Of a stretch of DNA of 64,000 nt, positions 1 to 64,000 are shown piece by piece. A program made the position numbers and the translations under genes. Origin of the DNA: Streptomyces nitrosporeus. Its GTDB lineage: Bacteria > Actinomycetota > Actinomycetes > Streptomycetales > Streptomycetaceae. The stretch lies in the NCBI RefSeq assembly GCF_008704555.1, contig NZ_CP023702.1:496001-560000 (forward strand). Reading direction: 5' to 3'. How positions within the stretch are numbered: the stretch's first letter is position 1; every line of letters begins with the position of its first letter. The notes beneath the pieces are model-generated. The model searched no databases, was not told the DNA's origin, and saw only the letters and a list, made by a program, of their open reading frames with translations.

Positions 1-235
1 CCTGCCAGACCTGGCCCAGTTTCGCCTGGCTGTACTGGGCGGTCAGCTTGGCGCGGGAGAAGGCCAGGATGAAGTGCCGGCGGCTCCAGAGCTGTCCGAT
101 GTACTCGAACAGTCCGGGCCTGGCACCGCTCACGGCCAGGCCGTACTTGTCGGCCAGCTGGGACGCGCTCAGCCCTTCGTCGGCGGACGGGGGGGTGCCG
201 AGCGCGAGCCCGCCGTCATGGGTCGTGTCACTCAC
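1..235 (-). CDS. Polysaccharide/teichoic-acid ABC exporter permease, N-terminal part (truncated by window edge)
   Basis: Only the first 78 codons are inside the window and the gene runs off the left end. The start is the GTG at 235. The product begins SDTTHDGGLALG and contains the stretch LADKYGLAVSGARPGLFEYI followed by WSRRHFILAFSRAKLTAQYS, which I recognise as the cytoplasmic N-terminus of Streptomyces TagG/Wzm-type ABC-2 permeases. Such permeases, with an ATPase partner, move lipid-linked glycopolymers across the membrane. It is the last visible gene of the minus-strand envelope operon, 108 bp after the glycosyltransferase, which fits export of the polymer made by the upstream enzymes. 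No membrane helix is reached before the edge, so the identification rests on the N-terminal signature only. Confidence 0.75.
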   Translation of the reverse strand, partial: MSDTTHDGGLALGTPPSADEGLSASQLADKYGLAVSGARPGLFEYIGQLWSRRHFILAFSRAKLTAQYSQAKLGQVWQ

Positions 236-343
236 AAGTCAGAACTCTCGTCTTCACAGTGCGCAGCGGGAGCGGGCGCGGCCAGGGCGGACAGGGGTCC
301 CCGTACATATGTCTACAGCTCATGCTCTCAGAGGGAGAGCCTC

Positions 344-1216
344 TCAGATGACGGGTGGCCGGCCCAGTCTGGTCAGCCGCCACACCGTACGCCACCGCAT
401 GGGGCGCCGGGGCCCGCAGGGCTTGGTCCAGCCCTCCCGGAAGCCGCCGAACCACGCCTTGAGCGCGGGGCGGGAGGGCCTGCGCACCAGGGTGAGCAGC
501 AGCCAGACCCCGACGTAGACGGGGACCAGGATCGCGGGGAGGTTCCGGCGGGCCAGCCAGACCCGGTTGCGGGCCACCATGCGGTGGTAGACCGCGTGCC
601 GGGAGGGGGCGGTGGTGGGGTGGTTGAGCACCATGTCGGCGCGGTAGTCGATCAGCCAGCCGGCGTCCAGGGCGCGCCAGGCGAGGTCGGTCTCCTCGTG
701 CGCGTAGAAGAAGTCGTCGGGGAGCGGGCCGACCTCGGCGATCACCCGGGTACGGACCGCGTTGGCTCCGCCGAGGAAGGTGGTGACCCTGGAGGAGCGC
801 ATCGGGTCGGAGGCCCGCAGCCGCGGCACGTGCCGCCGCTGGGTGACCCCGGTGTCGGGATCGGCGATCCGGAAGGTGATGATGCCCAGTTCCGGGTCGG
901 CGGCGAAGGCCTGCCGGCAGAGCTCGGCGGTGTCCGTCTTCGGCAGCAGCCCGTCGTCGTCGAGGAAGAGCAGCGCGTCCACGTCGGAACCGGCCGGGCC
1001 GAATGCCTCGATGCCGACGTTCCGGCCGCCGGGGATGCCGAGGTTCTCGGGCAGTTCCACGGTCCGTACGCCCGCGGGGACGTCCGGTACCGGGGCGCCG
1101 TTGCCCACGACGACCACCTCGATCCGGTCGCCCTCCTGCCGGGCGACCGAGTCGAGCAGGGCACGCAGTTCGTCAGGGCGGTTGCCCATGGTGATGATGA
1201 CCGCGCCGAGTTTCAT
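344..1216 (-). CDS. Family 2 glycosyltransferase
   Basis: The 290-residue protein starts MKLGAVIITMGNRPDELRAL, the nucleotide-binding strand of a GT-A fold. It has the metal-binding motif FLDDDG at about residues 84-89 and the acceptor-side acidic motif HEETD at about 173-177. A hydrophobic segment (LPAILVPVYVGVWLLLTLV, about 226-245) suggests membrane association. These are the hallmarks of inverting GT2 enzymes that transfer a sugar from a nucleotide sugar to a growing glycan. The ATG at 1216 was chosen; a GTG at 1228 overlaps the TGA of the upstream CDP-alcohol phosphatidyltransferase as GTGA and is a real alternative, because coupling by overlap is the rule in this operon. The donor and acceptor are unknown; context points to decoration of a wall glycopolymer. 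Confidence 0.85.
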   Translation of the reverse strand: MKLGAVIITMGNRPDELRALLDSVARQEGDRIEVVVVGNGAPVPDVPAGVRTVELPENLGIPGGRNVGIEAFGPAGSDVDALLFLDDDGLLPKTDTAELCRQAFAADPELGIITFRIADPDTGVTQRRHVPRLRASDPMRSSRVTTFLGGANAVRTRVIAEVGPLPDDFFYAHEETDLAWRALDAGWLIDYRADMVLNHPTTAPSRHAVYHRMVARNRVWLARRNLPAILVPVYVGVWLLLTLVRRPSRPALKAWFGGFREGWTKPCGPRRPMRWRTVWRLTRLGRPPVI

Positions 1217-1224
1217 GGGGGAGC

Positions 1225-2004
1225 TCACTTCAGTCTGCTGGACGCCAGGATCGACACGAGGTGCAGGAGGGTCTGCAGCAGGGCGATACCGGCCAGCACC
1301 GCCACCGCGAGGCGGCTGAAGAAGAGGTCGTCCCTGACCGCGTCGAGGACGGCCACCAGCAGGATGACCAGGGACGCCTCCACGCCGAGGATCAGCCGGT
1401 GGAACTTGAGCGCGCCGGCCGCCCTGCGGGCCAGCGCCATACCGGAGGAGCGCGGCTCGGACGCCGCCTCCTTGACCGGCGGCAGCCCGCCCTGGTGGCG
1501 GGCGACCCCGACCAGGTCGGTCTCCGCCTTGATCAGGATCGCGCCGAGCGCGGCGAGCGTACCGAGGAACGCCCACAGCCAGTCGATCCGGCCGGTGCCC
1601 CACAGGTCGGCGGCGCGCAGCCCGAAGCCGACCAGCACCGCCGCGTCGCACAGGTAGGCGCCGACCCGGTCCAGGTAGACCCCGCCGAGGGAGAACTGCT
1701 TCTTCCAGCGGGCGACCTCGCCGTCGACGCAGTCGAGCAGCAGGTACAGCTGGACCGCGAGGACGCCGAGCAGGGCCCCGGGGATGCCGGGCACCAGCAG
1801 GGCGGGCGCCGCGAGGACACCGGCGACGGTCATCACATAGGTCAGCTGGTTCGGGGTGATCCTGGTGTTCACCAGGTGCCGGTCGACGCGCAGCGAGATC
1901 TCGCGCATGTACAGCCGGCCCGCCCAGTGCTCGCCGCTGCGCCGGTCCTTGACCCCCGGCGGGTGCACGACGGGCCGGAGTTCAGCTATGGATGGCTTGT
2001 GCAT
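1225..2004 (-). CDS. CDP-alcohol phosphatidyltransferase family protein (variant active site)
   Basis: A polytopic 259-residue membrane protein. The family motif D-x2-DG-x2-AR-x8-G-x3-D-x3-D is present as DCVDGEVAR at residues 91-99, G108 and D112, but the fourth aspartate position (residue 116) is alanine (DRVGA). In characterised members the fourth Asp is thought to be the catalytic base, so the mechanism or activity may differ; I recall the substitution being shared by close Streptomyces relatives. The family transfers a phospho-alcohol from a CDP-alcohol to an acceptor alcohol with loss of CMP. It overlaps the upstream dehydrogenase by 23 bp and the downstream glycosyltransferase by about 4 bp, indicating one transcript. 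The product is probably a phospholipid or phosphodiester-linked wall precursor; the substrate cannot be read from the sequence. Confidence 0.85.
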   Translation of the reverse strand: MHKPSIAELRPVVHPPGVKDRRSGEHWAGRLYMREISLRVDRHLVNTRITPNQLTYVMTVAGVLAAPALLVPGIPGALLGVLAVQLYLLLDCVDGEVARWKKQFSLGGVYLDRVGAYLCDAAVLVGFGLRAADLWGTGRIDWLWAFLGTLAALGAILIKAETDLVGVARHQGGLPPVKEAASEPRSSGMALARRAAGALKFHRLILGVEASLVILLVAVLDAVRDDLFFSRLAVAVLAGIALLQTLLHLVSILASSRLK

Positions 2005-3043
2005 AGTCGGCGTACGCGTCCCTGATCTGGTCGGTGGACAGGTTGAGGTGTTCCAGGATCGTGAAGCGTCCCGGCCGCGTCTGCGGGGCGTAGGCGACGG
2101 CCCGTACGAACTCGTCGGCGCTGAACCCGATCTCCTCGGCCAGGACCGGCAGCCGGTGGCGCCGGAGCACGGACGCCATGTACCGCGACTCCTCGTGGGC
2201 GCCGCGCAGGTGCATCGCGAAGCAGGCGCCGAGGCCGACCTGCTCGCCGTGGCTGGCCGCGCGCTTCGGGTACAGCAGGTCGAAGGCGTGGTTGATCTCG
2301 TGGCAGGCGCCCGACGCGGGCCGGGAGTCCCCGGCGATCGACATCGAGATACCGGTCAGGACGAGCCCTTCGGCGAGCACCTTGAGGAAGGCGTCGTCGC
2401 CGACCCCTCCGGGGTGGCGCAGCACGGCCTCGCCGGCCTGCCGGGCCATCGCCGCGGCGAGCCCGTCGAGGTCCTCGGCACGGACCGCGTGGGCCAGTTC
2501 CCAGTCGGCGACGCAGGAGATGTTGGACACCGCGTCGCCGATGCCGGAGCGGACGTAGCGGCCGGGGGCCTCGCGTATCACGTCGAGGTCGATGACCACG
2601 GCGATCGGCGTGGGGACCCCGTAGGAGCCGCGTCCGTTGTCGTTGTCGAGGGTCGCGACCGGGGAGCAGAGACCGTCGTGGGACAGGTTCGTCGCGACGG
2701 CGACCATGGGCATGCCCACGCGCGCCGCGGCGTACTTGGCCACGTCGATGATCTTGCCGCCGCCCAGGCCGACGACGGCGTCGTAGCGGTTGCCCTTGAT
2801 GCCGTCGGCGAGCCGCACCGCGGCGTCGATGGTGCCGTTGCCGACCGGGTACCAGTCCGCCCCGGACAGCGCCGGTGCGAGCCTCTCGCGCAGCACCCGG
2901 CCCGACCCCTCGCTGATCGCGACGGCCAGCCGGCCGGACGTGGAGATCCGCTGGTCGGCCAGGAGGCCGGCCAGGTCGTCCAGCGCGCCCGGCCGGATGT
3001 CGACGACGACCGGCGAGGGGATGAGGCGGGTCAGTACCGGCAC
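1982..3043 (-). CDS. Glycerol-1-phosphate dehydrogenase-like (AraM/EgsA family) iron/zinc alcohol dehydrogenase
   Basis: The 353-residue protein has the NAD(P)-binding signature GLGGGKIIDVAK of the iron-containing alcohol dehydrogenase superfamily. Candidate metal ligands are D in GIGDAVSN, H in ACHEINHAFD and H in ASHGEQVG, the arrangement seen in glycerol-1-phosphate dehydrogenases (bacterial AraM, archaeal EgsA) and in the related 2-deoxy-scyllo-inosose and dehydroquinate synthases. Those dehydrogenases reduce dihydroxyacetone phosphate to sn-glycerol-1-phosphate. The GTG start at 3043 overlaps the previous gene by 13 bp and is preceded by AGGGAG. Lying between a nucleotidyltransferase and CDP-alcohol transferases, it plausibly supplies the polyol phosphate that becomes CDP-activated. 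A different polyol-phosphate substrate is possible. Confidence 0.8.
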   Translation of the reverse strand: MPVLTRLIPSPVVVDIRPGALDDLAGLLADQRISTSGRLAVAISEGSGRVLRERLAPALSGADWYPVGNGTIDAAVRLADGIKGNRYDAVVGLGGGKIIDVAKYAAARVGMPMVAVATNLSHDGLCSPVATLDNDNGRGSYGVPTPIAVVIDLDVIREAPGRYVRSGIGDAVSNISCVADWELAHAVRAEDLDGLAAAMARQAGEAVLRHPGGVGDDAFLKVLAEGLVLTGISMSIAGDSRPASGACHEINHAFDLLYPKRAASHGEQVGLGACFAMHLRGAHEESRYMASVLRRHRLPVLAEEIGFSADEFVRAVAYAPQTRPGRFTILEHLNLSTDQIRDAYADYAQAIHS

Positions 3044-3768
3044 GCGATCTCCCTGCCGCGGGCCAGGTCGTCGTGGTTGTCGATCTCGACCCAGGTGACC
3101 TCGCCGATGGGGGCGACGTCCACGGCGAAGCCGCGGTTCACGAGCTCCTGGTAGCCGTCCTCGTAGTAGAGGTCGGGGTCGCGCTCGAAGGTGGTCCTCA
3201 GCGCGTCGGCGAGCTCCTCGGCGGCCTCGGGCTCGATCAGCGTGACGCCGATGTACTCGCCGGTGGCGGTGGCCGGGTCCATCAGCTTGGTGATCCGCTG
3301 GACGCCCTTGTCACCGTCGGTGACGACCTTCATCTCCTCGTCGGCGAGCTTCTTCACCGTGTCGAGGGCCAGGATGATCTTCTGGCCCTTGCCGCGGGCC
3401 TCCAGGAGCGTCTTCTCGACGGAGACGGGGTGGACGGTGTCGCCGTTGGCGAGGATGACGCCCTGCTTGAGGACCTCGCGGGCGCACCACAGGGAGTAGG
3501 CGTTGTTCCACTCCTCGGCCTTGTCGTTGTCGATGAGCGTCAGCTTCACGCCGTACGTCTCCTCGAGCTCGGCCCGGCGGGCGTAGACGGCCTCCTTGCG
3601 GTAGCCGACGACGACGGCGACCTCGGTGAGCCCGACCTCGGCGAAGTTGGCCAGCGTCAGGTCCAGGACCGTCTTGTCACCGTCCACGGGCACCAGGGCC
3701 TTGGGCAGCGTGTCCGTGTAGGGACGCAGACGGCGTCCGGCTCCTGCAGCCAGTACGAGGCCGATCAT
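3031..3768 (-). CDS. NTP transferase (LicC-like phosphocholine/polyol-phosphate cytidylyltransferase family)
   Basis: The 245-residue protein begins MIGLVLAAGAGRRLRPYTD and continues with LPKALVPVDG, the GxGxRLxPxTxxxPKxLxP fingerprint of sugar-nucleotide pyrophosphorylases. Further conserved pieces are ILANGDTVHP (metal-binding Asp) and VTWVEIDNHDDLARGRE near the C-terminus, as in LicC-type cytidylyltransferases. It should couple CTP (or another NTP) to a phospho-alcohol made by the neighbouring dehydrogenase, giving the donor used by the CDP-alcohol transferases. The ATG at 3768 overlaps the TGA of the upstream gene as ATGA, and AAGGAG lies at ideal distance, so translation is probably coupled. 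The nucleotide specificity is inferred from context only. Confidence 0.85.
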   Translation of the reverse strand: MIGLVLAAGAGRRLRPYTDTLPKALVPVDGDKTVLDLTLANFAEVGLTEVAVVVGYRKEAVYARRAELEETYGVKLTLIDNDKAEEWNNAYSLWCAREVLKQGVILANGDTVHPVSVEKTLLEARGKGQKIILALDTVKKLADEEMKVVTDGDKGVQRITKLMDPATATGEYIGVTLIEPEAAEELADALRTTFERDPDLYYEDGYQELVNRGFAVDVAPIGEVTWVEIDNHDDLARGREIACRY

Positions 3769-5597
3769 GCGAGTTCTCCTTCGTCGTGTACGGCGGGGGC
3801 CGAGGAGGACACCCAGAAGCGGATGGACTCCACGAGCACCACGAGAGCCACGGCGGCCGCGAGCGCGGTGAGCGCCGTGGTGAAACCTGAGCCCGGGACG
3901 AGCAGGGCGGCGAGTACGGCCACGACCAGCGTCCGGCCCTCGTGCCCGCCGACGGTGCGCACCAGCCACCGCGGTGGCGCGCCGGTACCGCCTCGGATGC
4001 GGTACACCGTGTCGTAGTGATGGTAGGCGACGGCTGAGACCAGCCCGAACGCCGCGGGGACGGCGTGCGGGACGTCACTGCGGGCGGCCAGCACCAGGAC
4101 CGTGCAGTACTCCGCGGCCCGGAAGGCGGGGGGTACGAGCCAGTCCAGGGTGTCCGCCAGCGGCCGTGAGACGGCGAGCCCGGCGAGGACCGCGTACAGC
4201 ACGGCCGCCCCTACGACGAGGAACCCGTCCAGCGGGGCGAGGAGCGCGGCACCGACCATCAGCAGGCCGGCGGCGAGGGCGAGCAGCGGGGCGGTGAAGC
4301 CGCCGCCGGGGCGCCGGAGCACCGCGCCGACCCCCTGGGCGAGCGGCCCGGAGTCGGCGAGGTCGGCCAGCGCCAGGGCCGCACGCTCGGTGCGCCGGGC
4401 CTTGCGGGTCAGCGAGCGCAGCAGGCGGCCCGCGGTGGTGTAGCAGGCGGCCAGGGCGCAGCCGGCGAGCAGGGCGTAGAAGACGATCCGGGGCGTGGTG
4501 AGGGCGGTCAGTACCGCGATCATGGCCCAGCGCTCCCCGATGGGGAGCACTATCATCCGGCGCGCCCACACGGTCCAGCCGACGCTGTCGAGCCGGTCGG
4601 AGAGGGCGGCGGTGGGACTGGTGTTGGAGACCGCGTCGTGGTTGGCCTCGTTGAACGAGAAGTCGACCACATGGCGGCAGGCCTGGAGCACCATCGCGCC
4701 GAGCGCCAGGACCCACACGTCGTCACCGCCGCGGGCGGCGCCGAGGGCGAGGCCCGCGTAGTAGGCGTACTCCTTGGCCCGGTCGAAGGTGGCGTCCAGC
4801 CAGGCGCCCATCGTGGAGTACTGGAGCGAGTAGCGGGCGAGCTGCCCGTCGGTGCAGTCCAGCACGAAGGACAGGAGCAGCAGGATCCCGGCGGCGACGT
4901 AGCCGCCGCGGGTGCCGGTGGCCGCGCTCCCGGCCGCGATCAGCGCGGTGATCAGCGACGCGGTGGTGACCTGGTTCGGGGTGAGGCCCCGGCGGGCGCA
5001 CCAGCGGGCGATGTAGCGGGAGTAGGGGCTGATGAAGAAGGTGGTGAAGAAGCCGTCGTGGGCCTTGACCGCGCTGCGCAGCCGGACGGCCTCGTCGTCG
5101 AGCGCCGCCACGGCGGCCTCGGCCGCGGCCCGGTCCTCGGGGCCGGCGGGCACCGTGGCGGTGAGCGAGCCGAGCTCCGGGCGCTGTACGGCGGTGCCCT
5201 CCGCGTCCAGGGCGACGGCCAGCCGGCCGGGTACCGTGCGGTCCCCGTCGGCGGGTGTGCCGTCGGGCGGCGCCACGGGGCCGCCCGCCCCGACGGCGGA
5301 CGCGGCACCGCGCAGGGCACGCAGCAGGGCGGTCCGCGCCCCGGGCTGCGCGGTGAGCGCTCCGGGGACGGCGGCGGCGGGGAAGCGGGGGTCGGTCAGT
5401 CCGAGCCTGAGCGCGTGGACATGGCCGACGAAGCGGGGGTCCACCAGGGCGACCCGCTGGTCGGAGGGGACCGCGGCCAGCAGCTCGGCTGCCCGTGCGG
5501 CATCGGCGGCGGCGGTCACCTCGAAGCCGAGTGACCGCAGATCGTCCTCGAGCGACGATCCGGGTACCGGCGCACCGGTGAGGATGGCGGTCGACAG
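3765..5597 (-). CDS. DUF5941-type multidomain CDP-alcohol phosphatidyltransferase with probable CTG start
   Basis: A 610-residue protein. Residues 1 to about 165 are soluble and contain VALVDPRFVGHVHALRLGL. The central membrane domain carries the full CDP-alcohol phosphatidyltransferase motif (DCTDGQLAR, then G, D and D at about residues 247-272), with all four aspartates, unlike the paralogue at 1225-2004. The C-terminal third has several more hydrophobic helices and resembles the DUF5941 region known in actinobacteria. The conserved N-terminus (LSTAILTGAPVPGSSLEDDL) begins 26 codons before the first GTG (5519). It has no ATG, GTG or TTG, but a CTG at 5597 sits 9 nt after a perfect AAGGAG. 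It is the first gene of the operon, and the CDP-activated donor probably comes from the next gene. Confidence 0.8.
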   Translation of the reverse strand: MSTAILTGAPVPGSSLEDDLRSLGFEVTAAADAARAAELLAAVPSDQRVALVDPRFVGHVHALRLGLTDPRFPAAAVPGALTAQPGARTALLRALRGAASAVGAGGPVAPPDGTPADGDRTVPGRLAVALDAEGTAVQRPELGSLTATVPAGPEDRAAAEAAVAALDDEAVRLRSAVKAHDGFFTTFFISPYSRYIARWCARRGLTPNQVTTASLITALIAAGSAATGTRGGYVAAGILLLLSFVLDCTDGQLARYSLQYSTMGAWLDATFDRAKEYAYYAGLALGAARGGDDVWVLALGAMVLQACRHVVDFSFNEANHDAVSNTSPTAALSDRLDSVGWTVWARRMIVLPIGERWAMIAVLTALTTPRIVFYALLAGCALAACYTTAGRLLRSLTRKARRTERAALALADLADSGPLAQGVGAVLRRPGGGFTAPLLALAAGLLMVGAALLAPLDGFLVVGAAVLYAVLAGLAVSRPLADTLDWLVPPAFRAAEYCTVLVLAARSDVPHAVPAAFGLVSAVAYHHYDTVYRIRGGTGAPPRWLVRTVGGHEGRTLVVAVLAALLVPGSGFTTALTALAAAVALVVLVESIRFWVSSSAPAVHDEGELA

Positions 5598-5606
5598 ACG
5601 AACTCA

Positions 5607-5612
5607 CTCCTT
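5607..5612 (-). promoter_or_regulatory. Shine-Dalgarno that decides the CTG start
   Basis: AAGGAG on the minus strand is followed by 9 nt and then CTG at 5597-5595. An in-frame TGA lies three codons upstream of the CTG (TGA GTT CGT CTG), so translation of the conserved N-terminus can only begin at CTG or another non-standard codon. The downstream GTG at 5519 has no comparable ribosome binding site. Confidence 0.65.
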
Positions 5613-5804
5613 GGCGGTGGCGGGTGACGGCGCGCGACAGTGCGGCCCGAGGTGGGCCAGCGGCTCGTCGGCTGAGGCTATCGGATGAACGGAAGACCGA
5701 GTTCACCGCCCGTTTGTGCTTCGTTCGGGTGAAGCGGTCATCGTGCTCGCGCCGTTCGCGATCATCATCGTCGATCGGCGTCTCGTCCGACAAACCGCGC
5801 CCTC

Positions 5805-5810
5805 TAAGCT
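5805..5810 (+). promoter_or_regulatory. Candidate -10 box of a leaderless galE-like transcript
   Basis: TAAGCT lies exactly 7 nt before the ATG at 5818, and the intervening GGCCGCC has no ribosome binding site. That spacing puts the transcription start on the A of the ATG, the usual geometry of leaderless Streptomyces messages. No good -35 hexamer was seen. Confidence 0.5.
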
Positions 5811-5817
5811 GGCCGCC

Positions 5818-6801
5818 ATGACGTGGCTGATCACAGGTGGTGCGGGGTACATCGGGGCTCATGTGGCGAAGGCCATGACCGGGGCCGGGGAGCGGGTGGT
5901 CGTGCTCGACGACCTCTCCTCCGGCATCGAGGGCCGGCTGGGCCCGGACGTGACCCTGGTCCGCGGCTCGGCGTCGGACCGCCCCCTGCTGGACCGGGTG
6001 CTGTCCGGGCACGGTGTCACCGGGGTGGTGCACCTCGCGGCGAAGAAGCAGGTCGGCGAGTCCGTCGAGGACCCCCTGCTCTACTACCGGGAGAACGTGG
6101 CGGGGCTGACCGCACTGCTGGAGGCCGTGGTCGCGGCGGGGGTCCGCCGCTTCCTGTTCTCGTCGTCGGCCGCGGTGTACGGCGTCCCGGACGTGGACCT
6201 GATCACGGAGGACACCCCGTGCCTGCCGATCAACCCGTACGGCGAGACCAAGCTGGCCGGGGAGTGGATGGTGCGGGCGACGGGGCGGGCGCACGGCGTC
6301 TCCACGGCCTGCCTGCGGTATTTCAACGTGGCGGGGGCCGCCGAGCCCGCGCTGGCGGACACCGGGGTCCACAACGTCGTCCCGATGTTCTTCGACCGGC
6401 TGACCCGGGGGGAGGCCCTGCGGGTCTTCGGCGGCGACTACCCCACCCCGGACGGCACCGCGGTCCGCGACTACATCCATGTCACCGACCTCGCCGACGC
6501 GCACCTGGCGGTGGCCCGTTCGCTCGACGGCCGGCCGGCGGGCAGCGACCTGACGGTGAACATCGGCCGGGGCGAAGGGGTCTCCGTACGGGAGCTGGCC
6601 GTCCTGGTGGGCGAGGTGACCGGGCTGCGTGCCGAGCAGGTGGTCGAGCCGCGCCGCCCCGGTGACGCGGCCAGGGCGGTGGCGTCGTCGGCGCGGGTGG
6701 AGTCCGAGCTGGGCTGGACGGCCCGGCGCGGGATGCGGGAGATGATCGCGTCGGCGTGGGAGGGCTGGTGCCTGCGCCACCCGGAGGCACGCGCCGAGTG
6801 A
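5818..6801 (+). CDS. galE: NAD-dependent UDP-glucose 4-epimerase family protein (GalE-like)
   Basis: The 327-residue extended SDR protein begins TWLITGGAGYIGAHV with the NAD-binding GxxGxxG motif. It has the catalytic serine region FLFSSSAAVYG, the YxxxK pair in NPYGETKLAGEW, LRYFNVAGA, and the C-terminal AVRDYIHVTDLADAHL typical of UDP-sugar 4-epimerases. It should interconvert UDP-glucose and UDP-galactose or a related nucleotide sugar. It is divergent from the envelope-polymer operon, sharing a 220-bp intergenic region, which suggests that it feeds sugars to that polymer. The start is the ATG at 5818, supported by a likely leaderless promoter. It could be specific for another UDP-sugar; the family assignment is firm. 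Confidence 0.88.
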   Translation: MTWLITGGAGYIGAHVAKAMTGAGERVVVLDDLSSGIEGRLGPDVTLVRGSASDRPLLDRVLSGHGVTGVVHLAAKKQVGESVEDPLLYYRENVAGLTALLEAVVAAGVRRFLFSSSAAVYGVPDVDLITEDTPCLPINPYGETKLAGEWMVRATGRAHGVSTACLRYFNVAGAAEPALADTGVHNVVPMFFDRLTRGEALRVFGGDYPTPDGTAVRDYIHVTDLADAHLAVARSLDGRPAGSDLTVNIGRGEGVSVRELAVLVGEVTGLRAEQVVEPRRPGDAARAVASSARVESELGWTARRGMREMIASAWEGWCLRHPEARAE

Positions 6802-6824
6802 CGCCCCCCCGCACCGGGCCCACC

Positions 6825-6858
6825 GCTCTGACCTGCATACGTTTCCGCAGGTCAGAGC
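6825..6858 (+). terminator. Perfect 12-bp stem hairpin after the galE-like gene
   Basis: GCTCTGACCTGC and GCAGGTCAGAGC form a perfect 12-bp stem with a 10-nt loop, 23 bp after the epimerase stop. There is no T-run, as is common for Streptomyces terminators. It ends 3 bp before a Zur-box-like palindrome, so it may also insulate the zinc-efflux promoter. Confidence 0.6.
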
Positions 6859-6861
6859 AGA

Positions 6862-6876
6862 TGACAACGGTGTTCA
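6862..6876 (+). promoter_or_regulatory. Candidate Zur box upstream of the zinc-efflux gene
   Basis: TGACAACGGTGTTCA matches the Streptomyces Zur consensus TGAAAATGATTTTCA at 11 of 15 positions, including both conserved outer parts (TGA and TTCA). It lies 94 bp upstream of the CDF transporter start. In S. coelicolor, Zur is known to activate zitB at high zinc from an upstream Zur box, so the placement fits an activator role. Confidence 0.6.
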
Positions 6877-6969
6877 GTGCCGTGTTGCCCAGGGTCGCCG
6901 TCCCGTAGTTCACTGGCGGCAGCGGGCGGCCGGAGCCCGTGGTGCCGTACGTACGCGGGAGGGGTTTCG

Positions 6970-7911
6970 ATGGGGGCTGGCCATGATCACGGGCACGCGC
7001 ACGCGGGGCCGCCCCCGACGGGAACGGCCGCGGCCGCCTACCGGGGGCGGCTGCGTATCGCCCTGGCCATCACGCTCGGCGTCATGGTCGTGGAGATCGT
7101 CGGAGGGCTGCTCGCCGACTCGCTGGCGCTGATCGCGGACGCGGCCCACATGGCGACGGACGCGCTGGGGCTCGGGATGGCGCTGCTGGCGATCCACTTC
7201 GCCAACCGCCCGGCCGGCCCCAACCGCACCTTCGGTTACGCGCGGGCCGAGATCCTCGCGGCGCTGGCCAACTGCCTGCTGCTGCTCGGTGTCGGCGGCT
7301 ATCTCGTCTACGAGGCCGTCGACCGCTTCATCACCCCGGCCGAGACCCGCGGGCAGCTGGCCCTGGTGTTCGCCGCGGTCGGTCTGGTCGCCAACGTGGT
7401 CTCGCTCTCCCTGCTGCTGCGCGGGCAGCGCGAGAGCCTCAACGTGCGGGGCGCCTATCTGGAGGTGCTGGCGGACACCCTCGGCTCGGTGACCGTGCTG
7501 GTGTCGGCGGGGGTCATCATGGCGACCGGCTGGCAGGCCGCCGACCCGATCGCCTCGCTGCTGATCGGTCTGATGATCGTGCCCCGCACGGTGAAGCTCC
7601 TGCGGGAGACCCTCGACGTCCTGCTGGAGTCGGCTCCCGCGGGCGTGGACATGGAGGAGGTGCGCGCCCACATCACTGCCCTGCCGGGGGTGCTGGGCGT
7701 CCACGACCTGCACGCCTGGACGATCACCTCGGGGATGCCGGTGCTGTCCGCGCACGTGGTGGTGCACCAGGAGATGCTGGACTCGATCGGCCACGAGAAG
7801 CTGCTGCACGAGTTGCAGGGCTGTCTGGGCGACCATTTCGCCGTCGAGCACTGCACCTTCCAGCTGGAGCCCAGCGGGCACGCCGAGCACGAGGCGAGGC
7901 TCTGCCACTGA
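6970..7911 (+). CDS. zitB: Cation diffusion facilitator, zinc efflux (ZitB ortholog)
   Basis: The 313-residue membrane protein has a His-rich N-terminus (MGAGHDHGHAHAG) and six predicted helices. The transport-site HxxxD-type residues are seen in DSLALIADAAHMATDALGL (helix 2) and YLEVLADTLGSVTVL (helix 5). The cytoplasmic C-terminal domain has HDLHAWTITSGMPVLSAHV, as in ZitB/CzcD antiporters that export zinc against protons. The ATG at 6970 follows GGGAGG. The neighbouring idi gene matches the S. coelicolor order (SCO6751-SCO6750, from memory), where this gene is zitB and is zinc-induced through Zur. The upstream Zur-box-like palindrome supports the same control here. Cobalt or cadmium export is also possible for the family. 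Confidence 0.9.
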   Translation: MGAGHDHGHAHAGPPPTGTAAAAYRGRLRIALAITLGVMVVEIVGGLLADSLALIADAAHMATDALGLGMALLAIHFANRPAGPNRTFGYARAEILAALANCLLLLGVGGYLVYEAVDRFITPAETRGQLALVFAAVGLVANVVSLSLLLRGQRESLNVRGAYLEVLADTLGSVTVLVSAGVIMATGWQAADPIASLLIGLMIVPRTVKLLRETLDVLLESAPAGVDMEEVRAHITALPGVLGVHDLHAWTITSGMPVLSAHVVVHQEMLDSIGHEKLLHELQGCLGDHFAVEHCTFQLEPSGHAEHEARLCH

Positions 7912-8489
7912 ACCGGGCACGGGGCGGGGCTCTGCCGTTGTGCGGGTGCCGCGTACCGTCGCGGTCCGTGCCCCTGCCGCCCCGCTGCCGGGCGGGTGGG
8001 GCTCCGGCGCTCGCGCCGGCTCCGGTGGCGGTCCGCCCGGAGGGCCCGGAGCGCCCGCGGCAGGGTGCGGGGCGCGCGGTGGTGCGGGGCGCGCGGTGGT
8101 GCGGGCGGCGCTGGACGCGGCGCGACCGGGCGGTGAGTTACTCGTACTGGTGATCGATCTGCTGCTCGGGCATCCCGGGTGCCACCCCGCTTCCGCCTCC
8201 GCACCGGCGTCCCGGTACAGGACCCGGCAGGGCTTCGGGGTGCCGGACAAGGCGATGACGACCCTGGTCCTGGACGTGCCGGTTCCGGTTCCGGCGGGCG
8301 CGGTCGCGCATCCGGCCGCCCCCGGGGCCCGAGCCGCCCCCGTTCCGCCGCGCCGGGCGGCCTCCCGGAGGGCGCGGCGGGACGGACATGCCCGCCCCCG
8401 AAGTGCGGACCGGCGGCTTTTGTACGGCAGACTTGTCCGGACTCCAGGGGTCCGGCGCACGAGGCCGGTCACCAAAGCGAAGGATGGGT
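7912..8489. other. 578-bp spacer without a convincing gene
   Basis: All long open frames here run into the coding frame of idi or of its antisense, have Pro/Arg/Gly-rich low-complexity products and lack a credible start. The only structure seen is the 17-bp tandem duplication at 8067-8100. It probably carries the idi promoter near its right end. Confidence 0.5.
8067..8100. repeat. 17-bp direct tandem duplication
   Basis: The unit GCGGGGCGCGCGGTGGT occurs twice in perfect tandem in the spacer between zitB and idi. It has no evident function and could have arisen by slippage. Confidence 0.8.
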
Positions 8490-9083
8490 ATGCCGACCAC
8501 ACCAGCCACCGCGGCGCACAGCTCGTCGAACGGCACCGCAGACGCGATCATGCTCGAACTGGTCGACGAGAGCGGCACCACCATCGGCACCGCGGAGAAG
8601 CTCGCGGCTCACCAGGCCCCCGGCCAGCTGCACCGGGCGTTCTCCGTCTTCCTCTTCGACGAGCAGGGCCGGCTGCTGCTCCAGCGCCGGGCGCTCGGCA
8701 AGTACCACTCCCCCGGCGTGTGGTCGAACACCTGCTGCGGCCACCCCTACCCGGGCGAGGCGCCCTTCGCGGCCGCCGCCCGGCGGACGTACGAGGAGCT
8801 GGGTGTGTCGCCCTCGCTGCTCGCCGTGGCGGGCACGGTCCGCTACAACCATCCCGACCCGGCGTCGGGCCTGGTGGAGCAGGAGTTCAACCACCTGTTC
8901 GTCGGGCTGGTGCAGGAGGGGCTGCGGCCGGATGCGGAGGAGGTCGGCGAGACGGCCTTCGTGACCGCGGACGAGCTCGCCGAGCGGCACGCCGTCGCGC
9001 CGTTCTCGGCCTGGTTCATGACGGTGCTGGACGCGGCGCGGCCCGCGATCAGGGAGCTGACGGGTCCGACGGCCGGCTGGTGA
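8490..9083 (+). CDS. idi: Isopentenyl-diphosphate delta-isomerase, type I
   Basis: The 197-residue protein is a Nudix-fold IPP isomerase. The catalytic cysteine and zinc ligands are in VWSNTCCGHPYPGE, the Nudix-like helix in AAARRTYEELGV, and the second catalytic segment with the glutamate pair is VEQEFNHLFVG. It interconverts isopentenyl and dimethylallyl diphosphate in the cytosol, starting isoprenoid synthesis. The ATG at 8490 (MPTTPATAAHSSSNG) matches the N-terminus I remember for Streptomyces Idi; an in-frame ATG at 8484 is an alternative, and GAAGGA precedes both. Its place beside zitB is conserved in the genus, not far from the hopanoid cluster in S. coelicolor, which is a plausible consumer of its product. 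Confidence 0.95.
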   Translation: MPTTPATAAHSSSNGTADAIMLELVDESGTTIGTAEKLAAHQAPGQLHRAFSVFLFDEQGRLLLQRRALGKYHSPGVWSNTCCGHPYPGEAPFAAAARRTYEELGVSPSLLAVAGTVRYNHPDPASGLVEQEFNHLFVGLVQEGLRPDAEEVGETAFVTADELAERHAVAPFSAWFMTVLDAARPAIRELTGPTAGW

Positions 9084-9237
9084 GTCCGGGGGCGGGCGGG
9101 TCCGGGCCGGCGGCGGGTTCGCGGGTCGCGGGCCCGGCGGCCACGGAGGGTGCTCCGCCGGGCAGGCCCTCGCGGTGGTGAAGAGCGCGAGCGGGGCGGA
9201 TGGCGGGCGGGAGGCCGCAGGGCGGCCGGGGCGGGGC

Positions 9238-9756
9238 TCAGAGCCTCGTCTTCAGCGGCAGCACCGCCCAGATGATCTTGCCGCCGTCCGCCGTGCGCTC
9301 GGCGTCGCAGCCGCCGCCCGCCTCTGCGGTGATCTCGCGGACCAGCAGCAGTCCCCGGCCTCCGGTCTGCCCGTGGTCCGTGATCAGGGCGGTGGGGCGG
9401 TAGGGGTGGCTGTCCTCGACCGAGACCCTGATCCACTCAGCCCCGATGGCCACCTCGACGGCCATCTCGGGCGAGAGCAGGGCCGCGTGCTTGACCGCGT
9501 TGGTGACGAGCTCCGACACGATCAGCAGCAGCCCCTGGAGGATGCCGTCCTCGACCGGTACGCCCTGCCGCGCGACCAGGTCCCGTACGGCGTGCCGGGC
9601 CTGCGGCACCGAGGAGTCGACGGTGGGCGCGGTGAAGCGCCACACACCCTCGTAGGGAGCGGCGGCCGGTACGGGGTGCTCCGGGTGTGCCTCCGGGCGG
9701 TCCGGGTGGGCGCCCGGAGGATCGGCGTGGTCCGGAACTCTTTCGCGGCTCTCCAT
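9238..9756 (-). CDS. ATP-binding protein (HATPase_c / anti-sigma RsbW-like)
   Basis: A protein of about 172 residues with a GHKL ATPase domain: N-box SELVTNAVKHAA, G1 region VEDSHPYRP and G2 region TGGRGLLLVREITAEAGG. The first 45 residues are Pro/His-rich and probably disordered (PPGAHPDRPEAHPEHPVP). Proteins of this size in Streptomyces are stand-alone RsbW-type kinases that bind or phosphorylate anti-anti-sigma proteins; none is encoded next to it. The ATG at 9756 was chosen; an ATG at 9798 would add 14 residues. It converges on idi. The intergenic region on its other side holds an inverted repeat that may be its operator. The partner sigma factor cannot be identified here. Confidence 0.8.
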   Translation of the reverse strand: MESRERVPDHADPPGAHPDRPEAHPEHPVPAAAPYEGVWRFTAPTVDSSVPQARHAVRDLVARQGVPVEDGILQGLLLIVSELVTNAVKHAALLSPEMAVEVAIGAEWIRVSVEDSHPYRPTALITDHGQTGGRGLLLVREITAEAGGGCDAERTADGGKIIWAVLPLKTRL

Positions 9757-9829
9757 GGACCGGCACCCGCTCTCGACTCGTCTGCCGTCACTGACCATCG
9801 ATGAACGAGTGTCGGTTCCAGCGTGGTCC

Positions 9830-9888
9830 CATACCCACAGCCGACCGGAACTGCCCAGTTATAGCCGTAATTTGAGCATGTGGGTATG
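9830..9888. promoter_or_regulatory. Inverted repeat CATACCCACA / TGTGGGTATG in divergent promoter region
   Basis: A perfect 10-bp inverted repeat with 39 bp between its arms encloses the most AT-rich stretch of this 303-bp divergent intergenic region (GTTATAGCCGTAATTTGAG). It lies just upstream of the HATPase gene. The wide spacing suggests two half-sites for a looping or dimer-of-dimers regulator rather than an RNA hairpin. The rest of 9757-10059 shows nothing else apart from the crotonase promoter. Confidence 0.4.
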
Positions 9889-10046
9889 CCGGCGTCGGGT
9901 GATTGGACTGCTTCTCGTCCTGTTCGGGTGCCATCCGGTCCGTCACCGTGGAGACGGTCCTCCGGCCGCCGACGGCCGGCGGTGCGTGACTGCTTCGCGG
10001 CCCCTCGCCGGTCGCAGGTGCCGGCCACGGGCCCGGACGGTGTGGA

Positions 10047-10052
10047 TAGCAT
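10047..10052 (+). promoter_or_regulatory. Candidate -10 box of a leaderless crotonase transcript
   Basis: TAGCAT is followed by exactly 7 nt (CCGGCGC) and the ATG at 10060. No ribosome binding site is present, so a leaderless start is likely. Confidence 0.5.
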
Positions 10053-10059
10053 CCGGCGC

Positions 10060-10914
<855 letters not shown>

Positions 10915-11009
10915 CGTGTACGGCACCGGCGGGCGGGCCGCCGTGCCGCCGGTGCCGTGCGTCCCACATCACACCCGTACCGGGGTTCCGGTCCGTACCG
11001 ACCAGTCAG

Positions 11010-11015
11010 TAGCGT
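11010..11015 (+). promoter_or_regulatory. Candidate -10 box of a leaderless SCO6745-family transcript
   Basis: TAGCGT is followed by 6 nt (GCCGTC) and the ATG at 11022, with no ribosome binding site. Confidence 0.5.
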
Positions 11016-11021
11016 GCCGTC

Positions 11022-11885
11022 ATGAGTACTCTCCCGCCGCGTGCCGGACGCCGCTGCCACAACGCGCTCAACCCGCTGCACTCGTGTGTCTACTTCTCCC
11101 CCGACCTGGGCAAGGAGTTCGGCGAGCTCGGTCTGACGGACACGAGCGCCGTCTACTTCGCGTCCCGTGCCGCCGCGCTCGGCGCGGTCGGGCCGGGCAC
11201 GGTCACGGCCGCCTTCTACAACTTCAGCCATGAGCTGGTGGCCCGTCATGTGCCCGCGGTGTGGTCGGTCCTCTCCCCCGCCGACGCGCTCGCCGCGCGG
11301 CTGCGGGCCGCCGACTCGACGCTGCGCCGGGTGCTCGGGGAGGAGGCCGTCTCCTCGCCGGAGATGGCCGAGGCGGCGCAGCTGGCCCTGCGCGCCGCGG
11401 AGGCCTGTACCCGGCACGCCAAGCCGCTGTACGCCGCGCACGCCGACCAGCCGGTTCCCGGCCGGCCGCACCTGGCGTACTGGCACGCGGCGTCGCTGCT
11501 GCGTGAGCACCGGGGCGACGTCCACCTCGCGGCGCTGCTGGCCGCCGGTCTCGACCCGGTCGAGGCGCTGGTCAGCCACACCGCGACGGGCAAGGGCATG
11601 TCGCCGCGCTGGGTGCTGGGGACCCGGGGCTGGCGGCGCTCCGACTGGGACGCGGCGGCGGAGCGGCTGCGCGGGCGCGGCCTGCTCGACGCGGAGGGCG
11701 AGCTGACCGAGGCGGGCACGGCGCTCAGGGCTGAGCTGGAGGAGGCCACGGACCGGATGGACGCGGCCCCGTACGAGCATCTGGGGGCGGCCGGTGTGGA
11801 GCGGCTGACCGAGCTGGGCCGCGGCTTCCTGTTCACCGCCGCGTCGAACGGGGCGTTCCCGGAGGGCATGATCGGCAAGGGCTGA
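11022..11885 (+). CDS. SCO6745 family protein
   Basis: The 287-residue protein matches the actinobacterial SCO6745 family, of unknown function, by its N-terminus (CHNALNPLHSCVYFSPDLGK) and overall layout. The N-terminal two thirds are mainly helical with conserved His/Tyr/Trp positions (AAFYNFSHELVARHVPAVW; PGRPHLAYWHAASLLREHRG). The C-terminal third (SPRWVLGTRGWRRSDWDAAA onward, then LLDAEGELTEAGTALRAELE) looks like a winged-helix MarR-type module. This suggests a regulatory or nucleic-acid-binding role, but nothing is established. No signal peptide or membrane helix is seen. The gene is probably leaderless, and a GC-rich hairpin follows it. Its presence here anchors the synteny with S. coelicolor. 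Confidence 0.85.
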   Translation: MSTLPPRAGRRCHNALNPLHSCVYFSPDLGKEFGELGLTDTSAVYFASRAAALGAVGPGTVTAAFYNFSHELVARHVPAVWSVLSPADALAARLRAADSTLRRVLGEEAVSSPEMAEAAQLALRAAEACTRHAKPLYAAHADQPVPGRPHLAYWHAASLLREHRGDVHLAALLAAGLDPVEALVSHTATGKGMSPRWVLGTRGWRRSDWDAAAERLRGRGLLDAEGELTEAGTALRAELEEATDRMDAAPYEHLGAAGVERLTELGRGFLFTAASNGAFPEGMIGKG

Positions 11886-11899
11886 GGACCACCGGAGCC

Positions 11900-11934
11900 G
11901 CCCGCGGCCGCCGGCCTTGTTGACCGCCGCGGGC
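11900..11934 (+). terminator. GC-rich hairpin after the SCO6745-family gene
   Basis: GCCCGCGGC and GCCGCGGGC pair perfectly over 9 bp around a 17-nt loop, 15 bp after the stop codon. Confidence 0.5.
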
Positions 11935-12015
11935 CGCTCCGCCGCGGCCGGGCCTGTTTACGGCCGCCGTATCCGGTCAGGCGAGTACGCGTACCCCCTC
12001 AGAAGGAGACACATT

Positions 12016-12144
12016 ATGCGTACGATCGCAGACGCCTTCCGCATGATCGGTTCCGCCGTGGGCACCGTGGTGACCCTGCCTTTCCGGTTGCTCGGCAGGC
12101 TTTTCGGCGGCGCGTCGCGCGGTGGCCGGGCCCGTAGGGCCTGA
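12016..12144 (+). CDS. LPFR-motif small protein (42 aa)
   Basis: A very short gene with a perfect ribosome binding site (AGAAGGAGACACATT before ATG). The product starts MRTIADAFRMIGSAVGTVVT and continues with LPFRLLGRLFGGASRGGRARRA. It is an amphipathic, strongly basic peptide with one short hydrophobic stretch and the LPFR motif that names a family of small Streptomyces proteins; I recognise the family but know no function for it. The hydrophobic middle and basic C-terminus would suit peripheral membrane association. It stands alone between the SCO6745-family gene and tex. Confidence that it is a real gene is high because of the Shine-Dalgarno sequence and the recognised motif. Confidence 0.8.
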   Translation: MRTIADAFRMIGSAVGTVVTLPFRLLGRLFGGASRGGRARRA

Positions 12145-12302
12145 CCGGCCGCGCGATCCGCCGGGGTGTGTCGGAGGAGGTCGCGCGACACGGCGCCCGG
12201 CCACCCGGCACAATGCAGGCGAAGGGGACCACCGGGTGCGGAACGCACCACCCGTGTGGCGCCGCCAGCACAGCCAGTACGGGAAGGCGAGTCGGTAAAA
12301 CC

Positions 12303-14792
12303 GTGACGACGTCCATCGAAGGCAGGATCGCCGAGGAACTCGGCGTACAGGAGCGTCAGGTGAAGGCGGCGGTCGAGCTGCTCGACGGCGGGTCGACCGT
12401 GCCGTTCATCGCGCGCTACCGCAAGGAAGCGACCGAGATGCTCGACGACGCGCAGCTGCGCACGCTCGAGGAACGGCTGCGTTACCTGCGGGAGCTGGAG
12501 GACCGCCGTACCGCGGTCCTGGACTCCGTGCGCGAACAGGGCAAGCTGGACGCGGAGCTGGAGGCGCGGATCCGGGCGGCCGAGACCAAGGCGCGGCTCG
12601 AGGACATCTACCTGCCGTTCAAGCCCAAGCGCCGGACCAAGGCGCAGATCGCGCGCGAGGCGGGGCTGGAGCCGCTCGCCGACGGACTGCTGGGCGACCC
12701 GTCCGTGGAACCGTCGGCCGCGGCCGCCGCGTTCGTCGACGCGGACAAGGGGGTGGCGGACGCGGCGGCGGCGCTGGACGGCGCGCGCGCCATCCTCACC
12801 GAGCGTTTCTCGGAGGACGCCGACCTCACCGGTGAGCTGCGGGAACGCATGTGGTCCCGGGGCAGGGTCGTCGCGAAGGTCCGGGAGGGCAAGGAGGAGG
12901 CGGGCGCGAAGTTCGCCGACTACTTCGACTTCTCCGAGCCGTTCACCGCTCTGCCCTCGCACCGCGTCCTGGCGATGCTCCGGGGCGAGAAGGAGGACGT
13001 ACTCGACCTGGTCCTGGAGCCGGAGGACGGTGAGGAGGCCGGGCAGCCGGGCCCCTCGGCGTACGAGAACATGGTGGCCCGCCGGTTCGGGGTCGCGGAC
13101 CGGGGCCGGCCGGGCGACGCGTGGCTGCGGGAGACCGTGCGCTGGGCCTGGCGGACGCGGATCCTGGTGCATCTGGGCATCGATCTGCGGCTGAGGCTGC
13201 GTACGGCGGCGGAGGACGAGGCGGTCCGCGTCTTCGCGTCGAACCTGCGTGACCTGCTGCTGGCCGCTCCGGCCGGGACGCGGGCGACGCTGGGCCTGGA
13301 CCCCGGCTTCCGTACGGGCGTGAAGGTGGCGGTCGTGGACGCCACCGGCAAGGTCGTCGCCACGGACGTCATCCACCCGCATGTGCCCGCCAACAAGTGG
13401 GAGCAGTCGCTGGCGACGCTGGAGCGTCTGGCGCGGGAGCACCGGGTCGAACTGATCGCGATCGGCAACGGCACGGCTTCACGCGAGACGGACAAGCTGG
13501 CCGGTGAACTCTGCGAGCGGCACCCGGAGTTGAAGCTCACCAAGGTGATGGTCTCGGAGGCCGGCGCGTCGGTGTACTCGGCGTCGGCCTTCGCCTCGCA
13601 GGAACTGCCCGACATGGACGTGTCGTTGCGCGGGGCCGTGTCGATCGCGCGGCGGCTCCAGGACCCGCTGGCGGAACTGGTGAAGATCGACCCGAAGTCG
13701 ATCGGGGTCGGCCAGTACCAGCACGACCTGGCGGAGGTGAAGCTGTCGCGTTCGCTGGACGCGGTGGTCGAGGACTGTGTGAACGGGGTCGGGGTGGACG
13801 TCAACACCGCTTCGGCGCCCCTGCTCTCGCGGGTGTCCGGTATCGGTTCCGGGCTCGCGGAGAACATCGTGGCGCACCGCGACACCAACGGTCCGTTCCG
13901 TTCACGCCGGGCGCTGAAGGACGTGGCGCGGCTCGGCCCGAAGGCCTACGAGCAGTGTGCGGGCTTCCTGCGGATCCGGGGCGGGGACGACCCGCTGGAC
14001 GCGTCGAGCGTGCACCCCGAGGCGTATCCGGTGGTGCGGACGATGGTGAAGCGGACGGGTGGTGACGTCGCCTCACTGGTCGGCAACACCGGCGTGCTGC
14101 GGTCGTTGCGGCCGGACGACTTCGTGGACGAGAAGTTCGGTCTGCCCACGGTCACGGACATCCTGAGGGAGCTGGAGAAGCCGGGCCGCGACCCGCGTCC
14201 CGCCTTCCGGACGGCCACCTTCAGGGAGGGCGTGGAGAAGATCGGCGACCTGGCCCCGGACATGGTGCTCGAAGGGGTCGTCACCAATGTCGCGGCGTTC
14301 GGCGCCTTCGTGGACGTCGGTGTCCACCAGGACGGCCTGGTGCACGTGTCGGCGATGTCGCGGACCTTCGTCAAGGACCCGCGCGAGGTGGTCAAGCCGG
14401 GTGACATCGTCAAGGTCAAGGTCATGGACGTCGACATCCCGCGGAAGCGGATCTCGCTGACGCTGCGGCTGGACGACGAGGCCGCGGCGGGCGGCGGCCA
14501 GGGGCCGCGTCGCGAGCGGAACGGCCAGGGCGGCGAAGGGCGCCCGCCGCGCCAGCGGCAGGGCGAACAGGACCGGCGGCAGGCGGGGCAGGGCGGAGGC
14601 GGCCAGGGCGGAGGCGGCCAGGGCGGAGGCCGGCGGCAGGGCGGCCAGGGGCGCCAGGGCGGCGACCAGGGCCGTGACCGGCGCGGAACCGGCGCTTCCC
14701 GGCAGGCGGCACCGGCCAACAGCGCCATGGCGGACGCGCTGCGGCGCGCCGGGCTGACCGGCGGGGCGGAGCGGGACGGCCGCAAGCGCTGA
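12303..14792 (+). CDS. tex: Tex family RNA-binding transcription accessory protein
   Basis: The 829-residue protein has the Tex architecture: an N-terminal helical domain with STVPFIARYRKEATEMLDDA, a YqgF/RNase H-like domain (LGLDPGFRTGVKVAVVDATG), helix-hairpin-helix elements (VDVNTASAPLLSRVSGIGSG) and an S1 RNA-binding domain at about residues 651-722 (LEGVVTNVAAFGAFVDVGVH). Tex proteins act with RNA polymerase and RNA and influence transcript fate. The GTG at 12303 (TTSIEGRIAEELGV) matches the usual N-terminus. Beyond S1 there is a tail of roughly 100 residues rich in Gly, Gln and Arg, partly built from a 15-bp tandem repeat, resembling RGG-type RNA-binding tails. A very strong terminator follows. 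Confidence 0.93.
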   Translation: MTTSIEGRIAEELGVQERQVKAAVELLDGGSTVPFIARYRKEATEMLDDAQLRTLEERLRYLRELEDRRTAVLDSVREQGKLDAELEARIRAAETKARLEDIYLPFKPKRRTKAQIAREAGLEPLADGLLGDPSVEPSAAAAAFVDADKGVADAAAALDGARAILTERFSEDADLTGELRERMWSRGRVVAKVREGKEEAGAKFADYFDFSEPFTALPSHRVLAMLRGEKEDVLDLVLEPEDGEEAGQPGPSAYENMVARRFGVADRGRPGDAWLRETVRWAWRTRILVHLGIDLRLRLRTAAEDEAVRVFASNLRDLLLAAPAGTRATLGLDPGFRTGVKVAVVDATGKVVATDVIHPHVPANKWEQSLATLERLAREHRVELIAIGNGTASRETDKLAGELCERHPELKLTKVMVSEAGASVYSASAFASQELPDMDVSLRGAVSIARRLQDPLAELVKIDPKSIGVGQYQHDLAEVKLSRSLDAVVEDCVNGVGVDVNTASAPLLSRVSGIGSGLAENIVAHRDTNGPFRSRRALKDVARLGPKAYEQCAGFLRIRGGDDPLDASSVHPEAYPVVRTMVKRTGGDVASLVGNTGVLRSLRPDDFVDEKFGLPTVTDILRELEKPGRDPRPAFRTATFREGVEKIGDLAPDMVLEGVVTNVAAFGAFVDVGVHQDGLVHVSAMSRTFVKDPREVVKPGDIVKVKVMDVDIPRKRISLTLRLDDEAAAGGGQGPRRERNGQGGEGRPPRQRQGEQDRRQAGQGGGGQGGGGQGGGRRQGGQGRQGGDQGRDRRGTGASRQAAPANSAMADALRRAGLTGGAERDGRKR

Positions 14793-14803
14793 GACGGCAC
14801 GCA

Positions 14804-14845
14804 CGGCGGTGGGGCGGACAGGAGTTCCTGTCCGCCCCACCGCCG
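14804..14845. terminator. 20-bp perfect inverted repeat after tex
   Basis: A 20-bp arm starting CGGCGGTGGGGCGGACAGG is repeated perfectly in inverse orientation with only GT between. It is one of the strongest hairpins in the window and should stop transcription from either side. Confidence 0.85.
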
Positions 14846-15162
14846 TTCGGCATGCGCCGACGGCCACGGGCTCCTGCCGTGGGGGGCGCCGCCCTACGGC
14901 CGGCACATCCGGCCGACACCTGACACCTGACGGCCGACACCTGACGGCTGACGGCTGACGGCCAGGCATAGAAAGCGGTTGCTACCCAAGCATTGACATG
15001 CTCAGGACCCGCCGTCACGCTGATGTCCAGCCCAGGGCACCCCCGGCCGCACCCGCCCGCCGCATCCCGGCGGCACGGGCCGCACCGGCCACCCCTCCGG
15101 CGACCCGGGGACCGGCCACACCCCCCGGGGCTCCGCACCGAACGATCCCCGGCACCACCTTC
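14846..15162. other. Intergenic stretch without a gene, with a degenerate short repeat
   Basis: No credible coding frame is seen. At about 14912-14964 the pentamer-like units GACACCT and GACGGCT alternate (GACACCTGACACCTGACGG and onward), a decayed tandem repeat. An AT-richer segment follows near 14970-15000. The pectate lyase promoter begins at 15163. Confidence 0.5.
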
Positions 15163-15191
15163 TTGACCGCACCCCAAGGGTGACGTACTGT
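15163..15191 (+). promoter_or_regulatory. HrdB-type promoter of the pectate lyase gene
   Basis: TTGACC, a 17-bp spacer and TACTGT form the best vegetative promoter seen in the window. Transcription should start near 15198, giving a leader of about 125 nt. Confidence 0.7.
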
Positions 15192-15201
15192 CACCGTCGT
15201 T

Positions 15202-15229
15202 TTCATACATGAACTTGGTTCAGAATGAA
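15202..15229 (+). promoter_or_regulatory. Candidate operator just downstream of the pectate lyase transcription start
   Basis: The left arm TTCATACATGAAC and right arm GTTCAGAATGAA form an imperfect palindrome around TTG; the inner GAAC-TTG-GTTC and the outer TTCAT/ATGAA parts are exact. It lies at about +5 to +32, where a bound repressor would block elongation. The regulator is not identified. Confidence 0.5.
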
Positions 15230-15323
15230 GATCATTGCTTCTGGGCCGAGCTCATCCTTTACCCCCGCACACCCCCGACGAGGTGCCTGCGGACACCACC
15301 GCAGGCGGTGAAAGGAACCATCA

Positions 15324-16628
15324 GTGCGCACCAGAAATCAGCACGTCAGAAGGCGAGGCGGCCGTGCGGCCGCTTCGCTCGTGGCGGCCGTCGCCACGAT
15401 CGCCGCAGGTCTCACCGCACTGTTCGCCACCGGCTCGGCCACGGCCGCACCGGCCACCGGCTCGTACACACTGAAGAACGCCGCCAGCGGACTGTGTCTG
15501 GGCGTACCCGGCGCGAGCAGCTCCGCGGGGGTCCAGCTGGCCCAGGCCGCCTGCAACGGGGCCGCCGGCCAGACCTGGAAGCTCACCGCCTCCGGCAGCG
15601 GTTACACGCTGACCGCCGCGCACAGCTCCAAGTGCGCCGGGGTGAAGGACGCTTCCACCAGTGCGGGCAAGGCGGTGGAACAGCAGAACTGCGGCGGTGC
15701 GGCGACCCAGGTGTGGACGCTGACCCCGGTCAGCGGCAGCACCTACCGGGTGGTCAACAGCAACGGCGGCAAGTGCCTGAACGTCAAGGACGGTTCGACG
15801 GCCGCCGGCGCCCTGGTCCAGCAGAACTCCTGTGACTCGGTGACCAGCAAGAGCTGGACCTTCACCGCGGCGGGCACCACCCCCACGGACCCGCCGACCG
15901 ACCCGACCGACCCGCCGACGGACCCGCCGACCGACAAGCCTTCCTGGCCGGCCGCCAACGGCAGCCAGGCCGTCTCCTCGACCATGAAGGTCTCCGGCAC
16001 CTACGACGGCGGCATGAAGCGGCTGTACGGCAGTGGCGATCTGGGCAGCGGCGGCCAGGACGAGGACCAGCCCGCGCTGATCGAGCTGGCGGACGGCGCG
16101 ACCCTGCAGAACGTCATCCTGGGCGCCCCGGCGGCGGACGGGGTGCACTGCTCCGGCGCCTGCACCATCAAGAACGTCTGGTGGGAGGACGTGGGCGAGG
16201 ACGCCGCGACCTTCCGCGGCAGCTCCTCCTCCACGGTCCGCACGGTCGACGGCGGCGGCGCGAGACTGGCGCAGGACAAGGTCTTCCAGCACAACGGCGC
16301 GGGCACCCTGGTCGTCAAGAACTTCCAGGTCGAGGACTTCGGCAAGCTGGTCCGCTCCTGCGGCAACTGCTCGACGCAGTACGGCCGTCACATCCAGCTG
16401 CAGAACATCTGGGTGACGACCCCGGGCGACTCACTCGTCGGTATCAACACCAACTACGGTGACACCGCGCGGTTCTCCGACGTCACGATCTACGACGACG
16501 CCGGCCGCGACCTGGACGTCTGCGTCAAGTACAAGGGCACGACCAGCGGCGAGCCCAGCAAGATCGGGTCCGGGGCGGACGGCACCAACTGCATCTACTC
16601 CTCGTCCGACATCAGCTACGTCGACTGA
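15324..16628 (+). CDS. Secreted pectate lyase (PL3) with N-terminal ricin-type lectin domain
   Basis: The 434-residue protein has a long Sec-type signal peptide (RRR, then SLVAAVATIAAGLTALFATG, cleavage near ATAAPA). A beta-trefoil CBM13/ricin-type lectin domain follows at about residues 45-185, with QxW-type repeats (QTWKL, QVWTL, KSWTF). A Pro-Thr-Asp linker (TDPPTDPTDPPTDPPTDK) leads to a C-terminal PL3 pectate lyase domain containing DGVHCSGACTIKNVWWEDVG and GRHIQLQNIWV. PL3 enzymes cleave polygalacturonate by beta-elimination with calcium. The GTG at 15324 follows AAAGGA. It is monocistronic, with its own promoter and operator candidate, and ends in a hairpin shared with the converging ABC-F gene. 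It fits a plant-debris-degrading lifestyle. Confidence 0.92.
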   Translation: MRTRNQHVRRRGGRAAASLVAAVATIAAGLTALFATGSATAAPATGSYTLKNAASGLCLGVPGASSSAGVQLAQAACNGAAGQTWKLTASGSGYTLTAAHSSKCAGVKDASTSAGKAVEQQNCGGAATQVWTLTPVSGSTYRVVNSNGGKCLNVKDGSTAAGALVQQNSCDSVTSKSWTFTAAGTTPTDPPTDPTDPPTDPPTDKPSWPAANGSQAVSSTMKVSGTYDGGMKRLYGSGDLGSGGQDEDQPALIELADGATLQNVILGAPAADGVHCSGACTIKNVWWEDVGEDAATFRGSSSSTVRTVDGGGARLAQDKVFQHNGAGTLVVKNFQVEDFGKLVRSCGNCSTQYGRHIQLQNIWVTTPGDSLVGINTNYGDTARFSDVTIYDDAGRDLDVCVKYKGTTSGEPSKIGSGADGTNCIYSSSDISYVD

Positions 16629-16649
16629 CGCCCTCCGGCGGCACACCGG

Positions 16650-16678
16650 GCCCGCTCCTCCCGCCGGGAGGGGCGGGC
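16650..16678. terminator. Bidirectional hairpin between pectate lyase and ABC-F genes
   Basis: GCCCGCTCCTCCCG pairs with the following CGGGAGGGGCGGGC, with one mismatch, in a 58-bp convergent gap. Confidence 0.7.
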
Positions 16679-16685
16679 TCCGGCG

Positions 16686-18326
16686 TCAGCGGGCCTCGAC
16701 GACCTTGCCGTCGGCGACCTCCAGGCGGCGCGTCGTACGCACCGCCTCCAGCATCCGCCGGTCGTGGGTGACCAGCAGCAGTGTGCCGGTGTACGAGTCG
16801 AGTGCCGACTCCAGCTGCTCGATCGCCGGCAGGTCGAGGTGGTTGGTCGGCTCGTCCAGCACCAGGAGGTTGACGCCCCTGCCCTGGAGCAGGGCCAGTG
16901 CGGCCCGGGTTCGTTCGCCCGGCGAGAGGGTGGTGGCGGGACGCAGCACATGGGCGGCGCGCAGTCCGAACTTGGCGAGCAGGGTGCGCACATCGGCCGG
17001 TTCCGTGTCCGGCACGGCCGCGCAGAAGGCGTCGAGCAGGCTCTCGGTGCCGTGGAAGAGCTTCCGCGCCTGGTCGACCTCGCCGACGACGACGCCGGAG
17101 CCGAGCGAGGCGTGGCCGGAGTCGAGCGGCAGCCGGCCGAGCAGGGCTGCGAGCAGGGTGGACTTCCCCGACCCGTTGGCACCGGTGATCGCGACCCGGT
17201 CCGCCCAGTCGATCTGCAGGGTGGCGGGGCCGAAGGCGAAGTCCCCGCGGACGACGGCGGCGTCCCGGAGCGTGGCGACGACGGAGCCGGAGCGGGGCGC
17301 GGAGGCGATCTCCATCCGCAGCTCCCACTCCTTGCGGGGCTCCTCGACGACGTCGAGGCGTTCGATCATGCGCTGGGTCTGCCGGGCCTTGGCGGCCTGC
17401 TTCTCGCTGGCCTCGCTGCGGAACTTGCGGCCGATCTTGTCGTTGTCGGTGGCCTTGCGGCGGGCGTTCCGCACACCCTTGTCCATCCAGCCGCGCTGCG
17501 TCTGGGCACGGCTCTCCAGGGCGGAGCGCTTGTCCGCGTACTCCTCGAACTCCTCGCGGGCGTGGGCGCGGGCGCGTTCGCGTTCCTCCAGGTAGGAGGC
17601 GTAACCGCCGCCGTAGAGGTTGATCTGCTGCTGGGCGAGGTCGAGTTCGAGCACCTTGGTGACGGTCCGCATGAGGAACTCCCGGTCGTGGCTGACCACG
17701 ACGGTGCCGGCCCGCAGCCCGGACACGAAGCGCTCCAGGCGCTCCAGGCCGTCCAGGTCGAGGTCGTTGGTGGGTTCGTCGAGCAGGAAGACGTCGTAGC
17801 GGGACAGCAGCAGCGAGGCGAGCGAGGCGCGGGCCGCCTGGCCGCCGGAGAGGGCGGTCATCGGCAGGTCGAGGCCGACGGTCAGGCCGAGTTCCGCGGC
17901 GGTGTCCTCGGCGCGTTCGTCCAGATCGGCACCGCCGAGGGCGAGCCAGCGCTCCAGCGCCTCGGCATAGGCGTCGTCGGCGCCGGGCGCCTGGTCGACC
18001 AGGGCCTGGGTGGCGTCGTCCATTGTCCGCTGGGCGTCGGCCACCCCGGTGCGCCGCGCGAGGAACTCGCGTACGGATTCGCCCGCACGGCGCTCGGGCT
18101 CCTGCGGGAGGTGTCCGATGTTGGCGCCGGGCGGGGAGAGCCGCAGTTCGCCGTCCTCCGGGCGGTCGAGGCCCGCGAGAAGACGCAGCAGCGAGGACTT
18201 GCCGGCGCCGTTGGCCCCGACGAGCCCGATCACGTCCCCGGGCGCGACGACGAGGTCGAGGCCGGCGAAGAGGGTGCGGTCGCCGTGCCCCGCGGCGAGG
18301 TCCTTGGCGACGAGAGTGGCAGTCAT
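16686..18326 (-). CDS. ABC-F family ATP-binding protein
   Basis: The 546-residue protein has two ABC ATPase domains and no membrane segments. The first has Walker A GANGAGKSS, signature LSGGQAARASLASLLLSR and LLDEPTNDLDLDGLE; the second has GANGSGKST, LSPGERTRAAL and LVLDEPTNHLDLPAIEQLE. The domains are joined by a charged helical linker (ERERARAHAREEFEEYADKR). This is the ABC-F layout of ribosome-associated translation factors, some of which protect against antibiotics that act on the large ribosomal subunit. A TAGGAT box lies 9 nt before the ATG, so the message has almost no leader. No biosynthetic genes are adjacent, so a housekeeping or intrinsic resistance role is equally possible. Confidence 0.9.
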   Translation of the reverse strand: MTATLVAKDLAAGHGDRTLFAGLDLVVAPGDVIGLVGANGAGKSSLLRLLAGLDRPEDGELRLSPPGANIGHLPQEPERRAGESVREFLARRTGVADAQRTMDDATQALVDQAPGADDAYAEALERWLALGGADLDERAEDTAAELGLTVGLDLPMTALSGGQAARASLASLLLSRYDVFLLDEPTNDLDLDGLERLERFVSGLRAGTVVVSHDREFLMRTVTKVLELDLAQQQINLYGGGYASYLEERERARAHAREEFEEYADKRSALESRAQTQRGWMDKGVRNARRKATDNDKIGRKFRSEASEKQAAKARQTQRMIERLDVVEEPRKEWELRMEIASAPRSGSVVATLRDAAVVRGDFAFGPATLQIDWADRVAITGANGSGKSTLLAALLGRLPLDSGHASLGSGVVVGEVDQARKLFHGTESLLDAFCAAVPDTEPADVRTLLAKFGLRAAHVLRPATTLSPGERTRAALALLQGRGVNLLVLDEPTNHLDLPAIEQLESALDSYTGTLLLVTHDRRMLEAVRTTRRLEVADGKVVEAR

Positions 18327-18475
18327 GAGGGTGAGATCCTAACGAATGGCGGGGGCGCCGTGGACGGCGCCGTGGCGTCCCGCCCCGCGGCGGGGCGGAT
18401 CGCCGGGACGGCCGAGGGGCCGGGGCCCGGGAGGTCCGGGGGCCGGTGTGCGGGAGACCGACGGGAGTGGTGCGG

Positions 18476-19411
18476 GTGAGCGGCGTGACAGCGGACGTGA
18501 TCGTGGTGGGCGGCGGGGTCATCGGGCTGACCACGGCCCTGGAGCTGACGCGGCGCGGCCACCGGGTGCGTGTCCGGTCCCGGGACGCGGCGCGGGACAC
18601 CACGTCCGCGGTGGCCGGTGCGCTGTGGTGGCCCTACCGGATCGAACCCGAGGCGCTGGCCGGTGACTGGGCGCTGGAGACGCTGGCGGTGTACGAGGAG
18701 CTGGCCACGGCGCCGGAGGAGACCGGCGTGCGGATGGTGGCGGGCCTGCACGGGGGTGAGCGGCTGTCGGGGCTGGGGCCGTGGGCGCGGCGCCTGACCG
18801 GGGCACGGGAGGTGCCGGAGGGGCTCCGGGTGACGCTGCCGCTGATCGACATGCCGGTCCATCTGGCGTGGCTCCAGGAGCGGCTGGTCAGGAGCGGCGG
18901 GGTCCTGGAGCGCGGTACGGTCCAGGACTTCGCGGAGGCCGCCGCCCTGGCGCCGGTCGTGGTCAACTGCACCGGTCTCGGGGCACGTGCCCTGGTCCCC
19001 GACCTCGGGGTGCGGCCGGTGCGGGGGCAGCTGGTGGTGGTGGAGAACCCGGGCATCGAGGAGTGGTTCACCCGTGCCGACCCGGCGTCGAGCACGACGA
19101 CGTACTTCTTCCCGCAGCCGGACGGGCTGGTGCTGGGCGGCACGGCCGAGGTGGACGAGTACGGCACCGGGGCGGACCCCCGTACGGCCGAGGAGATCGT
19201 GGCGCGCTGTGCGCGGGTGCGGCCGGAGATCGCCGGGGCCCGGGTGACGGGCCACCGGGTGGGGCTGCGCCCCTCCAGGGACGCCGGTGTGCGTCTGGAG
19301 GCCGGGACGCTGCCGGGCGGGGGCCGGCTGGTGCACAACTACGGGCACGGGGGCGCGGGTGTGACCGTCGCCTGGGGATGTGCCCGGGCGGCGGCCGCTC
19401 TGGTGGGGTGA
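18476..19411 (+). CDS. FAD-dependent oxidoreductase, D-amino-acid oxidase family
   Basis: The 311-residue flavoprotein begins with the dinucleotide-binding motif VIVVGGGVIGLTTALELTRR. AVAGALWWPYRI matches the DAAO signature region that binds the flavin and substrate, VVNCTGLGARAL is a second FAD contact, and the C-terminal HRVGLRPSRDAGVRLE plus LVHNYGHGGAGVTVAWGCA are diagnostic of D-amino-acid/D-aspartate oxidases (substrate-carboxylate Arg, then the GHGGxG motif). It should oxidatively deaminate D-amino acids to keto acids with hydrogen peroxide formation. No peroxisomal-type tail or signal peptide is present. The GTG at 18476 was chosen; a GTG at 18485 is possible. The last codons and stop lie inside the first copy of a tandem repeat array. 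Confidence 0.85.
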   Translation: MSGVTADVIVVGGGVIGLTTALELTRRGHRVRVRSRDAARDTTSAVAGALWWPYRIEPEALAGDWALETLAVYEELATAPEETGVRMVAGLHGGERLSGLGPWARRLTGAREVPEGLRVTLPLIDMPVHLAWLQERLVRSGGVLERGTVQDFAEAAALAPVVVNCTGLGARALVPDLGVRPVRGQLVVVENPGIEEWFTRADPASSTTTYFFPQPDGLVLGGTAEVDEYGTGADPRTAEEIVARCARVRPEIAGARVTGHRVGLRPSRDAGVRLEAGTLPGGGRLVHNYGHGGAGVTVAWGCARAAAALVG

Positions 19412-19476
19412 GCGGTGGGGGTACGCCCTGGTGGAGTGAGCGGGGGGAGTACGCCCTGGTGGGCTGAGCAGGGAGC
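19395..19476 (+). repeat. 28-bp tandem repeat beginning inside the oxidase gene and containing its stop codon
   Basis: Copies at 19395-19420 (partial), 19421-19448 and 19449-19476 share CCCTGGTGG, then TGAGC and a G-run. The first copy supplies the Leu-Val-Gly end and TGA stop of the oxidase gene. Confidence 0.8.
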
Positions 19477-19493
19477 GTACGCCGCCGGAGGCG

Positions 19494-19599
19494 GCGCGCG
19501 GGAGCTTCCGGGCCCGGGCGGCCCGCGGGAGCTTCCGGACCCGGGCGGCGCGCGGGAACTTCCGAACCGGGCTGCCCGCGGGAACTTCCGGACCGGGCC
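19494..19599 (+). repeat. Four 26-27-bp tandem repeats
   Basis: Four units starting GCGCGCGGGAGCTTCCGG or GCCCGCGGGAACTTCCGG follow one another (19494, 19521, 19548, 19574). Each has a GGGAnCTTCC core that is nearly self-complementary, so the array could fold or bind a protein in the oxidase 3' untranslated region. Confidence 0.8.
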
Positions 19600-19647
19600 G
19601 CTCCGCCGGTCCGGGGGCCGCGCCGGGAGAGGCCGCCCCGGAGGTGC

Positions 19648-19689
19648 GTGGACCGCCCCGCCCCGCACCGGTGGGGCGGGGCGGCCCAC
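19648..19689. terminator. Strong hairpin between the repeat array and the BCCT gene
   Basis: CCGCCCCGCCCC and GGGGCGGGGCGG form a perfect 12-bp stem extended by GTGG/CCAC, directly after the stop codon of the converging transporter gene. Confidence 0.8.
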
Positions 19690-19693
19690 GCGG

Positions 19694-21436
19694 TCAGGCG
19701 GACGGGCCGGGCTTGTGCCGTTCGTCGCGGGTGATCTCGGTGGAGCCGCCGGGGCCGATACGGATCTCGAAGTCGCCGTCGTACTTGGCGTGCCCCTCGA
19801 TCACCGCGGACTCGACGGCCTCCACCCCGAACTCGCGGCGGACGATCAGCGGGTCGTGCCGCAGGTCCCGCATGAGGGAGACGCACATCCCGAGCATGAC
19901 GACGGTGAACGGCGCGGCCACCAGGATGGTGAGGTTCTGGAGCCCTGCCAGCGCGTCGCCCTGCCCGTCGCCGATGAGGAGCATGACGGCCGCCACGGCT
20001 CCGGTGACCACGCCCCAGAAGATGACGACCCACCGGGCGGGTTCGAGCACGCCCTTCTGGGAGAGCGTGCCCATGACGATCGATGCGGCGTCGGCGCCGG
20101 AGACGAAGAAGATGCCGACCAGGATCATCACCAGGATGCTCATCACGGTGGCGATCGGGAACTGCGCGAGCACCCCGAAGAGCTGGGCCTCGGCCGTGTC
20201 GCCGACTCCTTCGAGTTCACCGGCCCGTTCCAGTTCGATGGCCGAGCCGCCGAACACGGCGAACCAGACGAGGCTGACCGTGCTGGGCACCAGGATGACC
20301 CCGCCGACGAACTGCCGGATCGTCCGGCCCCGGCTGATCCTGGCGATGAACATCCCGACGAAGGGCGTCCAGGAGATCCACCAGGCCCAGTAGAAGACGG
20401 TCCAGCTGCCGAGCCAGCTGGCCACTTCGCCCTCCCCGGTGGCCTCCGTGCGCCCGGCGAGCTGGGGGAGCTCGCCGAAGTACGAGGCGATCGAGGTGGG
20501 CAGCAGGTCCAGCACGATGATGGTGGGGCCGACGACGAAGACGAAGACCGCCAGGATGAGGGCGAGCACCATGTTGATGTTGGACAGCCACTGGATGCCC
20601 TTCTCCACGCCGGACACCGCGGAGGCGACGAAGGCGGCCGTCAGGACGGCGATGACGGCCACCAGGAGTCCGGTGCCGGTCTTCTCCATCCAGTCCAGTT
20701 CATGGAATCCGCTGCCGATCTGGAGGGCGCCGAGCCCCAGTGAGGCGGCCGAGCCGAAGAGGGTCGCGAAGATGGCCAGGATGTCGATGATCCGGCCGGC
20801 CGTCCCGTAGGCGTGGCGTTTCCCGATGAGCGGTTCGAACACCGCGCTGATGGTCTGCCTCCGGCGCCGCCGGTAGGCGCTGTAGGCGATGGCGAGGCCG
20901 ACGACCGCGTAGATCGCCCAGGGGTGCAGCGTCCAGTGGAAGAGGGTGGTGGCCATGGCGGTCTGCATGGCCTCGGCGGCGTCGGCGGGGCGGGTGCCGG
21001 GAGGCGGGTCGACGAAATGGGCCAGCGGCTCGCTCACCCCGTAGAACATCAGGCCGATCCCCATGCCGGCGCTGAACATCATCGCCACCCAGGAGACCGT
21101 GCGGAACTCGGGTTCCTCGCCCTCCTGGCCCAGTGAGATCTTGCCGTAGCGGCTGATCGCCAGCCAGAGGGCGAAGACCACGAAGCCGGAAGCGGCCAGC
21201 ATGAAGGCCCAACCACCATTGTGGATCAACCCGTTGAGCAGCTCGGTGGAGGCGCTCTCCAGCGATTCGGTGGCCGTGGAGCCCCAGATCACGAAGGCCA
21301 CGGTGAGCACCGCAGCGACGCCGAAGACCACACGGTCGGTCACCGGGCGGCGGCCGTGGTGCGGTTCGGCCGGGAGATCCGCCGTGACCGGCAGATACTC
21401 CCCCCGCCCACCCGTTTCCTGCTCGTCGTGTGTCAC
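19694..21436 (-). CDS. BCCT family transporter (glycine betaine/choline/carnitine type)
   Basis: The 580-residue membrane protein has about twelve helices. It contains the BCCT substrate-site segment (SWTVFYWAWWISWTPFVGMFIA split across helix 8), GMGIGLMFYGVSEPL in helix 3 and HPWAIYAVVGLAIAY. These transporters import betaine or choline with sodium or proton coupling and are often osmotically activated. The N-terminal 40 and C-terminal 60 residues are cytoplasmic and charged. The GTG at 21436 was preferred over the one at 21445 because GAAAGG is 8 nt before it. It is divergent from a LacI regulator, 230 bp apart, but no shared operator was recognised. The exact solute is not determinable. 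Confidence 0.88.
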   Translation of the reverse strand: MTHDEQETGGRGEYLPVTADLPAEPHHGRRPVTDRVVFGVAAVLTVAFVIWGSTATESLESASTELLNGLIHNGGWAFMLAASGFVVFALWLAISRYGKISLGQEGEEPEFRTVSWVAMMFSAGMGIGLMFYGVSEPLAHFVDPPPGTRPADAAEAMQTAMATTLFHWTLHPWAIYAVVGLAIAYSAYRRRRRQTISAVFEPLIGKRHAYGTAGRIIDILAIFATLFGSAASLGLGALQIGSGFHELDWMEKTGTGLLVAVIAVLTAAFVASAVSGVEKGIQWLSNINMVLALILAVFVFVVGPTIIVLDLLPTSIASYFGELPQLAGRTEATGEGEVASWLGSWTVFYWAWWISWTPFVGMFIARISRGRTIRQFVGGVILVPSTVSLVWFAVFGGSAIELERAGELEGVGDTAEAQLFGVLAQFPIATVMSILVMILVGIFFVSGADAASIVMGTLSQKGVLEPARWVVIFWGVVTGAVAAVMLLIGDGQGDALAGLQNLTILVAAPFTVVMLGMCVSLMRDLRHDPLIVRREFGVEAVESAVIEGHAKYDGDFEIRIGPGGSTEITRDERHKPGPSA

Positions 21437-21665
21437 AAATGGCACCTTTCACGCATTGCGAGTATTTCGCTCTCCGTAGGCAGTACCACACGAGGCCCGG
21501 ACGACAGCATCAACAAGCCGTAACCACTTGACCGTTTATGAAGGGATTCGCCTCCCGGCCGTGCTGACGGGCCGTACCGGCCGGGCGGTTAGGCTGACGG
21601 CGTTCGTGTGCTCAACTGTTTTCCGCTCCGGCCCGGCCGGGGCTCGCGCGTACGAGGAGCGCCTC

Positions 21666-22733
21666 TTGCCCGACCCGACCCTGGACCCGGCTCCCGACCC
21701 GCGGCACGACGTCCGGCCCACCCTGGAGGCGGTCGCGGCGCGTGCCGGGGTCTCCCGGGCGACGGTGTCCCGCGTCGTCAACGGTGGCGCCGGGGTGCGG
21801 CAGCCCCTGGTGGACCAGGTGCGCAAGGCGGTCGACGAGCTCGGGTACGTCCCCAACCACGCGGCGCGGACCCTGGTCACCCGGCGCAACGGCGCGGTGG
21901 CCGTGATCATCGACGAGCCGGAGTTCCGGATCTTCTCGGACCCGTTCTTCTCCCGGCAGATCCGCGGGATCAGCCGGGAGCTCAACGCGCACGACGCCCA
22001 GCTGGTACTGCTCCTGGTGGAGGGCCGGGGCGACTTCGACCGGGTCACCCGCTATCTGGCCGGTGGCCATGTGGACGGGGTCCTGGCCTTCTCCCTGCAC
22101 ACCGACGACGAACTGCCCGCGGTCATCAGCAGGTTCAGGGTGCCGACGGTCTACGGCGGACGCCCGGAGCGCACCGGGGCCGAGGGCGGCGCCGGGACGC
22201 CGCCGGTGCCGTACGTGGACTGCGACAACCGGGGCGGCGCCCGGGAGGCGGTACGCCACCTGGTGGCCCTCGGCCGGCGGCGGATCGCGCACATCGCGGG
22301 CCCGCGCGACCAGACCTCGGCGCTGGACCGGATCGACGGCTACCGCGACGTGCTGCCGGACGCCGGCCCGGAGATGACGGTGGAAGGCGACTTCACCGCC
22401 GAGGGCGGCGCGCGGGCGGCAGAGGAGCTGCTGGACCGCTGCCCCGGTGTGGACGCGGTCTTCGTGGCCAACGACCTGATGGCCTCGGGTGTCCTGCGGG
22501 TGCTGCGGGAGCGGGGGCTGCGGGTCCCCGAGGACGTGGCGGTCGTCGGCTTCGACGACATGGCCTCGGTCGCGGAGAGCACCGATCCGCCGCTGACCAC
22601 CGTCCGTCAGGACGTGGAGGGCATGGGCCGGCTCATGGTCCGGCTGCTGATGGAGCGGCTGGACAGCGGGGCGGGCCAGTGGCCCGCCTCCGTGGTCACT
22701 CCCACCGAGCTGATCCTGCGCGACTCGGCCTGA
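21666..22733 (+). CDS. LacI family transcriptional regulator (TTG start)
   Basis: A protein of about 355 residues. The N-terminal LacI helix-turn-helix reads RPTLEAVAARAGVSRATVSRVVNGG and continues to the hinge helix PNHAARTLVTRRNG. The ligand-binding domain is periplasmic-binding-protein-like (VAVIIDEPEFRIFSDPFFSR, AVFVANDLMASGVLRVLRER, DVAVVGFDDMASVAESTDPP). The TTG at 21666 was chosen because GAGGAG ends 6 nt before it and because the protein then starts a sensible distance from the HTH. No sugar catabolic operon is adjacent, so the target is unknown; the divergent BCCT gene is the closest candidate. A hairpin separates it from the converging oxygenase gene. Confidence 0.9.
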   Translation: MPDPTLDPAPDPRHDVRPTLEAVAARAGVSRATVSRVVNGGAGVRQPLVDQVRKAVDELGYVPNHAARTLVTRRNGAVAVIIDEPEFRIFSDPFFSRQIRGISRELNAHDAQLVLLLVEGRGDFDRVTRYLAGGHVDGVLAFSLHTDDELPAVISRFRVPTVYGGRPERTGAEGGAGTPPVPYVDCDNRGGAREAVRHLVALGRRRIAHIAGPRDQTSALDRIDGYRDVLPDAGPEMTVEGDFTAEGGARAAEELLDRCPGVDAVFVANDLMASGVLRVLRERGLRVPEDVAVVGFDDMASVAESTDPPLTTVRQDVEGMGRLMVRLLMERLDSGAGQWPASVVTPTELILRDSA

Positions 22734-22749
22734 GGGCGGCCCGTCCCGC

Positions 22750-22785
22750 ACGGCGCCCTGCCCGCGGCCGGCGGCCGGGCGCCGT
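22750..22785. terminator. Hairpin between lacI-type gene and MpaB-type gene
   Basis: ACGGCGCCC and GGGCGCCGT form a perfect 9-bp stem around an 18-nt GC-rich loop in a 54-bp convergent gap. Confidence 0.65.
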
Positions 22786-22787
22786 CC

Positions 22788-23702
22788 TCACCCCGCCGTG
22801 CCGCCCGTCGCGGGGCCCTTCACACGGCCCGCCGCACCGCCCGCCGCCCGCCACGCGGCCCGCGCGTCCCGGGCGAGCGGCAGATAGCGCAGCCGTTCGG
22901 GGAGTACCGGGACCACGCGCCGTACGACCCCGCAGAACCTGCGCAGCCTCCGCTCCTGGGCGTCGGTCCATTCGAGGCCGATGGCCTCCCGGGCGTCCGG
23001 CGGCATCAGCCCGACCGTGAGGAACCGGCGGAACCTGGCCAGCGGCGGGAACAGGAGGGGCCACAGCACCCGGGCGAGCAGGCGCAGCACACGTGGGCCC
23101 CGGTCGGGGGGCGGTACGGGGCCGTCGACGGAGATCAGGTCCTCGACGACGGCGGTGCGTTCGATCTCGTCGGCGAGGATCCCGCGGTAGTAGGGCCAGA
23201 ACTCCTCGACCGTCCGGGGCATGTCCCGGTCGTGGATGCCGAGGACCCGGCCGACCTGGAGCCATTCCCGGTACAGGGCCCGCTCCTGTTCCCCGGTGAG
23301 CGGGCGGACCAGATAGCGGGTGGCGTGGCGGTAGACGGGGAATCCGGTGGCGTGCACCCACGCGTAGTTGGCCGGCTCCAGCGCGTGGTAGCGGCGGCCC
23401 CGGGTGTCGGTGCCCTGGATGGTGCGGTGCATTCTCCGCAGCCGGCGGCCCTCTTCCGCCGCGGCCTCTCCGCCGTACACCCAGAGCTGGAGCGAGCGCA
23501 GGGAGCGTTCGCCCCGGCCCCAGGGGTCCGTGCGGAAGACGGAGTGCTCGTCCACGCCCGCGCCGACGGCCGGGTGGGCCACCTGGAGGGTGAGGGCGGC
23601 GGGCAGCATGAGCAGGCCCCGGACGTCGCCGGCCAGACTCCACAGCACCCCGCCGGGCGGGGGCGGAGCGGCGGCCGTACGGCCGGTGTCCGTGCTGCTC
23701 AT
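22788..23702 (-). CDS. MpaB-type oxygenase (DUF2236 family), copy 1
   Basis: The 304-residue protein belongs to the DUF2236/MpaB family by TLQVAHPAVGAGVDEHSVFR near the start, YHALEPANYAWVHATGFPVY, and the EEFWPYYRGILADEIERT segment. The family includes the latex-clearing haem protein Lcp and the Penicillium oxygenase MpaB, which cut or oxidise isoprenoid chains. Conserved His residues in HP, HALEP and WVHATG are candidate metal or haem ligands. No signal peptide is seen. It is divergent from a second family member at 24087 across a 384-bp region, and a TetR regulator lies just beyond. It ends in an Ala/Gly-rich tail. The substrate is unknown; a hydrophobic isoprenoid or steroid is a reasonable guess. 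Confidence 0.8.
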   Translation of the reverse strand: MSSTDTGRTAAAPPPPGGVLWSLAGDVRGLLMLPAALTLQVAHPAVGAGVDEHSVFRTDPWGRGERSLRSLQLWVYGGEAAAEEGRRLRRMHRTIQGTDTRGRRYHALEPANYAWVHATGFPVYRHATRYLVRPLTGEQERALYREWLQVGRVLGIHDRDMPRTVEEFWPYYRGILADEIERTAVVEDLISVDGPVPPPDRGPRVLRLLARVLWPLLFPPLARFRRFLTVGLMPPDAREAIGLEWTDAQERRLRRFCGVVRRVVPVLPERLRYLPLARDARAAWRAAGGAAGRVKGPATGGTAG

Positions 23703-23922
23703 GCGGGGTCCCCTGTCGTCGGCGGGCGCCCGGTCCGGTGCCCGGCCTGCGTGTTCCAGTATGCGAGCGCGGACGGACCGCCGGCCCGTGGGGGCGGGGC
23801 CCGGGGCGTCCTGCGGGACGCGGCGGCCCGGGGCGGGGACCCGCTCGGGCGGCCCCGGGGGCTTTGTCCGCCGGGATCCGCTTCTTCGAATTCCTGTCAG
23901 CAGTGTTGACGCACCCCATGAA

Positions 23923-23941
23923 ACAAGTCGATAGTATTTGT
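23923..23941. promoter_or_regulatory. Promoter/operator candidate between divergent MpaB-type genes
   Basis: In the 384-bp gap 23703-24086 the only AT-rich stretch is at 23880-23955. It contains TTGACG (23907), TAGTAT (23932) and a loose inverted repeat ACAA-N11-TTGT at 23923-23941. This is where a TetR-type regulator could control both divergent genes. The rest of the gap is GC-rich and shows nothing else. Confidence 0.4.
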
Positions 23942-24086
23942 AACTTTGACTCCCGAGGGTGGGGAGCGGGTGTGCCGCGCCGCCGCGGCCGACGGCGCGG
24001 GCCGGGCCCCGGTGGTGCCCGCTCCACCCGGCTCACCACGCGCCCCGCGCCTGGACCGGCGCTTCCGTCCCACAGGAGGTTGTCAG

Positions 24087-24965
24087 ATGGGCCGCTACAG
24101 CCGGCTACGCGAGATCCGCCGGATGGACCCGGCGCGTGACTGCGCCGAGATCCTCAGGCTGATGTCCCAGTACGAGTTCCCCTGGGACTACCGGCAGGGC
24201 ATCAGCGTCGCCTTCCTGCGCGACTACGGTGTGCCCCGGATCTCCGTGCTCCTGGACCGCACCCAGGAGTTCGAGCGCAACGGCCAGAAGCGCTACGACG
24301 ACACGGTCCTGTTCGGCTACGAGATGGCGGCGGACGGCTTCGGTTCCGAGCGCGCCCGTGCGGCGGCCCGCCATCTGAACCGTATCCACGGCAGGTACCG
24401 CATCCCCAACGAGGACTACCTCTACGTCCTCGCCACCACCGTCGTCGGCCCCAAGCGCTGGATCGACCGGTTCGGCTGGCGCGCCCTGTGCCCCCAGGAG
24501 GCCCAGGCGCTGGCCGAGGTGGGGAAACGGATGGGGGCGATGATGGGGATCGAGGGGGTCCCGGACACCTATGCCGGCTTCGAGGAACTGCTCGACTCCT
24601 ACGAGCAGTCGATGTTCGCCTACGATCCGGCGAACCGCCGGGTCGCGAACGCCACCTTCCGGGTGATGGCGTCCTGGTACCCCGCGCCGCTGCGCCCGCT
24701 GGTGGCACGCTTCTCGCTGGCGCTGCTGGACGAACCCCTGCTGGAGGCGCTCGGGTTCGAGCAGCAGCCGCGGTGGGCCCGGTCCCTGGCCGAACGGCTC
24801 GTGCGGGCCCGTTCCCGCGCCGTCGGGCTGATGCCCGCCCGGCCCCGGTGGCTGCCGTCCAGGCCCCGGCCCCGCAGCTACCCCTTCGGCTACCGCCTCG
24901 ACGACCTCGGACCGCACTGGGCGCGGAGCCGGCCGCTGGAGCCTCTGCCCCAGGAGCGGTGCTGA
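24087..24965 (+). CDS. MpaB-type oxygenase (DUF2236 family), copy 2
   Basis: The 292-residue protein starts at ATG 24087 behind an ideal CAGGAGGT. It is the longer-diverged DUF2236 subgroup: RMDPARDCAEILRLMSQYEF, AFLRDYGVPRISVLLDRTQE, AARHLNRIHGRYRIPNEDYL and VLATTVVGPKRWIDRFGW. H in RHLNRIHG and the WIDRFGW motif correspond to the conserved core. The C-terminal 40 residues are basic and Pro/Arg-rich (PARPRWLPSRPRPRSYPF). The family includes oxygenases acting on prenyl or polyisoprene chains. It is divergent from copy 1 and converges on a TetR regulator, so the three genes probably form one regulated module. No sequence shows the substrate. Confidence 0.8.
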   Translation: MGRYSRLREIRRMDPARDCAEILRLMSQYEFPWDYRQGISVAFLRDYGVPRISVLLDRTQEFERNGQKRYDDTVLFGYEMAADGFGSERARAAARHLNRIHGRYRIPNEDYLYVLATTVVGPKRWIDRFGWRALCPQEAQALAEVGKRMGAMMGIEGVPDTYAGFEELLDSYEQSMFAYDPANRRVANATFRVMASWYPAPLRPLVARFSLALLDEPLLEALGFEQQPRWARSLAERLVRARSRAVGLMPARPRWLPSRPRPRSYPFGYRLDDLGPHWARSRPLEPLPQERC

Positions 24966-24970
24966 CCGGT

Positions 24971-25008
24971 CCGGGCACCGCCCGCCCCTGCCGCCGGACG
25001 GTGCCCGG
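24971..25008. terminator. Hairpin between MpaB-type copy 2 and TetR gene
   Basis: CCGGGCACCG and CGGTGCCCGG form a perfect 10-bp stem in the 46-bp gap between the convergent genes. Confidence 0.75.
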
Positions 25009-25011
25009 GCG

Positions 25012-25677
25012 CTACCCGGCGGCGCCCGGCGCCGCTCCCTGCCGCCCGGGGACGCTGATCAGCGGGACCAGATAGCCGCGGGCGAAGGCCCGTACCTGTT
25101 CGTCGTCGTCGAGGGCGAAGCAGCTGACGGGGTTGAGGAGGAAGGAGACGGTGATCCGCACCATGAGTTCGGCCACCGGTGTGGAGTCCGACTCCGGCCG
25201 TCCTTCGGCCCGTTGGGCGCGGTGCAGCCGGTCGGTGAGGTAGTCACGCATGGCGAGGAAGGCGGGGCCGCTCTCCAGGGTGAGGAAGGGGAGCATGATC
25301 TCCGGTTCCAGCTTCAGCAGGCCGCCGACCAGCGGATGCCGGCGGATGTGCCCCAGGACCGCGACGAAGCCCTCGACCAGCCGGTCCTCCATGGTGGGCA
25401 GGGCGGCCACCGCGGCGTCCACCTCCGCGACGAACCGGCGGTACTCCCGCAGCAGGCAGGCCGACACCAGGCTGTCCTTGTTGCCGATCCGCCGGTACAC
25501 GGTGACCCGGGAGACCTTGGCCCGCTTGGCCACGTCGTCGACAGTCGAGCGGCGCAGGCCGAACGTCATGAACTGTTCGCGCGCCGCGTCCAGGATCTGC
25601 CCGGTGAGCGCGTCCGCGGGTTCCGTCTCCCTGAGCGCCGTGGCCAGCAGCGCGTCCTCGTGATCCGGTGACGTCAT
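25012..25677 (-). CDS. TetR/AcrR family transcriptional regulator
   Basis: The 221-residue protein has a TetR DNA-binding domain at about residues 25-72: ILDAAREQFMTFGLRRSTVD, DVAKRAKVSRVTVYRRIGNK. The remainder is the variable helical ligand-binding domain (LEPEIMLPFLTLESGPAFLA). The ATG at 25677 follows GGAGAGGG, and a TAGGGT box lies about 44 nt upstream (minus strand, 25722-25727), so the leader is short. Convergent with the second MpaB-type gene and next to the first, it is the obvious candidate regulator of that oxygenase pair. The ligand would then be a lipid or isoprenoid, but this is inference. Confidence 0.88.
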   Translation of the reverse strand: MTSPDHEDALLATALRETEPADALTGQILDAAREQFMTFGLRRSTVDDVAKRAKVSRVTVYRRIGNKDSLVSACLLREYRRFVAEVDAAVAALPTMEDRLVEGFVAVLGHIRRHPLVGGLLKLEPEIMLPFLTLESGPAFLAMRDYLTDRLHRAQRAEGRPESDSTPVAELMVRITVSFLLNPVSCFALDDDEQVRAFARGYLVPLISVPGRQGAAPGAAG

Positions 25678-25734
25678 GAGCCCTCTCCGTTCCGCCGCGC
25701 CCGTGTGCCGCGAGCCCCTTCACCCTAAAGGGCC

Positions 25735-25825
25735 GGGCCCGCAGGTCCCCGCGGCTCTCCCCGTCCGCCGGGCCCGCAGGTCCCCGCGGCTCTCCCCGTC
25801 CGCCGGGCCCGCAGATCCCCGCGGA
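25735..25825. repeat. 35-bp tandem repeat, about 2.6 copies
   Basis: The unit beginning GGGCCCGCAGGTCCCCGCGG and ending CTCTCCCCGTCCGCC occurs at 25735 and 25770, with a partial copy from 25805. It fills the gap between the TetR promoter and the 3' end of the macro-domain gene. Confidence 0.85.
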
Positions 25826-25832
25826 CGGGCCC

Positions 25833-26309
25833 TCAGCCGTGGTCGTAGACGGTCACCGCGAGGCCGCGGGCGGCCAGCCGCCCGGTCACCAGGGGTTCGA
25901 CACGGGACCAGGTGCCGCCGGCCAGGCCGCAGCCCATCCGCGGCATGTGCACGGAGGCCCCCAGCTCGACGGCCTTTTCCGCCACCTTCTCCAGGCCGGC
26001 GCCGAGGGCCTCGTAGCGCACCGGCACGCCCTTGCTGCCGGTGCGTACGCCCCGCTGGCCTATCAGGTTGGCCACCCAGACGTACGGCTCGACCTGGACG
26101 AACTGCACGGCGCCGAGGGCGAAGTCGTTGTGCGCGCGCTCACGGTGCCAGCGGCGGTACGCGGCCTCGGGGCCGGGCCAGCGGCGGGACAGGGCCAGCA
26201 CGAAGCCCTTCCCCCAGCCGCCCAGGTCGTTGCAGCAGTGCACGATCAGCTTGACGCCCTTGCCCTGGGGGGAGGTGGCGTCGCCCCGTACATAGGTGAT
26301 TCCCGGCAT
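25833..26309 (-). CDS. Macro domain protein (ADP-ribose-binding, Poa1p-like)
   Basis: The 158-residue protein is a stand-alone macro domain. It starts ITYVRGDATSPQGKGVKLIV with HCCNDLGGWGKGFVLALSRR, the ADP-ribose-binding loop region, followed by VWVANLIGQRG, VRYEALGAGLEKVAEKAVEL, and SVHMPRMGCGLAGGTWSRVE. The layout matches Poa1p-type enzymes that hydrolyse ADP-ribose 1''-phosphate or remove ADP-ribose from proteins. There is no ADP-ribosyltransferase next to it, so a toxin-antitoxin pairing such as DarTG is not supported. It appears monocistronic. Cytoplasmic. Confidence 0.88.
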   Translation of the reverse strand: MPGITYVRGDATSPQGKGVKLIVHCCNDLGGWGKGFVLALSRRWPGPEAAYRRWHRERAHNDFALGAVQFVQVEPYVWVANLIGQRGVRTGSKGVPVRYEALGAGLEKVAEKAVELGASVHMPRMGCGLAGGTWSRVEPLVTGRLAARGLAVTVYDHG

Positions 26310-26377
26310 GGCCCCACCGTACGTGCCGCCACCGACAACGCTCCCGGCTGACGCGGGGCGCCGGCCGGGAGCGGGGC

Positions 26378-26410
26378 GGGGCGCCCGCCGGGTGTGGTGG
26401 CGGGCGCCCC
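26378..26410. terminator. Hairpin after the M4 protease gene
   Basis: GGGGCGCCCGCC and GGCGGGCGCCCC form a perfect 12-bp stem with a 9-nt loop, just beyond the stop codon of the minus-strand protease gene. Confidence 0.85.
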
Positions 26411-26428
26411 GTGGAAGACGGCGCGGGG

Positions 26429-29134
26429 TTACTCCTCGCAGCTTCCGGCGAACGTCTCGCGGGTCACCACGTCGGTGTCGGCGGCGGTGGTGTCCAGCCA
26501 GGCGATCCGCTGTCCGTCACCGAGCGACGGGGCCAGCTGGGCGCCGGAGGAGCAGGAGACCCGGCTGAAGCCGTCCACTCCGGCCAGGAGGTCGGTGACC
26601 GTGGAGGCGTACACCTTGCCCGGTCCGGTCCAGGAGCCGAGCGCGCCCCATACGTCGTAGGCCGAGTAGGCGAAGTAGTCGTCGTTGACCGTGAACTGGG
26701 CCATGGCGGTGCCCTTGGGGAAGGCCGGCTTCACGGCCTCGGACAGGTCGTCGAGGGGCGCGGACCGGAAGTTGGTGGTCGGGAGCAGGCCGCCCGTCTC
26801 CCGCCAGAAGACACGGTCGGAGGTGAACTGGATGTCCGAGACGTGGTTGAAGAGCCAGCCCGGGATCCGGTAGGTCTGCGTGGTGCCCTCGGCGACGTCG
26901 TGCAGGGTCAGGGTGTCGCCGTCGCCGGCCGCCCAGGCGACCTGGCCGTTCTTCATCGCGAGCCGGGCTGCCCTGGTGCCGGTCTCCGGGGTCAGGTTGA
27001 CCGTCCGGCCGTCGGCCTCGCGGAGCATGACGTCCTGCTCGCCGTCGGCGGTGGTGCTGATGTAGGCGAGCACCCCGTCGTCGGTCACGGGCTCGGTCTC
27101 GTCCGCGTCCGGGCGGTCGACGAGCTTCCTGACCGCTCCCTGCCCCTTGGCTCCGGTGCGGTAGACACCGATGCCGTCGGCGGTGATCCGGGTGAAGACG
27201 ATGCGGTCGTCGTCGAGGGACGGGTCGAGAAGGTAGGCGTCCTTCTGGGCGATCTCGCGCTGGGGCTTCTTGCCGAAGCGGCCCACCGTGATACCGAAGG
27301 CGGCGCTTCCCCGGTCCCAGGCGACGGCGTCGCCGTGGCCGATCGCGTAGACGTCGCCGTTGATCTGGGCGGCCTGCTCGTCGATGCCGGCGTAGACCTC
27401 GTAGGCGGGCAGGACCCTGGCGCTCAGGGTGGTGCCGTCGTGCGTGCCGCTCCTGTACTCCCAGCCCTTCACGATGCCGTGGCTGTCGAAGGCCCGGCCG
27501 ATCGCGGCGAGGTCCGCGCCGGAGACGCGGAGGGACCGGGCGGCGAGGGTGACCGCGTCACGCATGTCGGTGAAACCGGAGAGCGGGGTGAGGTAGTTCT
27601 GCGCCGCCCGGTAGACGATGCGGTCGGCCAGCTCGCTGTCGAGGCTCTCGCGTATGTCCCACAGCGCGCCGCCGACGATGGTGGAGTTGCGGTGCACCCC
27701 GCCGTTGTCGAAGTCGAGGGTCATGAGCTCGTAGTCCCGCTGGGCGTTGCGGCCGTCGTTGAGGTCGCGCAGGGCGCACTCCTCCAGCGGGACGGTGCCG
27801 TTGCAGAGGTACTCGCCGATGAGTCCGGACGCCGGGTCGTCCATGGCGATGCCCTTGTCGGCGGTCTCCATGGCGTTGCCGAAGTAGTCGGAGATCGCCT
27901 CGTTGAGCGCTCCGGACTGGTTGAGGTAGACGAGGCCCGCGGAGTGCTCGGTGACCCCGTGCGTCATCTCGTGGCCGACGACGTCCAGACCGACGGAGAG
28001 CGGGACGCCGTTCATGTGGCCGTAGACCATCTTGGAGCCGTCCCAGAAGGCGTTGGCGTAGTCCTTGCCGCCGCTGGAGACGTTGACGACGGAGTGGATG
28101 GTGCCGCCCCTGCCGTCGACGCCGTCCCGGCCGAGCCGGTTTCGGAGGTACTCGTAGACCTTCGAGGCGTTGATGTGGGCGTCCACCGCGCCGGATGCGG
28201 TGTTGGCGCCGTCGAAGCGGTCGCTCGCGGAGGAGGACGGCAGGACGTCCTCGGGCACGGGGCCGCCGGCGAGGTCCAGGTAGGTCTTGCGCTGCGCGTC
28301 GTAGGTGCGTATCTGACCGCCGGTCACGGGGTACATGGCGCGCGCCGAGTCGACGAGCGTGTACGAGCCGTCCGCCTCCTCGTTGACGTCCAGCTCCACC
28401 TCGCTGCCGTCCACCCGTACGCCCGTGCCTTCGGCGGGCGAGGCGCCGGCGGCGTCGATGTTGTCGTACGAGAGGGCGATCCCGCCCACATGGGCGTCGA
28501 CGTACACCTCCTGGCGCACGGGGTTGCCGCCGGCCTCGCCGCCGGTGACGGTGAAGTGCCAGGTGAGCTTGCCGCCGTGGGCGTCGGGAAGCACGGTGAG
28601 GCCGTGGGACTCGGTGCTGCCGCCCCGGACGCGGGAGAGGTTCCCGTCGAGTGCGAACATCCGCCGCTTCGCGGTGGCCTCGCCGACCTCGGGGACCGTG
28701 GAGACCGTGAGGTCCGTGTAGAGGGTGCCGGTCGCCGAGGTGATCTGCCGGCCGCCGTCGGCCTTCTCGGTCTGGACGGCGTACTGGGCGCCGAAGACCG
28801 GGACGCCCTCGTGCTTCTGCTGGAAGCGCACCGAGGACTGCTTGCCCTCCTCGGTCGTCCGCACCGCCTTCAGGTCGGACACGGGCACCTTGTAGATGTC
28901 CTGATGGGCCTTCAGGTGCGCCCGGGCGGCCTCGGCGGGCGTGCCCTTCCGCGCGGCGTCGTCCAGCCCCTGAGTCATCCTCGGCGCCACCGGGACGGGG
29001 TCCTCGGCCGTGACGCCCGCGGCCGGGGCCTCGGGGGACGCCCAGGCGGGCGCGGCCAGCAGTGCCGAGCCCGTGGCGGTGGCGGTGGCGACCACGCCAG
29101 CCGCCAGCAGCCGTCGGATCCTTGCAGTTCTCAC
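26429..29134 (-). CDS. Secreted M4 (thermolysin-like) metalloprotease with C-terminal propeller-like extension
   Basis: The 901-residue secreted protein starts at GTG 29134 behind GGAGGGTTCT. The signal peptide (RTARIRRLLAAGVVATATAT, cleavage near AWASPE) is followed by an FTP/PepSY propeptide (VRFQQKHEGVPVFGAQYAVQ). The M4 catalytic domain has the zinc motif HEMTH at about residue 388, the third ligand Glu in NEAISDYFG, and the catalytic-domain segment GGVHRNSTIVGGALWDI. The last roughly 330 residues form repeated WD/TolB-like strands (VYAIGHGDAVAWDRGS; VLAYISTTADGEQDVMLREA), probably a beta-propeller unusual for M4 enzymes. It is the likely target of the HTH regulator encoded 132 bp upstream in the same direction. 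Role: extracellular protein degradation. Confidence 0.9.
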   Translation of the reverse strand: MRTARIRRLLAAGVVATATATGSALLAAPAWASPEAPAAGVTAEDPVPVAPRMTQGLDDAARKGTPAEAARAHLKAHQDIYKVPVSDLKAVRTTEEGKQSSVRFQQKHEGVPVFGAQYAVQTEKADGGRQITSATGTLYTDLTVSTVPEVGEATAKRRMFALDGNLSRVRGGSTESHGLTVLPDAHGGKLTWHFTVTGGEAGGNPVRQEVYVDAHVGGIALSYDNIDAAGASPAEGTGVRVDGSEVELDVNEEADGSYTLVDSARAMYPVTGGQIRTYDAQRKTYLDLAGGPVPEDVLPSSSASDRFDGANTASGAVDAHINASKVYEYLRNRLGRDGVDGRGGTIHSVVNVSSGGKDYANAFWDGSKMVYGHMNGVPLSVGLDVVGHEMTHGVTEHSAGLVYLNQSGALNEAISDYFGNAMETADKGIAMDDPASGLIGEYLCNGTVPLEECALRDLNDGRNAQRDYELMTLDFDNGGVHRNSTIVGGALWDIRESLDSELADRIVYRAAQNYLTPLSGFTDMRDAVTLAARSLRVSGADLAAIGRAFDSHGIVKGWEYRSGTHDGTTLSARVLPAYEVYAGIDEQAAQINGDVYAIGHGDAVAWDRGSAAFGITVGRFGKKPQREIAQKDAYLLDPSLDDDRIVFTRITADGIGVYRTGAKGQGAVRKLVDRPDADETEPVTDDGVLAYISTTADGEQDVMLREADGRTVNLTPETGTRAARLAMKNGQVAWAAGDGDTLTLHDVAEGTTQTYRIPGWLFNHVSDIQFTSDRVFWRETGGLLPTTNFRSAPLDDLSEAVKPAFPKGTAMAQFTVNDDYFAYSAYDVWGALGSWTGPGKVYASTVTDLLAGVDGFSRVSCSSGAQLAPSLGDGQRIAWLDTTAADTDVVTRETFAGSCEE

Positions 29135-29163
29135 AGAACCCTCCACATCGCACACCCATCGGC

Positions 29164-29185
29164 GGAACGCACTGTTGTACGTTCC
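29164..29185. promoter_or_regulatory. Inverted repeat in the M4 protease promoter region
   Basis: GGAACG and CGTTCC are separated by 10 bp in the short gap between the regulator and the protease gene. They could be the binding site of the regulator encoded next door. Confidence 0.35.
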
Positions 29186-29266
29186 ATCCGGTTGACGGGG
29201 TCGATCCTTCGGTATGCGGAGTCGGCCAACAAGGGATGGCGGCGGCGCGAAGACGCCGTGGCGCAA

Positions 29267-30451
29267 TTACGCCTCGGGGGCCGTGGACCGTGTCCGGGCG
29301 GGGCCGTCGAGCCAGCCCTCCCGGGCGGCGTGCCAGCCGAGCTGGAAGCGGGTGGCGGCGCCGACCTCGTCCATCAGGGCGCGCAGCCGCCGCTGCACGG
29401 TGCGGTGCCCCATGCCCAGCTGGCGCGCGATGGCGGCGTCGGTCAGACCGACGTGGAGCAGCGCCACGATGTCCCGGTCGGTCCCGGCGGGCGTGGCCTC
29501 CCGGCCGTCGCCGGAACCGCTCAGCCGCCATCCCTTCTCGAAGTGCTCCTCGAAGAGCGAGCAGAGGGCGGTGAGCAGCCCGGTCCGGTGCACCACCAGT
29601 GCCACCGGCTCGGTCTCCCGTTCCGGGTTCAGGGGCAGCAGGGCGACCCGCCGGTCCACGATGACGAGTTTGATCGGCAGCCGGTCCGTGACGGAGATGT
29701 GCTGGCCCAGCGCGACGCACGAGGCCAGCACCGCCGCCGTCTCCGGGCGTTCCAGCCCTTCGCGTTCGACCACACTGCGCACGGTCACCCCGCGGCGCAT
29801 CAGTTCCTCGTCCGCCTCGGTGTGGTTGTCCTCGTAGGAGAGCACCGCCGGCGCGTGCCTGGTCGGGACCAGGGTGCAGACCTCGTTCACGGCCTGGCGC
29901 TGCATCGTCAGGAGCCGGCGCCGGATGGCGGCCGGACCGGTCAGCACCTCGACGGGCACTCCCGAGGCGTGCGCCTGGGCCGACCGGTGCCGTTCGGTGA
30001 GGTCACCGACGAAGGACTCGACCTGGCGCAGCGCGGCCCGCCGGGACTCCAGGAGCGACCCGAGGGCCAGCACGGGTGACGCCGCCCGGTACCGGACGCT
30101 GCCGTCGGTGTCCGGCCGGCCGGCACTGGCGAGGCCGCGTTCGACGAGCGATTCGAGGGCCCGGGCCACCAGCGGACCGCTCAACGGCCCTTGGAGGGCC
30201 TCCGGTTCGCAGTCGGGGCGGTCCACGAGCAGCCGGTAGACCGCGTCCTCCGCCTCGTCGAGCCCGAGCAGCGTCAGCAGCGGGGCGTCCGGGTGCCCGG
30301 CGGGCGGGACGGCGGGCGCGTCCGCGGCCCCGCGTCCTTGCGGCGGTACGGTTCCCGGTCCCGGCGCCCCGCCGTCCCGCTCCCCCGCGCCCCCGTGTCC
30401 CGGCCGGGCCCGCGCGCCCTCACCACCCCTCACCCGCGCCGCCCTCCCCAC
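29267..30451 (-). CDS. TrmB/LuxR-like helix-turn-helix regulator, probable regulator of the M4 protease
   Basis: The 394-residue protein has a Gly/Ala/Pro-rich N-terminus, then a TrmB-like winged-helix region (LLGLDEAEDAVYRLLVDRPD), a central domain (VPVEVLTGPAAIRRRLLTMQ; ALLPLNPERETEPVALVVHR) and a C-terminal LuxR-type HTH (DRDIVALLHVGLTDAAIARQ, LGMGHRTVQRRLRALMDEV). Its layout matches the regulator at 51692-52696 next to the RiPP cluster, so the two are paralogues. The GTG at 30451 follows AGGA, and a TAGTGT box lies just upstream (minus strand, 30470-30475). It is transcribed toward the protease gene with a 132-bp gap. The signal it senses is unknown. Confidence 0.8.
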   Translation of the reverse strand: MGRAARVRGGEGARARPGHGGAGERDGGAPGPGTVPPQGRGAADAPAVPPAGHPDAPLLTLLGLDEAEDAVYRLLVDRPDCEPEALQGPLSGPLVARALESLVERGLASAGRPDTDGSVRYRAASPVLALGSLLESRRAALRQVESFVGDLTERHRSAQAHASGVPVEVLTGPAAIRRRLLTMQRQAVNEVCTLVPTRHAPAVLSYEDNHTEADEELMRRGVTVRSVVEREGLERPETAAVLASCVALGQHISVTDRLPIKLVIVDRRVALLPLNPERETEPVALVVHRTGLLTALCSLFEEHFEKGWRLSGSGDGREATPAGTDRDIVALLHVGLTDAAIARQLGMGHRTVQRRLRALMDEVGAATRFQLGWHAAREGWLDGPARTRSTAPEA

Positions 30452-30535
30452 GGTTCCTGTCCGGCGGTCACACTATCCGCTGGGCCGGGGACCGACACGG
30501 AGCTGTTCCGGCGACCGGGCCATGGCGTCCCCGCG

Positions 30536-30541
30536 TATCCT
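30536..30541 (+). promoter_or_regulatory. Candidate -10 box of a leaderless glxA-type transcript
   Basis: TATCCT is followed by exactly 7 nt and GTG at 30549, the same geometry as at galE. Confidence 0.45.
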
Positions 30542-30548
30542 CTTGCCC

Positions 30549-31505
30549 GTGCCGGACTCGTCCCCGCACCGTGTCGCGGTGCTCGTGCTCGAAGGTGCGA
30601 AGCCTCTCGATGTCGGTATCCCCGCGCAGGTGTTCACGACCCGCGCGAGCATGCCGTACGAGGTGCGGGTGTGCGGTGCGGCGCCCGGTCCCGTGACCGG
30701 CGGCGACGGTCTGTCGTACCACGTCGCCCACGGTCTCGAAGCGCTCGCGTGGGCCGACATCGTCTTCGTCCCCGGCTACCGGCACCCGGACCGCGACGAT
30801 CCGCCGCGGACCGTCGTCGACGCGCTGGCCGCCGCCCACCACCGGGGGGCACGGCTCGCCGCCATCTCGACGGGGGCCTTCGCGCTCGCCGCCACAGGTC
30901 TGCTCGACGGCAGGCGCGCCACGACGCACTGGCACTACACGCGGGCGCTCGCGGCGAAGCGCCCGCTGGTCCGGGTCGACGCGAACGTCCTGTTCGTCGA
31001 CGAGGGCAGCCTGCTGACATCGGCCGGTGCCGCTTCGGGCATCGACCTCTGCCTGCACATCCTGCGCGGCGATCTGGGGGTGTCCGCGTCGAACCACGCG
31101 GCACGGCGCCTGGTGGCGGCTCCCTACCGCAGCGGCGGTCAGGCGCAGTACGTGCCGCGCAGTGTGCCCGAGCCGCTCGGCGAGCGGTTCGCCGCCACCC
31201 GGGAGTGGGCGCTGCACCGGCTCGGTGAACCCCTGACCCTCGATGTGCTCGCCCGGCACGCGGCGGTGTCGCCCCGCACGTTCTCGCGGCGCTTCGCCGA
31301 GGACACGGGGTACACGCCGATGCAGTGGCTCATGCGGGCCCGTGTCGATGTGGCCCGTGAGCTGCTCGAACGTTCGCAGCGGGACATCGAGCGGATCGCC
31401 GCCGACGTCGGTCTCGGCACCGGTGCGAATCTGCGGCTGCACTTCCGGCGCGTCCTCGGCACCACACCGAGCGAGTACCGGCGCACCTTCGCCCGGGGGC
31501 GGTAG
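30549..31505 (+). CDS. GlxA-type AraC family transcriptional regulator
   Basis: The 318-residue protein has an N-terminal DJ-1/PfpI-like domain (VAVLVLEGAKPLDVGIPAQV, LAAISTGAFALAATGLLDGR, THWHYTRAL) and a C-terminal AraC double HTH (LTLDVLARHAAVSPRTFSRR and IERIAADVGLGTGANLRLHF). In GlxA-type proteins the DJ-1 cysteine is often absent; here the elbow reads STGAF, so no amidase activity is expected. The GTG at 30549 is supported by a TATCCT box 7 nt upstream. It precedes a GAPDH gene by 101 bp in the same direction, a pairing that suggests control of that gene. Codons such as CTC, GCG and ACG are used more than in neighbouring genes, hinting at separate origin. Confidence 0.85.
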   Translation: MPDSSPHRVAVLVLEGAKPLDVGIPAQVFTTRASMPYEVRVCGAAPGPVTGGDGLSYHVAHGLEALAWADIVFVPGYRHPDRDDPPRTVVDALAAAHHRGARLAAISTGAFALAATGLLDGRRATTHWHYTRALAAKRPLVRVDANVLFVDEGSLLTSAGAASGIDLCLHILRGDLGVSASNHAARRLVAAPYRSGGQAQYVPRSVPEPLGERFAATREWALHRLGEPLTLDVLARHAAVSPRTFSRRFAEDTGYTPMQWLMRARVDVARELLERSQRDIERIAADVGLGTGANLRLHFRRVLGTTPSEYRRTFARGR

Positions 31506-31606
31506 CCCGCCCCGTGGCGTGATCCTTCCGGACCGTGGCGATCACGCCGCTGTCACCGGCGAACGCCGCGCGGGAGCCTGGTGGCGAACCCGGAAGGAGA
31601 CCGCTC

Positions 31607-32605
31607 ATGACCCGTATCGCCATCAACGGTTTCGGCCGCATCGGACGCAATGTGCTGCGTGCGCTGCTCGAACGCGACAGCGCCCTCGAGGTCGTCGCCG
31701 TCAACGACCTCACGGAGCCCGCCACCCTCGCGCGGCTGCTCGCCTACGACACGACGGCGGGCCGGCTCGGCCGTCCGGTGACGGCCGACGGGGACACCCT
31801 CGTCGTCGACGGCCGCCGTATCACCGTGCTCGCCGAGCGGGAGCCCGCACGGCTCCCCTGGGCCCGCCTCGGCGTCGACATCGTGCTGGAGGCGACCGGC
31901 CGCTTCACGTCGGCCGCGGCCGCCCGCGCCCATCTCGACGCGGGCGCGGGGAAGGTGCTCGTCAGCGCGCCGGCGGACGGCGCCGACGTCACCCTCGCGT
32001 TCGGGGTCAACACCGACGCGTACGACCCGGCCGCGCACACGATCGTCTCGAACGCCTCGTGCACGACCAACGCGCTCGCACCGCTGGCAGCGGTGCTCGA
32101 CGAGCTCGCCGGCATCGAGCACGGTTTCATGACGACGGTGCACGCCTACACGCAGGAGCAGAACCTCCAGGACGGTCCGCACCGTGACGCCCGCCGCGCC
32201 CGCGCGGCCGCTGTCAACATCGTGCCGACCACGACGGGGGCCGCCAAGGCGATCGGCCTGGTGCTGCCGAACCTCGACGGCAGGCTGTCGGGGGACTCGA
32301 TCCGCGTGCCGGTGCCGGTGGGGTCGATCGTCGAACTGAACACGACCGTCGCCCGCGACGTGACGCGCGAGGACGTGCTGGCGGCGTACCGGGCCGCGGC
32401 GCGGGGGCCGCTCGCGGGTGTGCTCGAGTACTCGGACGACCCCCTCGTCTCCTCCGACATCACGGGCAACCCGGCCTCTGCGGTATTCGACTCGGCTCTC
32501 ACCCGCGTCGACGGCCGCCACGTCAAGGTCGTCGCCTGGTACGACAACGAGTGGGGCTTCTCGAACCGTGTGGTCGACACGCTCGGCCTCCTCGCCGCCG
32601 GCTGA
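31607..32605 (+). CDS. gap: Type I glyceraldehyde-3-phosphate dehydrogenase
   Basis: The 332-residue protein begins MTRIAINGFGRIGRNVLRAL, has the catalytic cysteine in VSNASCTTNALAPLAAVL, the catalytic His in HAYTQEQNLQDGPH, and the C-terminal KVVAWYDNEWGFSNRVVD. It oxidises glyceraldehyde-3-phosphate with NAD or NADP and phosphate. GGAAGGAG precedes the ATG at 31607. Streptomyces carry several GAPDH genes; this one sits outside the pgk-tpi operon and directly after a GlxA-type regulator, so it is probably a conditionally expressed isoenzyme. An inhibitor-resistant form is conceivable but nothing in the active site shows it. A double-stem terminator follows. Confidence 0.95.
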   Translation: MTRIAINGFGRIGRNVLRALLERDSALEVVAVNDLTEPATLARLLAYDTTAGRLGRPVTADGDTLVVDGRRITVLAEREPARLPWARLGVDIVLEATGRFTSAAAARAHLDAGAGKVLVSAPADGADVTLAFGVNTDAYDPAAHTIVSNASCTTNALAPLAAVLDELAGIEHGFMTTVHAYTQEQNLQDGPHRDARRARAAAVNIVPTTTGAAKAIGLVLPNLDGRLSGDSIRVPVPVGSIVELNTTVARDVTREDVLAAYRAAARGPLAGVLEYSDDPLVSSDITGNPASAVFDSALTRVDGRHVKVVAWYDNEWGFSNRVVDTLGLLAAG

Positions 32606-32618
32606 CCGGGGGCCGGGT

Positions 32619-32669
32619 GCGGCCGTTCCCGGTGGCCGGCGGATACGCCGGGGCATCGGGAACGGCCGC
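32619..32669. terminator. Nested double-hairpin terminator after the GAPDH gene
   Basis: An outer perfect 13-bp stem (GCGGCCGTTCCCG / CGGGAACGGCCGC) encloses an inner perfect 6-bp stem (CCGGCG-GATA-CGCCGG). It lies between the convergent GAPDH and phosphotransferase genes. Confidence 0.85.
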
Positions 32670-32718
32670 TCACCGGCGGTCCGCCCCGTCCGCCCGGAGG
32701 CCGTGCGCCCGAACCGGT

Positions 32719-33621
32719 TCACCGCTCGCCGGCGGCCTCCAGGACCGCGCGGAGACGCGAGAGGCATTCGCCGGCGAAGAGGGGGCGGGTGTCCCGGTAG
32801 TACGACACCCCGCTGATCCCGACGGCGACGGCCCACGCCCGGGCACGCAGCCATGTCGTGTCGTCGAGGCCCAGGGCGTCCCGGTACGTCTGCCGGGCCG
32901 CGGGCGGGAGATCCCACAGGGGCGAGTGCTCGGCGTCGGGAAAGCCGACCGAGAGGCCTCCGAAGTCGATGACGGCGTGGAGTCTCCCCCGCTGGACCAG
33001 GAGGTTGGCGGGTCTGAGGTCTCCGTGGAGCCACACGTGGCGGGCGGACGGCTCGGGCAGGAGGAGCGCTTCCTGCCACAGGTGCCGCAGGTGTGCGAGG
33101 CCGAGGCCCTGGACCGTCCGGCAGGCGTCGAAGCACCCGCTGATCCACCGGTCGCAGGCGCGCAGGCCGCCTCCGCGGTACCAGCTGAGCCCGCCTTGGC
33201 GGGTGGCTCCCATGAGGGGGACGGAGTGCAGGCTCCGCACGACCGTCGCCAGGTCGCTCCCGAAGGCGGCCCGGTCGGTGACCGACGCCGGGCCGGCTTC
33301 GTCACCGTCGATCCACCGGTACACCGACCAGGCGAGCGGGAACGCGGGGCCCGGCACGCCCTCGTGCACCGGCTCGGGGATGCGGCAGGGAAGATGCGGT
33401 GCCAACCGCGGCAGCCATGTCTGCTCCTCCCGTACGGCCTTCGCGTTGTCCGGGGCGCGTGGCAGCCGGACGAGCAGGTGGTCGCCGAGCCGGTACATCG
33501 TGTTGTCCGTGCCCGCGCCGGCCGGTGAGACGGGGAGGGCGGCCCATTCCGGCCGCTGTTCCCGCAGCAGTGACCGGACGACCGCCTCGTCCGCACGGAC
33601 CTCGTTCTCATGGAGTGCCAC
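32719..33621 (-). CDS. Aminoglycoside phosphotransferase (APH) family protein
   Basis: The 300-residue protein kinase-like fold contains the APH catalytic loop HVWLHGDLRPANLLVQRG (Brenner motif HGDxxxxN) and the metal-binding IDFGGLSVGFPDAE. The N-lobe has TDNTMYRLGDHLLVRLPRAP with the ATP-contacting Lys/Arg region. Members phosphorylate aminoglycosides, macrolides, homoserine or other small alcohols. The GTG at 33621 was chosen. It stands alone between a GAPDH and a MerR gene, with no antibiotic biosynthesis genes beside it. Resistance is possible but the substrate is not indicated; many Streptomyces homologues are uncharacterised. Confidence 0.82.
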   Translation of the reverse strand: MALHENEVRADEAVVRSLLREQRPEWAALPVSPAGAGTDNTMYRLGDHLLVRLPRAPDNAKAVREEQTWLPRLAPHLPCRIPEPVHEGVPGPAFPLAWSVYRWIDGDEAGPASVTDRAAFGSDLATVVRSLHSVPLMGATRQGGLSWYRGGGLRACDRWISGCFDACRTVQGLGLAHLRHLWQEALLLPEPSARHVWLHGDLRPANLLVQRGRLHAVIDFGGLSVGFPDAEHSPLWDLPPAARQTYRDALGLDDTTWLRARAWAVAVGISGVSYYRDTRPLFAGECLSRLRAVLEAAGER

Positions 33622-33740
33622 GGTGCCGGCGTTCCGCCCGGGCTCCGCCGCCGCCAGTGGTTTTCCCGGGGCGCCCGCCGTCCGGAGCCCGGGCGGGGTC
33701 CGTCAGGCCGCGGTGTCCGGTGCGCGGTCCCTCCGGGCAC

Positions 33741-33773
33741 TTTCACAACAGTGGTGCGACAGCAATACTGTTG
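33741..33773 (+). promoter_or_regulatory. MerR-type promoter with operator inside a 19-bp spacer
   Basis: TTTCAC, a 19-bp spacer and TACTGT form a promoter with the stretched spacing typical of MerR-activated promoters. A perfect inverted repeat CAACAGT-N14-ACTGTTG occupies 33746-33773, mostly in that spacer. It lies 53 bp upstream of the merR-type gene and indicates autoregulation. Confidence 0.6.
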
Positions 33774-33826
33774 GACCTGATCGACCGAGCCCGGCAGGAC
33801 GGGCCCGTCCGCCACGAGGAGCAGCC

Positions 33827-34555
33827 ATGGCCACCGGGACCGAGGAGCCGACGCTCACCGTCGACGAGCTGGCGGCGCGCGCCGGTGTGACCGTACGCAC
33901 CGTGCGTTTCTACAGCACCCGGGGCCTGCTGCCGCCCCCGGTGATCGGGCCGCGCCGGGTCGGGCACTACGGTCCGGCCCATCTGTCGCGGCTCGCGCTG
34001 ATCGAGGAGCTCCAGCACCAGGGCATGACACTGGCCGCCATCGAACGCTATCTGGAACAGCTGCCGCCCGATCTGAGCGCGCAGGACCTGGCCATCCACC
34101 GGGCCCTGGTGGCTTCCTGGGCGCCGGACGCCGCGGAGGACCTGGAGCGGGCGGAGCTGGAGCGGCGGGCGGGCCGGGCGCTGAGCGGGCCGGATCTGGA
34201 CCGGCTGGCGGCGATGGGGGTCCTGGAGCACCCGGCCGGGGACGGCCCGTACCGGGTGGACGTGGGGCTGCTGCGGCTCGGGGTGGAGCTGCTGGACGTA
34301 CCGATCGCGCACGAGACGATCCTGGCCGCGCGGACGGTGCTGATGGAGCACACCCGCTCGGCCGCCCACGAGCTGACCAGGCTGTTCCGCGACGAGGTGT
34401 GGAATCCGTACCGGGAGCGGGAGTCCGACCCGGAGCATGTGAAGGCGATGAAGTCGCTGTCGGCCCATATGCAGCCGATGGTGCTCCAGGCGCTGCTGAC
34501 GGCGTTCCAGCGGTCGCTCAAGGAGGAGCTGCGGGCCGCGTTCACCGACGGGTGA
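33827..34555 (+). CDS. MerR family transcriptional regulator
   Basis: The 242-residue protein has an N-terminal MerR winged helix: LTVDELAARAGVTVRTVRFY, STRGLLPPP, VGHYGPAHLSRLALIEELQH. A long coiled dimerisation helix and a C-terminal alpha-helical region of about 150 residues follow (LLRLGVELLDVPIAHETILA; MKSLSAHMQPMVLQALLTAF), longer than in metal-sensing MerR proteins and without a clustered-cysteine metal site. This fits regulators that bind organic ligands. CGAGGAG precedes the ATG at 33827. It converges on the fadB-fadA-acyl-CoA dehydrogenase block with a gap of 36 bp. In streptomycetes such a neighbour plausibly controls fatty-acid degradation, with acyl-CoA as ligand; this is inference. 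Confidence 0.88.
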   Translation: MATGTEEPTLTVDELAARAGVTVRTVRFYSTRGLLPPPVIGPRRVGHYGPAHLSRLALIEELQHQGMTLAAIERYLEQLPPDLSAQDLAIHRALVASWAPDAAEDLERAELERRAGRALSGPDLDRLAAMGVLEHPAGDGPYRVDVGLLRLGVELLDVPIAHETILAARTVLMEHTRSAAHELTRLFRDEVWNPYRERESDPEHVKAMKSLSAHMQPMVLQALLTAFQRSLKEELRAAFTDG

Positions 34556-34591
34556 GTCCGTGGTGGGCGCGGCCCGCGGGGGCGTGCCGGG

Positions 34592-36763
34592 TCAGTCGTG
34601 GAAGGTCTCGCCCTTCTCGGCCTTCTCCACCAGCAGCGGCGGCGGCAGGAAGCGGTCGCCGTACCGTTCGGCGAGCTGCCGGGCGCGGGCCACGAAGCCG
34701 GGCAGTCCGCCTTCGTAGCCGTTGATGTACTGGAGGACGCCGCCGGTCCACGGCGGGAAGCCGATGCCCATGACGGAGCCGATGTTGGCGTCGGCGACGG
34801 TCGTCAGGACGTTCTCCTCCAGGCAGCGGACGCTGTCCAGGGCCTCGGAGAAGAGCATCCTCTCCCGCATGTCCTCGAACGGGATCTCGCGTCCCGGCTC
34901 GGTGAAGTGCTCCCGCAGTCCGGGCCAGAGCAGGCCGCGCCGGCCGTCCTCGCCGTAGTCGTAGAAGCCCGCTCCCCCGCTGCGGCCGGGACGGCCGAAC
35001 TCGTCGACCATCCGGTCGACGACCGCGTCGGCGGGGTGGGTGGCCCAGGTGCCGCCGGCCTCCTCGACGGCGCGGCGGGTCTCCTCGCGGATCCTGCGCG
35101 GGAGGGTGAGGGTGAGTTCGTCCATCAGGCTGAGGACCTTGGCGGGGTAGCCGGCCTGGGCGGCGGCCTGTTCGACGGAGGCCGGGTCGATGCCCTCGCC
35201 GACCATGGCGACGCCCTCGTTGATGAAGTGGCCGATGACGCGGGAGGTGAAGAAGCCGCGGGAGTCGTTGACGACGATCGGGGTCTTCTTGATCCGGCGT
35301 ACCAGGTCGAAGGCGCGGGCGAGCGCCTCGTCACCGGTCCGCCCGCCCTTGATGATCTCCACCAGGGGCATCTTGTCGACCGGTGAGAAGAAGTGCAGGC
35401 CGATGAAGTCGGCCTGCCGCTCGACGCCTTCGGCGAGGACGGTGATGGGCAGGGTGGAGGTGTTGGAGCACAGCAGCGCGTCCGGCTCGACGATGTGCTG
35501 GATCTCCTGGAACACCTTGTGCTTGAGAGCGGTGTCCTCGAAGACCGCCTCGATCACCACGTCGCAGCCGGCCAGGTCGGCCGGGTCGGCGGTGGGGGTG
35601 ATGCGGGCGAGGAGTTCGTCGCGCTTCGCCTCGGTCGTGCGTCCCCGGCTCAGCGCCTTGGCGAGCAGCTTCTCGCTGTACGCCTTGCCGCGGGCGGCGG
35701 CCTCGGCGGAGACGTCCTTGAGGACGACGTCGATACCGGCGCGGGCACAGGAGTACGCGATGCCCGCGCCCATCATCCCGGCGCCGAGCACGGCGACCTT
35801 GCGGACCGGCCGCTCCTCGGCACCGGCCGGGCGACTGGCGCCGGAGTTGACGGCCTGGAGGTCGAAGAAGAACGCCTGGATCATGTTCTTGGAGATCTGG
35901 CCGGTGACCAGCTCGGTGAAGTACCGGGCCTCGATGGTCTGGGCGGTCTCGAAGTCGACCTGGGAGCCCTCGACGGCGGCGGCCATGATGTTGCGGGGCG
36001 CGGGCATGGGGGCGCCCGCCAGCTGCTTCTTCAGATTGGCCGGGAAGGCCGGCAGGTTGGCGGCGAACTTCGGGTTCGAGGGGGTGCCGCCGGGGATGCG
36101 GTAGCCCTTGACGTCCCAGGGCTGGTGGGATTCGGGGTGGGCGTCGATGAAGGCGCGCGCCTTCTCCAGCATCTCCTCGGGAGTGGTCGCGACCTCGTGG
36201 ACCAGGCCGTTCTCCAGGGCCCGGCGCGGGGTGTACTGGGTGCCCTGGAGGAGGACCTTGAGGAGGGCGTCGGTGAGGCCCATCAGGCGTACGGTGCGGG
36301 TGACACCGCCGCCTGCGGGGAGCAGGCCGAGGGTGACCTCGGGCAGACCGATCCGGGAGCCGGGGGCGTCCAGGGCGATGCGGTGATGGGCGGCGAGGGC
36401 GATCTCGTAACCGCCGCCGAGTGCGGCGCCGTTGATCGCGGCGACGACCGGTTTGCCGAGGGTCTCGATACGGCGCAGGGCGCGCTTGACGGACATCCCG
36501 GCGTCGAACGCGTCCTGGGCGTTCCCGGGGCCGATGCGGATCATGTCCTTGAGGTCGCCGCCGGCGAAGAAGGTCTTCTTCGCGGAGGTGTAGATGATGC
36601 CCCGGATGGAGTCCTTCTCGGCCTCGGCGCGGTCGGCGACGGCCTTCACGGAGTCCCGGAAGGCCTGGTTCATGGTGTTGGCGGATTGTGCGGGGTCGTC
36701 CAGGACGAGGGTGACGATGCCGGTCTCGTCCTGTTCCCAGCGGATGGTGGTGCTCTCGGTCAT
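34592..36763 (-). CDS. fadB: Fatty-acid oxidation multifunctional protein FadB (enoyl-CoA hydratase / 3-hydroxyacyl-CoA dehydrogenase)
   Basis: The 723-residue fusion has an N-terminal crotonase domain with both catalytic glutamates (GAALGGGYEIALAAHHRIAL and LPEVTLGLLPAGGGVTRT) and a C-terminal 3-hydroxyacyl-CoA dehydrogenase with the NAD fold KVAVLGAGMMGAGIAYSCAR, the catalytic FIGLHFFSPVDKMPLVEII, and the paired C-terminal domains (RGFFTSRVIGHFINEGVAM). It performs the hydration and oxidation steps of beta-oxidation. The ATG at 36763 follows GGAGAAG. It lies 50 bp downstream of the thiolase gene in one transcript with acyl-CoA dehydrogenase, giving a complete beta-oxidation set. The length is normal for actinobacterial FadB. 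Confidence 0.93.
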   Translation of the reverse strand: MTESTTIRWEQDETGIVTLVLDDPAQSANTMNQAFRDSVKAVADRAEAEKDSIRGIIYTSAKKTFFAGGDLKDMIRIGPGNAQDAFDAGMSVKRALRRIETLGKPVVAAINGAALGGGYEIALAAHHRIALDAPGSRIGLPEVTLGLLPAGGGVTRTVRLMGLTDALLKVLLQGTQYTPRRALENGLVHEVATTPEEMLEKARAFIDAHPESHQPWDVKGYRIPGGTPSNPKFAANLPAFPANLKKQLAGAPMPAPRNIMAAAVEGSQVDFETAQTIEARYFTELVTGQISKNMIQAFFFDLQAVNSGASRPAGAEERPVRKVAVLGAGMMGAGIAYSCARAGIDVVLKDVSAEAAARGKAYSEKLLAKALSRGRTTEAKRDELLARITPTADPADLAGCDVVIEAVFEDTALKHKVFQEIQHIVEPDALLCSNTSTLPITVLAEGVERQADFIGLHFFSPVDKMPLVEIIKGGRTGDEALARAFDLVRRIKKTPIVVNDSRGFFTSRVIGHFINEGVAMVGEGIDPASVEQAAAQAGYPAKVLSLMDELTLTLPRRIREETRRAVEEAGGTWATHPADAVVDRMVDEFGRPGRSGGAGFYDYGEDGRRGLLWPGLREHFTEPGREIPFEDMRERMLFSEALDSVRCLEENVLTTVADANIGSVMGIGFPPWTGGVLQYINGYEGGLPGFVARARQLAERYGDRFLPPPLLVEKAEKGETFHD

Positions 36764-36813
36764 GGGTCTTCTCCGTAAACGGGGTCCGGGAGGGATGGCG
36801 TGAGCGGGACGGG

Positions 36814-38028
36814 TCAGAGACGCTCGACGACGGTGGCGATGCCCATACCGCCGCCGACACACAGGGTCGCCAGCCCGTAACGCTTGTCCCGGCGTTCGAG
36901 CTCGTCGACGAGAGTCCCCAGGATCATCGCGCCGGTCGCCCCGAGAGGATGCCCCATCGCGATGGCACCACCATTGACATTCACCTTGTCCAGACTCAGC
37001 CCCATCTCCCGCACGAAACGCAGGACCACCCCGGCGAAAGCCTCGTTGATCTCCACCAGATCGATGTCCCCGATGCCCAGCCCCGCCCTGGCCAACGCCT
37101 TACGCGTCGCCGGAGCCGGACCCGTGAGCATGATCGTGGGCTCCGAACCCGACACCGCCGCGGAAACGATCCGCGCCCGCGCCCTCAGCCCGTACCGCTC
37201 ACCGACCTCCCCGCTCCCCACCACCACCAGCGCCGCCCCGTCCACGATCCCCGACGAATTACCCGCATGATGGACATGATCGATCTTCTCCACCCAGTGA
37301 TACTTCTGCAGCGCCACCGCGTCGAACCCGCCCATCTCCCCCACCGCGGCGAACGACGGCCTGAGCCCGGCCAGCGAATCCGCCGTCGTCCCCGGACGCA
37401 TGTGCTCATCCCGGTCCAGCACCAGCAACCCGTTACGGTCACGCACCGCAACCACCGAACGGGCGAACCGCCCCTCCTTCCACGCCACCGCCGCCCGCTC
37501 CTGCGACAACGCCGCGTACTCATCCACATCACGCCGCGAGAAACCCTCCACCGTCGCGATCAGATCCGCACCGACCCCCTGCGGCGCGAAACCCGTCTCG
37601 AAACTCGTCATCGGATCCATCGCCCAGGCACCCCCGTCACTGCCCATCGGGACCCGCGACATCGACTCCACACCCCCCGCCAGAACCAGGTCCTCCCACC
37701 CCGAACGCACCTTCGCCGCCGCCAGGTTCACCGCCTCCAGACCCGACGCGCAGAAGCGGTTCTCCTGCACCCCCGCCACCGAATCCGGCAGACCCGCCGC
37801 GAGCGCGGCGATACGGGCGATGTCGGAACCCTGGTCACCCAGCGGACTGACCACACCCAGCACGACATCGTCGACCGCCGCCGGATCCAGATCCGGGAAA
37901 CGCCGGAGAGTCTCATGGATCAGACCGACGACCAGATCGATCGGCTTCGTACCGTGCAAAGCCCCATCGGCCTTGCCACGGCCACGCGGGGTACGGATCG
38001 CGTCGTAGACATACGCTTCGGTGCTCAA
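36814..38028 (-). CDS. fadA: Acetyl-CoA C-acyltransferase (thiolase) FadA
   Basis: The 404-residue thiolase has the acylated cysteine in [19 protein letters not shown], the His of [26 protein letters not shown] and the second catalytic cysteine in [16 protein letters not shown]. It cleaves 3-ketoacyl-CoA to acetyl-CoA and a shortened acyl-CoA, partnering FadB downstream. From about 36,930 to its start, codons end in T or G far more than in the flanking genes (GGT, AAT, CAT, CGT), an abrupt change that continues into the 3' third of the acyl-CoA dehydrogenase gene. This looks like a recombined segment from a divergent relative. All catalytic residues are intact. Confidence 0.93.
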
Positions 38029-38064
38029 GACAGCAGCCTTTCGAAAAGGGTGGGCAGGAAGAGG

Positions 38065-39207
38065 TCAGCCGAGCAGGGAGCGGCCGATGATCTCCTTCAT
38101 GATCTCGGTCGTCCCGCCGTAGATGGTCTGGATGCGGCCGTCGGTGAAAGCCCTGGCGACCCGGTACTCACTCATGTAGCCGTAACCGCCGTGCAGTTGC
38201 AGACAACGGTCGGCGACCCGCTTCTGCAGCTCCGTCGCCCACCACTTGGCCATCGAGGCATGGACCGCGTCCAGAGCCCCCTCGGAGTGGTCGGTAACAC
38301 ACCGGTCCAGGAAAGCCCGCGTGACAGCACACTCGGTGGCCATCTCCGCGATCTCGAAACGCACATGCTGCAACTTCGCCAGCGGACGCCCGAAAGCCTC
38401 ACGCTCCTTCACGTACCGCGTGGTGATCTCCACCAGGTGTTCGGCGGCGGCGATCGCGGCGACCGCTATGCCCATGCGCTCCTGGGCGAGGTTGGTCATC
38501 AGGTGGATGAAGGCGCCGTCGCGTTCCCCGAGGAGGTTCTCCTTGGGGACGCGTACGTCGTCGAAGAAGAGTTCGGCGGTGTCCTGGGACTTCTGGCCGA
38601 TCTTGTCGAGGTTGCGGCCGCGGGTGAAGCCCTCGGCCCCGCGCTCGACGACGAGCAGCGAGAGGCCCTTCGCACCGCCCTCGGGGGTGGTGCGGGCGAC
38701 GACGATCACCAGGTCGGCGAGGATGCCGTTGGAGATGAAGGTCTTCGACCCGTTCAGCAGCCAGTGGTCGCCCCGGTCCTCGGCGGTGGTACGGATGCCC
38801 TGGAGGTCGGAGCCCGCCCCCGGTTCCGTCATGGCGATGGCGGTGACGGTCTCGCCGCTGCAGAAGCCGGGCAGCCAGCGGCGCTTCTGCTCCTCGGTGG
38901 CGAGGGTGGTGAGGTACGGCCCGACGATGTCGTTGTGCAGCCCGACCGCGAGGCCGGCCACCCCCGCGCGGGTGAACTCCTCGGCCAGGACCGCGCTGTA
39001 GCGGAAGTCGCCGTTGCCTCCGCCGCCGTACTCCTCCCCGACCGCCATCCCCAGCAGGCCCTGACGGCCCGCCGCCCGCCAGGCGTCCCGCGAGACGATG
39101 CCGTCCTGTTCCCACTGCTCGTAGTACGGGAGGACCTCCTTCTCCAGGAAGGTGCGGACGGTCCCGCGGAACGCCTCGTGTTCTTCGGTGAAGATCTGCC
39201 GCTGCAC
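38065..39207 (-). CDS. Acyl-CoA dehydrogenase
   Basis: The 380-residue flavoenzyme has the acyl-CoA dehydrogenase signatures AMTEPGAGSDLQGIRT and QLHGGYGYMSEYRVARAFTD, with the C-terminal IYGGTTEIMKEIIGRSL. The region YGGTTEI contains Glu at the position used as catalytic base in many members. It introduces the first double bond in acyl-CoA using FAD. GTG at 39207 follows AAGGAGG. It is the first gene of a three-gene beta-oxidation operon with fadA and fadB. Codon usage switches near 38,415: upstream it is C/G-ending like the rest of the chromosome, downstream T/G-ending like fadA, so the gene is a mosaic. Confidence 0.92.
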   Translation of the reverse strand: MQRQIFTEEHEAFRGTVRTFLEKEVLPYYEQWEQDGIVSRDAWRAAGRQGLLGMAVGEEYGGGGNGDFRYSAVLAEEFTRAGVAGLAVGLHNDIVGPYLTTLATEEQKRRWLPGFCSGETVTAIAMTEPGAGSDLQGIRTTAEDRGDHWLLNGSKTFISNGILADLVIVVARTTPEGGAKGLSLLVVERGAEGFTRGRNLDKIGQKSQDTAELFFDDVRVPKENLLGERDGAFIHLMTNLAQERMGIAVAAIAAAEHLVEITTRYVKEREAFGRPLAKLQHVRFEIAEMATECAVTRAFLDRCVTDHSEGALDAVHASMAKWWATELQKRVADRCLQLHGGYGYMSEYRVARAFTDGRIQTIYGGTTEIMKEIIGRSLLG

Positions 39208-39285
39208 TTCGGGCCTCCTTGGGCCGGTTGGTTCGGTACGGGCGGGGCGGGCGGGCCGTGTGGAGCGGCGGGACGGGCGCTTCCG

Positions 39286-40437
39286 TCAGCCGGCGGCCCC
39301 TTCGCCGGGGGGCACGAGGCCGGGCACTCCCCATTCCTCCGCGACGGCCTCGGTGTCGGCACCCGGGCGGGCGGGCCCGCGGCGCACCGAGACGGGGGTC
39401 GCGGAGAAGCGGGGCGCGGGCGCGGGCTGGGTGAGGCCGTCGTGCTCCACGTAGGTGGAGCGGGCGGCGAGGTGGGGGTGGGACGGGGCCTCGCGGAGCG
39501 AGAGGACCGGGGCCACGCACGCGTCCGTGGGCTCGAAGACCTCCGTCCACTCGGCCCGGGTACGTGACGCGAAGCGCGCGGCGACGAGGTCGCGCAGTTC
39601 GGGCCACCGGCCGGGGTCGCTCCGGTCCGGGGCTTCTTCCCCGATCCCGAGCAGCGCGGTGAACTCCTCGTAGAACCGCGGTTCCAGGGGGCCGACGGCC
39701 ATGTACCCGCCGTCGGAGGTCTCGTAGGTGCCGTAGAAGGGACAGCCTCCGTCGAGGATGTTGGTGCCGCGCCGGTCCTGCCAGGTTCCGGCGGCGAGCA
39801 TGCCGTGGATCATCGTGGCGAGGTGCGCCGACCCGTCGACGACGGCGGCGTCCACGACCTGCCCGGTGCCGTCGGGCGTACGGGCGTGCTGGAGGGCGGC
39901 GAGGACGCCGACGACGAGGTAGAGGGAGCCGCCCGCGTAGTCGCCGAGCAGGTTGGCGGGTACGACGGGCGGCCCGCCGGCCCGCCCGATCATGGAGAGG
40001 GTCCCGCTGAGCGCGATGTAGGCGACGTCGTGCCCCGCCCGGCCGGCCAGCGGCCCGTCCTGGCCCCAGCCGGTCATCCTCCCGTACACCAGCCGGGGGT
40101 TGCGCTCCATGCACGCGTCCGGGCCGACCCCGAGGCGTTCCGCGACGCCGGGCCGGTAGCCCTCGATCAGGATGTCGGCGCGCCCGGCGAGTTCGAGGAC
40201 CTGTTCGGCGCCGCCCTCTGCCTTGAGGTCGACGAGGACCGAGCGCTTGTTGCGGTTGGTGAGGTCGTACGCGGGGTCGATGCCGAGGACGGAGCCGCCC
40301 GGGCGGTCGACGCGCACCACGTCGGCGCCCAGGTCGGCGAGCAGCATCGCGGCGAACGGGCCGGGGCCGATACCCGCCAGCTCGACGACGCGCACCCCGG
40401 CCAGCGGGCCGCCCGGGCGGTGTCCTGTCGTTGACAT
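39286..40437 (-). CDS. Class III CoA-transferase / alpha-methylacyl-CoA racemase family (CaiB/BaiF)
   Basis: The 383-residue protein begins GPLAGVRVVELAGIGPGPFA, continues with MLLADLGADVVRVDRPGG, and has NRNKRSVLVDLKAEGG and the catalytic aspartate candidate in ALSGTLSMIGRAGGPPVVPA with NLLGDYAGGSLYLVVGVLAA. FEPTDACVAPVLSLREAPSH near the C-terminus is typical of alpha-methylacyl-CoA racemases. The enzyme either moves CoA between acids or epimerises 2-methylacyl-CoAs, for example during methyl-branched fatty acid or sterol side-chain breakdown. It precedes the acyl-CoA dehydrogenase by 78 bp, so it probably shares its operon. The ATG at 40437 follows a G-run. The racemase role is the better fit to this context. 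Confidence 0.88.
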   Translation of the reverse strand: MSTTGHRPGGPLAGVRVVELAGIGPGPFAAMLLADLGADVVRVDRPGGSVLGIDPAYDLTNRNKRSVLVDLKAEGGAEQVLELAGRADILIEGYRPGVAERLGVGPDACMERNPRLVYGRMTGWGQDGPLAGRAGHDVAYIALSGTLSMIGRAGGPPVVPANLLGDYAGGSLYLVVGVLAALQHARTPDGTGQVVDAAVVDGSAHLATMIHGMLAAGTWQDRRGTNILDGGCPFYGTYETSDGGYMAVGPLEPRFYEEFTALLGIGEEAPDRSDPGRWPELRDLVAARFASRTRAEWTEVFEPTDACVAPVLSLREAPSHPHLAARSTYVEHDGLTQPAPAPRFSATPVSVRRGPARPGADTEAVAEEWGVPGLVPPGEGAAG

Positions 40438-40450
40438 CAAGCCCCCAGCG

Positions 40451-40474
40451 GTGTGACACAACTGATGTAACATC
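40451..40474. promoter_or_regulatory. Two small palindromes upstream of the CoA-transferase gene
   Basis: GTGTGACAC (40451-40459) and GATGTAACATC (40464-40474) lie side by side, 14-37 bp upstream of the ATG at 40437, in the AT-richest stretch of this gap. They are candidates for control of the acyl-CoA degradation operon. Confidence 0.4.
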
Positions 40475-40601
40475 GATGATGCTAAGAAGAAGGCCCCCTC
40501 CGCACAACCCTTTCGGCCGAGCAAGCGCTTAGAAGTCCTGGAGCGATCCTCCCGCACCCGGGGCCTCCCGGCCGGGCAACGCCACGGCCCCCTCCGCTAC
40601 C

Positions 40602-40616
40602 CTCTGGCAGCCAGAG
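40602..40616 (+). promoter_or_regulatory. Perfect 15-bp palindrome overlapping a -10 box
   Basis: CTCTGGC-A-GCCAGAG overlaps the end of TACCCT (40598-40603) and lies 50 bp upstream of the reductase-like gene start at 40667. A protein bound here would cover the transcription start. Confidence 0.45.
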
Positions 40617-40666
40617 CCGGTCATGACGACCGGTCCCGCTTCGGCGCCGGCCGCCACGGAGGCAGA

Positions 40667-41857
40667 GTGAACAGGCAGAACGGGGTGGAACGCCCCCTGG
40701 ACATCGTCCTTTTCGGCGCCACGGGCTTCGTGGGGGCGCTCACCGCCGCCTATCTGGCCGAGCACGCCCCCGAAGGCTGCCGCTGGGCACTGGCCGGCCG
40801 CGATTCCTCCAAGCTGGAACGCCTCCGTGAACGGCTCGCCGCGGCCTTTCCCCGCTGCGCGGAGCTGCCGCTGGTCACCGCGGACGCCGACGACGACGGC
40901 GCGCTCGGCGACCTGGCCCGGTCCGCCCATGTGGTGGTCTCGACGGTGGGGCCGTACGTCAGGTACGGCGCGAAGCTGGTCGCCGCCTGCGCCGAGGCCG
41001 GCACGGACTACGCCGATCTCACCGGCGAGCCGGAGTTCGTGGACCGGATGTACCTGGAGCACGACGCCCGCGCGCGGGAGACGGGCGCCCGGCTCGTGCA
41101 CGCCTGCGGCTTCGACTCCGTACCGCACGACCTGGGGGTCTGGTTCACCGTCGGCCGCCTGCCCGAGGGGGTCCCGCTGACGGTGGACGGGTTCGTCCGC
41201 ACCCACGCGGTCTTCTCCGGCGGTACGTTCGCCTCGGCGCTCACCGCGCTGGGCCGTGGCCCGCAGACGGCCCGCGCCGCGCGGGAGCGCCGACGGCGCG
41301 AACCCCGGCCGGTGGGCCGGCGGGCCAGGGCGCCGCAGGGGTCACCGCACTTCAGCTCGGCGACCGGCACCTGGGCGCTGCCGCTGCCGACTCTGGACCC
41401 GAGGGTGGTGGAACGCTCGGCGCGGGCGCTGGAACGGTACGGCCCGGACTTCCGCTACCGGCACTTCGCCTCGGTGAAGCGGCTCCCGGTGGCACTCGGC
41501 GGGACGGCCGCGCTCGGGGCGCTGGCCGGTGCCGCGCAGGTCCCCCCGCTCCGGGAGTGGCTGATGAGCCGTTACGCGGCGGGCAGCGGGCCCGGCGAAC
41601 GGCGCAGGAGCCAGAGCTGGTTCACGGTGCGCTTCGTCGGGGAGGGCGGAGGCCGGCGGGTCTTCACGGAGGTCTCGGGCGGCGATCCGGGCTACGACGA
41701 GACGGCGAAGATGCTGGCCGAGTCCGCCCTGTGCCTGGCCCTGGACGAACTGCCGCGGACGGCGGGGCAGGTGACCACGGCGGTGGCGATGGGGGACGCG
41801 CTGCTGGAGCGGCTGCGCTCGGCCGGGATCGGCTTCCGGGTGGCCGCGGCGCTCTGA
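40667..41857 (+). CDS. Saccharopine dehydrogenase-like / trans-acting enoyl reductase family protein
   Basis: The 396-residue protein starts with a Rossmann fold, LDIVLFGATGFVGALTAAYL and WALAGRDSSKLERLRERL, followed by VVVSTVGPYVRYGAKLVAAC, YADLTGEPEFVDRMY and ACGFDSVPHDLGVWF. This pattern matches mycobacterial trans-acting enoyl reductases (Rv2953 type) and the saccharopine-dehydrogenase-like family, which reduce double bonds in lipids or polyketides using NADPH. A hydrophobic stretch near VALGGTAALGALAGAAQVPP suggests membrane contact. The GTG at 40667 follows GGAGG. It is divergent from the CoA-transferase operon, with small palindromes in the shared region, consistent with lipid metabolism. 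The substrate is unknown. Confidence 0.85.
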   Translation: MNRQNGVERPLDIVLFGATGFVGALTAAYLAEHAPEGCRWALAGRDSSKLERLRERLAAAFPRCAELPLVTADADDDGALGDLARSAHVVVSTVGPYVRYGAKLVAACAEAGTDYADLTGEPEFVDRMYLEHDARARETGARLVHACGFDSVPHDLGVWFTVGRLPEGVPLTVDGFVRTHAVFSGGTFASALTALGRGPQTARAARERRRREPRPVGRRARAPQGSPHFSSATGTWALPLPTLDPRVVERSARALERYGPDFRYRHFASVKRLPVALGGTAALGALAGAAQVPPLREWLMSRYAAGSGPGERRRSQSWFTVRFVGEGGGRRVFTEVSGGDPGYDETAKMLAESALCLALDELPRTAGQVTTAVAMGDALLERLRSAGIGFRVAAAL

Positions 41858-41892
41858 GCGTCCGCACCACACGCGCCGGCCGTCGCCGGGGC

Positions 41893-42039
41893 TCAGAGCA
41901 TCCAGGACGCGAGTGTGACGACCATGGAGACGGTCCATGCCGCACTCGCGAAGACGCCGAGGGTCATACCGACGGCGATCTTGCGCTGAGCCAGGCGAAC
42001 GGTTCCGGTGCTCATACGGGGCGTGTTGTGGTCGATCAT
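41893..42039 (-). CDS. Small single-helix membrane protein (48 aa)
   Basis: The predicted product begins MIDHNTPRMSTGTVRLAQRK and has one clear transmembrane helix (IAVGMTLGVFASAAWTVSMV, continuing VTLASWML). A basic stretch before the helix predicts an inside N-terminus. An internal ATG at 42015 (MSTGTVRLAQ) would give a 40-residue form that may be the true start. The ribosome binding site is weak for both. I do not recognise a family. The gene is monocistronic, and its promoter region contains two palindromes, so it is probably expressed under specific control. Confidence that it is coding comes from the clean membrane-protein pattern and start-stop organisation. Confidence 0.6.
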   Translation of the reverse strand: MIDHNTPRMSTGTVRLAQRKIAVGMTLGVFASAAWTVSMVVTLASWML

Positions 42040-42059
42040 GTGTACCAGCCTGCCCTGAA

Positions 42060-42088
42060 TGTTCGACGAACAACATCCGTACATGTAC
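42060..42088. promoter_or_regulatory. Two palindromes upstream of the small membrane protein
   Basis: TGTTCG-A-CGAACA (42060-42072, perfect) and GTACATGTAC (42079-42088, perfect) lie 21-49 bp upstream of the ATG at 42039. The first is an inside-out arrangement relative to the actinobacterial LexA box, so LexA is not implied. Confidence 0.5.
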
Positions 42089-42124
42089 TCAGTCGGCAAC
42101 AATCCGGCCGCGCCGGCGGCCGGA

Positions 42125-42802
42125 TCAGGCCACGGCCTCCCGCAGCGCGGCCCGGCAGAGGGCGTCCGCCCTGCGAGTGGTCTCCGGCTGACGGAAGTCA
42201 CGGGCCAGGGCGAGGGTGTGGGCGCACGCGTTGTCCAGTCCGGTGCGGTGGCCGACGGAGACGAAGACGGGTCTGGTGCCCTCCTGGGTGCGCAGGGCCC
42301 GGCCGACTTCCTCCTCCCCGTCCAGCAGCGGGCTGAAGTCGCCGCGGTGGGGGCCGGGTTGTCCGTACCGGAAGGTGAAGGGGTTCTTCGCGACACCGAT
42401 CACGGGGAGCCCGGTGAGCACACCGAGGTGGCTGGCGAGGCCGAACCTGCGCGGGTGGGCCCGTCCGTAGCCGTCGCAGACGACGAGCCCGGGGTCGGCG
42501 GTGAGCGCCTCCAGCGCGGCGAGCACGGCCGGGATCTCGCGGAAGGCCAGCAGCCCCGGCACATAGGGGAAGGTGACCTTGCCGCGCGCGGTGGACCGGT
42601 CGACCACGTCGAGTGTGGCCGCGTCCAGCACGACGGCCGCCGCGACCACGACGTCCCGCTCCTCGTCGTACGCCACGTCCACGCCGGTGACATGGCCGGT
42701 GCCGGGCGGCGGCCCGCTCTCGTCGAGCACCACCCGCTCGCGCAACACGTCCTGGAGGGCGCGGGCTTCGGCTTCGTCTGCGGGCATCGGGAACGTCGTC
42801 AT
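42125..42802 (-). CDS. nfi: Endonuclease V (deoxyinosine 3'-endonuclease)
   Basis: The 225-residue protein has the Nfi signatures: HVTGVDVAYDEERDVVVAAA (first catalytic Asp), VTFPYVPGLLAFREIPAVL (YxPGxLxFRExP), LVVCDGYGRAHPRRFGLASH (second catalytic Asp, DGxGxxHPRxxGxAxH), LPVIGVAKNPF and GHRTGLDNA. It cuts DNA near deoxyinosine as part of base-deamination repair. The ATG at 42802 has a TAGACT box 10 nt upstream and no strong ribosome binding site, so the leader is a few nucleotides at most. It is monocistronic. Length and motifs are normal. Confidence 0.93.
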   Translation of the reverse strand: MTTFPMPADEAEARALQDVLRERVVLDESGPPPGTGHVTGVDVAYDEERDVVVAAAVVLDAATLDVVDRSTARGKVTFPYVPGLLAFREIPAVLAALEALTADPGLVVCDGYGRAHPRRFGLASHLGVLTGLPVIGVAKNPFTFRYGQPGPHRGDFSPLLDGEEEVGRALRTQEGTRPVFVSVGHRTGLDNACAHTLALARDFRQPETTRRADALCRAALREAVA

Positions 42803-42858
42803 GGTGCGGCCGAGTCTAACGACGGCGCCGGCGGCCGGGCGGTCCGGTCCGTACCGCG

Positions 42859-42990
42859 AAAAGGACTGCGGGCACACCGGAAAGACGCCGCGGGTGCCCC
42901 GGGAAGGGACTGCGGGGGCCGTGGAGAGGGCACTGCCGGTGCCGTGGAGAAGGAGCCGCGGGTGCCGTGGAAAAGGGGCTGCGGGTGCCG
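42859..42990. repeat. 23-bp tandem repeat, about 5.7 copies
   Basis: Six consecutive units of 23 bp follow the consensus AAGGnnCTGCGGGTGCCGTG plus GAn, with the last three copies the most alike. Because 23 is not a multiple of three, the array cannot be a coding repeat. It fills the region between the divergent nfi and GNAT genes and ends 25 bp before the GNAT start. Confidence 0.85.
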
Positions 42991-43014
42991 TCGCCGCCCG
43001 GGGAGGATGGGGGC

Positions 43015-43488
43015 ATGGAGCTGAGCGGGGACAGGATCACACTGCGGCCGGTGACCGGGGACGACGTCGCCGCCCTCGACCGGATCGTACGGGAGCCGGC
43101 CGTCGCGGCGTGGTGGCCGCCCCCGGACGGCTACGAGGGCAAGCTGGCCGTCGTCCACGGGGGCGAGGTCATCGGTGCCGTCCAGTTCTCCGAGGAGGGC
43201 GGCCAGGAGTTCCGCCGCGCCGGCATCGACGTGTTCCTGACGACGGGGCACCACGGGGAGGGACTCGGCACCGACACGGTCCGCACGCTGGCCCGGTGGC
43301 TCGTGGAGGAGCGCCGCCACCACCGTCTGACCATCGACCCCGCCGCGGCCAACACCGCGGCGATCCGCTGTTACGGCAAGGCCGGGTTCAAGCCCGTGGG
43401 GATCATGCGGTCGTACTGGCGCAACCACCGGACAGGCGTCTGGGAGGACGGCCTGCTGATGGACCTGCTCGCGGACGAGCTGACCTGA
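43015..43488 (+). CDS. GNAT family N-acetyltransferase (AAC(6')-like)
   Basis: The 157-residue protein is a GNAT: ITLRPVTGDDVAALDRIVRE at the N-terminus, AVAAWWPPPDGYEGKLAVVH, the acetyl-CoA loop GHHGEGLGTDTVRTLARWLV (Q/RxxGxG/A-like) and the C-terminal IDPAAANTAAIRCYGKAGFK with GIMRSYWRN. This organisation resembles aminoglycoside 6'-N-acetyltransferases and their uncharacterised relatives. GGGAGG precedes the ATG at 43015. It is the last gene before the RiPP cluster and is separated from it by a hairpin with a T-run, so it is probably not part of it. Antibiotic acetylation is possible but unproven. Confidence 0.83.
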   Translation: MELSGDRITLRPVTGDDVAALDRIVREPAVAAWWPPPDGYEGKLAVVHGGEVIGAVQFSEEGGQEFRRAGIDVFLTTGHHGEGLGTDTVRTLARWLVEERRHHRLTIDPAAANTAAIRCYGKAGFKPVGIMRSYWRNHRTGVWEDGLLMDLLADELT

Positions 43489-43504
43489 CCCGGTCGCCCG
43501 GCAG

Positions 43505-43523
43505 GCGCGGAACGCGCGCTTTT
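43505..43523 (+). terminator. Small intrinsic terminator with T-run after the GNAT gene
   Basis: GCGCG-GAA-CGCGC is followed by GC and TTTT. It is one of the few hairpins in the window with a T-run. Confidence 0.55.
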
Positions 43524-43792
43524 GGCACCCGCCGTCCGGGGCCGACTTCCGATCATGCGCCGTTCCCCGGGCCCTCAAACGCCCCGGAGCACCCTCTCTC
43601 CGGGCCTGCACCATCCTGCTGTCCATCCTGCAGCCTCGTGCCAGCCGATGACCTTCCGTTCGCCCGGCCGCCTCGCCATCGTTGAGCGCACAGACGGCAG
43701 CACTCTCCGGCCGGGCCCCAGGGTCCGGGGGACCGCGCTGCCGTACGGACCCGGCGGCGCCCGGCGCCGACCGGGCTGACGGAGGAGGGAAC
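43524..43792 (+). other. Upstream region of the RiPP cluster, no gene
   Basis: No credible coding frame is seen. A direct repeat CATCCTGC occurs at 43612 and 43624, one unit every 12 bp, as in many activator sites. The first precursor gene starts right after a strong GGAGGAGGG ribosome binding site. The cluster promoter should lie here, although no clear hexamers were found. Confidence 0.4.
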
Positions 43793-43978
43793 GTGCAACA
43801 GGCAAGAACCCCCCGCTGGGCGGCCGTGGGGCCGCTCGAAGAGGGCGCCGAGGGCGAGGTGTTCGGCGGCGCGGCACCGATCGCCGCCACGCAGGTGGTC
43901 GTCACCGTCGCCGCCGCCGTGGTCGTCGCCTACGCGGCCGGCGCCATCATCGGCCAGACCGAACCCGTGATGCAGTGA
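43793..43978 (+). CDS. Linaridin-type RiPP precursor peptide 1
   Basis: A 61-residue peptide. GTG at 43793 is preceded by GGAGGAGGGAAC. The leader is acidic (GPLEEGAEGEVFGG). The C-terminal core is strongly hydrophobic (PIAATQVVVTVAAAVVVAYA, then AGAIIGQTEPVMQ). PIAATQ is one residue away from the PxxxTP motif of linaridin precursors, and by analogy with cypemycin cleavage would fall before ATQ. Its C-terminal tail, EPVMQ, matches EPVIQ of peptide 3. Only three Thr lie in the predicted core. Its stop overlaps the GTG of peptide 2 as GTGA. The biosynthetic genes follow in the same transcript. Precursor identity is inferred from context and shared pattern. Confidence 0.75.
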   Translation: MQQARTPRWAAVGPLEEGAEGEVFGGAAPIAATQVVVTVAAAVVVAYAAGAIIGQTEPVMQ

Positions 43979-44172
43979 CCGGGCCCCGGCGAGCGGGGGC
44001 CGAGCGGCTCCCGTTCCGTCACACCGCCCCGGCCACGACGCGTGAGCTGGTCCCGGACGACACCGGAGACCCCGGTGCGGCCGCCGGTCCGGTCGCCTCG
44101 GTCGTCGTGGCGGAGTTCGGCGCCGTCGTGGCGGTCAGTTTCATCGGGGGCAGCGAGTACCCGCATCTCTGA
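43975..44172 (+). CDS. Linaridin-type RiPP precursor peptide 2
   Basis: A 65-residue peptide whose GTG start overlaps the previous stop codon, so translation is probably coupled. The leader is basic, then acidic (GPRRAGAERLPFRH; ELVPDDTGDPG). The core is hydrophobic (GPVASVVVAEFGAVVAVSFI), ending GGSEYPHL. It is the most diverged of the four: the PxxxTP motif is reduced to PGAAAGP, the core has no Thr, and the tail lacks the EPVxQ end. It may be a decayed or specialised partner peptide, as in two-component bacteriocins. It is placed with the precursors by position, size and the Ala/Val helix pattern. Confidence 0.65.
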   Translation: MTGPRRAGAERLPFRHTAPATTRELVPDDTGDPGAAAGPVASVVVAEFGAVVAVSFIGGSEYPHL

Positions 44173-44244
44173 GCGGGCCCCTCGCGCCACCGGCCCGGCA
44201 CCCCACGCACCCGCGTGCCATCCGATCACACAAGGAGAAAGAGC

Positions 44245-44436
44245 ATGAACGTCGCCCTGTGCCCGGTCACCCCGGCCACGTCGCGTCCGCTGTCCGAGAC
44301 CGACACCGGCTTCACCCGCACGGAGGCCACCCCGGTCGCCGCCACCCCGGTGACCGCGGCGGCTTTCGTCGCGGGCATCGCGCTCGGCGTGGCCGTCTGC
44401 CAGGCGATCGGCTCGCAGGAGCCGGTCATCCAGTAG
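44245..44436 (+). CDS. Linaridin-type RiPP precursor peptide 3
   Basis: A 63-residue peptide. ATG at 44245 follows AAGGAG. The leader is MNVALCPVTPATSRPLSETD followed by TGFTRTEAT. The sequence PVAATP is a full PxxxTP linaridin motif and aligns with PAMATP of cypemycin; cleavage by analogy would leave a core starting ATPVTAAAFVAGIALGVAVC and ending QAIGSQEPVIQ. The core has two Thr and one Cys, but not the C-terminal Cys that cypemycin uses for its S-aminovinylcysteine ring. Its tail is shared with peptide 1. It is spaced 72 bp from peptide 2 with its own ribosome binding site. Confidence 0.8.
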   Translation: MNVALCPVTPATSRPLSETDTGFTRTEATPVAATPVTAAAFVAGIALGVAVCQAIGSQEPVIQ

Positions 44437-44481
44437 CCGCTCCCCCACCCGGAGAAGAACGACGAGGAAAAGGAGATCGAC

Positions 44482-44694
44482 ATGAGTGATGTGTCCTTTC
44501 TGCGGAGACCCGGCGCCCTCACCGACATCGGGATCGAGGATCCTGAGGGCCGGTACACCACCGCACACGCACCTGTCATGGCCACACCAGCAGTGGCATC
44601 GGGTGTGATCATCGGCTACGCCCTGGTGAACGCGTTCGTGGCCGGACGTGACGGCGGGCCCATCCAGCCCGTGCCGGAGATCGTCCTCGGCTGA
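44482..44694 (+). CDS. Linaridin-type RiPP precursor peptide 4
   Basis: A 70-residue peptide. ATG at 44482 follows AAAAGGAG. The leader (MSDVSFLRRPGALTDIGIED, PEGRYTTAHA) ends in PVMATP, a full PxxxTP motif almost identical to cypemycin's PAMATP. The predicted core is ATPAVASGVIIGYALVNAFV followed by AGRDGGPIQPVPEIVLG, longer and more polar at the end than the other three. Only one Thr is in the core. It is the last precursor before the modification genes, about 188 bp upstream of the LinH-like gene. It supports the linaridin assignment best of the four. Confidence 0.8.
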   Translation: MSDVSFLRRPGALTDIGIEDPEGRYTTAHAPVMATPAVASGVIIGYALVNAFVAGRDGGPIQPVPEIVLG

Positions 44695-44882
44695 CGCAGA
44701 CGTCCGGTCCCGGCACGGTCGGCGTACCGGCCGTGCCGGGACCGGCGAGGGCGGCCCGCCGGGGTCTCCCGCTCCGGAGCGCATCCGTATCCGGGTGGTC
44801 CGCACGCCGGGCCCCCGCCACCGGTCCACCCGGCGGCCGGGGCCGGTGCCGGTCACCCGGCTTCCGTCCAGGAGAACCTTCC

Positions 44883-46796
44883 ATGCCTTCTTCCCCCGAC
44901 AGGCCCAGAGCCTCCCGGCCCACGGTCCGGGCCGTGCTCTCGGCCCTCACCGGTCCTGTGCCCGTCTCCCGCACCCAGGCCATCGGCGCCGCCGAGCGCC
45001 TGGCAGCGGTGACCTCCCTGCTGTCCAGCCTGGAACACCTCACCGGCCCGGAGCACAAGCGGACGGGCGGACTGAACGACTGGGCCCTCGCCCGGCACGG
45101 CCACGCCCGCTACGGCAGGCCGCTGCGCAAGCTGCTCGACGCCGTGGCCGACGAGCGGACCACCCGGGTGCTGCATGCCGCCCGGGTGGCCGCGAGCGCC
45201 GCCCTCCTGCTGCCGGGCGACAGCCGCCGGCGCGGGGCCGCCAACCTCTTCCTCGGCGTCAGCGGGGCCCTGCTCTACCCCACCCACCGCTACGGCACCG
45301 ACGGGTCCGACCAGGCGTCCGGCATGGTGCAGACCGCGACCGGCCTGGCCCGGCTCGTCCCCTCGCCCGCGGCCCAGGACGCGCTGCTGTGGTACGTCGC
45401 GATCCAGTCCAACCTGTCGTACGCCGTCTCCGGCTGGGTCAAGCTGCTCGGCCGGGACTGGCGCGACGGCTCCGCGCTGACCGGCGTCATGCGCACCAGG
45501 ACCTACGGGCACGAGGGGGTCTGGCGGCTGGCCCGGCGCCACCCCCGCGCCGCGCGCACCCTGGCGCACGGCGTGCTGGCCCTGGAGTGCCTCTTCCCGG
45601 TGCTCTATCTCAAGGGCGGCCTGCTGGCCCGGCCGGTGATCGGCGCCGCCGCCGCCTTCCACGTCGCCAACGGCTTCGTCATGGGCCTGGGCAGGTTCGT
45701 TCCGGCCTTCACCGCGATGCATCCGATGGTCGCCTACACCAGCGCCCCGCGCAGCCACCCCGCGGTCGCCGGGCGGGACGACCGCATGCCGGCGGCCCTG
45801 GGCCTGCTCCTGGCGGGCACCGCGGCCGTCGCGGCCACCGTCGCCGCCCACCGCAGGCTGCGCGCCACCGACCACGCGTACGGCGGCACGGTCACCACCC
45901 GGCACGGCAACGAACTCGCCCACGACGGCACGGCCACCGGGCAGGGTTCCGGCCCGGTGACGGTCCTGGTGCACGGACTCGGTGCCCTGCCCGCCCACTT
46001 CAGCTGGTACACCAGGGCCCTCGGCGCCGGCGGACACCAGTGGCTGGCCTACAGCCGGGCCGGTTACGGGGCGAGCAGACGGCACGCCGGCACGCCGTAC
46101 CACCTGGGGGAATCGGTGGACGACCTGGTCGACCTGGTCGAGGCCGCCGTCCCGGCGGGGCGTCAGGTGTCGCTGGTGGGGCACTCCCTGGGCGGTGAGA
46201 TCGCCCGGCGGGCGGCCGTCCGGCTCGGCGGGCGGGTGCACTCCGTCGTCTACGTGGACAGCTCCCATCCCGAGCAGCTCGACCGGTCCGGCCAGCAGGG
46301 CCGGAACGCCCGCCACGTCGAGGAGATGATCCGCACCACCTCCGTCAGCCTGCGGCTGGGCCTCGGCATCCTCATGCAGACCCCCGACTGGGTCGAGAAC
46401 CTGCCCGCCCCCGTGCGGAGCCGCGCGATGGCCGAGTACGCCGACCCCCGGGTGTGGACCGCCGCCCTGCGGGAATGGCGGGCCGCGGAGCGGGACTTCC
46501 GCTCCTTCCAGGGCCCCCTCCCCCCGCTGGACACCCATGCCCTGGTGCTCTCGGCCCAGCACACGGTGGACCGCGACCCGGACCATCTGCTCATGCACAA
46601 GGACCTCGCCGACGCCCATCCGCCCGGCCGGACCGTGCGCAGCGCCGTCATCGAGGCGGCCGACCACGACGGCATCCTGACCGACCCCCGGTTCGCCGCC
46701 GAGGCGGCCCGCCACCTCGTCGGCTTCCTCGGTGACACCACCGCCCGGAACACGGACGGGCGGCACCCCGCCCCGGCGGAACAGGAGGCCCGGTGA
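44883..46796 (+). CDS. LinH/CypH-like membrane protein: HTTM-type domain fused to alpha/beta-hydrolase
   Basis: The 637-residue fusion has an N-terminal polytopic domain at about residues 60-310, resembling HTTM/gamma-carboxylase-like membrane proteins (LFLGVSGALLYPTHRYGTDG; WYVAIQSNLSYAVSGWVKLL; RTRTYGHEG). The C-terminal alpha/beta-hydrolase begins near residue 350: TVLVHGLGALPAHFSWYTRA (oxyanion region), LVGHSLGGEIARRAAVRLGG (nucleophile Ser at about 433) and AADHDGILTDPRF (catalytic His). This two-part architecture is that of CypH/LinH, which with LinL is required in every linaridin pathway and has been linked to peptide epimerisation or dehydration. The ATG at 44883 follows AGGAG, and its stop overlaps the next gene (GTGA). 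It probably acts on all four precursors at the membrane. Confidence 0.75.
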   Translation: MPSSPDRPRASRPTVRAVLSALTGPVPVSRTQAIGAAERLAAVTSLLSSLEHLTGPEHKRTGGLNDWALARHGHARYGRPLRKLLDAVADERTTRVLHAARVAASAALLLPGDSRRRGAANLFLGVSGALLYPTHRYGTDGSDQASGMVQTATGLARLVPSPAAQDALLWYVAIQSNLSYAVSGWVKLLGRDWRDGSALTGVMRTRTYGHEGVWRLARRHPRAARTLAHGVLALECLFPVLYLKGGLLARPVIGAAAAFHVANGFVMGLGRFVPAFTAMHPMVAYTSAPRSHPAVAGRDDRMPAALGLLLAGTAAVAATVAAHRRLRATDHAYGGTVTTRHGNELAHDGTATGQGSGPVTVLVHGLGALPAHFSWYTRALGAGGHQWLAYSRAGYGASRRHAGTPYHLGESVDDLVDLVEAAVPAGRQVSLVGHSLGGEIARRAAVRLGGRVHSVVYVDSSHPEQLDRSGQQGRNARHVEEMIRTTSVSLRLGLGILMQTPDWVENLPAPVRSRAMAEYADPRVWTAALREWRAAERDFRSFQGPLPPLDTHALVLSAQHTVDRDPDHLLMHKDLADAHPPGRTVRSAVIEAADHDGILTDPRFAAEAARHLVGFLGDTTARNTDGRHPAPAEQEAR

Positions 46797-47401
46797 ACAC
46801 CACCGTTCTCACCCGTCCCACCCGTCAGGTGTTCTCCCGGCACTTCGGCGGCACCGACGGCACGGTCCGGCTGCTCGCCGGCCTCGCGCTGGTGGGCACC
46901 ATCTGCTCCCAGCACCCGCAGCCGTCCTTCAGCAGGCTCATCCGGCTCGACGTGTTCTCCACGCTCTTCCCCAACTGGCGCTTCTTCGCGCCGAACCCGG
47001 CCCAGCACGACCTCCAGTTCTACTACCGCACCCTCGACGAGGCGGGGGAGACCTCCGACTGGGTCCCCGTCGAGGTCATCGCCGGGCGCAGGGCCCACCA
47101 GATCCTCTGGTTCCCCGGCCGCCGCGCGGAGAAGGCCGTCTTCGACCTGGGCGCCGAGGTGATGCGCCACCTCGACAAGGGCTTCGCGGTGGCCCGCGGC
47201 CTGCCCGGGTACCGCATCCTCTGCGCCTACTTCCGGGCCGGCATCGAGCGTTCGGGCGCCACCGGGGTGAAGGGCTTCCAGTTCACGCTCGTCCGCAACG
47301 CCGGCTACGACGACACCGAGGAGCCCGAGATCATCTTCGTCTCCCCCTACACACCGATGCGCGCCCCGTCCGCTCCGGCGGCAGAAAGCGAGAAGGCATG
47401 A
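46793..47401 (+). CDS. LinL/CypL-like partner protein
   Basis: The 202-residue protein has one hydrophobic segment near the N-terminus (VRLLAGLALVGTICSQHPQP) and a conserved-looking motif FPNWRFFAPNPAQHDLQFYY, which I associate with small partners of HTTM-type proteins. The rest is soluble (DWVPVEVIAGRRAHQILWFP; GYRILCAYFRAGIERSGATG). Size, position and coupling to the LinH-like gene fit LinL/CypL, reported to work as a membrane-bound pair with LinH. It overlaps both neighbours by 4 bp. The assignment is by context and pattern; I could not align it to CypL here. Confidence 0.65.
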   Translation: MNTTVLTRPTRQVFSRHFGGTDGTVRLLAGLALVGTICSQHPQPSFSRLIRLDVFSTLFPNWRFFAPNPAQHDLQFYYRTLDEAGETSDWVPVEVIAGRRAHQILWFPGRRAEKAVFDLGAEVMRHLDKGFAVARGLPGYRILCAYFRAGIERSGATGVKGFQFTLVRNAGYDDTEEPEIIFVSPYTPMRAPSAPAAESEKA

Positions 47402-48204
47402 GCACCGCCACCGCCCCGTCGGACACCGCGGCCCCCGAGATCGCGGACATCGGTTACGGCAGGGTCTTCGCCGGTTTCTACGACCGCCTCTTCCCCGAGG
47501 ACGGCGCCGCCGCCCGTACGGCCGCGGCGCTGGCCTCCTGGCATCCCGGCGGTCCCGCCCTCGAACTCGGTGTGGGCACGGGCCGCATCGCCGTACCGCT
47601 CGCCCGGCTCACCGGCGAGGTCGTCGGGGTGGACTCCTCCCCGGAGATGCTCGAACAGCTCCGCTCCGCCACCGGTCCCCAGGACGCGGTGACCCCCGTG
47701 CACGGCGACATCCGCACCCATGACGACGGCACCCGCTACGGGCTCGTCTACTGCGTCTGCGGGACGCTGTCCCTGGTGCTCGACCCGGCGGACCAGCGCG
47801 CCGCGATCACCCGCGCGGCGCGGAGCCTCGCTCCCGGGGGCACCCTGGTGGTGGAGACCCACAACCCGGGCTTCGTCCGCACCCTGCACGAAGGGCTCAG
47901 CCGCACCTCCTTCTTCGTGCCCTACCCCGAGCCGGGGACGGGACTGCAGACCTACTCCACCCTGCTCCTCGAACAGAACCTGTGGCACACCTCCCATCTG
48001 CTGCACGAGCCGGGCGGCACCCGCATCGGGAGCGAGATCACCCGGCTCACCACACCGGAGGACGTCGACGCCTACGCGACCGGTGCCGGACTCGAACGGA
48101 CGGGCCTGTACGGGGACTGGTCGGGCGGGCCGTTCGTCCCTGAGCGGAGCCCCGTCCACATCAGCCGCTTCACGCACGCCGCCGGCCGGACGGAACAGCC
48201 GTGA
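47398..48204 (+). CDS. SAM-dependent methyltransferase (CypM-like)
   Basis: The 268-residue class I methyltransferase has motif I ALELGVGTGRIAVPLARLTG, acidic motif EVVGVDSSPEMLEQL, post-I PVHGDIRTHDDGTRYGLVYC and motif III LAPGGTLVVETHNPGF. In linaridin clusters the methyltransferase (CypM) dimethylates the free N-terminal amine of the core after leader removal. With the predicted cores of peptides 1, 3 and 4 all starting with Ala, the same as cypemycin, N,N-dimethylalanine is the expected product. It is coupled by ATGA overlap to the LinL-like gene and by GTGA overlap to the transporter gene. O-methylation of another group cannot be excluded. Confidence 0.82.
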   Translation: MSTATAPSDTAAPEIADIGYGRVFAGFYDRLFPEDGAAARTAAALASWHPGGPALELGVGTGRIAVPLARLTGEVVGVDSSPEMLEQLRSATGPQDAVTPVHGDIRTHDDGTRYGLVYCVCGTLSLVLDPADQRAAITRAARSLAPGGTLVVETHNPGFVRTLHEGLSRTSFFVPYPEPGTGLQTYSTLLLEQNLWHTSHLLHEPGGTRIGSEITRLTTPEDVDAYATGAGLERTGLYGDWSGGPFVPERSPVHISRFTHAAGRTEQP

Positions 48205-50057
48205 CCGCCGCCACCGCCACCGCGGTACCGCGCGGGCTCGTCGCCGGTCTGACCCGCGACCAGCGCAGACTGCTGGCGGGCGGGGTGCTGCTGGGGTCGG
48301 CCGGGGTGGTGTCCACCCTCGTACAGCCCAAGCTGGTCGCCCGGCTCATCGAGGCGGCGGGCCGGCACGAACCGGTCGCCGCCCTCGTCGCCCTGCTGGC
48401 CGTGCTGTTCGTGGCGGACGCCGTGCTCTCCGCGACCCAGGGCTGCCTCATCGGCCGGGCCGGCGAGAACATCGTCCGCGAGGCGCGGGTCCGGCTCTCC
48501 GGCAGGGTCCTGCGCGCCGATCTCGCGTATCTGGACTCCCAGCGGCAGGGCGACGTGCACACCCGGCTGGTGGGTGACACCGCGCTGATGAAGATCGCGC
48601 TGACCCAGAGCCTCGCGCAGATCCTCCTCAACGGCCTGATCGTGGTCGGCGGGACCGTGATGATGGCTTTGATCGACGTCTGGCTGCTGCTGGTGACCGT
48701 CGGCTGCCTCGGTGTGGCGAGCGTCGCCTCCGTCGGGGTGGCCCGGGGCCTGCGCAAGGCGGCCCTGGTGAACCGCGCGGACACCGGTGAGTTCGGCGCG
48801 GACCTCCAGCGTGTGCTGGCCGCCCTGCCCACCGTGAAGGCGGCCGGTGCCGAAGGCCGCGAGGAGGACCGGCTCGCGGCGCTCGCGGACCGGGTGCGCC
48901 GGTCCGGCAACCGGGTCACCGTCCTGAACGCGCTGTTCTCACCCGTCCTGAACGTGGGCCTCCAGGTGTCGCTGGCCGCGGTGATGGGCATCGGCATGGC
49001 CCGGGTGGCCACCGGTTCCCTGGGGGTCGCCGACTTCACCGCCTTCACGATGTACCTCTTCTACCTCGTCTCCCCGCTGGTCCTGGTGTTCCTCTCGGTC
49101 GGCACCTACCAGCAGGGCCGGGCCGCCGTGCAACGGGTGGACGAACTGGCGGGGATCCCGCAGGAGGACGCCCCTCCCCCCCGGGGTGCCGCCGCTCCCG
49201 CCGCGCCAAAGGACGGTGACGGGCCGCCGGCCGGCGGCGCGGTCCACGAGGGCGGCCACCCGGCGGTGGAGTTCCGCGACGTCGGCTTCGGCTACGGCGA
49301 CCGGCCCGTCCTGGAGGCGGTCTCCTTCACCGTCCCCCGCCGTGGGCTCACCGCGCTGGTCGGCGTCTCCGGCGCGGGCAAGACCACCGTCTTCCAGCTC
49401 ATCGAGCGGTTCTACCGGCCCGGGCGCGGCAGCGTCGTCCTGGACGGCAAGGACATCGCGTATCTGTCCCCCGCCGAATTCCGCGGCCGCGTCGGCTACG
49501 TCCAGCAGGACAGCGCGGCCATGCGCGGCACCGTCCGGGAGAACATCGTCTACGCGGCACCCGACGCCACCGAGGCGGACATAGCCGAGGCCGTCGAGCT
49601 CGCCGGTCTCGGTGACGTGGTCGCGGCCCTGCCCGACGGTCTGGACACCCGCCTCGGCGACCAGGGGACCGGCCTCTCCGGCGGCCAGCGGCAGCGGCTC
49701 TGTGTGGCCCGTGCCCTGTTGCAGAAGCCCGCGGTGATCCTCCTCGACGAGGCCACCGCCCATCTGGACTCCGAGGCCGAGGCGGCCCTGCGCGACAGTC
49801 TCCGGCGCATCGCGCGCCGCTGCGCGGTCGTCGCCATCGCCCACCGCATCTCCACCGTGGCCGAGGCCGACCGCATCGTGGTCCTGGACGGCGGCCGGGT
49901 CCGGGCCGTCGGCACGCACCGGCAGCTCATCCGGGAGGACGACCTCTACCGGCGGCTGGCCGCCGCCCAGTTCGCGGACGGCGCCCGCGCCGCCTCCCCG
50001 GGGGAGGACGTGTCCGGTGCGCCGGTGGCGCTGCCCGCGGCGGGGGTCGCCGGATGA
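48201..50057 (+). CDS. ABC transporter, fused permease-ATPase (RiPP exporter, CypT-like)
   Basis: The 618-residue half-transporter has a six-helix membrane domain (about residues 30-310) containing LDSQRQGDVHTRLVGDTALM, a Pro/Ala/Gly-rich linker (DAPPPRGAAAPAAP), then an ATPase domain: Walker A GVSGAGKTTVFQ at about residue 388, Q-loop GYVQQDSAAM, signature LSGGQRQRLCVARALL, Walker B VILLDEAT and the H-loop AHRIST. No N-terminal C39 peptidase domain is present, so leader removal must be done by another protease. It probably exports the mature peptides and confers self-protection. Coupled to the methyltransferase gene. Confidence 0.88.
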   Translation: MTAATATAVPRGLVAGLTRDQRRLLAGGVLLGSAGVVSTLVQPKLVARLIEAAGRHEPVAALVALLAVLFVADAVLSATQGCLIGRAGENIVREARVRLSGRVLRADLAYLDSQRQGDVHTRLVGDTALMKIALTQSLAQILLNGLIVVGGTVMMALIDVWLLLVTVGCLGVASVASVGVARGLRKAALVNRADTGEFGADLQRVLAALPTVKAAGAEGREEDRLAALADRVRRSGNRVTVLNALFSPVLNVGLQVSLAAVMGIGMARVATGSLGVADFTAFTMYLFYLVSPLVLVFLSVGTYQQGRAAVQRVDELAGIPQEDAPPPRGAAAPAAPKDGDGPPAGGAVHEGGHPAVEFRDVGFGYGDRPVLEAVSFTVPRRGLTALVGVSGAGKTTVFQLIERFYRPGRGSVVLDGKDIAYLSPAEFRGRVGYVQQDSAAMRGTVRENIVYAAPDATEADIAEAVELAGLGDVVAALPDGLDTRLGDQGTGLSGGQRQRLCVARALLQKPAVILLDEATAHLDSEAEAALRDSLRRIARRCAVVAIAHRISTVAEADRIVVLDGGRVRAVGTHRQLIREDDLYRRLAAAQFADGARAASPGEDVSGAPVALPAAGVAG

Positions 50058-50163
50058 CCCCCGGCCCCGCCGAGGGCCCGCCCCGGCGGGCGGGGAGCCC
50101 GCCGCCCGTACCCGGGGGCGGCCCGGCCGGTACGCTGCCCGCCCGGGGGCGGGGGTGCCCCCG

Positions 50164-51648
50164 GTGAGCGCGGTGGACGCGGCCGTCGTCGGCAGCGGAC
50201 CGAACGGCCTCGCGGCCGCCGTCACCCTGGCCAGAGCGGGACTGCGGGTCGCGGTGTACGAGGCCGCCGGTACCGTCGGGGGCGGGCTGCGCGGAGCCGA
50301 CCTCTTCGGCTCCGGCGTGGTCCACGACATCTGCTCGGCGGTCCATCCGATGGGGATGTCCTCCCCGTTCTTCAGGGAGTTCGGGCTCGCCGCGCGTGTG
50401 GACATGCTCCGCCCGGAGGTCAGCTACGCCCACCCCCTCGACGGCGGGCGGGCGGCCCTGGCCTGGCACGACCTGGACGCGACCTGTGCCGGGCTGGGAC
50501 GGGACGGAGCGCGCTGGCGCCGGCTGATGGAACCCCTGCTGGCGCACGGCGACGACCTGGCCGGGCTGCTCCTCTCCGACCTGCGCCGCCCGCCCGGGCT
50601 CCGGGCCGCGCCGGCGCTGGCGGGCCGGGTCCTGCTCCACGGGACCCGGCTGGGGCCGCGGTCCTTCCGCGACGAGGAGGCACGGGCCCTGCTCGCGGGC
50701 GCCGCCGCGCATCTGACCGGCCCGCTGCCGTCGCTGCCCGGCGCCGCCGTGGGACTGCTGCTGGCCACGCTCGCCCACGGTCCCGGCTGGCCGGTTCCGC
50801 GCGGCGGCAGCCGGAGCATCGCCGAGGCGCTGGCCGCCGACATCCGGGCGCACGGCGGAGTGCTGCACACCGGGCGGAAGATCACCGACCTGCGGGAACT
50901 GGCGGGTGTCCGGGTGGTGCTGCTGGACGTCTCGCCCACGGCCCTGGCGGCCCTGGCCGGGGACCGGCTCCCCGGGGGCTATGCCCGGGCGCTGCGCCGC
51001 TACCGGTACGGTCCGTCCGCCGGCAAGGCCGACTTCCTCGTCTCGGAGCCGATCCCCTGGTCCGCCCCCGGCACCGGCCGGGCGGTGACCGTGCACCTCG
51101 GCGGCACCGCGGCGGAGGTCTTCCGCCAGGAGACGGCCAACGCCCGCGGTACGGCGGGCGAGCGGCCCTTCGTGCTGGTGGTGGACCCGGCGGTCGCCGA
51201 CCCGGAGCGGGCCCGGCCCGGTCTCCGTCCGGTGTGGGCCTACGCCCACCTCCCGCACGGGTCCGCCCGCGACCCGCTCCCCCTCGTCCGGGCGGCGATC
51301 GAACGGTACGCCCCGGGCTTCACCGGCACCGTGGTCGCCGAACGCGGCATGTCCGGGGCCGATTACGCCCGTTACAACCCCAACTACGTCGGCGGGGACA
51401 TCGCGACGGGCGCGATCGGCCTCCGGCAGAGCGTGTTCAGGCCCGTCGCCCGGTGGGACCCGTACCGTACCCCGCTGCCGGGCGTCTACCTGTGCTCCGC
51501 GGCCACCCCGCCGGGGCCCGGGGTGCACGGGATGTGCGGCCTGCTGGCCGCCCGCACGGCACTGCGCCGGGAGTTCGGCCTGCCCCTGCCGCCGCTGGGA
51601 CGGGCCGGCGCCGGGGCGGACGGCCCCGGCGGGGCGGGGGCGGGGTGA
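50164..51648 (+). CDS. Phytoene-desaturase-like FAD oxidoreductase (LinE-like)
   Basis: The 494-residue flavoprotein begins with the dinucleotide-binding motif AAVVGSGPNGLAAAVTLARA and YEAAGTVGGGLRGADLFG, and ends with YLCSAATPPGPGVHGMCGLL, the CrtI/CrtISO-type C-terminal FAD contact. NAD(P)/FAD oxidoreductases of this family (often called LinE) occur in a subset of linaridin clusters, where their reaction is not settled; desaturation or isomerisation of residues is possible. It is the last plus-strand gene of the operon, 106 bp after the transporter, in a very GC-rich gap. The GTG at 50164 was chosen although its ribosome binding site is weak; a GTG at 50173 is also possible. Confidence 0.78.
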   Translation: MSAVDAAVVGSGPNGLAAAVTLARAGLRVAVYEAAGTVGGGLRGADLFGSGVVHDICSAVHPMGMSSPFFREFGLAARVDMLRPEVSYAHPLDGGRAALAWHDLDATCAGLGRDGARWRRLMEPLLAHGDDLAGLLLSDLRRPPGLRAAPALAGRVLLHGTRLGPRSFRDEEARALLAGAAAHLTGPLPSLPGAAVGLLLATLAHGPGWPVPRGGSRSIAEALAADIRAHGGVLHTGRKITDLRELAGVRVVLLDVSPTALAALAGDRLPGGYARALRRYRYGPSAGKADFLVSEPIPWSAPGTGRAVTVHLGGTAAEVFRQETANARGTAGERPFVLVVDPAVADPERARPGLRPVWAYAHLPHGSARDPLPLVRAAIERYAPGFTGTVVAERGMSGADYARYNPNYVGGDIATGAIGLRQSVFRPVARWDPYRTPLPGVYLCSAATPPGPGVHGMCGLLAARTALRREFGLPLPPLGRAGAGADGPGGAGAG

Positions 51649-51691
51649 GGGCGCCCGGCGGGGCGGGCGCGCGGCCGGGCCCCGGGTCCGC

Positions 51692-52696
51692 TCACACCCA
51701 GCCGCGCTCGCGTGCGAGCAGGGCCGCCTGGGCCCGGTTGCGGGCGCCCAGCAGCCGCAGGACGTCGGAGATGTGCCTCCGGTAGCTGCGCAGGGACATC
51801 CGGGCCTCCCGGGCACCCGCCTCGTCCTTGCTGGCGGCGCACATGACGGTGAGCACCAGGTGCTGGGTGTCGGTGAGCCGCGCGACCTCGCCGGTGTCGG
51901 CCGCGACCAGGCCGGCGAAGTCGGCCGCGGTGGCCCACAGCCGTTCGAAGAGTCCGACCAGGCTGCTCACCAGCCCGCCCTCCTCCGTGTACAGGGCTCC
52001 GCGTGCGGGGTCGCGGGCGTCGATGGGCACCAGGGCCGCGTGCCGGTCGTAGACGAGGATCAGCTCGGAGAGTTCGTCGGCGACCCGGACGGCCGCTCCG
52101 GCACGGTGCAGTTCCCGCAGGCGTGCCAGGGCGCCTGTGTCCGCGAGGGCTGTGAGGCGTACGAGGACGCGTACCCGGACCTCCTTGCCCAGCCGGCCGG
52201 GGCCGAGGTGCTGGGCGTACGCGGCACTCTCCGGCGACAGGGTGTCGTAGGGTTCGGCCGACAGCACCTCCGACCGGGCGTCGAAGGCCAGTTGGCCCAC
52301 CCGGGCCCGTACCTGCCGCAGATCCCCCAGCCGGTGCAGGGCGGCTCTCTCCCCTTCCGGTGAAGCGGGCCCCGGTGCCGGTCTGTCCCGTTGCAGCGAC
52401 CGCAGGATCGGCCGGATGTCGACGAGCTGGCGCATCGTCCGGTGCGCCGTGTCCAGCCGCTCACCGGCCAGGCGGGGCACGGCGACGACAGGGTCCACGG
52501 CCCAGGTGCTCTCGTCGTCACCGTGCAGCAGCCACAGTCGTCTCAGCTGTGCGATCGCCTGTGCGCCGTCCGCCCGGTCCCGGGGGAGCACGTCGTGGGC
52601 CGCGCGCTCCGGTGTCCCGGGGTTGCGCAGGAAGTGCCGGTAGATGTCCTCCTCGGTGCTGGTCAGGCCGAGTACGGACATGCTGTGGGTGTTCAT
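51692..52696 (-). CDS. TrmB/LuxR-like helix-turn-helix regulator of the RiPP cluster
   Basis: The 334-residue protein starts at ATG 52696 behind GGGGAGG. The N-terminal winged helix is TrmB-like (VLGLTSTEEDIYRHFLRNPG), the middle region is LVRLTALADTGALARLRELH and ELILVYDRHAALVPIDARDP, and the C-terminal LuxR-type HTH is EARMSLRSYRRHISDVLRLL followed by GARNRAQAALLARERGW. It is paralogous to the regulator at 29267-30451. It converges on the LinE-like gene and is divergent from the ATPase-GNAT regulator, which places it as a pathway-specific regulator. Direct GTCTCA repeats lie in the divergent region. The ligand is unknown. Confidence 0.82.
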   Translation of the reverse strand: MNTHSMSVLGLTSTEEDIYRHFLRNPGTPERAAHDVLPRDRADGAQAIAQLRRLWLLHGDDESTWAVDPVVAVPRLAGERLDTAHRTMRQLVDIRPILRSLQRDRPAPGPASPEGERAALHRLGDLRQVRARVGQLAFDARSEVLSAEPYDTLSPESAAYAQHLGPGRLGKEVRVRVLVRLTALADTGALARLRELHRAGAAVRVADELSELILVYDRHAALVPIDARDPARGALYTEEGGLVSSLVGLFERLWATAADFAGLVAADTGEVARLTDTQHLVLTVMCAASKDEAGAREARMSLRSYRRHISDVLRLLGARNRAQAALLARERGWV

Positions 52697-52772
52697 GTCG
52701 CCTCCCCGAGTGCTCAGTCCCGCTGCCTGGTGTGACCACGGGGACAAGCTAGCCCCGGCCTCGTACGGCGAA

Positions 52773-52789
52773 GTCTCACAGAGGTCTCA
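52773..52789. promoter_or_regulatory. GTCTCA direct repeats in the divergent regulator promoter
   Basis: GTCTCA occurs at 52773-52778 and 52784-52789, exactly 11 bp apart, one helical turn, and again at 52886-52891. Direct repeats on one face of the helix suit a regulator that binds head-to-tail. The position between the two divergent regulator genes suggests mutual or autoregulation. Confidence 0.45.
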
Positions 52790-52835
52790 TGAAGAGAACT
52801 CCGCTCGCGGCCTTCTCGCGGCAAAGGCCGGTCAT

Positions 52836-52841
52836 TAGGGT
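52836..52841 (+). promoter_or_regulatory. Candidate -10 box of a leaderless ATPase-GNAT regulator transcript
   Basis: TAGGGT is followed by exactly 7 nt (GTTCGCC) and GTG at 52849. Confidence 0.5.
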
Positions 52842-52848
52842 GTTCGCC

Positions 52849-54720
52849 GTGATCACCGGCGGTCCGCCGGGGAGCGGGGCAGGGGGTCTCATGGCTGGGG
52901 CGGCGACGGGGTCTTCGGTGAGAGCGACACCGGAGGTCCTGAGGGCGGCGGTGGAGGAGCACCGGCTGGTCAACCTGACCGGGCCGCTCGGCAGCGGGAA
53001 GTCCTGGCTGGTGTCGCGGCTTCCGTCGGCACGCACGGTGGACCTGGCCTGCGCCGGAGCGGGGGACGCCGTGCGCACGGCACTCGGCGAACGTACCGCG
53101 CAGCCGCTCGTCCTGGACGGCGCGGACGGCCCCGGGGCCCTCGCGCTGCTGGAGCACGTACGGACCGCGTACGAAGCACGTCCGGCACCGTTGGTCCTGG
53201 TGAGCCGCCGGTCCTTACTGGCCCGGCCCGGGTGGACCCTCTCGGGCGCCGCGGTCGTCGAAACGGCGCCCTGGCCCGACGACCGCGTCGCACGGCTGGC
53301 GGTGGCCGCGCAACTGACCGGCCCGGCGGCCCGGGAGCTGGTCGTCCGGCTGGCCGGGGGCAACCCGCTGATCGCCGGCGCGGTCTGCCGGGCGCTGCAC
53401 GCGGGCGCCACGCCGGACTCCCCCGGGGCCGTCGCCGACCAGGTCGCCCAGGAGATCACCGAGCGGCTCTCCCGCGAGCAGCCCGCCCACCGGTGGCAGC
53501 GGGCCCTGGAGAGGCTCGCCGCCATGTGGGGCGGCGACCGGGAATTGCTCGGAGCCGACCGGGAGCTCTTCGGCACCCTCGGCGGGCTCAGCCTCGTGAC
53601 CCGTACGGAACTCGGTCTCGCCGTCGTCGAACCGTTCCGCAGCGTGTTCGAACAAGCCTATCGGTGGCGGCAGCCCGCGGCCCACAGCGGTTCGCGGTCC
53701 CGCGCGCTCACCCACCGCGGGCGGCAACTGGGCTCGGAGACGGCCGTCACCCGCCGGAGCAGGATCGCCGAGGGGGTCATGGCCCTCAGCGGCGACGCCG
53801 TCATCCACGAGACGCTGTTCCCGGCGAGCCCCGCCGACGGCGCGATCCAGACCGCCGTCCCGGGCGACGCCGACGCCATCGGAGGGCTGATGCACGGCTG
53901 GGCCCGGCAGGGGGGCATGGACACCCGGCGCACGGAACGTCTGGTGGAGCAGTGGCTGCGCGACGATCCCGCCGGTTTCCGGCTCGCCCGGGACCGGGAC
54001 GGCCGGGCCGTGGGCGTCATGGGTCTGGTCCGGGTGGCCGACCGCACCGTCAGCAGCGTGGAACCCCTGCTCCAGCAGCACACCGAGCGGGTGCTGAGCG
54101 GCCGGCGGGCGCAGTCGCTGGTGCTCGGGGCCGCGTACTGCCCGGACCGGGGCCTGCACGCGCGGCTGTTGCGCGACCTGCTGCACCACGTCATGGCCAA
54201 CGGCCTGCTGCTGACCGTCTCCACACCGAACCCGCACTACCAGCGGCTGCTGGACCGGCTCCGTTTCCACCAGCACGGCACCACCACCGACGACGTCTAC
54301 CAGTGCGGCCGCAAACCCGAGATCTACAGCCAGGACTTCGAGCGTGACGCGATCGCCGGCTGGGTGGGACGGCTGGCCCTCGGCCCGGGCGGCGCCCCGC
54401 ACTCCACCGGCCGGGACGTCGGCCAGGCCCTCGCCCACATCACCGATGCCGGCTGGCTGGCGCACAGCCCGCTGCTGCGCCCCCCGCACACCACGACGGC
54501 GGGGGACCTCCAGGAGGCGCTGCGGGAGGGGGTGCGCGCGCTGGCGGACAGCGAAGAGCCCGGGGAGGCCGAGGCTGGCTGGATCCTGCTGCACTACTAC
54601 CTCGGGCGCCCGCAGACCCATCAGCAGCTGGCGCGCCGGCTCCACATGAGCCGGGCCACGTACTTCCGCCGGCTGCGGTACGGACTCGACGTCCTGGGGC
54701 GGCGGCTGACGGCGGGCTGA
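52849..54720 (+). CDS. Large ATPase-GNAT-HTH fusion protein, candidate cluster regulator
   Basis: The 623-residue protein seems to have three parts. Residues about 25-230 form a P-loop ATPase: VNLTGPLGSGKSWLVSRLPS (Walker A), QPLVLDGADGPGALALLEHV (Walker B-like) and ERLSREQPAHRWQRALERLA, as in STAND-type regulators. Residues about 320-490 resemble a GNAT acetyltransferase: IQTAVPGDADAIGGLMHGWA, GFRLARDRDGRAVGVMGLVR and RRAQSLVLGAAYCPDRGLHA. The C-terminus is a helix-turn-helix (THQQLARRLHMSRATYFRRL). It lies divergent from the LuxR-like regulator beside the RiPP genes. An acetyl-CoA-sensing regulator is an attractive guess, but this domain combination is not one I recognise. An in-frame ATG at 52891 is an alternative start. 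Confidence 0.7.
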   Translation: MITGGPPGSGAGGLMAGAATGSSVRATPEVLRAAVEEHRLVNLTGPLGSGKSWLVSRLPSARTVDLACAGAGDAVRTALGERTAQPLVLDGADGPGALALLEHVRTAYEARPAPLVLVSRRSLLARPGWTLSGAAVVETAPWPDDRVARLAVAAQLTGPAARELVVRLAGGNPLIAGAVCRALHAGATPDSPGAVADQVAQEITERLSREQPAHRWQRALERLAAMWGGDRELLGADRELFGTLGGLSLVTRTELGLAVVEPFRSVFEQAYRWRQPAAHSGSRSRALTHRGRQLGSETAVTRRSRIAEGVMALSGDAVIHETLFPASPADGAIQTAVPGDADAIGGLMHGWARQGGMDTRRTERLVEQWLRDDPAGFRLARDRDGRAVGVMGLVRVADRTVSSVEPLLQQHTERVLSGRRAQSLVLGAAYCPDRGLHARLLRDLLHHVMANGLLLTVSTPNPHYQRLLDRLRFHQHGTTTDDVYQCGRKPEIYSQDFERDAIAGWVGRLALGPGGAPHSTGRDVGQALAHITDAGWLAHSPLLRPPHTTTAGDLQEALREGVRALADSEEPGEAEAGWILLHYYLGRPQTHQQLARRLHMSRATYFRRLRYGLDVLGRRLTAG

Positions 54721-55093
54721 GCGGCCCCGGACCGGTACGGCTCTTGTGGGACAGCCAAGGGTCCTGTCCGCGGTCCCCGGCGGTGTCCTGCGCCCGCTCC
54801 CCGGGCCGCGCGACCCCGGGTCGCGAGCCCCGGACCGTGAGGCCCCGGGGGCCCGGCGGTGCCCGGCGGGCGGGCGCCACCCCTCCGGGAACACGCGCTA
54901 GCCGGAATTTGACAGACCGGCACGGGGCGCCCGCAGCCGTTGACCACGGCGCCCCGTGGTGTGAGGGTTCCGCCAGCCGCGCCACGTGGCGGCCGGCACC
55001 GGCCGGCCGCCGGTCGGACGTCCGCACCCCCGGACAGTCGATTGGCATGCCCATGCCCGGACGTGGAACACGCAACTCTCACAAGGAGCGACG
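54721..55093 (+). promoter_or_regulatory. 373-bp intergenic region before the protease fusion, with inverted repeat and promoter candidate
   Basis: A perfect 11-bp inverted repeat CACGGGGCGCC / GGCGCCCCGTG spans 54921-54958, with 16 bp between the arms. TTGACC (54940) with a 17-bp spacer to GAGGGT (54963) is a possible promoter overlapping it. No gene is seen. Confidence 0.35.
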
Positions 55094-58000
55094 ATGCTCA
55101 GACAGACCGCGGTGGCCGGGATATCCCTGGCCCTGGCAATCGGCGGGGTGATGGCACCGGCGTCCGCCTCGGCCCGGTCCGCTCCCGCGCCGGAGCGGCC
55201 GGATCCCGTGGCGACGGCCGTCGCCGCCGCCGACCGGGCCGTGAACAGCGGCCTCGACTCCCTCGCGGCCGGCGGGCCCGAGGAGCGGTACGACCGGCAC
55301 CAGGTGACCCCGTGGGCGGAGGGCCTCTACTCCGTGGCCTACGAACGCACCTACCACGGCCTGCCGGTGGTGGGCGGCGACGCCGTCGTGCTCGTCGACG
55401 GCCGGGGCGGGGTCCGCTCCGTGCAGACCGCCGCCGAGGACGCGATCGCCGTACCGACGAAGGCCCGGATCACCGCCGACCAGGCGGTCAGGACCAGCCG
55501 TTCCCGGCTCGCCACGGTGCAGAGGGTCGAATCCCGGCGCCTGGTCGTCCACATCGAGGACGAGGTCCAGACCCTCGCCTGGGAGACCGTGCTGACCGGC
55601 CGCACGGAGCGGAAGGAGCCGAGCCGGCTGCACGTCTTCGTGGACGCGCGCACCGGCAAGGTGGCCGGCAGCTACGACGACGTGCACGCCGGCACCGGCA
55701 CCAGCGAGTGGAACGGCCCGAACCCGCTCACCATCGACACCTCGCGCTCGGGCAGCAGCTACGTGCTGCGTGACACCACCCGTCCCGGCCTCCAGTGCTC
55801 GGACTACAGCGGCGGGGTCTTCACCAAGTCGACCGACTCCTGGGGCACGGGCAACGCCACCAGCAAGGAGACCGGCTGCGTCGACGTCATGTTCGCCGCC
55901 CAGAAGCAGTGGAACATGCTCCGCGACTGGCTCGGGCGCAACGGCCACAACGGCAACGGCGGCAGCTGGCCGGTCCGGGTCGGGCTGAACCAGCTCAACG
56001 CCTACTGGGACGGCTCCACGGTCACCATCGGCCGCAACAGCGCGAACAAGTGGATCGCCGGCATGGACGTCGTGGCCCACGAGTTCGGCCACGGGCTGGA
56101 CACCTACACCCCCGGCGGCGCCAACAACGAGAGCGGGCTCGGCGAGGCGACCGGCGACATCATGGGCGCCCTGACCGAGGCGTACTCCGACCAGCCGGCC
56201 CCGTACGACACACCCGACTACACCGTCGGCGAGGAGATCGACCTCCAGGGACGCGGCCCCATCCGCAACATGTACAACCCCGCCCTGGTCAACAACGACC
56301 CCGCCTGCTACTCCGCGTCGATCCCCTCGACCGAGGAGCACGCGGCGGCCGGCCCCATGAACCACTGGTTCTACCTGCTGGCCGAGGGCTCCAGCCCCGG
56401 CGGCGGCAAGCCCTCCAGCCCCACCTGCAACAACCAGCAGGTGACCGGGGTGGGCATCCAGAACGCCGGGAAGGTCTTCTACGGTGCCATGCTGCTCAAG
56501 ACCAGCGGCATGACCTACAAGCGCTACCGCACGGCCACCCTGACCGCGGCCAAGAACCTGGACCCGGGGTGCGGGCTCTTCGAGGCCACCAAGGCCGCCT
56601 GGAACGCGATCAGCGTCCCGGCGCAGAGCGGTGACCCGGTCTGCACCGGACAGCAGGCCGACTTCTCGCTCTCCCTCAGCCCGTCCTCCGGCAGCGTCGA
56701 GGCCGGGGCCGCGGTGAACGCCACGGTCGGCACGACCACCGTCTCCGGCGGCGCCCAGCAGATCTCCCTGACCGCCTCCGGCGCCCCGGCGGGGGTGAGC
56801 GCCACCTTCAGTCCGGCGACGGTCACCTCGGGTTCCTCCTCCACCCTGCGGATCTCCGCCTCGGACGCCGCGGCCGCCGGTACGTACACCCTGACGGTCA
56901 AGGGGACGGCGGGCACCACCACGCACACCGCCCAGTACACCCTCGCCGTCTCGGGCGGCACCGGCCCGTCCGATCCCCCGGACGTCGACGTGGCCGCCGT
57001 CCAGGCGCACCTGACCCGGTACCAGTCCATCGCGACGCAGAACGGCGGCAACCGCCGCTCCACCGGTGCCGGTTACGACGCGTCGGTGGCGTACACCAAG
57101 GAGAAGCTCCAGGCGGCCGGTTACACGGTCACCGAGCAGACCTGCGCCTCCGGCTGCACCGCGGGCGCGGGCACCAACCTGATCGCCGAGTGGCCGAAGG
57201 GGGACGCGAACAGCGTCTACATGTTCGGTGCCCATCTCGACGGTGTGTCCGCCGGGCCCGGCATCAACGACAACGCCTCCGGCTCCGCCGCGCTGCTGGA
57301 GGCCGCGCTCACGCTGGCCGGGCAGAACCCCGCCATGAAGAACCGCGTCCGCTTCGCCTGGTGGACCGACGAGGAGCAGGGGCTGAACGGCTCCGACTAC
57401 TACGCCACCGCCCTCTCCTCGGCGGAACGCGCCCGGATCAAGGCGTACTACAACTTCGACATGGTCGGCTCCGTCAACGGCGGGTACTTCATCAACAACC
57501 TCAACTCGGTGGCCTCCGCCCCGATGAAGGAGTACTGGGCCTCCCTGGGGCTGGCCCCGCAGGAGAACGTCGAGGGACAGGGCCGCAGCGACGACTACTC
57601 CTTCCAGCGGATCGGCGTCCCGACCTCCGGCTACGCCACCGGCGCCTCGGCCGTGAAGTCGGCCGCGGAGGCGGCCAAGTGGGGCGGCACGGCGGGGCGT
57701 TCCTACGACCCCTGCTACCACTCCTCCTGCGACACCACCGCCAACATCAGCGCCACCGCGCTGAACCGCAGCGCGGACGGCATCGCCTACACGCTCTGGA
57801 AGACCTCGGTCGGCACCACCACCGTGCCGGTGAACGACTTCTCGCTCTCCGCGAACCCCTCGGCGGGCACCGTGCAGCCGGGCTCGTCCGCCGGGGTCAC
57901 CGTCTCGACGGCCACCGTCAGCGGTGACGCCCAGACCGTGCGCCTGTCGGCGTCGGGCGCTCCGTCGGGTGTGACGGTCTCCTTCGCCCCGGCGTCGGTG

Positions 58001-58285
58001 ACCTCCGGTCAGTCCTCGACCGCGACCGTGCAGGTGGCGGCCGGCACGGTGCCGGGCACCTACACCCTGACCCTCACGGGGACGGGCGAGGCCACCCACT
58101 CCACCACCTACACGCTCACCGTGCCCGGTGACGGCGGCGGGCAGACGACCTGGCGGCTGGGGGCCACCTACGCGGCCGGCGACCTGGTCACCTACAACGG
58201 CACCACCTACCGGTGCCTCCAGGGGCACACCGCCTATCCGGGCTGGGAACCGCCGAACGTCCCCGCCCTGTGGGTGGCCGTCTGA
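55094..58285 (+). CDS. Secreted bifunctional protease: M4 metalloprotease + M28 aminopeptidase + chitin-binding module
   Basis: The 1063-residue protein starts at ATG 55094 behind AAGGAG. Order of parts: signal peptide ([20 protein letters not shown], cleavage near SASA); FTP/PepSY propeptide; M4 catalytic domain with [13 protein letters not shown] (zinc His at about 329) and GEATGDIMG (third ligand); Ig-like domain ([20 protein letters not shown], about 523-625); M28 aminopeptidase like the S. griseus enzyme, with [20 protein letters not shown] (about 712-731), [20 protein letters not shown] (about 757) and [11 protein letters not shown]; a second Ig-like domain; and a C-terminal CBM5/12 ([20 protein letters not shown]). 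It could combine endo- and exo-proteolysis on chitin or mycelial surfaces. Adjacent to the RiPP regulators, it might also remove leaders, but this is speculative. Confidence 0.9.
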
Positions 58286-58309
58286 CACCCACGCACCACC
58301 GGCCGCCGC

Positions 58310-58352
58310 GGCACCCGGACACGGGGCCGCGGCGGCTCCGTGTCCGGGTGCC
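58310..58352. terminator. 15-bp perfect hairpin after the protease fusion
   Basis: GGCACCCGGACACGG and CCGTGTCCGGGTGCC pair perfectly around a 13-nt loop, 25 bp after the stop codon. Confidence 0.85.
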
Positions 58353-58545
58353 GGGGGGCGGCGGGGGACGGCCCCCTGCCCCCTGATGTCCCGTCACCTC
58401 GGTGCCGACGCGAAAACGGGGCAGGGGTGCAGGAGGAGGATGCGCGGTGATGCAGCTCACGCCGCGTGCCGATGCACGGACCGAGGCGTTCCGTCGTCTA
58501 CTCCGGTGCCGGGAACCGTTCATCCGACGCGAGAGGGAGCAGGTC

Positions 58546-58962
58546 TTGTCCAGCGTTATCGAGCAGTCCGTGCAGGCCCGCATGGTGGCATCCGCTCCCC
58601 GGATGGAGACGCTTCCCGCCACCCTGCACTACGACCGTCAGGACCCCTTCGCCGTCCGCATGGCCTTCCCCGCCCCGGCGACGCTGGAGGGCGCCGACGT
58701 CTGCTGGGAGTTCTCCCGGGAGCTGCTGGCCACCGGGATGGAGGCGCCGGCCGGCGTGGGGGACGTGCGGGTGCGGCCCTTCGGCTACGACCGTACGGTG
58801 CTCGAATTCCACGCCGCCGAGGGCATCGCCATGGTGCACGTGCGCACCGCGGATCTGCGCCGCTTCCTGGACCGGGCCCACGCGCTCGTGCCGGTGGGCG
58901 ACGAGTACCGCTTCCTGGACCTGGACCGCGATCTGACGGACCTGCTGGACGGCCGGGACTGA
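58546..58962 (+). CDS. ssgD: SsgA-like sporulation and cell division protein (SsgD ortholog), TTG start
   Basis: The 138-residue protein is SsgA-like throughout: SSVIEQSVQARMVASAPRME, LPATLHYDRQDPFAVRMAFP, WEFSRELLATGMEAPAGVGD, DVRVRPFGYDRTVLEFHAAE and RFLDRAHALVPVGDEYRFLD. SsgA-like proteins guide septum and wall assembly during growth and sporulation. The TTG at 58546 was chosen because GGGAGCAGG lies directly upstream and it gives the family length; the frame is open far upstream but that part is Arg-rich and not conserved. By position, I assign it to SsgD (SCO6722 in S. coelicolor, from memory). It stands alone between two hairpins. Confidence 0.9.
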   Translation: MSSVIEQSVQARMVASAPRMETLPATLHYDRQDPFAVRMAFPAPATLEGADVCWEFSRELLATGMEAPAGVGDVRVRPFGYDRTVLEFHAAEGIAMVHVRTADLRRFLDRAHALVPVGDEYRFLDLDRDLTDLLDGRD

Positions 58963-59124
58963 CGGCCCGGACCGGCCTCCGGCTCGCCGCCGGCCCCGGG
59001 CACACCGGTCCCGTGGACCTCGACGGCTGCGGCACATCGGCCCTGCCGCGGCCTCCCGCCCCGCCGCCGGGGTGTGGCACGGTCCGCGGCGCACCCCGGA
59101 CCGGCCCTCCGCGTACGGCCCTGA

Positions 59125-59144
59125 CCTGCCGTGATGACGGCAGG
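59125..59144. terminator. Hairpin downstream of ssgD
   Basis: CCTGCCGT-GATG-ACGGCAGG forms a perfect 8-bp stem with a 4-nt loop in the gap before the desaturase promoter. Confidence 0.5.
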
Positions 59145-59169
59145 CGACCATGCGCGGCAAGGTCCGGGC

Positions 59170-59228
59170 TTGGCTATGGCCTTACCGTCGCCTTAACCTA
59201 CGGTCACGTAACCTACGTAGCCGTAGGT
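59170..59228 (+). promoter_or_regulatory. Desaturase promoter with overlapping palindromic operator
   Basis: TTGGCT (59170) and TAACCT (59194), 18 bp apart, form a promoter. ACCTACG occurs at 59196 and 59211, and its complement CGTAGGT at 59222, making the 18-bp palindrome ACCTACG-TAGC-CGTAGGT and a wider ACCTACGG/CCGTAGGT pair. The sites cover the -10 box and the start of transcription, as expected for repression. Confidence 0.6.
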
Positions 59229-59254
59229 AATTCTCCCGTCCCCAGGAGTTCCCC

Positions 59255-60229
59255 GTGACGATCACCGCTGCCCACCTCGGCAGTTCGAAGGCGTGGACCG
59301 ACGCCCAGCTGCTGTACGCACTCGAGGAGGTGGTGGAGAAGGAGCTCAACCGTCATCTCAAGGTCGCCAAGGACTGGATGCCCCACGAGTACGTGCCGTT
59401 CTCCGACGGCCGCAACTTCCCCGGCGTCTTCGAGGACGGCGAGGCGTGGGCGAGCGACCAGTCCAAGGTCACCGACATCGGCAAGATCGCGCTGGTGGTG
59501 AATCTGCTGACCGAGGACAACCTCCCCAGCTACCACCACGAGATCGCCTCCCTCTTCGGACGCGACGGCGCCTGGGGCACCTGGGTGCACCGCTGGACGG
59601 CCGAGGAGGGCCGGCACGGCATCGTGATGCGCGACTACCTCCTCACCTCGCGCGCCGTGGACCCGGACAAGCTGGAGCAGTTCCGCATGGCGCACATGGC
59701 GGAGGGTTTCGAGTCCGACAACCGCCACTCCATGCTGCACTCGGTGGCGTACGTCGCCTTCCAGGAGCTGGCCACCCGCGTCTCGCACCGCAACACCGGC
59801 CACCAGTCGGGCGACCCCGTGTGCGACCGGATGCTGGCCCGCATCGCGACCGACGAGAACCTGCACATGGTCTTCTACCGGAACCTGCTCGGCGCGGCCT
59901 TCGAGCTCGCCCCGGACCTGACCATGCAGGCCGTGCGCGACGTCGTCGTCAACTTCCGGATGCCCGGCCACGGCATGCCGGGCTTCGAGCGGGCCGCCGC
60001 GCAGATGGCGATCGGCGAGATCTACAACATGCGCATCCACCACGACGACGTGATCCAGCCCGTGCTGCGCTACCTGAAGGTCCTGGACATCGACGGCCTG
60101 GGCCCGGAGGGGCTCAAGGCGCAGGACGAACTCGGTCTGTACATGGGCGGTCTCGACGACGAGGCCGCCAAGTTCGACGAGAAACTGGCCGCCCGCAAGG
60201 CCCGCATGGCGGCCCGCGCCGGAGCCTGA
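59255..60229 (+). CDS. Acyl-ACP desaturase (DesA-type, soluble diiron)
   Basis: The 324-residue ferritin-like diiron enzyme has the two EExxH-type clusters: RWTAEEGRHGIVMRDYLL (about residue 112) and IATDENLHMVFYRNLLG (about residue 202), with further ligand Glu in VNLLTEDNLPSYHHEI. It inserts a cis double bond into acyl-ACP (or acyl-CoA) using oxygen and reduced ferredoxin, regulating membrane fluidity. GTG at 59255 follows CAGGAG. Its promoter carries the palindromic operator described separately, which fits lipid-responsive repression. The C-terminus is basic (AARKARMAARAGA). Soluble, cytoplasmic; no membrane helices. Confidence 0.93.
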   Translation: MTITAAHLGSSKAWTDAQLLYALEEVVEKELNRHLKVAKDWMPHEYVPFSDGRNFPGVFEDGEAWASDQSKVTDIGKIALVVNLLTEDNLPSYHHEIASLFGRDGAWGTWVHRWTAEEGRHGIVMRDYLLTSRAVDPDKLEQFRMAHMAEGFESDNRHSMLHSVAYVAFQELATRVSHRNTGHQSGDPVCDRMLARIATDENLHMVFYRNLLGAAFELAPDLTMQAVRDVVVNFRMPGHGMPGFERAAAQMAIGEIYNMRIHHDDVIQPVLRYLKVLDIDGLGPEGLKAQDELGLYMGGLDDEAAKFDEKLAARKARMAARAGA

Positions 60230-60260
60230 CGCCGGCCCGGACCGCCGCTGCGGTGTGTGA

Positions 60261-60296
60261 CGGGTGACGGCGTGCCCGCCCGGGCGCCGTCACCCG
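60261..60296. terminator. 12-bp perfect hairpin after the desaturase gene
   Basis: CGGGTGACGGCG and CGCCGTCACCCG form a perfect 12-bp stem with a 12-nt loop. Confidence 0.8.
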
Positions 60297-60389
60297 GGGC
60301 GTACGGCGGCGGGGCGCCGGGTCCCGGCCCGGTCCGTGCGGGCGGTCGCGCACCCGCCCGGGGGTCCGGCCCCGGTGGTTCACGGAACG

Positions 60390-60395
60390 TACTCT
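60390..60395 (+). promoter_or_regulatory. Candidate -10 box of a leaderless chitosanase transcript
   Basis: TACTCT is followed by exactly 7 nt (GTGGCGG) and GTG at 60403. A leaderless start fits. Confidence 0.5.
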
Positions 60396-60402
60396 GTGGC
60401 GG

Positions 60403-61305
60403 GTGAAGCCAGTGACACGCCTCGTTCTCGTCGGCGCGCCGATAGCCGTCGTCGTCTCCGTCCTGTTCAGCAGTGGTGACGCAGAACCGCCTCAGCTCGT
60501 CCCGCAGGCCGCCGGCCCCGCGCGGACGAGCCAGGCTCCGCAGCCGGAGGCGGCCGAGGAGGCCGAGGAGAACGCCGCCGCGATCGACGCCCTGCCGCCC
60601 GGCCTGGCCGCCCCCCGGATGAAGGAGATCGCCTCCCGGCTGGTGGCCAGCGCGGACGCCTCCACCCTCGACTGGCGCAGCCAGTACGGCGCCATCGAGG
60701 ACCTGGGGGACGGCAACGGCTACACGGCCGGAATCATCGGGTTCTGCTCCGGCACCAACGACATGCTTCAGCTGGTCGAGGCCTATACCGGGAAGCACCC
60801 CGACAATCCGCTCGCCCGCTACCTCCCGGCGCTCCGCGCGGTGGACGGCAGCGATTCCCACGAGGGCCTGGACCCCGGCTTCACCGCCGCGTGGCGGAAG
60901 GCGGCGGAGGACGAGGCGTTCCGTACCGCCCAGGACGAGACGCGTGACCGGCTGTACTTCGAACCCGCGGTGCGCCTGGCCAAGATGGACGGGCTGGGCA
61001 CCCTGGGGCAGTTCATCTACTACGACGCCATGGTGCTCCACGGGCCCGGCGTCGAGGAGAACGGTTTCTACGGCATCCGCGACGCGGCGATGGCGTCGGC
61101 GGACACGGCGGCGGAGGGCGGCGACGAGCGGGAGTACCTCGACACGTTCCTCGACGAGAGCCGGTCGGTGATCCTGGCCCGCACCGTCCAGCGGGACACC
61201 AGCCGGATCGACACGGCGCAGCGGGTCTTCCTGCGGGCGGGCAACCTCACGCTGGACACCCCGCTGGAGTGGCGGGTGTACGGGGAGTCCTTCCGCATCC
61301 CGTGA
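60403..61305 (+). CDS. Secreted GH46 chitosanase
   Basis: The 300-residue protein begins with a short signal sequence or membrane anchor (KPVTRLVLVGAPIAVVVSVL) and a disordered Pro/Glu-rich stretch (EPPQLVPQAAGPARTSQAPQ), then the GH46 domain. The catalytic Glu is in SQYGAIEDLGDGNGYTAGII, with the Asp partner in that same segment, and the domain continues with GFCSGTNDMLQLVEAYTGKH, YFEPAVRLAKMDGLGTLGQF and EYLDTFLDESRSVILART. GH46 enzymes hydrolyse chitosan. The GTG at 60403 fits a leaderless promoter. It follows the chitin-binding protease and pectate lyase as another secreted polymer-degrading enzyme. A small hairpin separates it from the converging WhiB-like gene. Confidence 0.92.
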   Translation: MKPVTRLVLVGAPIAVVVSVLFSSGDAEPPQLVPQAAGPARTSQAPQPEAAEEAEENAAAIDALPPGLAAPRMKEIASRLVASADASTLDWRSQYGAIEDLGDGNGYTAGIIGFCSGTNDMLQLVEAYTGKHPDNPLARYLPALRAVDGSDSHEGLDPGFTAAWRKAAEDEAFRTAQDETRDRLYFEPAVRLAKMDGLGTLGQFIYYDAMVLHGPGVEENGFYGIRDAAMASADTAAEGGDEREYLDTFLDESRSVILARTVQRDTSRIDTAQRVFLRAGNLTLDTPLEWRVYGESFRIP

Positions 61306-61309
61306 CCCG

Positions 61310-61325
61310 CCCCGGCGGGCCGGGG
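61310..61325. terminator. Small hairpin between chitosanase and WhiB-like gene
   Basis: CCCCGG-CGGG-CCGGGG in the 31-bp convergent gap. Confidence 0.45.
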
Positions 61326-61336
61326 AGCGGCACCGG

Positions 61337-61591
61337 TCAGCGCCGGGAGCCGCCGCTTCTGCGCAGCTGCTCCCGCTCCTTCTCGGAGAGGCCGCCCCAG
61401 ACGCCGAACCGCTCGTCGTGGGTGAGCGCGTATTCGAGACAGGCCACCCGCCCCTCGCACGCGCCGCACAGGATCTTGGCCTCGCGGGTGGAACTGCCGG
61501 GGGCGGGGAAGAAGAACTCGGGCCCGGCCTGCGCGCAGAGCGCGGTCTCCTGCCAGGCGAGCGGGTCCTCGGTGATGGTGTGTGTCGGCAT
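61337..61591 (-). CDS. wblH: WhiB-like iron-sulfur regulator (WblH ortholog)
   Basis: The 84-residue protein has the four cysteines of WhiB proteins (ETALCAQAG, ILCGACEGRVACLEYAL), which hold a 4Fe-4S cluster, the turn GVWGGLSEKER and a basic C-terminus (QLRRSGGSRR). WhiB-like proteins bind sigma factor HrdB region 4 and tune transcription in development or stress. The ATG at 61591 (MPTHTITEDPLAWQETAL) was chosen; an in-frame ATG at 61630 would overlap the promoter. A near-consensus promoter is directly upstream. By position I assign it to WblH (SCO6715, from memory). Confidence 0.9.
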   Translation of the reverse strand: MPTHTITEDPLAWQETALCAQAGPEFFFPAPGSSTREAKILCGACEGRVACLEYALTHDERFGVWGGLSEKEREQLRRSGGSRR

Positions 61592-61612
61592 GAGGCACAC
61601 GGTGCCCGACGG

Positions 61613-61641
61613 CGATAAACAGCCGATCAACGACCTGTCAA
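61613..61641 (-). promoter_or_regulatory. Vegetative-type promoter of the WhiB-like gene
   Basis: On the minus strand TTGACA, a 17-bp spacer and TTATCG lie just before the gene; the predicted leader is about 15 nt. Confidence 0.7.
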
Positions 61642-61707
61642 CGGCTTGTTCCCGGCCCCGGCCCGCAGGTCCCCGGGCCCGCCGGAACCCGGTCCGCCGG
61701 GACCCGT

Positions 61708-61752
61708 TCCACCGGCCCCGGCCCGCCGGTCCACCGGCCCCGGCCCGCCGGT
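61708..61752. repeat. 22-bp tandem repeat between WhiB-like and VOC genes
   Basis: CCACCGGCCCCGGCCCGCCGGT-type units occur twice in tandem at about 61709-61752, and related CCGGCCC/CCGCCGG words fill 61655-61708. It abuts the stop codon of the VOC gene. Confidence 0.6.
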
Positions 61753-61754
61753 TC

Positions 61755-62552
61755 TCAGCCCTGTCCCGTCGGGGCGGGCCTGATCACCGCGAACGCCGCT
61801 CCCGCCGGGTCGGCGAAGGCGGCGATCCTGCCGGCCTCCGGCACGTCCACGGGTGCCTCGGTCACCGTACCCCCCAGGCGGTCGACGGCGGCAGCCGTCG
61901 CGTCGCAGTCCTCGACGGCGAAGTACGGCAGCCAGTGCGGGCCCGCGGCGGCCCGGGACGGGACGGAGTCGAGGGCGACCAGTCCGCCGAAGGCGGAGCC
62001 GGCGCCCTCACCGCCCGCGGGGCGGACCGTGGTGTAGGTGCCGCCGGGGAGGTCCATGGTCTCGGTCCGCCAGCCGAAGACCGTGTGGAAGAAGGCCGCG
62101 GCGGAGGCGACATCCGGGGTGCGGAGCTCGGACCAGGCCAGCGAACCGGGCTCCATGATCATGCCGAGTCCGGTGTTGGTGCCGGGCTGCCACACACCGA
62201 AGTACGCACCGGTGTTGTCCGTGAAGCCGCCCGTGCGCCCGTAGTCCAGGACGTCCATCGGCGGGAAGGCCGCGGTGCCGCCGGCCTGCTCGACGGTCCT
62301 GGCCGTGGCGTCCGCGTCCGGGGTCTGGAAGTAGACCGTCCACGCGGGCTTCCCCTGCTCCTCGGACACGGTCATCACACCGGCGACCGTCCTGCCCCGC
62401 AGCTGGTACATGCTGTATCCCCCGGTCTCGGGGCCGCCGCGCACCAGCTCCCAGCCGAAGAGGCCCTGGTAGAAGGCGGTGGCCGCGTCGATGTCGGGGG
62501 TGCCGAGGTCGGCCCAGTCGGGGGCGCCGGTCTCGAAGGCGGGGTCGAGCAT
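61755..62552 (-). CDS. VOC (glyoxalase/bleomycin-resistance-like) family protein, two domains
   Basis: The 265-residue protein is a tandem duplication of a VOC beta-alpha-beta-beta-beta unit: first copy PDWADLGTPDIDAATAFYQG, LFGWELVRGG; second copy LAWSELRTPDVASAAAFFHT, VFGWRTETMDLPGG. Each copy ends in the NTGAYFGVWQPG or PAGAAFAVIRPAP strand. The family includes metal-dependent glyoxalases, dioxygenases and antibiotic-binding proteins; this LFGWEL subgroup is common in Streptomyces and has no known substrate. The ATG at 62552 follows GAGGAG. It lies 197 bp downstream of the fulvocin-like gene and could share its transcript. Cytoplasmic. Confidence 0.87.
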   Translation of the reverse strand: MLDPAFETGAPDWADLGTPDIDAATAFYQGLFGWELVRGGPETGGYSMYQLRGRTVAGVMTVSEEQGKPAWTVYFQTPDADATARTVEQAGGTAAFPPMDVLDYGRTGGFTDNTGAYFGVWQPGTNTGLGMIMEPGSLAWSELRTPDVASAAAFFHTVFGWRTETMDLPGGTYTTVRPAGGEGAGSAFGGLVALDSVPSRAAAGPHWLPYFAVEDCDATAAAVDRLGGTVTEAPVDVPEAGRIAAFADPAGAAFAVIRPAPTGQG

Positions 62553-62749
62553 GGTGTGCTCCTCGGACGGTGTGGGTGTCCCGCTCCCCCGCGTCCGGGA
62601 CTCCTGCCCTACCGAGTCTCGCACCGGGCACCGGCAGCCGCAGCCCGGTACCCGGGCGGCCGGTGGGCCGCCGGGCCGAAGGGACCGGGACGCCCCGGCC
62701 GTACCGCCGGGGCGGACGGGCCGGGGCGCCGCCGGGGGCGCCGGAGAGG

Positions 62750-63808
62750 TCACCACGGGATACCGGGACACCCTCCGTCGCAGTCGAAGGCGTAGAAGGT
62801 GCCGCAGTCGTCGACGATCACCCGGCACCGGCCGTTGCCGGCCTCGCAGCGGCCCAGCACGCAGTACGGGTCGCGGACGGAACACCCGCAGTCGGGGATG
62901 GCCACGTGAACCTCGCCGCCTCCCTGGGGCGGGGTGCCGTCCGGGCCGAGGCTCGCGAGCATCGCGTACGCCTGCTCGGCGCCGTACGCGTCGACCGCGT
63001 CCCGGTGCAGTTCCAGCAGGCGCCCCCGGAGCGGCTGGGCCGGCCCCGTGGAGCCTTCCGCCCTGACGAAGTTGGACGGCTCGCCCGCGATCGTCCGCGC
63101 GTCCGCCAGCACCGCCCGCTGGGCGGGGCTCAGCTCCGTCCGGGCCTGTTCGAACGCCTTCAGGTGATCCGACCACAGCCGGGCCCGTACCTGCGGTGTG
63201 GACGCCGCGTGAACGGCCTTGCGGTACGCCGGAGGGTAGGCGGTGACCTCGGCGTACGTCTGCGGCAGCTTCCCCTCGGCGGCACGCCGCGCCGCCCAGC
63301 GGTGGGCGCTCGCCTCCTCCTGTTCGGCGAAGGCGGGGGTCCTGCCCGTCAGGACCAGCGCGGCCGCGACCGCGGCCCCGCCGGTGTAGCGGAGGAACCG
63401 CGCCCTGCTGACGGCCGCCCGGCCGCCGGGGGCGCCGGGGAGCGCGTCCTCCTTGCCCGCCGCCCGGCGGCGCAGCCGGCCGAGGGCGTACAGCACCCGC
63501 CGGGCCGGCCGGGGGCCCAGGGCCCGCATCAGCGGCACCGCCATGCGGGGGCCGGTCCACGCGCCCAGCACCGTCCGGTCCGTCTCCCCCCGCGTGCCCG
63601 AGGCCGCGGAGAGACGGAACAACGTGGGTGCCCATGGTGGTTCCGCGCCGAACCGCTGGGTGCGCCACCGTTCCACTTCCGGGCTCCGCAGGGGGGCGAC
63701 CCTCAGCCGTCCCCGGGATTCGGTCTGCACCGCGGCCGAGATCTCACGGCATGTGCCGCAGTCGTCGTCGAACGCGAGAACCCAGTGTGCCGTCCGTTCC
63801 TCTGCCAC
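62750..63808 (-). CDS. Fulvocin C-related eight-cysteine protein with N-terminal DCC thiol-disulfide domain
   Basis: The 352-residue protein has an N-terminal DCC/DUF393-like thiol-disulfide motif (HWVLAFDDDCGTCREISAAV; the DxDCxxC core at residues 14-20), a central hydrophobic anchor ([19 protein letters not shown], about 138-158), and an outside helical region (KAFEQARTELSPAQRAVLAD). The last about 46 residues carry eight cysteines in the pattern C-x-C-x6-C-x4-C-x6-C-x6-C-x7-C-x3-C (PDCGCSVRDPYCVLGRC and onward), which resembles the myxobacterial bacteriocin fulvocin C. GTG at 63808 was chosen because GAGGAG lies 6 nt upstream; a GTG at 63838 is possible. The C-terminus may be released as a disulfide-rich peptide; otherwise it is a membrane redox protein. 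Confidence 0.75.
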   Translation of the reverse strand: MAEERTAHWVLAFDDDCGTCREISAAVQTESRGRLRVAPLRSPEVERWRTQRFGAEPPWAPTLFRLSAASGTRGETDRTVLGAWTGPRMAVPLMRALGPRPARRVLYALGRLRRRAAGKEDALPGAPGGRAAVSRARFLRYTGGAAVAAALVLTGRTPAFAEQEEASAHRWAARRAAEGKLPQTYAEVTAYPPAYRKAVHAASTPQVRARLWSDHLKAFEQARTELSPAQRAVLADARTIAGEPSNFVRAEGSTGPAQPLRGRLLELHRDAVDAYGAEQAYAMLASLGPDGTPPQGGGEVHVAIPDCGCSVRDPYCVLGRCEAGNGRCRVIVDDCGTFYAFDCDGGCPGIPW

Positions 63809-63952
63809 CGTCTGCTCCTCGTCAAGCCTGTGTGCCACGAAGCTGCGAAGCGTGCGTTCCAGCTGGTCAGCGAGGGTGGCAGCCCATCGGACGGGCGCGC
63901 AACGGCGCTCGGGGCGCGGGCCTGGGAGCGGCTGGCCGGAATGTGACGGGAA

Positions 63953-63978
63953 CGGCGCCCCGCCCCGTCGGGGCGCCG
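63953..63978. terminator. Hairpin at the right edge
   Basis: CGGCGCCCCG and CGGGGCGCCG form a perfect 10-bp stem with a 6-nt loop. It probably terminates a gene that enters from beyond the right end, since no gene is visible between 63809 and 64000. Confidence 0.6.
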
Positions 63979-64000
63979 GGACACGGGCAGTTCACGACCC

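What the first reader, a model, noticed from the sequence alone, without database searches (positions are those of the whole stretch)
43793..51648. Four-precursor linaridin-type RiPP cluster of unusual composition
Seen: four small genes in a row with strong ribosome binding sites, each with a polar leader and a hydrophobic core, followed by a membrane/hydrolase fusion, a small partner, a methyltransferase, an ABC exporter and a phytoene-desaturase-like enzyme, mostly coupled by 4-bp overlaps. Known: linaridin pathways require LinH (membrane plus alpha/beta-hydrolase) and LinL, often with a CypM methyltransferase and an exporter, and their precursors carry PxxxTP. Peptides 3 and 4 have PVAATP and PVMATP, close to PAMATP of cypemycin. 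Inference: a linaridin cluster, but with four non-identical substrates, no CypD-like decarboxylase, no C-terminal Cys and few Thr. Its products cannot be cypemycin-like and may be a new subclass, perhaps acting in combination.
Basis: partly seen in the sequence, partly recalled or inferred. Interest (0 to 1): 0.93.

Follow-up and report, generated by a model that had tools for sequence, protein, structure and literature searches.

The report
Multi-peptide, threonine-poor linaridin gene cluster
This stretch of a bacterial genome (very likely Streptomyces) carries genes for four short oily peptides beside enzymes of the linaridin family, and 44 of 70 related clusters carry two or more such peptides of two recurring types, so the peptides likely act together on membranes after being predicted to gain mirror-image amino acids, which would make this a little-known multi-peptide branch of a small natural-product family.

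Summary
In detail: four small genes (A1 43793, A2 43975, A3 44245, A4 44482), then LinH, LinL, a methyltransferase, an ABC exporter and a phytoene-desaturase-like flavoenzyme. LinH and LinL are homologous to those of the loci taken to be grisemycin (S. griseus) and legonaridin (Streptomyces CT34), so it is a linaridin-type cluster. Its accessory enzymes are the ordinary type-B set (56-66% identical to CT34; the methyltransferase matches YunM, E 2e-86), so the enzyme composition is less unusual than claimed. The peptides are unusual. Among 70 relatives with enough upstream DNA, 44 encode an alpha plus a beta precursor before LinH (34 exactly one of each; 21 none by my model), so the four-peptide cluster looks like an expanded two-peptide system. 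Cores are rich in Ala/Val/Gly and poor in Thr (4.4%, legonaridin 21%, grisemycin 6%). In the window's clade C-terminal tails match within a cluster but not between clusters (0 of 1000 permutations); leaders and cores do not. LinH-N/LinL resemble an HTTM/DUF5819 gene pair. Best reading: LinHL likely epimerises the cores, the methyltransferase caps them, and the peptides likely act jointly on membranes. Product chemistry is untested. New variant of a known kind.

The parts
43793..43978 (+). precursor A1 (61 aa, GTG start; motif PIAATQ; core ..VVVAYAAGAIIGQTEPVMQ), likely the alpha-type peptide
   Evidence: models built without the window's clade give only 9.6 (alpha) and 11.5 (beta) bits, so the alpha assignment rests on bridging relatives L008, L009, L039
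43975..44172 (+). precursor A2 (65 aa, GTG start overlapping the A1 stop; PVASVV, no PxxxTP)
   Evidence: 45% to L003; same position and overlap in L001, L002, L003; no alpha/beta model match of note
44245..44436 (+). precursor A3 (63 aa, motif PVAATP; fast evolving)
44482..44694 (+). precursor A4 (70 aa, motif PVMATP), beta-type peptide
   Evidence: strict beta model 37.6 bits, E 1.1e-9
44883..46796 (+). LinH: N-terminal HTTM-like membrane domain fused to an alpha/beta hydrolase; invariant Lys187 (45441-45443), triad candidates Ser435 (46185-46187), Asp459 (46257-46259), His595 (46665-46667)
46793..47401 (+). LinL, small membrane-associated partner (DUF5819-like)
47398..48204 (+). alpha-N-methyltransferase, YunM/CypM kind
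48201..50057 (+). ABC exporter (membrane and ATPase domains, no C39 peptidase domain listed)
50164..51648 (+). phytoene-desaturase/CrtO-like FAD oxidoreductase (start uncertain)
   Evidence: 66% to the CT34 legonaridin-type locus
51692..52696 (-). cluster-associated regulator with a weak LuxR-type C-terminus, found beside LinH in 21 of 69 relatives (start inferred)
52789..54720 (+). 643-aa predicted P-loop protein, no Pfam match at E 0.01, conserved in 10 of 79 loci, those of the multi-peptide clade (one of them over 100 residues only)

Best explanation
The region encodes a linaridin-type peptide pathway, apparently of a third branch, in which four precursors, likely an expanded alpha/beta pair, are predicted to be epimerised by LinH/LinL, capped by N-terminal dimethylation, cut near the PVxATP motif and exported, and would then act together on membranes. 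Shown by sequence: the gene set, homology of LinH and LinL to those of characterised-type linaridin loci, the recurring alpha and beta precursors, the Ala/Val/Gly-rich Thr-poor cores, and the cluster-specific C-terminal tails. Taken from literature: LinHL as an epimerase, CypM as an alpha-N-methyltransferase. Inferred: that LinHL makes D-residues in these cores, cleavage before ATP (A2: before SVV), joint membrane action helped by GxxxG helix contacts, and that the tails are read by something cluster-specific such as immunity, target or exporter.
For: LinH 30.6% over 386 aa, E 1.6e-33, to the S. griseus locus whose precursor passes the curated CypA cut-off (94 bits); LinL profile E 4.5e-19 to 3.7e-29. 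Methyltransferase to YunM E 1.9e-86 and CypM E 2.2e-8. LinL within 8 kb of LinH in 64 of 64 loci with enough flanks; LinL, methyltransferase, ABC and flavoenzyme all present in 40 of 64. Alpha plus beta upstream of LinH in 44 of 70 loci. Thr 4.4% of 104 PxxxTP cores, 10 of 104 with no Ser or Thr after the motif, so dehydration there cannot be the common reaction. PMC10406935 (introduction read) lists LinHL among RiPP L-to-D epimerases. GxxxG: alpha 53 against 31.9 +/- 4.5 shuffled, beta 49 against 34.2 +/- 5.0. Tails: within-cluster identity 0.414 against 0.127 between, 0 of 1000 permutations.
Against: A1 scores only 9.6 (alpha) and 11.5 (beta) bits with models built without the window's clade, and A2 3.2 bits at best. 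21 of 70 loci had no precursor by the model and 5 had one kind only. Grisemycin's precursor has only 1 Thr in 16 residues after the motif, so Thr poverty is striking only against type B; the motif's own Thr, left out of these counts, may stay in the product. Beta GxxxG counts are reached by at least one shuffle (maximum 52). The cores carry net negative side-chain charge, unlike most membrane-active bacteriocins. No immunity gene was recognised. No product has been observed.
Confidence: 0.55

Rival explanations
1. An ordinary type-B linaridin pathway: LinH/LinL chiefly lead to dehydration of the few Thr/Ser, and the four peptides are independent products of one promiscuous enzyme set, with no joint action.
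For: Methyltransferase, ABC and flavoenzyme are 56-66% identical to the CT34 locus; corynaridin, a type-B linaridin, is reported to have all its Thr and Ser dehydrated (PMC9927463 abstract); all four window cores, motif included, keep at least one Thr or Ser.
Against: 10 of 104 relatives' cores have neither Thr nor Ser after the motif and 22 have no Thr; alpha and beta types recur as a pair, alpha first; the grisemycin- and legonaridin-type LinH-N group together (96/99) apart from the window-type rows (long branches, and the window-type rows are not themselves one well-supported clade).
Confidence: 0.25
2. The extra peptides diversify function: one conserved pair kills, while A2 and A3 are fast-evolving immunity or signalling peptides using the same tail as address.
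For: A3 dN/dS 0.71-2.03 against A1 0.18-0.47 and LinL 0.18-0.37 (very short genes); A2 lacks PxxxTP; tails shared by different peptide types in a cluster.
Against: A2 and A3 keep a leader, a motif-like site and a hydrophobic core like substrates; A4 also reaches dN/dS 1.13 in one pair.
Confidence: 0.15
3. Shared tails arise only by gene conversion or recent duplication inside each cluster, without function.
For: Tandem paralogues in one operon are prone to conversion; L006 tails are nearly identical in DNA, and different codons are somewhat fewer than for independent draws (56 of 166 against 72.4 expected).
Against: A third of the identical residues are still coded by different codons (one of 29 rows, L001 A2, was read out of frame); leader and core show no such homogenisation.
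Confidence: 0.2

Closest known systems
Type-B linaridins: the legonaridin-type locus of Streptomyces sp. CT34 (L102) and the similar S. noursei locus (L103)
   Same: Methyltransferase 56%, ABC 56-58%, phytoene-desaturase-like enzyme 66-67% identical, LinL and HTTM-like protein present
   Different: There HTTM-like protein and hydrolase are separate genes and the one precursor found has 7 (CT34) or 5 (S. noursei) Thr in 34 residues after the motif; here LinH is one fused protein and there are four precursors with few Thr
Type-A linaridins: the grisemycin-type locus of S. griseus (L101)
   Same: Fused LinH (30.6% over 386 aa), LinL, weak methyltransferase similarity (27% over 218 aa), A4 matches the precursor over 27 residues round the motif
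   Different: One precursor ending ..STICLVC over the curated CypA cut-off; no similar flavoenzyme in the 18 kb fetched; here no C-terminal Cys
Linaridin-annotated cluster of S. scabiei 87-22 (L028; a cryptic linaridin is listed in PMC8914351 and mentioned in PMC7369419; that L028 is this entry is my inference from its place on the chromosome)
   Same: LinH 55%, LinL 40%, ABC, methyltransferase and flavoenzyme present
   Different: One long Ala/Asn-rich precursor with PTLGTP, no alpha/beta pair
Class IIb two-peptide bacteriocins
   Same: Two different hydrophobic peptides with GxxxG encoded together
   Different: No typical double-glycine leader, no C39 peptidase exporter; modification enzymes present
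Daptides
   Same: Several short hydrophobic precursors, related methyltransferase family (84 bits, below cut-off 175)
   Different: No C-terminal Thr; no aminotransferase, alcohol dehydrogenase or RRE protein recognised

Membership tests
Linaridin | LinH and LinL homologues together | tested here: met
   LinH E 1.6e-33 (five loci searched) and LinL profile E 4.5e-19 to 3.7e-29 (per genome) against characterised-type loci
Linaridin | PxxxTP motif in the precursors | tested here: inconclusive
   met in A3 and A4; A1 has PIAATQ, A2 PVASVV
Linaridin | dehydrobutyrine (dehydrated Thr) in the product | not testable with these tools
   needs mass spectrometry; Thr counts after the motif are low
Linaridin | alpha-N-methyltransferase (usual; lacking in corynaridin) | tested here: met
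   PDB YunM E 1.9e-86, CypM E 2.2e-8
Type-A linaridin | precursor over the CypA model cut-off, C-terminal Cys, CypD decarboxylase | tested here: not met
   NF033752 14.0 and 15.4 bits against cut-off 35; C-termini Q, L, Q, G; no decarboxylase domain among the ten proteins scanned
Type-B linaridin | methyltransferase, exporter, oxidoreductase of the legonaridin-locus kind and no decarboxylase | tested here: met
Type-B linaridin | separate HTTM-like and hydrolase genes | tested here: not met
   fused in the window and in 71 of 79 loci (open stretch of 560-720 aa; the other 8 are fragments, out of that size range or not open); split in L102 and L103
Class IIb two-peptide bacteriocin | GxxxG in both peptides | tested here: met
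   A1 GAIIG, A3 GIALG, A4 GVIIG; A2 none; enrichment
Class IIb two-peptide bacteriocin | double-glycine leader and C39 peptidase exporter | tested here: not met
   no C39 domain among the exporter's Pfam matches; A1 has a GG two residues before its motif, the leaders of A2-A4 have none
Class IIb two-peptide bacteriocin | both peptides needed for activity | not testable with these tools
   needs purified peptides
Daptide | C-terminal Thr and aminotransferase/oxidative decarboxylase/RRE protein | tested here: not met
   C-termini Q, L, Q, G; no such families among the ten proteins scanned; definition from passages of PMC10036551
HTTM/DUF5819 membrane pair | profile similarity of LinH-N to HTTM and LinL to DUF5819 | tested here: inconclusive
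   hhalign to the genome's own HTTM 86.7% E 4.4e-6, DUF5819 82.3% E 1e-5; Pfam DUF5819 in 73 of 76 LinL at E <= 0.1, window 23.4 bits below cut-off 27.1; HTTM in 4 of 72 LinH at E <= 1, best 0.007; the split CT34 and S. noursei proteins match LMF1 weakly, not HTTM

The most novel reading that the evidence does not exclude
A two-peptide class of linaridins: paired alpha and beta peptides carrying patterned D-residues made by a membrane epimerase (LinH-N/LinL) that descends from the HTTM/DUF5819 pair and keeps the HTTM-family lysine (Lys187), assembling into heteromeric membrane helices or pores, with a cluster-specific C-terminal tail carried by the peptides of a cluster as a self/non-self code.
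Probability: 0.2. Interest if true: 0.85.

Novelty: new variant of a known kind. Interest (0 to 1): 0.6.

Why it matters
In the papers seen here linaridins are described as single linear peptides marked by dehydrated Thr. A group that keeps the family-determining pair LinH/LinL (full-length, over 700 bits, in 27 of 392 genomes of the genus, own genome included) but has cores with few or no Thr separates the LinHL reaction from dehydration, and so makes the question 'what does LinHL do by itself' directly testable on Ser/Thr-free members. Joint action of paired peptides would, as far as the papers seen here show, be new for this family, and the cluster-specific tails give a concrete handle on target or immunity specificity. 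The similarity of LinH-N/LinL to a housekeeping-looking HTTM/DUF5819 gene pair suggests where this enzyme came from.

Tried and rejected

Papers: PMC9927463 parts 1-2 of 7 and passages; PMC10406935 part 1 of 7 (abstract, introduction, start of results) and one reference passage; passages only of PMC10373908, PMC10036551, PMC10880069, PMC8068269, PMC5719810, PMC8914351, PMC7616364, PMC7369419; others as search listings.

Rows dropped: only peptides with PxxxTP were counted (104, from 52 loci) and the motif's own Thr was left out, 8 of 46 peptides lacked the regular-expression motif and were left out (with 43 peptides and no such filter, gave tail identity 0.417 against 0.112, 0 of 2000 permutations); the 8 residues just before the motif come nearest to a within-cluster effect (55 of 1000 permutations as high). 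L078 and L079 and the loci with under 1.3 kb upstream were left out of the 70 loci; the 64 loci of the same call need 1.5 kb upstream and 5.5 kb downstream. The alpha and beta models were seeded with 16 peptides, among them A1 and A4, which therefore match by construction; one search repeats the test without the window's clade.

Full report
What is there. The window lies at G000:C1:496001-560000 of a 7.58-Mb, one-contig genome; the listed relatives of LinH at 79% identity or more that bear a name are all Streptomyces. Four small genes precede a nearly gapless operon of LinH (637 aa), LinL (202 aa), a methyltransferase (268 aa), an ABC exporter (618 aa) and a CrtO/phytoene-desaturase-like flavoenzyme (494 aa). 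A1/A2 and the enzyme genes from LinH to the exporter are joined by 4-bp overlaps. A regulator (51692-52696, minus strand; in 21 of 69 relatives with enough DNA) and a 643-aa P-loop protein (52789-54720; in 10 of 79 loci, all of the multi-peptide clade) belong to the conserved neighbourhood.

Is it a linaridin cluster? A scan of one genome per species gave 79 loci with a LinH relative (at most 80 are returned). Characterised-type loci were then found in three of those organisms: S. griseus with a CypA-family precursor at 94.1 bits (cut-off 35), Streptomyces CT34 (named as the legonaridin strain in PMC9927463) and S. noursei; the latter two score only 18.7 and 21 bits with the CypA model. The window's LinH matches the S. 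griseus LinH at 30.6% over 386 residues (E 1.6e-33), the CT34 HTTM-like protein (E 2.4e-26) and the CT34 hydrolase (E 1.5e-7), in a search of five fetched loci. A LinL profile finds the three LinL genes at E 4.5e-19, 4.4e-27 and 3.7e-29. The methyltransferase matches YunM (7wzf, E 1.9e-86) and CypM (7wzg, E 2.2e-8). Against CT34 the window's ABC is 58%, the flavoenzyme 66% and the methyltransferase 56% identical. So it is a linaridin pathway with the type-B accessory set but a fused LinH (fused in 71 of 79 loci). The LinH-N tree puts the three reference proteins together (96/99) apart from the 20 window-type rows, which are not themselves resolved as one clade, with long branches; 'third branch' is therefore a reading. 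S. griseus, S. noursei and CT34 hold both a characterised-type locus and a window-type LinH/LinL.

The precursors. The three nearest loci (L001 81%, L002 83%, L003 85% in LinH) carry A1-A4 in the same order; L004, L006, L007, L009, L018, L039 and L062 carry 3-5 upstream candidates. Outside this clade the usual arrangement is two: an alpha peptide ending like VVTGAYAAGKAVG and a beta peptide like GAFLGGVAIASATVAAFEAG, alpha first, beta next to LinH. Of 70 loci with at least 1.3 kb upstream, 34 have exactly one alpha and one beta, 10 have three or more including both, 5 have one kind only and 21 none by the model; some of the 21 have visible but divergent precursors, such as L035 and the scabiei group. 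A beta model built from 36 loci outside the window's clade scores A4 at 37.6 bits (E 1.1e-9; 28.0 with the alpha model). For A1 the alpha and beta models give only 9.6 and 11.5 bits, while L008, L009 and L039 of the same clade score 50.9, 49.7 and 40.4 with alpha. So A4 is beta; A1 is alpha only by way of intermediates; A3 is ambiguous (20.9/20.5); A2 is its own type.

Composition. In 104 PxxxTP peptides of 52 loci the part after the motif is 63% Ala/Val/Gly and 4.4% Thr (median one Thr); 22 have no Thr and 10 neither Thr nor Ser. The CT34 precursor has 7 Thr in 34, the S. noursei one 5 in 34, but the S. griseus one only 1 in 16. GxxxG exceeds the mean of shuffled cores (alpha 53 against 31.9 +/- 4.5, maximum 45; beta 49 against 34.2 +/- 5.0, maximum 52; 91 unique cores).

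Tails. Within the window's clade (12 loci, 38 of 46 peptides) the last 8 residues agree at 0.414 inside a cluster and 0.127 between clusters (0 of 1000 label permutations as high), while two leader segments, the core start and the pre-tail show ratios of 0.84-1.15 (55 to 964 of 1000 as high). Examples: L006 THPTLPHA in all three, L062 NVELPM in three of four, L007 RP in all five. In the window itself A1 and A3 share it (EPVMQ, EPVIQ); A2 and A4 do not. Identical residues use different codons in 56 of 166 pairs (72.4 expected if independent; one of 29 rows misread), so recent conversion alone does not explain it, though it may contribute. The two-peptide relatives mostly lack such tails, so LinH/LinL do not seem to need them. 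I read the tail as a product-level address (immunity, target or export), but this is unexplained.

Selection. dN/dS (NG86, very short genes): A1 0.18-0.47, A4 0.15-1.13, A3 0.71-2.03, LinL 0.18-0.37 over five pairs.

Spread. Full-length LinH of this type (over 700 bits) is in 27 of 392 genomes of the genus, own genome included. A4 relatives are called only 'hypothetical protein' where a source names them (13 proteins including A4 itself).

Verdict. Linaridin membership by enzymes is well supported; the product class is untested. The finding is a new variant: a multi-peptide, Thr-poor branch whose usual arrangement is an alpha/beta pair.

Noticed in passing
L108 1832-4209 (own genome C1 about 3870331-3872708): An adjacent DUF5819 and HTTM gene pair with no peptide cluster seen in the 7.5 kb fetched, the likely housekeeping relatives of LinL and LinH-N.
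   Followed up: partly
L033 (Streptomyces sp. CT34): A window-type LinH/LinL pair with no matching methyltransferase, exporter, flavoenzyme or recognised precursor beside it: an orphan pair in the strain reported to make legonaridin.
   Followed up: partly
L054 (Streptomyces anulatus JCM 4721): The full enzyme set and regulator are present but no precursor gene was found upstream of LinH.
   Followed up: partly
L027, L028, L030-L032, L040, L041: A sister group (S. scabiei and kin) has a LinH cluster whose precursor is one long Ala-rich peptide with PTLGTP instead of an alpha/beta pair.
   Followed up: no
L035 9205-9709: Two divergent precursors ending in the same ACFDAADGGAGVCG: another case of a shared tail within one cluster, here with two Cys.
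   Followed up: no
window 59606-59673, minus strand: Rfam match to ASdes (68.6 bits, gathering score 40).
   Followed up: no
window 42967-43488 and 42125-42877: A GNAT acetyltransferase and an endonuclease V gene just upstream of the cluster; the GNAT gene has no match at E 1e-10 in the 79 loci, the other was not tested.
   Followed up: partly
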